IMG/VR virus record: IMGVR_UViG_3300020207_000227
Coordinates: 1-20,139 of that record
Strand: one strand, 5' to 3'
Length of the DNA stretch: 20,139 nucleotides
Source: a virus
Below the pieces are notes generated by a model. It did not search any database, had not been told where the DNA came from, and saw only the letters and a list, made by a program, of their open reading frames with translations. A program made the translations under genes and the position numbers. Positions 1-20,139 of this stretch are shown in pieces. Positions within the stretch are counted from its first letter, which is position 1; each line of letters starts with the position of its first letter.

Positions 1-542
1 CGGATGGTGATAATACTAATAGTATGAGATTCTGGCATCAAAGTTATAGAGGACCAAATACTGGCAGTTCGCAAGATGCAATGGAATGGTATTGGTTTAA
101 TGGAACAAATTTTTCGACTTCTTCAATGCGCCTTGAGACTGCTGGAGATCTTATAATTAAAGGTGGTATTAAATTTAATAATAATACAGCCGCCGCCAAT
201 GAGCTAGATGATTACGAGGAAGGGACATTCACTCCAGCGTTCAGTATTTCGGGTACAGTGACCGTTAATAGTGCTACATATACAAAAATTGGCAGACAAG
301 TGACATGCCGATTTTATTTATCTGCCGCTACTACTTGTAGCGGAGATATAACTGGTTTACCGTTTACTCCAAATGGAGAATCAGGAGGAGTTGTTGGTTA
401 TCAAACACATGTTTCAGGTGAAACGATAGGAATTTTAGTTCAAGCTGCTAACGTATGGAATTTAAGAATTGGCCAAACTCAATATGGATTAGCTGCTGGA
501 AAACAAATACGTGGTATGTTTACATATTTTACAGATTCATAG
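1..542 (+). CDS. Tail fiber protein, 3' end only (5' end lies before the window)
   Basis: The reading frame is open from the first bases of the window (codons in phase with position 3) to a TAG at 540-542, so the ATG at position 24 is an internal methionine and about 179 C-terminal residues are visible. The visible part contains a segment SMRLETAGDLIIKGGIKF followed by LDDYEEGTFTPAF, a junction I know from many phage tail fibers, where an 'EEGTxTP' segment introduces a C-terminal beta-rich tip domain. The last 110 residues are rich in T, G, S and V and have no membrane segment or signal peptide. It probably forms the distal, receptor-facing end of a trimeric fiber. The stop codon TAG is fused to the Shine-Dalgarno AGGA of the next gene. 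The family role is well supported; receptor specificity is unknown. Confidence 0.75.
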   Translation, partial: DGDNTNSMRFWHQSYRGPNTGSSQDAMEWYWFNGTNFSTSSMRLETAGDLIIKGGIKFNNNTAAANELDDYEEGTFTPAFSISGTVTVNSATYTKIGRQVTCRFYLSAATTCSGDITGLPFTPNGESGGVVGYQTHVSGETIGILVQAANVWNLRIGQTQYGLAAGKQIRGMFTYFTDS

Positions 543-551
543 GAATAAACA

Positions 552-806
552 ATGGCATTAACAGAAAGAATCGAAGAAGATAAAATTGAAATTATAGGAG
601 CTTTAAAAAATGTACAAGTTCGTACAGCTACTGTAATTGAACGAGATGGCGTAGAAATTAGTCGTACATTTCATAGACACGTGGTGCATCCCGGTATGGA
701 CACATCAAGCCAATCAGCTGAAGTACAAGCAATTTGTGCAATAGTACATACAGACGAAGTTATTGCAGCATACGAAGCTAGTATAGCGTCAGCAAACACT
801 GCATAA
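552..806 (+). CDS. Small conserved-type phage protein after a fiber gene, function unknown
   Basis: Encodes 84 residues starting MALTERIEEDKIEI. The ATG at 552 lies 7 bases after AGGA (541-544), whose first two bases overlap the previous stop. The protein is soluble, has no transmembrane segment, and contains a hydrophobic/charged alternation (VQVRTATVIERDGVEISRTF) suggesting beta strands, followed by a helical C-terminal half (AEVQAICAIVHTDEVIAAYEA). It ends in ASANTA. I recall similar short proteins beside tail fiber genes of marine T4-like phages, but no function is established to my knowledge. Its position directly after a fiber and before another suggests a fiber-associated or fiber-folding role (inference). 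The stop TAA (804-806) is part of the late-promoter-like octamer CATAAATA. Confidence 0.8.
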   Translation: MALTERIEEDKIEIIGALKNVQVRTATVIERDGVEISRTFHRHVVHPGMDTSSQSAEVQAICAIVHTDEVIAAYEASIASANTA

Positions 807-809
807 ATA
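802..809 (+). promoter_or_regulatory. T4-type late promoter octamer, CATAAATA (7 of 8 to TATAAATA)
   Basis: CATAAATA matches the T4 late promoter consensus TATAAATA except in the first base. It overlaps the stop codon of the 84-residue gene and sits 21 bases before the GTG of the large fiber gene at 831. In T4 such octamers are read by host RNA polymerase carrying gp55 and gp33. The transcript would start only a few bases before the Shine-Dalgarno at 818-824, giving a very short leader. The same arrangement (stop codon inside CATAAATA) is seen at 15214-15221. Confidence 0.55.
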
Positions 810-830
810 AAACAAAAAGAAGGATAGTCA

Positions 831-3800
831 GTGGCTTATCTCGGAGTTACACCAACACAGGAATTTTCTAGCGTAGCTAAACAGTCGGTGGCTGGTGATG
901 GCTCTGTTAGCTATACTCTAAATAAAGGTGTTAGCGATGCAAATGATCTCGCTGTCTTTGTTAATGATGTGCGGCAAGAACCAGGTGTTGCATACACTGC
1001 AACAGGCAATACGATTACCTTCACAGCAAATCTCGAATCAACTGATGACTGTTATATCCTACATATCGGTCGTACATTCTCTTCTGCAGAATCACCTGGT
1101 ATTGAAGATAAAGCTACTCAGAAAGTATTGACGATTACGACTGATGGTCATCTTGTACCAACAGCAAACGTAACATACGATCTAGGTACGTCTGACCTAC
1201 GGTTCAGAGACATCTATCTTTCAGGTTCATCTATCGAACTTGGTGATCATTCGATTACTGCTAATGCTACTCATATTTCAATGGGTAATGTTGTCACAAC
1301 TGGAGTGATGACAGGTAACGGCGCTTTAGTCACGAGTCTTAATGCTAGCGAGCTCACAACAGGTACAATTCCTCTCGCTCGATTGCCCGATGATGTCACT
1401 ATTGTAAATGACTTGACAATTGGCGGCGACTTTATCGTCAATGGTAATACAACTACCATTGCCGCTAACGAATTAAAAGTTGAAGACTCGCTCATTCAGC
1501 TCGCTACTAATAACGAGATTTCAGACACAATCGATATCGGTTTTGTAGGTCACTATTCAAATGATGGTGGGACTACTGCACTTCACACAGGATTCTTCAG
1601 AGACGCCAGCAACGAATACTATTATTTGTTTAATGGTTACGAAGAAGATGCATTCGACACTGCCACGCCTCCTTCTACTATCGACAGATCAGCTAATACA
1701 TTTACCCTCGCTAACTTTGTAGCTAATAATGTGGGCATGGGTTTTGATCCATTTTTATCGAACAATTATAGTACGCTGAATATCAGAAGTACCACTGGTG
1801 GACAATTATTGATGGGTCGCGATAGCGGCACAAATGATTGGGATTTCTTTGCATATAGCGCTAGCACTCACACAGCGATCGGAACATCAGCAAACACTTA
1901 TTTAACTTTCCATACTGATAGTACAGGCGTTTCTAATGAACGGATGCGGATCGACGAAGAAGGAAGAGTTGGTATTGGCATTACTCCATCTTATACCCTA
2001 GATATACAAGCAATTGCTTCTAGTTTTAATCCAGTTAGGTTTTCTGGACATAGCGGGTCTATAGATGCTTATTTGTATACAGATACGGCTTATTGGTCTA
2101 TAGGCGATACAACGGGTTATGGTGGAAATCTCTGGGGAGGTAACAAAACTAGCAATTTCCTTCATGCGCATACAAACGGCTCAGAACGTATGCGTATCGA
2201 TAGTGCCGGCAGAGTACAAATTGGTACGACTAGTGCTTACAATAGCTACGCAGATAATTTAGTTGTTGAAGATGATTCGAATGCTGGAATTACTATTGCA
2301 ACTACAGATAACACAGCAAGAACAAGTTTATATTTTGCCGATTCAAATACTGGATCAGCCACGTATCAAGGAATTATCGAATATAGACATGCTAACGATC
2401 GTATGCATTTTTGGACGAATCATACAGATCATAATATTGTTATCGATAGCGTTGGTAGAGTTGGTATTGGAAATTCGAGTCCTTCTAGTATTTTAACCGT
2501 TAACAAAGACACGGGCTCGACTCCCACTGTTTATATAAACAATAGCGGACCGAACGTAACTGAAGGTGTAGCGTTAAAAGTACAGGCGACTGGTAGAGGC
2601 ACTGGCGTTGCAGACGTATCGATATTTAGTGTACATAATAATACAACCGAGCTTTTTACAGTTCGCAATGACGGCAACGTGGGGATTGGTGATCAGTCTC
2701 CCTCATATCCTTTAGAAGTCTATAGACTTGTTCCAACTTCTGGTATTATATCTAGATTTGCAAGCGGTTCTAGTGGCGGTTGGATTCAACTTGCCGATAC
2801 AAATGGCAGTTGGCAAATGGGTTCTACATCTAATGGATTAGAATTTTATGCTGATGCACCAACATCACAATATCGATTAGCGTTGACCTCTTCTGGCAAT
2901 TTGGGTATTGGTACTAGGTCTCCGCGCAGTACATTAGATTTGGGCGCAGACTCTTCAGGTAGTACACAAATTAGTTGGCATAGCAGTTCTACTCGATCGC
3001 TTGGTAATATATGGACTTCGCGAAATGGAGGGCGTTTAACTTTTGGTCAAGCTTTAAAAGGTTCACAAACAACAAATAACGGTTATTTGGGGGCATATAC
3101 AGGTACATGGGCACCCTCAGCAATGGAATTGTCATATGGTGTTATTAACTTATTTGCAGATGCAGCGCAATCATTAACATACGACGGTGCATTTACTCCT
3201 ACACAAGTAGCTCAATTTCATAATAGTTCAGGTTTTACTTCTTATAAACCTATAAGAACCTCGTTTGCTGGAAATACAGAACATTTAGAATTAAATAATA
3301 CTGGTGCATCAAGTTGGACATTCTATTCTTATAATGATGGGCACATGTATATTAATTGTCATCCGAGCGGGGGCTCTGATGCTACACGATTCACAATTAA
3401 AAGTGACGGTAGTGTAGGAATTGGCACCGCAGCACCTTCTAAATTACTTGATGTGACTTCAGCTGGAGGATTTAAATTAACCGATGACGGTAATTATTCA
3501 TCAATATGGATTGGCTCCGACCAAATGCCTGTGCAATATCCTTATTACAGAGTGGATTCGTGGGAGTCAGATGGAAGTGGTTATTTTTGGGCTTTCGGGC
3601 ATCGTAACAGTTCTAGTGGCGTTAAATCAATTAATATGTTACTTTCTGATGGTACTAATCCATATGGTTTTTTTAAAAATAATCTATACGTAGGAACTTT
3701 TACCAGTAATGAATATAACTCTAGTTATCCTGGTCTTTCAACACCAGTTGCAATTAGAGGTACTTCAAACACTACATCTTTTATAGGTGGGGACGGAACA

Positions 3801-4340
3801 GGACATTTTGCAGTTGGAACAAATAGTGTAAAAACTGGCGTAACAAGTTCAGGAGTTGTTACACAAACATTCGGCCCATTAATACATGGCAGGACACAAG
3901 GATCGCATTCGAGTTCTGAACCAAGATGTATTTTAGGATGGTTTACTTATTCAGGCCCATATAGTAATTCAGCTTCATATTTACATATGAAAACCAACTT
4001 ATGGGCCGGTGGCTCGCCGACTGGTAATACTGAATATACAATGTCTCTCTTTAGATATAGAGGATATTGTTACACTGGGTCAAATGCAGTTGGTAGCGGC
4101 ATGGTTGGTTGGCACAATTGGAATGGTTCTTTACCCAATCAAACTGTGCACAACGACACAGGATGGAGTATAACGCAGAGTTCGTATGTTTCGAGTGACG
4201 GTTACGTTGTTTTGGTAGCATATATGCTAGCAGCATATTGCCAAATTATTATAGATTGGGATCAATGGGGCGGTTATGATTTTAGAGAAAGAAGAGTAAC
4301 AGCTACCGCGCAGCATTCTTCGGCTACAGGATATTATTAA
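831..4340 (+). CDS. Giant tail fiber / receptor-binding protein with GIG-type beta repeats
   Basis: Encodes 1169 residues from a GTG start, chosen because AGAAGGA (818-824) lies 6 bases upstream and the sequence then reads MAYLGVTPTQEF. Residues 1-90 (with VFVNDVRQEPGVAYTATG) resemble the N-terminal attachment domain of marine phage fibers. Residues about 95-300 include DLGTSDLRFRDIYLSG and DLTIGGDFIVNGNTTTIAAN, also common in that group. From residue about 378 to 870 there are six short beta repeats of the type G(R/N/S)(V/L)(G/Q)IG followed by S/T-P and a hydrophobic strand, several preceded by RMRID. The last 300 residues are aromatic- and glycine-rich (GYCYTGSN, MVGWHNWNGS) and end at QHSSATGYY; they probably form the tip. 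There is no S74 chaperone domain at the C-terminus. Expected to be a trimeric late virion protein. Confidence 0.85.
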   Translation: MAYLGVTPTQEFSSVAKQSVAGDGSVSYTLNKGVSDANDLAVFVNDVRQEPGVAYTATGNTITFTANLESTDDCYILHIGRTFSSAESPGIEDKATQKVLTITTDGHLVPTANVTYDLGTSDLRFRDIYLSGSSIELGDHSITANATHISMGNVVTTGVMTGNGALVTSLNASELTTGTIPLARLPDDVTIVNDLTIGGDFIVNGNTTTIAANELKVEDSLIQLATNNEISDTIDIGFVGHYSNDGGTTALHTGFFRDASNEYYYLFNGYEEDAFDTATPPSTIDRSANTFTLANFVANNVGMGFDPFLSNNYSTLNIRSTTGGQLLMGRDSGTNDWDFFAYSASTHTAIGTSANTYLTFHTDSTGVSNERMRIDEEGRVGIGITPSYTLDIQAIASSFNPVRFSGHSGSIDAYLYTDTAYWSIGDTTGYGGNLWGGNKTSNFLHAHTNGSERMRIDSAGRVQIGTTSAYNSYADNLVVEDDSNAGITIATTDNTARTSLYFADSNTGSATYQGIIEYRHANDRMHFWTNHTDHNIVIDSVGRVGIGNSSPSSILTVNKDTGSTPTVYINNSGPNVTEGVALKVQATGRGTGVADVSIFSVHNNTTELFTVRNDGNVGIGDQSPSYPLEVYRLVPTSGIISRFASGSSGGWIQLADTNGSWQMGSTSNGLEFYADAPTSQYRLALTSSGNLGIGTRSPRSTLDLGADSSGSTQISWHSSSTRSLGNIWTSRNGGRLTFGQALKGSQTTNNGYLGAYTGTWAPSAMELSYGVINLFADAAQSLTYDGAFTPTQVAQFHNSSGFTSYKPIRTSFAGNTEHLELNNTGASSWTFYSYNDGHMYINCHPSGGSDATRFTIKSDGSVGIGTAAPSKLLDVTSAGGFKLTDDGNYSSIWIGSDQMPVQYPYYRVDSWESDGSGYFWAFGHRNSSSGVKSINMLLSDGTNPYGFFKNNLYVGTFTSNEYNSSYPGLSTPVAIRGTSNTTSFIGGDGTGHFAVGTNSVKTGVTSSGVVTQTFGPLIHGRTQGSHSSSEPRCILGWFTYSGPYSNSASYLHMKTNLWAGGSPTGNTEYTMSLFRYRGYCYTGSNAVGSGMVGWHNWNGSLPNQTVHNDTGWSITQSSYVSSDGYVVLVAYMLAAYCQIIIDWDQWGGYDFRERRVTATAQHSSATGYY

Positions 4341-4342
4341 TT

Positions 4343-4540
4343 ATGTCGAATATAGATGATTTAACAATACAGATGAATACGTTTATTTTTCCAGAAGCAA
4401 ATACTGGAGATATAGCATGGTTACAAAATTATGAATTCCAATTCAACGGTAGTGAATGGGAAGCAACTGGAAATAATATTCCTCAAGACGAAGAAGAAAC
4501 TTTTGTACCTCCTATTCCACCCGAAGCAAACACAGCATAG
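4343..4540 (+). CDS. Small acidic protein after a fiber gene, function unknown
   Basis: Encodes 65 residues, MSNIDDLTIQMNTFIF onward, starting 2 bases after the fiber stop, with only a weak AGGAT (4329-4333) upstream, so translation is probably coupled to the fiber gene. The protein is acidic (DEEETF near the end), has several aromatic residues (WLQNYEFQFNGSEWEATG), and ends in PPIPPEANTA. No known domain is recognised. The ending resembles those of the two other small proteins that follow fiber or fiber-like genes here (ASANTA and QVANTP). Its stop TAG (4538-4540) overlaps the ribosome binding site of the next gene. A role as a fiber accessory factor is only an inference from position. Confidence 0.7.
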   Translation: MSNIDDLTIQMNTFIFPEANTGDIAWLQNYEFQFNGSEWEATGNNIPQDEEETFVPPIPPEANTA

Positions 4541-4549
4541 GAATAAACA

Positions 4550-5020
4550 GTGGCAATCACTAAACTCACAGGCAACTCATTTGGTAACGATGTTAATCTG
4601 ACTAACGTCGCGGTTGCCAATTCGTTTGTACATGGTACTGACAGTTACCAGATGAATCGCTACGTGGCTCATGGTCAAACAACGAATGGTACAGAGACAG
4701 AAATTTATCTGATCCACAGTTCTACTGGTCGTGTTCCAGTGACGGCCAATTCTACTCTTTTCTTTGAGGCTTCGATTGTTGCATGTTCAAATGGAGAAAG
4801 TGCATCATGGCATTTAAAAGGTTGCGCCGATAATCATAACGGTACAACAGACGACGTTGGAGATATTTACGAGATTGCGGTTGCCGCTGATGATTTAAAT
4901 TGGTCGGTTGATATACGAGCTGATGACACAAATGATACACTCAATATATATTGCACTGGAGCAACGAGTAAAACAGTTAACTGGACAGCAGTTGTCAATA
5001 CAATCGAGGTTATTCCCTAA
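4550..5020 (+). CDS. Probable beta-rich virion protein, function unknown
   Basis: Encodes 156 residues from GTG at 4550 (MAITKLTGNSFG), 7 bases after AGGA (4539-4542). The ribosome-binding and start block, positions 4536-4555, matches 538-557 at 19 of 20 bases; the one difference is the first base of the start codon (A there, G here). The protein is rich in T, N, S and V with alternating hydrophobic residues (LFFEASIVACS, LNIYCTGATSKTVNWTAVV), which suggests a compact beta sandwich. It has no membrane segment. The stop TAA shares its last A with the ATG of the next gene (TAATG, 5018-5022). Small structural proteins of this kind lie between fiber genes in marine T4-like phages. I cannot assign a specific role. 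Confidence 0.75.
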   Translation: MAITKLTGNSFGNDVNLTNVAVANSFVHGTDSYQMNRYVAHGQTTNGTETEIYLIHSSTGRVPVTANSTLFFEASIVACSNGESASWHLKGCADNHNGTTDDVGDIYEIAVAADDLNWSVDIRADDTNDTLNIYCTGATSKTVNWTAVVNTIEVIP

Positions 5021-8000
5021 TGGCAAGACGTACACGTAGTTTCCTTTTTGATAATATTTCAAAGCGTCTTGTTCAAAATACGAATAAGACAGCGAAAGAA
5101 ATTAATACTCGTAGGGCAGCGAATACTGTTGCTAATACAGATATTCTGACATCTAAAGAAACTGATACTAAAATTTCAACTACGATCAGTAATACCGGTA
5201 TCAACACGTTATCAGATATTTCTATTGCAAATGTTGTTTCTGATCAGGTATTACAATATAATGCAAATACTGGTAATTGGGAAAACGAAACACTCTCGCT
5301 TGTGAGTAGTGTTGATGGTCTAACCGATACCAATCTTACATCTCTTTCAAATGGTGATTATCTTGTTTATAGCAGTTCTGGTTCTGAGTGGATTAATAGA
5401 AGTTTAGATCTGAGTAGCTATGTCACTGATACGGATATAGCAGATTATTCTAACACAGCTCAAATGAATACTGCGATCGCATCATCAAACACTGCACTCA
5501 AGTCATATGTAGACACTAATTTTTCTAATACCGCACAGATGAATACTGCGATCGCATCTTCAAATACTGCGATGAAGAATTATGTAGACGCTGAAGTTGC
5601 CGGTGTTGTAAACTCTGCTCCATCTACTCTTGACACATTAAACGAATTAGCAGAGGCGTTGGGTGATGATCCCGATTTTGCAACTACAACCGCAACTAAT
5701 ATTGGTACTAAGCTAGCTAAATCTTCTAATCTGTCTGATCTCGCCAATGCAGCGACAGCACGTACTAATTTAGGTTTAGGTACTGCAGCGACAACTGCGT
5801 CAACTGATTATGCCACTTCTGCGCAAGGCACCAAAGCAGATACAGCACATGGTTGGGGTAATCATGCTTCAGCGGGTTATGGCACATCTAATTTTAGTGG
5901 TGCATATGCTGATTTGACTGGTAAGCCATCATTGTTTAGTGGTGCATATGCTGATTTGACTGGTAAGCCTACTATTCCAACCAATAACAATCAGTTGACG
6001 AATGGTGCTGGTTATATTACCACAACTTCTGCTAATAATAGTTTAGTTCAACTAGGGGCTATACAACTTTATAATAACGAAAAAACAACGTATACTGCGG
6101 CACAGGGTTTATTAATATACGATCAAGCTGGTGATAATTGTTTAAACATTTATAATGCTAATTTGAGTAGATGGGTTAAAATTTGGGATGACTCTAACGA
6201 CGGTGCTAGTTCTGGACTTGATGCTGACTTGTTAGATGGACAACATGGCTCATATTATTCGAATTATAACAATTTATCAAATAAGCCTACTATCCCAACC
6301 AATAACAACCAGCTGACGAACGGCGCTGGCTATATTACATCAACAGTTTCTGGCGATATTGATATTGTAGGTGATGTTAAGGCTGCTGGTCAAATTAGAG
6401 CGACTGGATGGTGGAATACTAATTCTTCTGATCGGAGCGGTTATGCTGTAGAAATAGGTTGGTCAGCCGGTGAAGGATATTTGTTGTCATATAGCAGGAC
6501 TGCAGGTGCTTACGGTGCAATGAATTATACGGCCACTAGCCATGATTTCTACAGTGGAAATGTACGCTTAAAAGCTGGTAAGTATATAGATCTAGAAACT
6601 AGTGCAGGAAGTGTACGAGGTTATATACAAGCTACTGACACTAATGATCAACATTTGATTATAGCTACATCTGGTGGTGAGGATATTGCTTTCAAAGATG
6701 GTGGCCTCAGTGGTGATTCTAATCTTATTATTAGAGGCGATGGTAACGTATGGGTAAGAGGTTCTATATTAAACGGTACTATGGCGTATTCTCAGCTAAC
6801 AGGTACGCCGACCATCCCAACCAATAACAATCAGCTGACGAATGGCGCTGGTTATATCACTAATGGTGCGAACTATAATGTTAATAATGCATGGTTAAGA
6901 GAGAATGGTGATAATGCTAATGTAAAGTTGTACGGTAATAGCCGTCAAATGGCATTTAGAACAGACGGCACCAGTGAGTATTCAACGGGTGTAGGCGGTT
7001 ATCCATTTGTTTGGATGTATGGTAGTAATGCCTCCGGTGCAAGAAAAATGTATTTGACAACCGGTGGTAATTTAGGTATTACAGGGACCATGACCACTGG
7101 TGGAAATGTTAATGTTCCTAGCGATACTGGACCTGCAACATCTGGTGCTTGGATAAGAAATACAACAGCATATGGATATATTCAAATAGGTCCTGCAAAT
7201 ACTGGTCATGCTCATATTTACACGGATCGTAGTAATTTTTATTTTAATAAAACCAATATTCAAGCTAATGGTAATGCCATGTGGCATGCCGGTAACGACG
7301 GTTCAGGTTCTGGTCTTGATGCGGATACACTCGATGGCTTGCAATTAAATTCTTCGACAACGAATAATCAAGCAAACGCCGTCGTACGCACACAGGCAAA
7401 TGGCTATATTCATGCAGGTTGGATCAATTCTGTATCAGGATCGTCAGGAACAGCAAACAGATTGACCAGAATTACTGCATCATATGACGCCTACCTACGT
7501 TATTTAACTGTAAAGGATTTTAAAGTACAAATTGGAGAAAGTTACAAAAATGATTTCTCTCGGTCAGTAGATTATACAACTGATTCAAATTATTGGGTAG
7601 GTTCATTCGGAAAAAATGGTTACAATGCTAATCAGACATTCCATGCTGGATCAGGATTTTTTGATATTTGGTCTGGTTCAAATTATCCGTCAGGTACTAG
7701 TCATATTCATGGTTTTAATGCTTTACATTATACTGTTGGTAGCATCTCAGGAAATACTGGCAATGCGTACGGCTGGCAAATGGCAGCTCAATATAATCAA
7801 GATTCTGGGCCTTGGTGGAGAAGATGTAGCGCTGGATCGTTTACAAGCTGGCGTAAAATATGGCACGATTCTAATGACGGTTCTGGTTCTGGACTCGATG
7901 CCGATTTGCTTGACGGTTATCATCTTACTACCACCGATAGAAATAATCAAGCAAATAGAGTTGTTCGTACTCAAGCGAATGGCAGAATTTATGGCGGCCA

Positions 8001-8517
8001 ATTCTATGCAAATGATTGGTTTAGAGCAGAAAGCACTAGCGGATTATATTTCCAATCATACGGCGGTGGTTGGAATATGACCGACACTTCATGGATTCGT
8101 GCATATAACGGTAAAGCTATATATGCTACGAATACTATTGCTACATCTGCTAATATTTGCGCGTACTATTCAGATGAACGTCTGAAGACAATTACAGGAC
8201 ATATAGATAATGCATTAGATAAAGTTTTATCACTTGACGGATTCTATTATGTAGAAAATGAGTTAGCTAAAGAATTAGGCTATAATAATGATAAGCAACA
8301 AGTTGGTGTATCAGCTCAAAAAGTACAAGCAGTATTACCAGAAGCCGTAGAACTTGCACCAGTTGATTACGAAACAGGCGAACATGATGGAATAATAACG
8401 TCAAAATCTGGTGAAAATTATTTAACTGTAGACTATGCTAAAATGGTACCTCTATTAATAGAAGCCATTAAAGAGCAACAGAAACAAATTGAAGAATTAA
8501 AGGAGAAAATAAAATGA
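5020..8517 (+). CDS. Giant tail fiber with knob-like domain and C-terminal S74 self-cleaving chaperone
   Basis: Encodes 1165 residues. Residues 1-140 are an N-terminal region with heptad-like polar sequence. A 25-residue tandem duplication follows (from N145 and N170), then a TLDTLNELAEALGDD segment typical of marine phage fibers. Next come repeated LTGKP and TIPTNNNQLTNGAGYIT units and three copies of a W-x-x-x-N-D-G-x-x-SGLDAD-x-LDG motif at W389, W755 and W948. Residues about 875-948 (YGWQMAAQYN to FTSWRKIW) look like a pyocin-knob domain. The last 115 residues are an S74 peptidase / intramolecular chaperone domain: SDERLK has S1051 and K1056, the Ser-Lys pair of that family, and the end (IEAIKEQQKQIEELKEKIK) is a coiled coil. 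By family knowledge the chaperone trims itself off before S1051 after the trimer has folded. Start ATG overlaps the upstream stop; GAGG (5006-5009) precedes it. Confidence 0.92.
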   Translation: MARRTRSFLFDNISKRLVQNTNKTAKEINTRRAANTVANTDILTSKETDTKISTTISNTGINTLSDISIANVVSDQVLQYNANTGNWENETLSLVSSVDGLTDTNLTSLSNGDYLVYSSSGSEWINRSLDLSSYVTDTDIADYSNTAQMNTAIASSNTALKSYVDTNFSNTAQMNTAIASSNTAMKNYVDAEVAGVVNSAPSTLDTLNELAEALGDDPDFATTTATNIGTKLAKSSNLSDLANAATARTNLGLGTAATTASTDYATSAQGTKADTAHGWGNHASAGYGTSNFSGAYADLTGKPSLFSGAYADLTGKPTIPTNNNQLTNGAGYITTTSANNSLVQLGAIQLYNNEKTTYTAAQGLLIYDQAGDNCLNIYNANLSRWVKIWDDSNDGASSGLDADLLDGQHGSYYSNYNNLSNKPTIPTNNNQLTNGAGYITSTVSGDIDIVGDVKAAGQIRATGWWNTNSSDRSGYAVEIGWSAGEGYLLSYSRTAGAYGAMNYTATSHDFYSGNVRLKAGKYIDLETSAGSVRGYIQATDTNDQHLIIATSGGEDIAFKDGGLSGDSNLIIRGDGNVWVRGSILNGTMAYSQLTGTPTIPTNNNQLTNGAGYITNGANYNVNNAWLRENGDNANVKLYGNSRQMAFRTDGTSEYSTGVGGYPFVWMYGSNASGARKMYLTTGGNLGITGTMTTGGNVNVPSDTGPATSGAWIRNTTAYGYIQIGPANTGHAHIYTDRSNFYFNKTNIQANGNAMWHAGNDGSGSGLDADTLDGLQLNSSTTNNQANAVVRTQANGYIHAGWINSVSGSSGTANRLTRITASYDAYLRYLTVKDFKVQIGESYKNDFSRSVDYTTDSNYWVGSFGKNGYNANQTFHAGSGFFDIWSGSNYPSGTSHIHGFNALHYTVGSISGNTGNAYGWQMAAQYNQDSGPWWRRCSAGSFTSWRKIWHDSNDGSGSGLDADLLDGYHLTTTDRNNQANRVVRTQANGRIYGGQFYANDWFRAESTSGLYFQSYGGGWNMTDTSWIRAYNGKAIYATNTIATSANICAYYSDERLKTITGHIDNALDKVLSLDGFYYVENELAKELGYNNDKQQVGVSAQKVQAVLPEAVELAPVDYETGEHDGIITSKSGENYLTVDYAKMVPLLIEAIKEQQKQIEELKEKIK
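5452..5583 (+). repeat. 75-base tandem duplication inside the second fiber gene
   Basis: Positions 5452-5526 and the block from 5527 to about 5583 encode near-identical 25-residue units beginning NTAQMNTAIASSNTA. The bases differ mainly at third codon positions, with identical stretches such as ATGAATACTGCGATCGCATC. In-frame duplication lengthens the fiber shaft without breaking the gene. Confidence 0.85.
5893..5969 (+). repeat. 42-base tandem repeat inside the second fiber gene
   Basis: A 35-base sequence occurs identically at 5893-5927 and 5935-5969, a shift of 42 bases (14 codons, encoding FSGAYADLTGKP plus two residues). Perfect identity suggests a recent duplication, probably by slippage or recombination. 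It keeps the reading frame. Confidence 0.9.
5968..6861 (+). repeat. Three dispersed 54-base repeats encoding PTIPTNNNQLTNGAGYIT
   Basis: Copies at 5968-6021, 6286-6339 and 6808-6861 encode the same 18 residues with a few synonymous changes. The intervening DNA differs in length and sequence. Such islands of identity can be crossover points for swapping fiber modules (inference). The peptide motif NNQLTNGAGYIT is a common element in phage fibers. Confidence 0.9.
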
Positions 8518-8759
8518 GTTTAACGTGGACATATACTGAACCTGCTGGCGCGGTTCAAACTGTTACCGTCACATTTAATAATGGTGAGTGGATACATGTA
8601 CGCGAGGTGAATGCTGTATTTACTGCAAATGGTGAATACGATGCCGATGCTACTGAAATTCGTGTTGGCGAAGTTGCAATGGGTGTACAAAATAAAATTA
8701 TCATGGGCACTCTTGTAGCACCAACAAACGATGACGAGCAAGTAGCGAATACACCATAA
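8514..8759 (+). CDS. Small phage protein after the S74 fiber, function unknown
   Basis: Encodes 81 residues, MSLTWTYTEPAGAVQTVTV onward. The ATG overlaps the fiber stop in an ATGA, and AAGGAG (8500-8505), inside the fiber coding sequence, lies 8 bases upstream, a strong ribosome binding site. The N-terminal half is predicted beta (TVTVTFNNGEWIHVREVNAVF). A segment GEYDADATEIRVGEVAMGV may be helical. It ends in EQVANTP, resembling the ANTA endings of the 84- and 65-residue proteins in this window. I recall similar small genes next to tail fibers in other phages, without an established function. A fiber accessory role is inferred from position only. Confidence 0.78.
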   Translation: MSLTWTYTEPAGAVQTVTVTFNNGEWIHVREVNAVFTANGEYDADATEIRVGEVAMGVQNKIIMGTLVAPTNDDEQVANTP

Positions 8760-9436
8760 TGGCACTTCCATCATCTGGACAATTATGTGCATCGGATATT
8801 AACGTTGAATTAGGTAAATCAGCAGGCGCACAGTTATGTTTAAATGATGCAGATGCTCGAGCATTAGCCCAAAAGTCGTCTGGTCAAATTTGCTATAGTG
8901 ATTTTCATGGCAAAAGTGCTGTAGCTCAAACGAGAATTACATCTGTTGGCAGATCAAATGATGGTTATGGTCCATCGCGTTATGGTTATGCGGGCAGTGG
9001 CAAGGGTAATTATTACCACTACGAAGGTTCTACAACAGCAACATCATTTGGTTCTATCTCTGCTACTACGGGAATAATTACAAGTGGTACTATACATACT
9101 ATTTACGCAACCAATTATTATAATGGCGATTATCACTTCGAAATAGCAACAAGTAGATCGAGTAATGGTGGATGGACAAGCGTGCAAGTATATAGTTCAG
9201 CAAATACAAATACTAAGTATACCGTTAACAGAACAAGTGCGGGTGCTTTTCAACAACTAAATGCTGGCGATAGTAATCCACAAATTAGTGGATCTTATAG
9301 ATGGGTATTCGCGGGTGTCACTAATGGCGGTTCATATAATCATGGTTCCGCTAACGCTTCGACTATAGAAGCGATATACAATTTATTTACTGATGCTCAT
9401 TTAAATGGTCGAACAATGTATTTCGATTTCTCTTAG
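8759..9436 (+). CDS. Probable minor virion (tail appendage) protein
   Basis: Encodes 225 residues. The ATG shares the A of the preceding TAA (TAATG, 8757-8761), so translation is probably coupled. The N-terminus, MALPSSGQLCASDINVELG, then SSGQICYSDFHGKS at residues 40-53, is an anchor type I know from many phage tail and fiber-like proteins (LPSSGxxxxSDI...SDFxGK). The rest is rich in G, S, N, T and Y with many aromatic residues (NYYHYEGSTTATSF, YNGDYHFEIATSRSS), typical of beta-rich exposed domains. No signal peptide or membrane segment is seen. It probably forms part of the tail tip or a side appendage. The exact role is unknown. Confidence 0.75.
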   Translation: MALPSSGQLCASDINVELGKSAGAQLCLNDADARALAQKSSGQICYSDFHGKSAVAQTRITSVGRSNDGYGPSRYGYAGSGKGNYYHYEGSTTATSFGSISATTGIITSGTIHTIYATNYYNGDYHFEIATSRSSNGGWTSVQVYSSANTNTKYTVNRTSAGAFQQLNAGDSNPQISGSYRWVFAGVTNGGSYNHGSANASTIEAIYNLFTDAHLNGRTMYFDFS

Positions 9437-9445
9437 GATATTATA

Positions 9446-9973
9446 ATGGTCAATTACGAAATTTTAGAAGCTGATGCTATCAACAACAGAATACAAGTTA
9501 AGTATTCTAAAACTGATAAACCAGATTTTTTTGCTCAGATTGGTTTGCAAGATGGATTTACTGCAAATGACTGTCACGAAGCAGCAACTGATCAAGTGGT
9601 GCAAGCAGAAAGATATTGGGCAAAAATGGAAGCAGATACGTTTGTACTCGATACTACAACTGGTCAAACAAAAGATCATGTTTTTGTAGATGCGCCTTCG
9701 TACGATTTTGCTACGCAAACTATCGAAGAAAATATTACTGAGACAGAAACTACAGTTACTCATGGTTGGACAGTAACAGATAAAACTAATAATGAACTAG
9801 CATTAGATATACGAAAAAAGAGAAATGATTTACTACGTTTGACTGATAATTGGGGATTCTCTGACCGGACAATGACTGATGAAATGATTGCGTATAGACA
9901 AGCGTTACGAGATATTCCAAATCAAAATACGTTTCCCTCATCGGTCTCTTGGCCAGTACAACCGATAGATTGA
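9446..9973 (+). CDS. Tail assembly chaperone family protein (Phage_tail_APC-like C-terminus)
   Basis: Encodes 175 residues. ATG at 9446 lies 7 bases after AGGA (9435-9438), which overlaps the previous TAG. The C-terminal 60 residues carry the signature of phage tail assembly chaperone proteins found beside fiber genes: an R-K-K-R-N-D-L-L segment, TDNWGFSDR, then MIAYRQALRDIPNQ and FPSSVSWPVQP at the end. The N-terminal 110 residues (VNYEILEADAINNRIQVKYS) are a beta domain that probably recognises a specific fiber. By family knowledge such proteins help fibers fold or assemble and need not be in the virion. Location after the fibers supports this. Which fiber it serves is not visible. Confidence 0.8.
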   Translation: MVNYEILEADAINNRIQVKYSKTDKPDFFAQIGLQDGFTANDCHEAATDQVVQAERYWAKMEADTFVLDTTTGQTKDHVFVDAPSYDFATQTIEENITETETTVTHGWTVTDKTNNELALDIRKKRNDLLRLTDNWGFSDRTMTDEMIAYRQALRDIPNQNTFPSSVSWPVQPID

Positions 9974-9974
9974 T

Positions 9975-11078
9975 ATGAGTGTTAAATTCTATGTGCTTTG
10001 TAGTTCTAATCTAAAGGCTACAAAAAGACACGAGCAGACCATTCCAAAAGAAGATATTCACTTCGTCTTTAATAGTACTGATGAAGCATACGTCAATTCC
10101 GCTATAGACTATGCAACAAGTGCTAATATCGCATATTCAGTTACAACATCTGACGGCACACCAGCTACAGGTAAAAACAGCGTTTTAGACATATTCACAT
10201 CATCAGACAATGATTATATGGTGTTAGTAGATGGTGACGATTTTATTACACCGCATGGTGTATGGACATATAAACAATTAGCGCAATCAAATACATGTCC
10301 CGATGTTGTCGCGATCGAATATCAATATGGAATATATGCAGATTGGGGATATTTAAATCCACATCACTATAATCCTCGAGTAGGCTCAAGCGATCAGTTT
10401 GACCATGATCAAATACATGGATTTCCTTGTCGTTGTTTTATTTTAAAACAAGATTTTTGGCAGAAGGCAATTAATGGCAACCTTATTCCAACGCCTGAAG
10501 GAAATGATTTTGCTGTACAATTATCTCAAGCTCACACAAAATGGGCGCAGTATGCATATCGTTATATCAATAATTGGGAATCACATTGTCGTGTAGTATT
10601 TTATTCTAAAGCCGCGGCAGCACATCGATTTGATAATGCTCATAAGATTGGTGAAGATACACTGCAATATTTTATTCTCAAACATGAGCACGTACAAGGT
10701 AATCTATCAATGAAGATTTTAACTGATCGTTATCCAACTTACGTATACGATACTCGAGTTGAAGGTATATGTGCTGACGCTCAAAATAGAGTTGGTAATA
10801 GAGGATGGGAAGAATGGCTGCGAAAATTAGGAAATAAATATGAACAATATGACAATGAAGGAAAGATGCACGATTATACCCTGCCAAAAGTAGAGGTACA
10901 ATGGAATGGTCGGGACGATTTAGATTCGTATGATATTGTTTGGCCAGAAAACTATCGACCAGACGTTATGAATTTAGTAAACTTTCCTGGTCCTCAGCAT
11001 ATTTGGTGGGATGCGCAAAGTGGTATTCCAGGCGAAGGGGATTTATTTAGAGTTGGACCAGAAGGTGGCTGGCAATAG
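9975..11078 (+). CDS. Probable GT-A fold glycosyltransferase
   Basis: Encodes 367 residues starting one base after the chaperone stop. The start (SVKFYVLCSS) is a first beta strand with no signal peptide. An acidic motif at residues 86-89 (VLVDGDDFITP) fits the DxD metal- and nucleotide-sugar-binding site of GT-A enzymes. A GED at 226-228 (KIGEDTLQYF) resembles the acidic catalytic motif of GT2-type enzymes. The C-terminal 120 residues are Trp- and Gly-rich (WEEWLRKLGN, GPQHIWWDAQSGIPGEG) and not recognised. The protein is predicted to be cytoplasmic. Placement within the fiber cassette suggests it sugars a virion protein or supplies a host-interaction function (inference). It could instead be a non-catalytic GT-like fold. 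Family assignment rests on the two motifs and on secondary structure pattern. Confidence 0.65.
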   Translation: MSVKFYVLCSSNLKATKRHEQTIPKEDIHFVFNSTDEAYVNSAIDYATSANIAYSVTTSDGTPATGKNSVLDIFTSSDNDYMVLVDGDDFITPHGVWTYKQLAQSNTCPDVVAIEYQYGIYADWGYLNPHHYNPRVGSSDQFDHDQIHGFPCRCFILKQDFWQKAINGNLIPTPEGNDFAVQLSQAHTKWAQYAYRYINNWESHCRVVFYSKAAAAHRFDNAHKIGEDTLQYFILKHEHVQGNLSMKILTDRYPTYVYDTRVEGICADAQNRVGNRGWEEWLRKLGNKYEQYDNEGKMHDYTLPKVEVQWNGRDDLDSYDIVWPENYRPDVMNLVNFPGPQHIWWDAQSGIPGEGDLFRVGPEGGWQ

Positions 11079-11094
11079 CTTAAAATCAAACTAT

Positions 11095-11102
11095 TATAAA
11101 TA
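11095..11102 (+). promoter_or_regulatory. T4-type late promoter, perfect TATAAATA
   Basis: TATAAATA is an exact match to the T4 late promoter octamer, in the 34-base gap after the glycosyltransferase gene. The first ATG downstream is at 11113. It would drive the 57-residue gene, the 143-residue gene and possibly the large repeat protein, unless the hairpins at 11687-11763 stop transcription. Confidence 0.75.
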
Positions 11103-11112
11103 ATGGATAGAT

Positions 11113-11286
11113 ATGAAAGACGATGAACATAAATCTGGTATATCTGGTGTTATAGAAATTAAACGCGCAGATGGTACCATACAAAAATTAAGATTGACAT
11201 CGAAAGATTCAAAAAAAGAAACTCAAGGAGAAAGTGCTAATGGCAACACTAGAACATCCAGACGACGTCCGGAATCTAATAGCTGA
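11113..11286 (+). CDS. Very small protein (57 residues) behind a late promoter, function unknown
   Basis: An ATG at 11113 opens a frame of 57 codons ending at TGA 11284-11286. A weak GGATAG (11105-11110) lies just upstream, and the perfect late promoter octamer ends 10 bases before the start. The N-terminal 40 residues (MKDDEHKSGISGVIEIKRAD, then GTIQKLRLTSKDSKKE) look like a plausible charged, lysine-rich protein. The last 15 residues run through the start of the next gene in another frame and are basic (RTSRRRPESNS). The overlap of 47 bases is long for this phage, so the frame may be a real short gene or only leader. No family is recognised. Confidence 0.45.
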   Translation: MKDDEHKSGISGVIEIKRADGTIQKLRLTSKDSKKETQGESANGNTRTSRRRPESNS

Positions 11287-11671
11287 TACCGTTGTCGATC
11301 GTATTGACGCAGGCGGCGCAGCAGGAAAACTTATTTTTTATGATACAGGTACTGTACATGCTGGAGGAAATGCTGTTATTGCAGAATTGACTTTTAGTAG
11401 TACTGCATTTGGTGCTTCAGCAAATGGAGTCGCGACGGCCGCTGCTATCACAGCTGATACTAACACATTGGCACCTGGAAATGGTTGGTCATCTGGTGAC
11501 TCATCAACAGTAACGTACTTCGAAGTACAAGATTCGAATGGCAATACAATCTTTACTGGTGACGTTACTGATGACGACACCGGAACGGGTTCAATTCAGC
11601 TTTCGTCTGTGAACATCGGTACTGGTGATACAATCTCTGTCAGCTCTCTGACTTATACTGCGCCGAATTAA
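11240..11671 (+). CDS. Probable virion protein with Ig-like or beta-sandwich sequence, function unknown
   Basis: Encodes 143 residues from ATG at 11240 (MATLEHPDDVRNLIAD). An in-frame GTG at 11234 is rejected because the Shine-Dalgarno AAGGAG (11225-11230) is 9 bases before the ATG but only 3 before the GTG. After a short helical start, the rest is low in charge and rich in T, G, S, A and D with alternating hydrophobic residues (AVIAELTFSSTAFG, STVTYFEVQDSNGNTIFTG, GDTISVSSLTYTAPN), typical of a beta-sandwich decoration or fiber-associated protein. There is no membrane segment. It stands behind a late promoter and before the giant repeat protein, so it may be a partner of it (inference). Confidence 0.75.
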   Translation: MATLEHPDDVRNLIADTVVDRIDAGGAAGKLIFYDTGTVHAGGNAVIAELTFSSTAFGASANGVATAAAITADTNTLAPGNGWSSGDSSTVTYFEVQDSNGNTIFTGDVTDDDTGTGSIQLSSVNIGTGDTISVSSLTYTAPN

Positions 11672-11677
11672 TTAACA

Positions 11678-11788
11678 ATGGTTTTGGGTAACGAAGTCTT
11701 TGACCGTTACCTCGTTTCCGGCCAAAGAGATCTAACATACAAGGGCAGGTTTATTCTGCCCTTTGTTATGCGGGTGATTTATGGCTAG
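11678..11788 (+). CDS. Possible micro-ORF of 36 codons filling the gap before the repeat-protein gene
   Basis: ATG at 11678 opens a frame of 36 codons (MVLGNEVFDRYLVSGQRDLT, then YKGRFILPFVMRVIYG) ending at TAG 11786-11788, overlapping the next start by 8 bases. It spans the whole gap between two genes. Against it: no clear Shine-Dalgarno stands before the ATG, and the codon endings (CTC, GTT, TCC, GGC, CGG) differ from the A/T-ending neighbours. The same bases form at least two hairpins, which gives another explanation for the sequence constraint. Listed with low confidence. Confidence 0.2.
   Translation: MVLGNEVFDRYLVSGQRDLTYKGRFILPFVMRVIYG
11687..11711 (+). other. Hairpin in the intergenic gap
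   Basis: GGTAACG (11687-11693) pairs with CGTTACC (11705-11711), a perfect 7-base stem. The 11-base loop AAGTCTTTGAC can fold further through GTC/GAC. It lacks a following T-run and so is not a terminator by itself. It may be an RNA-stability or processing element, or structure in a micro-ORF. Confidence 0.5.
11741..11768 (+). terminator. Possible intrinsic terminator before the repeat-protein gene
   Basis: AAGGGCAG (11741-11748) and CTGCCCTT (11756-11763) form a perfect 8-base, GC-containing stem with a 7-base loop GTTTATT, followed by TGTTAT. The downstream T-tract is short, so termination would be partial. It lies only 17 bases before the start of the next gene, so it could instead attenuate expression or end the transcript that starts at the 11095 promoter. 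Confidence 0.5.
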
Positions 11789-14700
11789 AATAGTTTATGT
11801 AGTTGATGGAACACCACCTGGCAGTAATAATTACGTAGATATCGCCTATGTAATTAAATACGAAGAAGTCACTGCTGGTGTTCTTGGTATTACTAATAGT
11901 GCTGTATCTGGCTCTAGTGCTAGAACAGTATTCAGTGTTAATACAAATCTCGTAGCTGACGATTGCTCAGTTACCACATCTCCAGAAAGACAACTACCCG
12001 GAACTGGTACCGTTGTCTGTGCCGGTACTGCAGTTACTGGTATTGCAGAACGTGTAATTACAAGTAGCGTATCTCTTACTTCTACAGATGGTTCTACATC
12101 TGGTGTCGGCGAAAGAACAATCATCGCAACGGGTACGGGTGATCTCGTATCTGGCAATTCCGTACTAGGAGATGCAACACGTAAGGTTGTTACATCTGCC
12201 GGTCTTGTAGCAGTTAATAGCTCTGTAAGTGGTGTCGCTGAACGTACAATAGTATCGACATCTACTTCTCTTGTATCTGCCAATTCATTAATATCCTCTA
12301 CACTCGAACGTGAGCTTACTAGCACAGGCTCGCTTGTTGCTGTCGGATCTGTAGTTTCAGGTACTGCTGAAAGAGAAATTACAACATCTATTTCTCTTGC
12401 TGTTTCAAATGGTAGTACTGCAGGTGTTGGCGAACGAACAGTTGTATCTACGTCGGCAAATCTTACCACATCTGCAACTGTAACAGGCGCAGGTACAAGA
12501 ACAATTATTGCTACAGGTACAGGAGATCTTGTATCTGGTAATTCAGTTCTTGGTGATGCTACACGTAAAGTTGTTACATCAGCAAATGTAGTTGCTGTTA
12601 ATTCTAGCACTAGTGGTATTGCTGAAAGAACGATCGTATCTACATCTACATCTCTCATAGCGATTAATTCTAGTACAGCTGGTGTTGCTGAAAGAATTGT
12701 TAAGAGTACATCTACAACTCTACCACAAAATAATAGTAGTGTATCAGGTATTAGTGAACGTCAAGTTCCGGGCACAGACTCGCTTGTCGCTGTTGGCGCT
12801 AGTACGAGTGGTAGCGGTATTCGAACTGTTGTTTCTACATCGGCAGGTTTAGTCACAACAGCTTCAACTGCAGGTATTGCAGAACGAACTATTGTATCGA
12901 CATCGACGAGTTTAGTGACGTCAGCATCCGTGACAGGTGTAGGTGAAAGAACTATAACATCTATATCCGGATTTGGTGATCTTGTTGCTGGTAATTCTAC
13001 CGTCGGTACTGGTGAACGAGAAGTTGTCGGAACTGATTCGCTCGTAGCTGTTGGTGCTAGCACAAACGGCAGCGGTATTAGAACAGTCGTATCAACATCA
13101 ACTGGATTAGTAACTTCAGCTTCGACTAGCGGTATTGCTGAGCGAACAATAGTATCGACATCAACAAATCTAACTACTTCGGCAACTACTACTGGTATTG
13201 CCGAAAGAATTATACCTGGTAGTGGCGATACTACTACAACTATACCGAGTGTCAGCGGTGTAGGTATAAGACGAATTACATCGATTACAGGATTTGGTGA
13301 TCTCGTAGCGGATGATGCAGTAGTTGGTGATGGTACACGTAGAATTCCTGCTGTATCTGCAAATCTTATTACAGCAGCATCGACTTCTGGTTCTGGTATT
13401 CGAACTGTTGTATCTGAATCTACATCACTTGTATCGACAGTTTCATCTGTATCTAGTTTCCCTGAACGTATCATTACAAGTACATTTACTGATTTACCAC
13501 AATCAGTTCCTGGCTCAATTAGTGGTATTGCTGAACGTGAACTCGTAGTATTTGATGGTCTCGTCGCTTATGGTTCTTCAACTGCAGGTTCTGGCATACG
13601 AACAGTAGAACTGACTACTGGTGTATTGCCACAAAATGGTTCGACGAGCGGTGTTGGTCTTAGAACTATTGTATCGACTAGCACAGATGTTGTTGCAACA
13701 ACTGCATCGGTCCAAAGTCCAGTACCAGTCGAACGTATTATTACTAGCACATTTACTGATTTACCACAATCTGTACCAGGTTCAATATCAGGTATTGCAG
13801 AGCGCGAGCTTGTAGTTAATGATAATGTAACTCCATATGGAGGTTCAACTGCGGGTAGTGGTATACGAAGTGTTGTTCTTGTCAATGGTGTGCATCCGAG
13901 AAATGCGGCTGGTAGTGGTGTTGGTAAACGAACTGTCGTTTCAACTAGTACTGATGTCGTCGCTACAACTTCTACAGTACAAAGCCCGATTCCTGTCGAA
14001 CGTATCATTACAAGTACATTTACTGACTTGCCGCAGTCGATTCCAGGTTCTACATCTGGTATTGGTGAACGTGAGCTAGTTGTACTTGATGGCCTCGTTG
14101 CATACGGTGCTTCTACTACTGGTTCTGGTAAGCGTGAAGTCAAATCTACTAACGGTGATCTTGTTGCTGTTGGTGCAAGAACAGACGGTGTAGTTGAACG
14201 CGAGATTACAACTGTTAGTGGCTTCGGTGATCTTGTTGCTGGTAATTCTGTACTTGGTGATGGTACGAGGCGTATTATTGCCACCGGAACTATTGGGTTT
14301 GGTGAAACATCAGAATCAGTCACATATTCTGTGCAAAACAATGGATCTGGTGAATATGTAATTGACGGGACTGGTGGCAATCCTACATTATCTTTCTATA
14401 GAGGATCTACTTATACCATTAATGTAAGTGCCCCCGGTCATCCATTCTGGATCAAAACTACGCAGACGACTGGGTCAGCTGACTCATATAACGATGGTGT
14501 AACAAATAATGGAACCGATAATGGTACTATAACCTTCGTTGTTCCTGATAACGCGCCCAGCACATTATATTATGTCTGTCAATATCATGCTTCTATGCAA
14601 GGCTCTATTTCAGTATCTCATGCTATTGAAGACGAATTACAGAATTCTGAGGCTGCAGGTACAGGTAAGCGTACAGTTATATCTAAATCTGCAAATCTAC

Positions 14701-15218
14701 AAGGTACACCAAGTGTACTCGGTGTCGTCGAAAGGACAATTACACAAACTGCCGATAATATACCGCAAGCTAGCGGTTCAAGAGTTGATGGTAGATTTGA
14801 GCGTATAATTACTTCAAAGGCCGCTGCGCTTCCACAAAGTGTACCAGGTTCTACAAGTGGTGTTGGTACAAGAACCATTACTATCACTACAAATATTAGT
14901 CAGACGTCTTCTGCATCTGGTTCTGGTACTAGAACTGTTAAACTGATAACTGGTGTTGTACGTGATCTTGATAATAGTGCAAGAATAAATGGCATTGGTC
15001 AAACGTTTAATAGTGAACGAATTGCTGTTGATATCAATGTTAAAATTAAGCCAGAAGTAAATATAATAAGCATGGTTGTCGAACAACCCAATATCGAAAT
15101 AAAACTATACGAAGAGACAGATATTGTAGCTGTCGCTAAAGATCCACCAGATATTACAGTTAAAATAAAACCAGACATATTCGGTGAAGCTGGCAGGATC
15201 TATACTAAGGTTGCATAA
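11781..15218 (+). CDS. Giant repeat protein with embedded cupredoxin (type 1 copper) domain
   Basis: Encodes 1145 residues. After a short N-terminal region (MARIVYVVDGTPPGSNNYVD), residues 47-1073 consist of about 42 copies of a 21-22 residue repeat of the form (E/T/I)R-T-I-V-S-T-S-x-x-L-V-x-x-x-S-x-x-S-G-x, interrupted at about residues 845-950. The interruption is a cupredoxin-like domain: a central H887 (GHPFWIKT) and the cluster C933-x2-H936-x2-M939 (YYVCQYHASMQG) supply the four usual ligands of a type 1 copper site. The C-terminal 70 residues (VDINVKIKPEVNI, DITVKIKPDIFGEAG) are a separate beta region. There is no signal peptide or membrane segment. Position before gene 13, where T4 has wac, and the repeat architecture suggest a long virion fiber or whisker-like protein (inference). 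Translation start is preceded by GGGTGA (11772-11777). Confidence 0.85.
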   Translation: MARIVYVVDGTPPGSNNYVDIAYVIKYEEVTAGVLGITNSAVSGSSARTVFSVNTNLVADDCSVTTSPERQLPGTGTVVCAGTAVTGIAERVITSSVSLTSTDGSTSGVGERTIIATGTGDLVSGNSVLGDATRKVVTSAGLVAVNSSVSGVAERTIVSTSTSLVSANSLISSTLERELTSTGSLVAVGSVVSGTAEREITTSISLAVSNGSTAGVGERTVVSTSANLTTSATVTGAGTRTIIATGTGDLVSGNSVLGDATRKVVTSANVVAVNSSTSGIAERTIVSTSTSLIAINSSTAGVAERIVKSTSTTLPQNNSSVSGISERQVPGTDSLVAVGASTSGSGIRTVVSTSAGLVTTASTAGIAERTIVSTSTSLVTSASVTGVGERTITSISGFGDLVAGNSTVGTGEREVVGTDSLVAVGASTNGSGIRTVVSTSTGLVTSASTSGIAERTIVSTSTNLTTSATTTGIAERIIPGSGDTTTTIPSVSGVGIRRITSITGFGDLVADDAVVGDGTRRIPAVSANLITAASTSGSGIRTVVSESTSLVSTVSSVSSFPERIITSTFTDLPQSVPGSISGIAERELVVFDGLVAYGSSTAGSGIRTVELTTGVLPQNGSTSGVGLRTIVSTSTDVVATTASVQSPVPVERIITSTFTDLPQSVPGSISGIAERELVVNDNVTPYGGSTAGSGIRSVVLVNGVHPRNAAGSGVGKRTVVSTSTDVVATTSTVQSPIPVERIITSTFTDLPQSIPGSTSGIGERELVVLDGLVAYGASTTGSGKREVKSTNGDLVAVGARTDGVVEREITTVSGFGDLVAGNSVLGDGTRRIIATGTIGFGETSESVTYSVQNNGSGEYVIDGTGGNPTLSFYRGSTYTINVSAPGHPFWIKTTQTTGSADSYNDGVTNNGTDNGTITFVVPDNAPSTLYYVCQYHASMQGSISVSHAIEDELQNSEAAGTGKRTVISKSANLQGTPSVLGVVERTITQTADNIPQASGSRVDGRFERIITSKAAALPQSVPGSTSGVGTRTITITTNISQTSSASGSGTRTVKLITGVVRDLDNSARINGIGQTFNSERIAVDINVKIKPEVNIISMVVEQPNIEIKLYEETDIVAVAKDPPDITVKIKPDIFGEAGRIYTKVA
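13464..14129 (+). repeat. Higher-order repeat with an exact 267-base (89-residue) period
   Basis: ERIITSTFTDLPQS starts at 13464, 13731 and 13998, exactly 267 bases apart. Copies 1 and 2 match over the whole 89 residues, each ending in V-Q-S-P-(V/I)-P-V; copy 3 matches over about the first 44 residues and then diverges. Each superunit spans four basic units. This points to array growth by unequal recombination of multi-unit blocks. Confidence 0.9.
14310..14630 (+). other. Cupredoxin-like domain within the repeat protein
   Basis: Approximate limits of the non-repeat insert. It starts near SVTYSVQNNGSGEYVIDG, contains LSFYRGSTYTINVSAPGHPF with H887 (14439-14441), and ends near CQYHASMQGSISVSH with C933 (14577-14579), H936 (14586-14588) and M939 (14595-14597). 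Order and spacing of His, Cys, His and Met follow type 1 copper proteins of the plastocyanin/pseudoazurin kind. Copper binding is inferred, not shown. Confidence 0.8.
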
Positions 15219-15221
15219 ATA
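15214..15221 (+). promoter_or_regulatory. T4-type late promoter octamer, CATAAATA, before gene 13
   Basis: Seven of eight bases match TATAAATA. As at 802-809, the stop codon TAA of the upstream gene (15216-15218) is inside the octamer. The start of gene 13 is 25 bases downstream of the octamer, with GGAG at 15236-15239. Confidence 0.6.
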
Positions 15222-15246
15222 AAATAACGAAATACGGAGAAAACAA

Positions 15247-15990
15247 ATGGCAGTTCCAACAACGAGAGATGAATTTAAGGAGTATTGCCTCCGATCTCTT
15301 GGCAAGCCAGTTATAGAAATAAACGTTGACGATACACAGGTCGATGATCGTATCGACCAAGCACTGCGTTTTTACTGGGACTACCACTTTGACGGTACAG
15401 AAAAAATATATTATAAACATGAGATCGATGCTAATACTGTATCAAACAAGTATATCGATTTGCCTGAAAATATTATAGGTGCTGTAAAGCTTTTTCCGAT
15501 TGGTGATCCAAATACATCGTCTGGTGATATCTTTAATATCCGGTATCAAATCGCGCTAAACGATTTGTACACGCTGACAAATGTTGCATTGATTGATTAC
15601 TACATGACAATGGAACATCTTGCATTAGTACAAGAACTACTTGTCGGCAAGCCACAGATTAGATATAATCGTCATCGTAATCGATTACACATTGACGAAA
15701 CTGCAGGCGATTTAGAAGTAGGTCAATATTTACTCGTCGAAGCTTATGAACTTGTAGATCCAGCAACATATACGGATGTATGGGCGGATAGATGGCTACA
15801 ATATTATACTTCGCAATTAATCAAACGACAATGGGGCACAAACCTTACAAAATTCGAAGGACTTCAATTACCTGGTGGTGTGACGTTTAACGGTAGACAA
15901 ATCTACGACGAAGCGCAGGCAGAAATCACTAAACTAGAAGAAGAGATGATCAGCAACTACAGTCTGCCTGTAATGGATATGATTGGTTAG
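15247..15990 (+). CDS. 13: Neck protein, T4 gp13 homologue (head completion)
   Basis: Encodes 247 residues from ATG 15247, 7 bases after GGAG. The start, MAVPTTRDEFKEYCLRSLG followed by KPVIEINVDD and RIDQALRFYWDYHFDGTE, is the conserved N-terminus of T4-type gp13, and the C-terminal half (WADRWLQYYTSQLIKRQWG, KFEGLQLPGGVTFNG) is equally typical. T4 gp13 is 309 residues; this is a shorter version, as is usual in marine relatives. gp13 and gp14 form the neck that seals the filled head and joins it to the tail. The next gene is the gp14 homologue, as in T4. The gene is probably transcribed from the late octamer at 15214-15221. Confidence 0.92.
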   Translation: MAVPTTRDEFKEYCLRSLGKPVIEINVDDTQVDDRIDQALRFYWDYHFDGTEKIYYKHEIDANTVSNKYIDLPENIIGAVKLFPIGDPNTSSGDIFNIRYQIALNDLYTLTNVALIDYYMTMEHLALVQELLVGKPQIRYNRHRNRLHIDETAGDLEVGQYLLVEAYELVDPATYTDVWADRWLQYYTSQLIKRQWGTNLTKFEGLQLPGGVTFNGRQIYDEAQAEITKLEEEMISNYSLPVMDMIG

Positions 15991-16026
15991 CACTAGCTAA
16001 TTATACTGTAAAACTAGGAATTGTAC

Positions 16027-16761
16027 ATGGCTACAAACCCATATTTTGATAATTTTTATAACTCGCCTGAACAGAATCTTATCGAAGATCTGATTATCGA
16101 GTCTATTAAAATATATGGACACGATGTTTGGTTCTGTCCGCGTACAGTCGTGGCGCGCGATAATGTCTTTAATTCTGATGCCCTTTCACAATATAATGAT
16201 TCATATCAAATTGAGATGTACATCAAAAATGTTGAAGGATTTGAAGGAGAAGGTGATTTCCTATCGCGATTTAATATCCAAATACGAGATCAGATTACAT
16301 TTACAGTTGCCAATAAGAGATATAATGAGGTCATCGGTGATTACGAAGATTCACCGCGGCCGAAAGAAGGTGATATCATTTACTTCCCTCTTACTGAAAA
16401 AATATATCAAATCAAGTTTGCAGAACACGAAGCTCCCGTCTTCTATCAGATGGGTGCGTTGCAGTGTTATGATTTGATCTGTGAACAGTTCGAATATAGC
16501 GGCGAAGATTTAAATACTGGTGTTGATGCAATTGATTCACTCGAAGCGAAATATACTGTCGTAGCAGATGCTGATGATGGTGTTACATATGATGCAAACA
16601 ATAATGTAATCATAGATGCAAATACTGGTAGGCCTCTGGGTGTAGTAACTGATTGGCAACCAGATGACGTGTTTAATGATGGCGGTACATTCGAAACTTT
16701 GGCTGATGGATTCATCGACTTCTCAGAAGCAGATCCATTTAGCGACGACGGGCGATACTAA
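16027..16761 (+). CDS. 14: Neck protein, T4 gp14 homologue
   Basis: Encodes 244 residues (MATNPYFDNFYNSPEQNLIE). The ATG at 16027 is chosen over an in-frame TTG at 16021 because AGGA (16016-16019) lies 7 bases before the ATG and only 1 before the TTG. Conserved T4-type features include NLIEDLIIESIKIYGHDVWF near the start, a DRDQITF-like strand (QIRDQITFTVANKRYNEV), RPKEGDIIYFPLTEKIYQI, and the DPFSDDGRY end. T4 gp14 is 256 residues, so the length fits. It works with gp13 in the head-tail neck. An acidic stretch (TVVADADDGVTYDANNNV) near residue 180 precedes the tail of the protein. The stop overlaps the gene 15 start as TAATG (16759-16763). Confidence 0.9.
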   Translation: MATNPYFDNFYNSPEQNLIEDLIIESIKIYGHDVWFCPRTVVARDNVFNSDALSQYNDSYQIEMYIKNVEGFEGEGDFLSRFNIQIRDQITFTVANKRYNEVIGDYEDSPRPKEGDIIYFPLTEKIYQIKFAEHEAPVFYQMGALQCYDLICEQFEYSGEDLNTGVDAIDSLEAKYTVVADADDGVTYDANNNVIIDANTGRPLGVVTDWQPDDVFNDGGTFETLADGFIDFSEADPFSDDGRY

Positions 16762-17873
16762 TGTTTGGAAGAACTTTTTACCACGATACATTAAGAAAGT
16801 ATGTCATACTTTTTGGCACACTCTTTAATGATATTTGGATCAATCGCCCTGATAATTCAGGTAATGTTAAGCAGTCACTAAAGGTACCACTTTCGTATGG
16901 ACCAAGAGAAAAATTCTTGGCTCGTATTGATGGTATCGATAGTAACAGAGATCCACAAGAAAATCCATTCTCTATCGTTTTGCCGAGAATGGGATTCGAG
17001 ATTACAGGATTCAATTATGCTCCAGAAAGAAAACTGCCTACACGTAATAGCTTCGTTACTACTGTTACCGATGACAATACTAAAAAGAAACATGTCTACA
17101 ATCCGGTCCCGTATGACATTAATTTTTCACTTTCTATTTTCGTAAAGAATACAACAGACGGCACACGAATCATCGAACAGATTTTACCATTCTTTACACC
17201 TGAGTGGACATCGACTATTCAACTCGTCGACGATGCACCTATCGATATTAAACTCGATATCCCATTAGTTTTAACTGCAGTCAATCAAGACGATGTATAT
17301 GAAGGCTCATTCGAAGAGAGAAGAGCACTGATATGGCAGTTAGATTTTACAATGAAAGGTGTGTTCTTCGGACCTGTTTATAAGCAAGAGATAATCAATC
17401 TAGCTAATACACAAATTTTCGATGCTACATTATACGATGATATTACTCTCGCGCCAGATGGATTAGATCCTGATCTTGATGTTGCAGCTAGAATCGTAAA
17501 TCAACCGGGATTATTAGCTAATAATACACCGACAATATATACTAGTTTAAATAGTGAACAAGCAACAGCTGTCGCAACAATTACAGATGGCGCTGTGACT
17601 GCTATATCTCTTACTAATGATGGTGTCGGATATAGCGCAGCAACTGTTACTATTTCGGGCGGAGGCGGAGCAAACGCAACAGCAACAGCTGTTATTGATA
17701 ATTCAGATTCTGTATCTGAAATACTTATTACTAGCGGCGGCACAGGTTATACGAGCACACCTACAGTGACTATTTCGGCTCCTGATCTTGTATCACTTGA
17801 TGCCGATCAAATTGCAGCTAACTCAGACTTCGGACTTGCTGTTACTATAGATGATCCATGGCCGGATCAGTGA
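16761..17873 (+). CDS. 15: Tail sheath terminator, T4 gp15 homologue with a C-terminal extension
   Basis: Encodes 370 residues. The first 255 carry T4-type gp15 features: MFGRTFYHDTLRKYVILFGT, IWINRPDNSGN, VPLSYGPREKFLARIDG, LPRMGFEITGFNYAPERKL, and PYDINFSLSIFVKNTTDG, followed by IIEQILPFFTPEWT. gp15 forms a hexamer that caps the tail tube and sheath and joins them to the neck. T4 gp15 has 272 residues; here about 100 extra residues follow. They include two glycine-rich beta repeats (ISLTNDGVGYSAATVTISGG and ILITSGGTGYTSTPTVTIS), a repeat type I associate with decorations on marine phage structural proteins. The extension is in frame and its base composition is not obviously different. Start is in TAATG with the gp14 stop, so coupled translation is likely. 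Confidence 0.92.
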   Translation: MFGRTFYHDTLRKYVILFGTLFNDIWINRPDNSGNVKQSLKVPLSYGPREKFLARIDGIDSNRDPQENPFSIVLPRMGFEITGFNYAPERKLPTRNSFVTTVTDDNTKKKHVYNPVPYDINFSLSIFVKNTTDGTRIIEQILPFFTPEWTSTIQLVDDAPIDIKLDIPLVLTAVNQDDVYEGSFEERRALIWQLDFTMKGVFFGPVYKQEIINLANTQIFDATLYDDITLAPDGLDPDLDVAARIVNQPGLLANNTPTIYTSLNSEQATAVATITDGAVTAISLTNDGVGYSAATVTISGGGGANATATAVIDNSDSVSEILITSGGTGYTSTPTVTISAPDLVSLDADQIAANSDFGLAVTIDDPWPDQ

Positions 17874-17884
17874 AGGATAAAGAC

Positions 17885-18307
17885 ATGAAAGATAATGCAC
17901 AACTCGATGACATTTTAGATGTCAAATCAACAACGATTATTGAAATCGATGATGATAAGCCATTACCTACTACATATCGTCCATCTCTACATGAAACTGA
18001 TAAAGAAGTAGAGAACGATACCAAATATGTCCGACAAAATTTCTATGATCTGATTGAGAAAGGACATAGCGCTATCGACGAATTACTTGCTGTAGCAGAT
18101 CAATCACAACATCCACGAGCATACGAAGTACTCGCTACGATGATTAAGACGATGGGCGATATGAACAATGATCTATTAGGCATGCATGAGAAAAAACAAA
18201 AGCTCACCGGGGAGAAACCAGAAGACAAGAAGGAAACAGTCAACAACAATCTTTTTGTGGGCTCAACAAGTGAGCTTCTAAAGTTGATGAATAAAGATGG
18301 CGACTGA
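17885..18307 (+). CDS. 16: Terminase small subunit, T4 gp16 homologue
   Basis: Encodes 140 residues, MKDNAQLDDILDVKSTTII onward. A longer in-frame version from ATG 17858 (MAGSVKDKD...) is rejected because GAAGGA (17872-17877) sits exactly 7 bases before the 17885 ATG, and the earlier start has no ribosome binding site. Family features are a charged N-terminal third, a helical centre (DTKYVRQNFYDLIEKGHSAI, DELLAVADQS, RAYEVLATMIKTM) and the conserved end VGSTSELLKLMN, which resembles the C-terminus of T4 gp16 (164 residues). gp16 binds DNA ends and stimulates the gp17 ATPase and nuclease. The gene overlaps the following gp17 start by 11 bases. Confidence 0.88.
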   Translation: MKDNAQLDDILDVKSTTIIEIDDDKPLPTTYRPSLHETDKEVENDTKYVRQNFYDLIEKGHSAIDELLAVADQSQHPRAYEVLATMIKTMGDMNNDLLGMHEKKQKLTGEKPEDKKETVNNNLFVGSTSELLKLMNKDGD

Positions 18308-19949
18308 TATTCAGGATATTATTGACTACCGTTCGTATCTCGGTAATGTCAATCTTAAAAGAAAAGGCGTAACGATCGAGTGGACCGAAGAGATGGTCCA
18401 AGAATTCGTGAAGTGTGCTAAAGATCCAATATATTTTGCTGAGAAGTATATACAGATCGTACACGTTGACCACGGACTCATACCGATTACATGCTATGAC
18501 TATCAAAAAGAAATCATCGAAAAAACCACAAATAACCGACGAGTATGTGTGGTTACAAGCCGCCAAGCGGGTAAGACAACGACTGCTGTCTGTCTTATAC
18601 TTCATTACATTCTTTTTAACGATCATAAGCTTGTCGCTCTTCTCGCAAATAAAGGAGACGCTGCAAGAGAAATATTGGATCGTATCAAGACGGCTTATGA
18701 AGCTCTTCCTAAGTGGTTGCAACAAGGTGTCATCGAATGGAACAAAGGATCCGTAGAATTTGAAAACGGATCAAAGATCATTGCAGCAGCCACTTCATCA
18801 TCCGCAATACGAGGTAAATCAGTATCTTTTCTGTATATCGACGAGACAGCTTTCGTAGAAAACTGGGACGAATTTTTTGCTTCGGTCTTTCCTACAATTT
18901 CTTCTGGTACGTCAACCAAAATTCTACTCACATCGACACCGAACGGTCTAAATCACTTCTATAAGACGTGCGAAGGAGCGAAGGCGGGTAAAAACGGTTA
19001 TGAGTTTGTTCAAGTCATGTGGACTGATGTACCAGGTCGTGATCAAAAATGGTACGATGAAACACTCGCAGCAATGGATTTTGATACTGAGAAGTTTGCT
19101 CAGGAAATGGAATGCGAATTCCTCGGCTCGTCAGGCACATTGATTGCTGGTTGGAAGCTCAAGCAACTTGTATATAAAGAGGCCGTAAAAGAAGTAGGCG
19201 GCATTGTAGTATACGAAGAACCAAAGACAGAAGGCAACTATGTAATAGTAGTCGATGTGAGCAGAGGCAAAGGTTTAGACTACTCAGCTTTCCAAGTCAT
19301 CGACATCTCACAGATGCCATACGTACAGGTTGGTGCATATCGTAATAATATGATCACACCAGTCGATTATGCTGCCGCTGTACACGCTGCCGCAAAGTAT
19401 TTTAACGATGCTAATATACTCGTTGAAGTCAATGATATAGGAGAACAAGTAGCTGGTATCATTTTTGAAGAATATGAATATGAAAATATGTTGCTTACTG
19501 AAAATAACGGGCGAGAAGGTAAGCGCCTATTATCTGGTGTAGCAGGATTTAATGGTAAGGCAGATAAAGGTATACGTACTACAAAGTCTGTCAAGTCAAT
19601 TGGTTGTTCTATGATCAAACTGTTGGTTGAACAGAATCAATTGATCATTAATGATTTCGAAACTATTAGAGAGATGTCGACTTTTAGTCAGAAGGGAACA
19701 TCATACGAAGCAGAACCAGGTAATCATGACGATTTGATGATGTGTTTGGTACTCTTCGGTTGGCTTTCTAATCAGAGATTTTTCAAAGAACTCACCGATA
19801 TAAATACGGTTATCAACCTCAAAGAAATGAATGAGGAAAAAGTGTTCAGTGAATTGGTACCATTTGGAATGATAGATGACGGTCAGAACGAATTCGAGGA
19901 CCCTAAACCGGTCACCGCTAGGGGTAATGACTATAGTTGGTTACTTTGA
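18297..19949 (+). CDS. 17: Terminase large subunit (DNA-packaging ATPase and nuclease), T4 gp17 homologue
   Basis: Encodes 550 residues (T4 gp17: 610). The ATPase half shows Walker A SRQAGKTT at residues 88-95 and Walker B LYIDE at 179-183, with D182 and the catalytic E183, plus the coupling motif SSTSTKILLTSTPNG-like region after it. The nuclease half shows the three acidic positions expected from T4 (D401, E458, D542): D320 in VIVVDVSRGKG, E377 in ILVEVNDIG, and the HDD cluster at 477-479 (GNHDDLMM). gp17 docks on the portal, pumps DNA into the head with ATP, and cuts the concatemer. The start overlaps gene 16 and lacks a strong Shine-Dalgarno, so translation is probably coupled. All key residues are intact. 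Confidence 0.98.
   Translation: MATDIQDIIDYRSYLGNVNLKRKGVTIEWTEEMVQEFVKCAKDPIYFAEKYIQIVHVDHGLIPITCYDYQKEIIEKTTNNRRVCVVTSRQAGKTTTAVCLILHYILFNDHKLVALLANKGDAAREILDRIKTAYEALPKWLQQGVIEWNKGSVEFENGSKIIAAATSSSAIRGKSVSFLYIDETAFVENWDEFFASVFPTISSGTSTKILLTSTPNGLNHFYKTCEGAKAGKNGYEFVQVMWTDVPGRDQKWYDETLAAMDFDTEKFAQEMECEFLGSSGTLIAGWKLKQLVYKEAVKEVGGIVVYEEPKTEGNYVIVVDVSRGKGLDYSAFQVIDISQMPYVQVGAYRNNMITPVDYAAAVHAAAKYFNDANILVEVNDIGEQVAGIIFEEYEYENMLLTENNGREGKRLLSGVAGFNGKADKGIRTTKSVKSIGCSMIKLLVEQNQLIINDFETIREMSTFSQKGTSYEAEPGNHDDLMMCLVLFGWLSNQRFFKELTDINTVINLKEMNEEKVFSELVPFGMIDDGQNEFEDPKPVTARGNDYSWLL
19799..19806 (+). promoter_or_regulatory. TATAAATA inside the 3' end of gene 17
   Basis: A second perfect TATAAATA lies within the gene 17 coding sequence, 163 bases before the one at 19962. 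It encodes part of DINTVIN and may occur by chance in AT-rich DNA, or act as an extra late start for gene 18. Confidence 0.3.
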
Positions 19950-19961
19950 AATATCGGTTAT

Positions 19962-19969
19962 TATAAATA
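19962..19969 (+). promoter_or_regulatory. T4-type late promoter, perfect TATAAATA, before gene 18
   Basis: An exact T4 late octamer lies in the 66-base gap between genes 17 and 18, 46 bases before the gene 18 ATG. The strong ribosome binding site AGGGAGA follows at 20001-20007. The major tail sheath protein is needed in high amount late in infection, which fits a strong late promoter here. Confidence 0.8.
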
Positions 19970-20015
19970 AAAGTACGATCTTACATAATTAAAATAATTT
20001 AGGGAGAACAAAAAT

Positions 20016-20139
20016 ATGCCTTTTCAATTAAGCCCAGGCGTTAATGTTACAGAGATCGATCTGACCACTGTAATCCCTGCCGTTGCCACTACTGACGCTG
20101 CTATTGGCGGTGTATTTAAGTGGGGTCCGGTAGATAAGC
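20016..20139 (+). CDS. 18: Tail sheath protein, T4 gp18 homologue (N-terminus only; continues past the window)
   Basis: ATG 20016 lies 8 bases after AGGGAGA (20001-20007). The 41 visible residues read MPFQLSPGVNVTEIDLTTVI then PAVATTDAAIGGVFKWGPVD, which matches the conserved start of contractile-tail sheath proteins (L-S-P-G-V-x-V-x-E-x-D, then A-x-x-G-x-F-x-W-G-P). In T4, gp18 (659 residues) forms the contractile sheath round the tail tube. Position after gene 17 agrees with T4 order. The 3' end lies outside the window. Confidence 0.95.
   Translation, partial: MPFQLSPGVNVTEIDLTTVIPAVATTDAAIGGVFKWGPVDK

Follow-up and report, generated by a model that had tools for sequence, protein, structure and literature searches.

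The known functions of cupredoxin-type copper proteins are to carry electrons and to form part of oxidases and reductases. Rusticyanin and AcoP, both cupredoxins of Acidithiobacillus, carry electrons as soluble proteins and have a longer ligand loop than that described here, amicyanin has a C-x2-H-x2-M ligand spacing, and azurin works with OprC. Phages for their part carry Ig-like decoration domains, small and promiscuous beta-sandwiches whose Ig fold has no metal site. In phages, PMC3037559 and PMC2984593 refer to plastocyanin as the petE gene, the Hoc protein of T4 is treated in PMC10385173, and the nearest published idea that we met is that of iron on tail fibres (PMC11705849). An earlier description of a cupredoxin domain in a phage virion was not found in the open-access literature that was searched.

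The domain described here lies within a long repeat protein of a marine tailed phage, and it recurs in many viruses of aquatic habitats. We consider it probable, at about 0.68, that it represents a promiscuous cupredoxin module of virion proteins, which has an intact type 1 ligand set, would be loaded with metal outside the cell and would act as a stabilised surface or adhesion domain.

The repeat protein and its neighbourhood

The window (the whole stretch of DNA that was analysed), a 20,139-base virus record, has T4-type neck and packaging genes at its right end. Pfam and PHROG matches identified a head-tail adaptor (15247-15990), a neck protein (16021-16761), the sheath stabiliser gp15 (16761-17873) and the small and large terminases (17858-19949). 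The closest relatives of the large terminase (18297-19949) were those of the Sinorhizobium phages phiN3 and phiM12, with 57-58% identity, and this similarity suggests an alphaproteobacterial host. The domain had also been considered as a sign that the phage is a cyanophage, an idea that was discarded given these terminase matches. At its C-terminus the gp15 protein had additional sequence (residues about 255-340) with motifs of TSTPTVTIS type, matching modules of many baseplate and virion structural PHROGs. Two other proteins of the window were characterised by eye. One, of 367 aa (9975-11078), has a VDGDDF motif and resembles a GT-A type glycosyltransferase; it matched no PHROG at E 0.1, and in Pfam it matched only a DUF, weakly (E 0.07). 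The other (5020-8517) is fibre-like, with a C-terminus (SDERLKTITGHIDNALDKVLSLDGFYY) resembling the S74 self-cleaving chaperone domain.

The domain is carried by a protein of 1145 aa, encoded in a single open frame on the + strand (11781-15218). Segmentation of the translation gave 36 units of a 21-24-residue repeat of type ERTIVSTSTSLVTSASTSGIA (residues 47-828, 11919-14264, + strand), followed by an interrupted unit of 134 aa, about 22 + 112, that houses the cupredoxin domain (residues 829-962, 14265-14666, + strand). Four to five more units follow on the same strand (14667-14987, end approximate), and after these final repeats the protein ends in a different C-terminus. The array thus comprises about 42 units, with the domain inside one of them, and the expectation that the same repeats occur on both flanks was borne out. 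The full 1145 aa matched no Pfam family at E 1. Since the T4-type neck and packaging genes adjoin it on its 3′ side, and the ORFs on its 5′ side are fibre-like by eye, the protein is probably a tail or fibre component; from these neighbouring genes we infer that it is located on the virion. When the domain was modelled together with its flanking repeats, pLDDT reached only 36.9. The G+C content of the domain (0.396) did not differ appreciably from that of the window (0.397), and recent import was not indicated.

Predicted fold and ligand set

The cupredoxin-fold domain, as supported by AlphaFold2, Foldseek, VIA-align and a family HMM, spans residues 846-946 (14316-14618, + strand). The original prediction had placed it at residues of about 845-950; a domain was present there, though the domain proper is slightly narrower, and the HMM match covered 14319-14618 (iE 1.2e-44, with the window copy among the source sequences of the HMM). 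All four ligands that had been proposed matched the translation of 11781-15218 in position and numbering. H887, the first His ligand (14439-14441), lies inside GHPFW, while C933 (14577-14579), H936, the second His (14586-14588), and M939, the axial Met (14595-14597), lie inside YYVCQYHASMQG, all on the + strand and with the spacing C-x2-H-x2-M.

For modelling, the domain was aligned with 68 IMG/VR relatives, and AlphaFold2 run on these 69 aligned copies returned a model with pLDDT 92.5 and pTM 0.86. When the model was compared with the PDB using Foldseek, AcoP (7z3f) was the top match (E 5.8e-7) and rusticyanin the next (3.0e-6). There were 103 matches at E <= 0.001, and among the best 50 of these 103 all titles were copper-protein names except that of 3cvd, which we take to be a plastocyanin. 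With VIA-align, the three-domain nitrite reductase 2dv6 scored Z 11.0 (rmsd 2.7 angstrom over 95 residues) and rusticyanin 2cal Z 10.6 (rmsd 2.4 angstrom over 95 residues). Copper proteins thus head the PDB structure comparisons by both methods, among the matches listed. A fold other than that of cupredoxins would have told against the prediction, and the AlphaFold2 model instead matched cupredoxins in Foldseek and VIA-align.

In model numbering, H46 precedes strand 48-51, C92 ends strand 87-92 and M98 lies just before strand 99-105. The second His and the Met are on the loop leading into strand 99-105, with the Cys at the start of that loop. The ligand topology of the model appears to be the type 1 arrangement and agrees with convergence of the four side chains. 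The Greek-key beta-sandwich (predicted), the order of the ligands and their retention in homologues are all as in the cupredoxin superfamily, and the proposal of a cupredoxin with a type 1 ligand set is upheld as far as the predicted fold and the homologues indicate. A Foldseek search against predicted viral structures added 62 matches at E <= 0.001 (best 5.3e-13); these came from cyanophages and other viruses and comprised tail fibre and baseplate proteins as well as unnamed ones.

The evidence from sequence is less strong than that from the predicted fold but agrees with it. Links to copper proteins emerged with the profile and with the model, while single-sequence searches were weak. The window domain alone matched no Pfam family at E 0.01, including Copper-bind (PF00127), and nothing in NCBIfam at E 0.01. 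The best single-sequence phmmer match in the PDB was Glr2806, at E 0.004 but without any stretch passing individually. The profile found seven PDB sequences at E 1: a copper nitrite reductase at a whole-sequence E of 4.9e-4 and another at 0.053, auracyanin, azurin and plastocyanin at 0.3 to 0.8, and two ribosomal proteins at 0.6 to 0.7. The Pfam family most often matched by the 69 aligned copies was not Copper-bind (6 copies at E <= 0.1, best 0.023) but PF25489 (At5g54830-like), which matched 27 of them with a best E of 2.4e-4. A cellular relative (L104) matched PF25489 at 7.8e-5 with 23.1 bits, under the family cut-off of 27 bits.

Five whole phage records were also scanned with PF00127, whose curated cut-off is 21.2 bits. 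Structural copies were matched in P-SSM2 (a tail-spike copy, 1.8e-4), S-SZBM1 (1.2e-3) and S-SCSM2R (0.02), scoring 13.3 to 19.8 bits, so that none of the copies scanned reached the cut-off. At E 0.1 no structural copy was matched in S-SSM5 or S-CREM2, although gp9 of S-SSM5 has the domain. The amicyanin model TIGR02657 matched the ligand loop of the S-SCSM2R copy over 31 residues (E 2.9e-4), with a score of 21.2 against a curated 110.2. Alignment of the domain alignment with one cyanophage PetE using hhalign gave a probability of 2.9% (E 0.016), and the Cys, His and Met were nonetheless paired. We therefore regard the domain as a cupredoxin by its predicted fold that lies outside the plastocyanin/azurin sequence family as Pfam defines it, since all virion-type copies scanned fell under the PF00127 cut-off.

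Conservation of the ligands was assessed across 420 loci, which gave 512 HMM hits. After 22 hits with at least 20 gaps were removed, the remaining 490 represented 247 distinct copies, those of the window and of cellular records included. The complete His-Cys-His-Met set was present in 229/247, so the conservation in homologues anticipated by the original prediction was found. Individually, the first His was retained in 234 of the 247, the Cys in 231, the second His in 232 and the Met in 244. This conservation, the cupredoxin model and the occurrence of the family in hundreds of virus records together argue that the site is more than chance.

Intact sets were found in 65/69 distinct copies of the first scan's set, in 52/53 from bacterial and archaeal contigs, and in 49/53, 51/51, 68/68 and 33/45 from the other four scans, a single sequence being able to fall in several sources. 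The sets with 49/53 and 33/45 came from site-less queries and are enriched in deviants, and several of the other scans used GHPF or HPF patterns and are enriched in intact copies. The viral scans covered the best 80 of 210, 163, 406, at least 595 and 292 relatives, respectively. More than one copy was held by 61 ORFs (duplicates included), and in all four ORFs that paired a deviant copy with another, the other was intact.

All three strong ligands (His, Cys, His) were gone in 12/247 copies. Among the 13 copies that had lost the first His, the Cys was left in one, the second His in none and the Met in 12. Nine of 18 other columns conserved at >= 85% were nevertheless kept in all 13, including the Ile that follows HPF, a Tyr preceding the ligand loop and the Gly that follows the Met. 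Two of the 18 were less well kept in these copies, a Gly (p 0.03) and a Pro (p 0.0075), and both flank the first His. Such a pattern would be expected of three strong ligands that bind a common metal and are lost jointly once that metal has become dispensable. A quick tree of 170 of the 247 rows, thinned at 85% identity, required three changes at the first His, seven at the Cys and five at the second His. The joint-loss counts need caution, as related rows are not independent and the loss of the first His amounts to about three events; a sign test over independent pairs was not significant and cannot reach significance.

These data bear on whether the fold has been retained merely as a beta-sandwich spacer, with ligands that are relics or structural residues and bind no metal in nature. 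Copies without the three strong ligands (the 12 above) do persist in long phage ORFs, the placement of the domain is promiscuous in the manner of Ig-like domains, and the cytoplasm in which phage proteins fold contains very little free copper. Retention of all four ligands in the great majority of copies (229/247) argues the other way, and a relic should decay residue by residue, whereas the His, Cys and His tend to vanish together, albeit in few events. We consider such a spacer unlikely. The fold and the conservation of the ligands suggest rather that the site has been maintained in most copies to bind a metal, which from the ligand set would be copper.

Distribution, protein contexts and possible roles

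A tblastn search with the window domain matched 278 of 50,697 phage records (211 Synechococcus, 44 Cyanophage, 17 Prochlorococcus, 5 Marine and 1 Actinomycetia). With the copy from S-SSM5 gp9 as query, 349 phage records were matched (264 Synechococcus, 54 Cyanophage, 23 Prochlorococcus, 6 Marine, 1 Pelagibacter and 1 Actinomycetia), and 31 of the 40 matches listed were annotated as gp9 or baseplate wedge tail fibre connector. Nearly all records matched in either search were those of cyanophages. The C-terminal end of gp9 in S-SSM5 is formed by the domain. The gp9 annotations among the matches listed mention no domain of cupredoxin type. The family HMM found no copy in the 49.9 kb of S-CREM2 that was searched, nor was PF00127 matched in the whole record, and some cyanophages may therefore lack the domain.

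The domain is a widespread module of baseplate and fibre proteins of other phages, some copies of which are site-less, and neither feature was part of the original prediction. Its carriers numbered 436 ORFs, same-contig repeats included, of which 276 were distinct after the domain had been masked. The remaining sequence fell into 38 clusters (blastp E 1e-8; ORFs with <50 unmasked residues excluded), 20 of them viral only, 17 cellular only and one mixed, a number that is approximate because truncated ORFs and low-complexity filtering may split clusters. There are thus about 20 viral protein contexts without detected mutual similarity. They include PHROGs of baseplate wedge and virion structural kind, collagen-like fibres (L292, L295) and a TPTASIT-type stalk (L015). 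Repeat proteins of the same type as that of the window carried the domain at residues 847-948 (L002, identical to the window across the domain), at 586-686 (L283) or in two copies (L006 to L009).

A protein that carries the domain has been detected in virus particles. SSZBM1_206 of phage S-SZBM1, in which the His, Cys, His and Met are all present, has 498 aa and was represented by 9 peptides (24.9% coverage) in CsCl-purified S-SZBM1 particles, as given in Table 1 of PMC9146016. An intact-ligand protein is therefore present in the virions of at least one phage.

In GTDB contigs, 44 of the 46 pattern matches yielded cellular relatives. By record title the carriers were Acidobacteria, OCS116 and PS1 alphaproteobacteria, Myxococcales and Bacteroidetes, among others, and some of these copies may reside in prophages. 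The quick tree implied six undirected switches between cells and viruses. Two cupredoxin-like domains in tandem occur in proteins of about 420-450 aa from fourteen contigs (L083, L086, L089, L090, L093 to L101 and L105), most of which are titled OCS116, PS1 or Rhodobiaceae. The sole two-domain protein scanned, that of L090, matched no Pfam family at E 0.001. Two weaker variant copies with a longer insert were seen in SSSM5_096, a neighbour protein in S-SSM5 (L126:9516-9713, iE 0.012, and L126:10017-10352, iE 1.4e-4), and this variant resembles by eye the first of the two domains in proteins like that of L090.

A type 1 ligand set is typical of electron carriers, and the site could accordingly be redox-active, transferring electrons or handling reactive oxygen on the surface of the virion or of the host. 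Among nine cellular relatives scanned, one had secreted repeats (Lipoprotein_15) and one DUF7282 repeats, which might fit such a role; a third had a subtilase domain. Pfam and PHROG searches recognised no redox partner in the window, however, and the domain is anchored in a large protein, unlike the leader-bearing true PetE of cyanophages. A redox function thus appears very unlikely.

The presence of the domain in the baseplate tail-fibre connector and in fibre proteins invites a sharper form of the adhesion role, one that overlaps with our own reading, in which a copper-loaded domain docks on a copper receptor of the host as a counterpart of the iron Trojan-horse idea. For an Alteromonas phage, iron-binding tail fibres interpreted in this way have been proposed (PMC11705849), and PMC6907878, which has azurin and OprC among its terms, ties a Pseudomonas type VI secretion system to copper acquisition. 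The contexts of the domain are very diverse, extending beyond fibre tips to repeat arrays and large baseplate proteins, and this tells against a dedicated receptor ligand; we regard metal-dependent docking as distinctly unlikely.

The reading that we prefer, a metal-stabilised surface or adhesion module, would operate as follows. Residues 846-946 would form a knob, probably exposed, within one repeat unit of a fibre-like protein, and this domain would fold metal-free in the host cytoplasm. Given the scarcity of free copper there, loading would follow lysis, when the domain could take up copper from outside. The bound metal would then lock the ligand loop, and the stabilised knob could act at the host envelope as a rigid surface or adhesion module. 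We infer copper, loading after lysis, exposure on the fibre and a role in adhesion or stability, while the predicted fold, the ligand conservation, the spread over dissimilar protein contexts and the joint loss of ligands in some copies were computed. Aquatic tailed phages may use the domain in fibre, baseplate and other virion proteins as other phages use Ig-like decoration.

If virion proteins of abundant marine phages do bear a conserved type 1 site, the fold would have a novel use there, and phage tails would be connected to trace-metal chemistry. On a much broader view, a large fraction of aquatic tailed phages, T4-like cyanophages foremost, would have several genuine type 1 copper centres on the tail of each virion and would use the copper to recognise or breach the host envelope as a copper Trojan horse; natural waters would then contain, in these phages jointly, a pool of strong copper ligands that has gone unrecognised. 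This is speculative, and we think it unlikely. Annotation would also gain, as the gp9 entries among the matches listed do not name the domain and one copy is mislabelled PetE.

Comparison with PetE, amicyanin, rusticyanin and decoration domains

The mislabelled copy is a gene of S-SCSM2R (PQ898602.1, 170926-171432; L423:2800-3306), which encodes a cupredoxin module behind an N-terminus that is fibre-like by eye, with no leader. Its annotation could be taken to mean that a captured auxiliary plastocyanin gene has been fused to a structural protein. The true petE match of S-SCSM2R lies at 79-321 of the same record, however, and S-SSM5 and P-SSM2 likewise have a separate PetE alongside the virion-type domain. 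Cyanophage PetE shares the type 1 ligand set but differs in being encoded by a separate small gene, in its leader peptide (by eye), in its C-x2-H-x4-M spacing and in its strong PF00127 matches (E 4.2e-19 to 5.8e-21). The virion-type domain has C-x2-H-x2-M and falls under the PF00127 cut-off, and the window copy, embedded in 1145 aa, is not a stand-alone protein with a leader. Capture of petE is thus highly improbable as the origin of the domain. The C-x2-H-x2-M spacing is shared with amicyanin, although the TIGR02657 match was far under the curated score.

Rusticyanin and AcoP, the closest Foldseek structures to the domain model, are not parts of virions. The aligned range of rusticyanin 2cal ends at 1155 (155 if its numbering is offset by 1000), opposite model residue 105. 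With the ligand residue numbers that we assume for rusticyanin, the axial Met of the model would fall in the same register, provided that the last strand aligns without gaps.

Among phage protein families, phrog_677 (cyanophage gp9, baseplate wedge tail fiber protein connector) contains the domain at positions 302-410 of 412, with 89.8 bits and E 4.9e-25. Against the whole window protein the match extended over positions 63-410 but scored only 41.3 bits. As the whole-protein score is lower than that of the domain alone, nothing beyond the domain is clearly shared, and the window protein does not belong to phrog_677 as a whole. The Ig-like decoration domains of phages, such as Hoc of T4, are likewise small beta-sandwiches that are promiscuous in virion proteins, and the 20 viral-only clusters show the same placement of the cupredoxin domain across dissimilar virion proteins.
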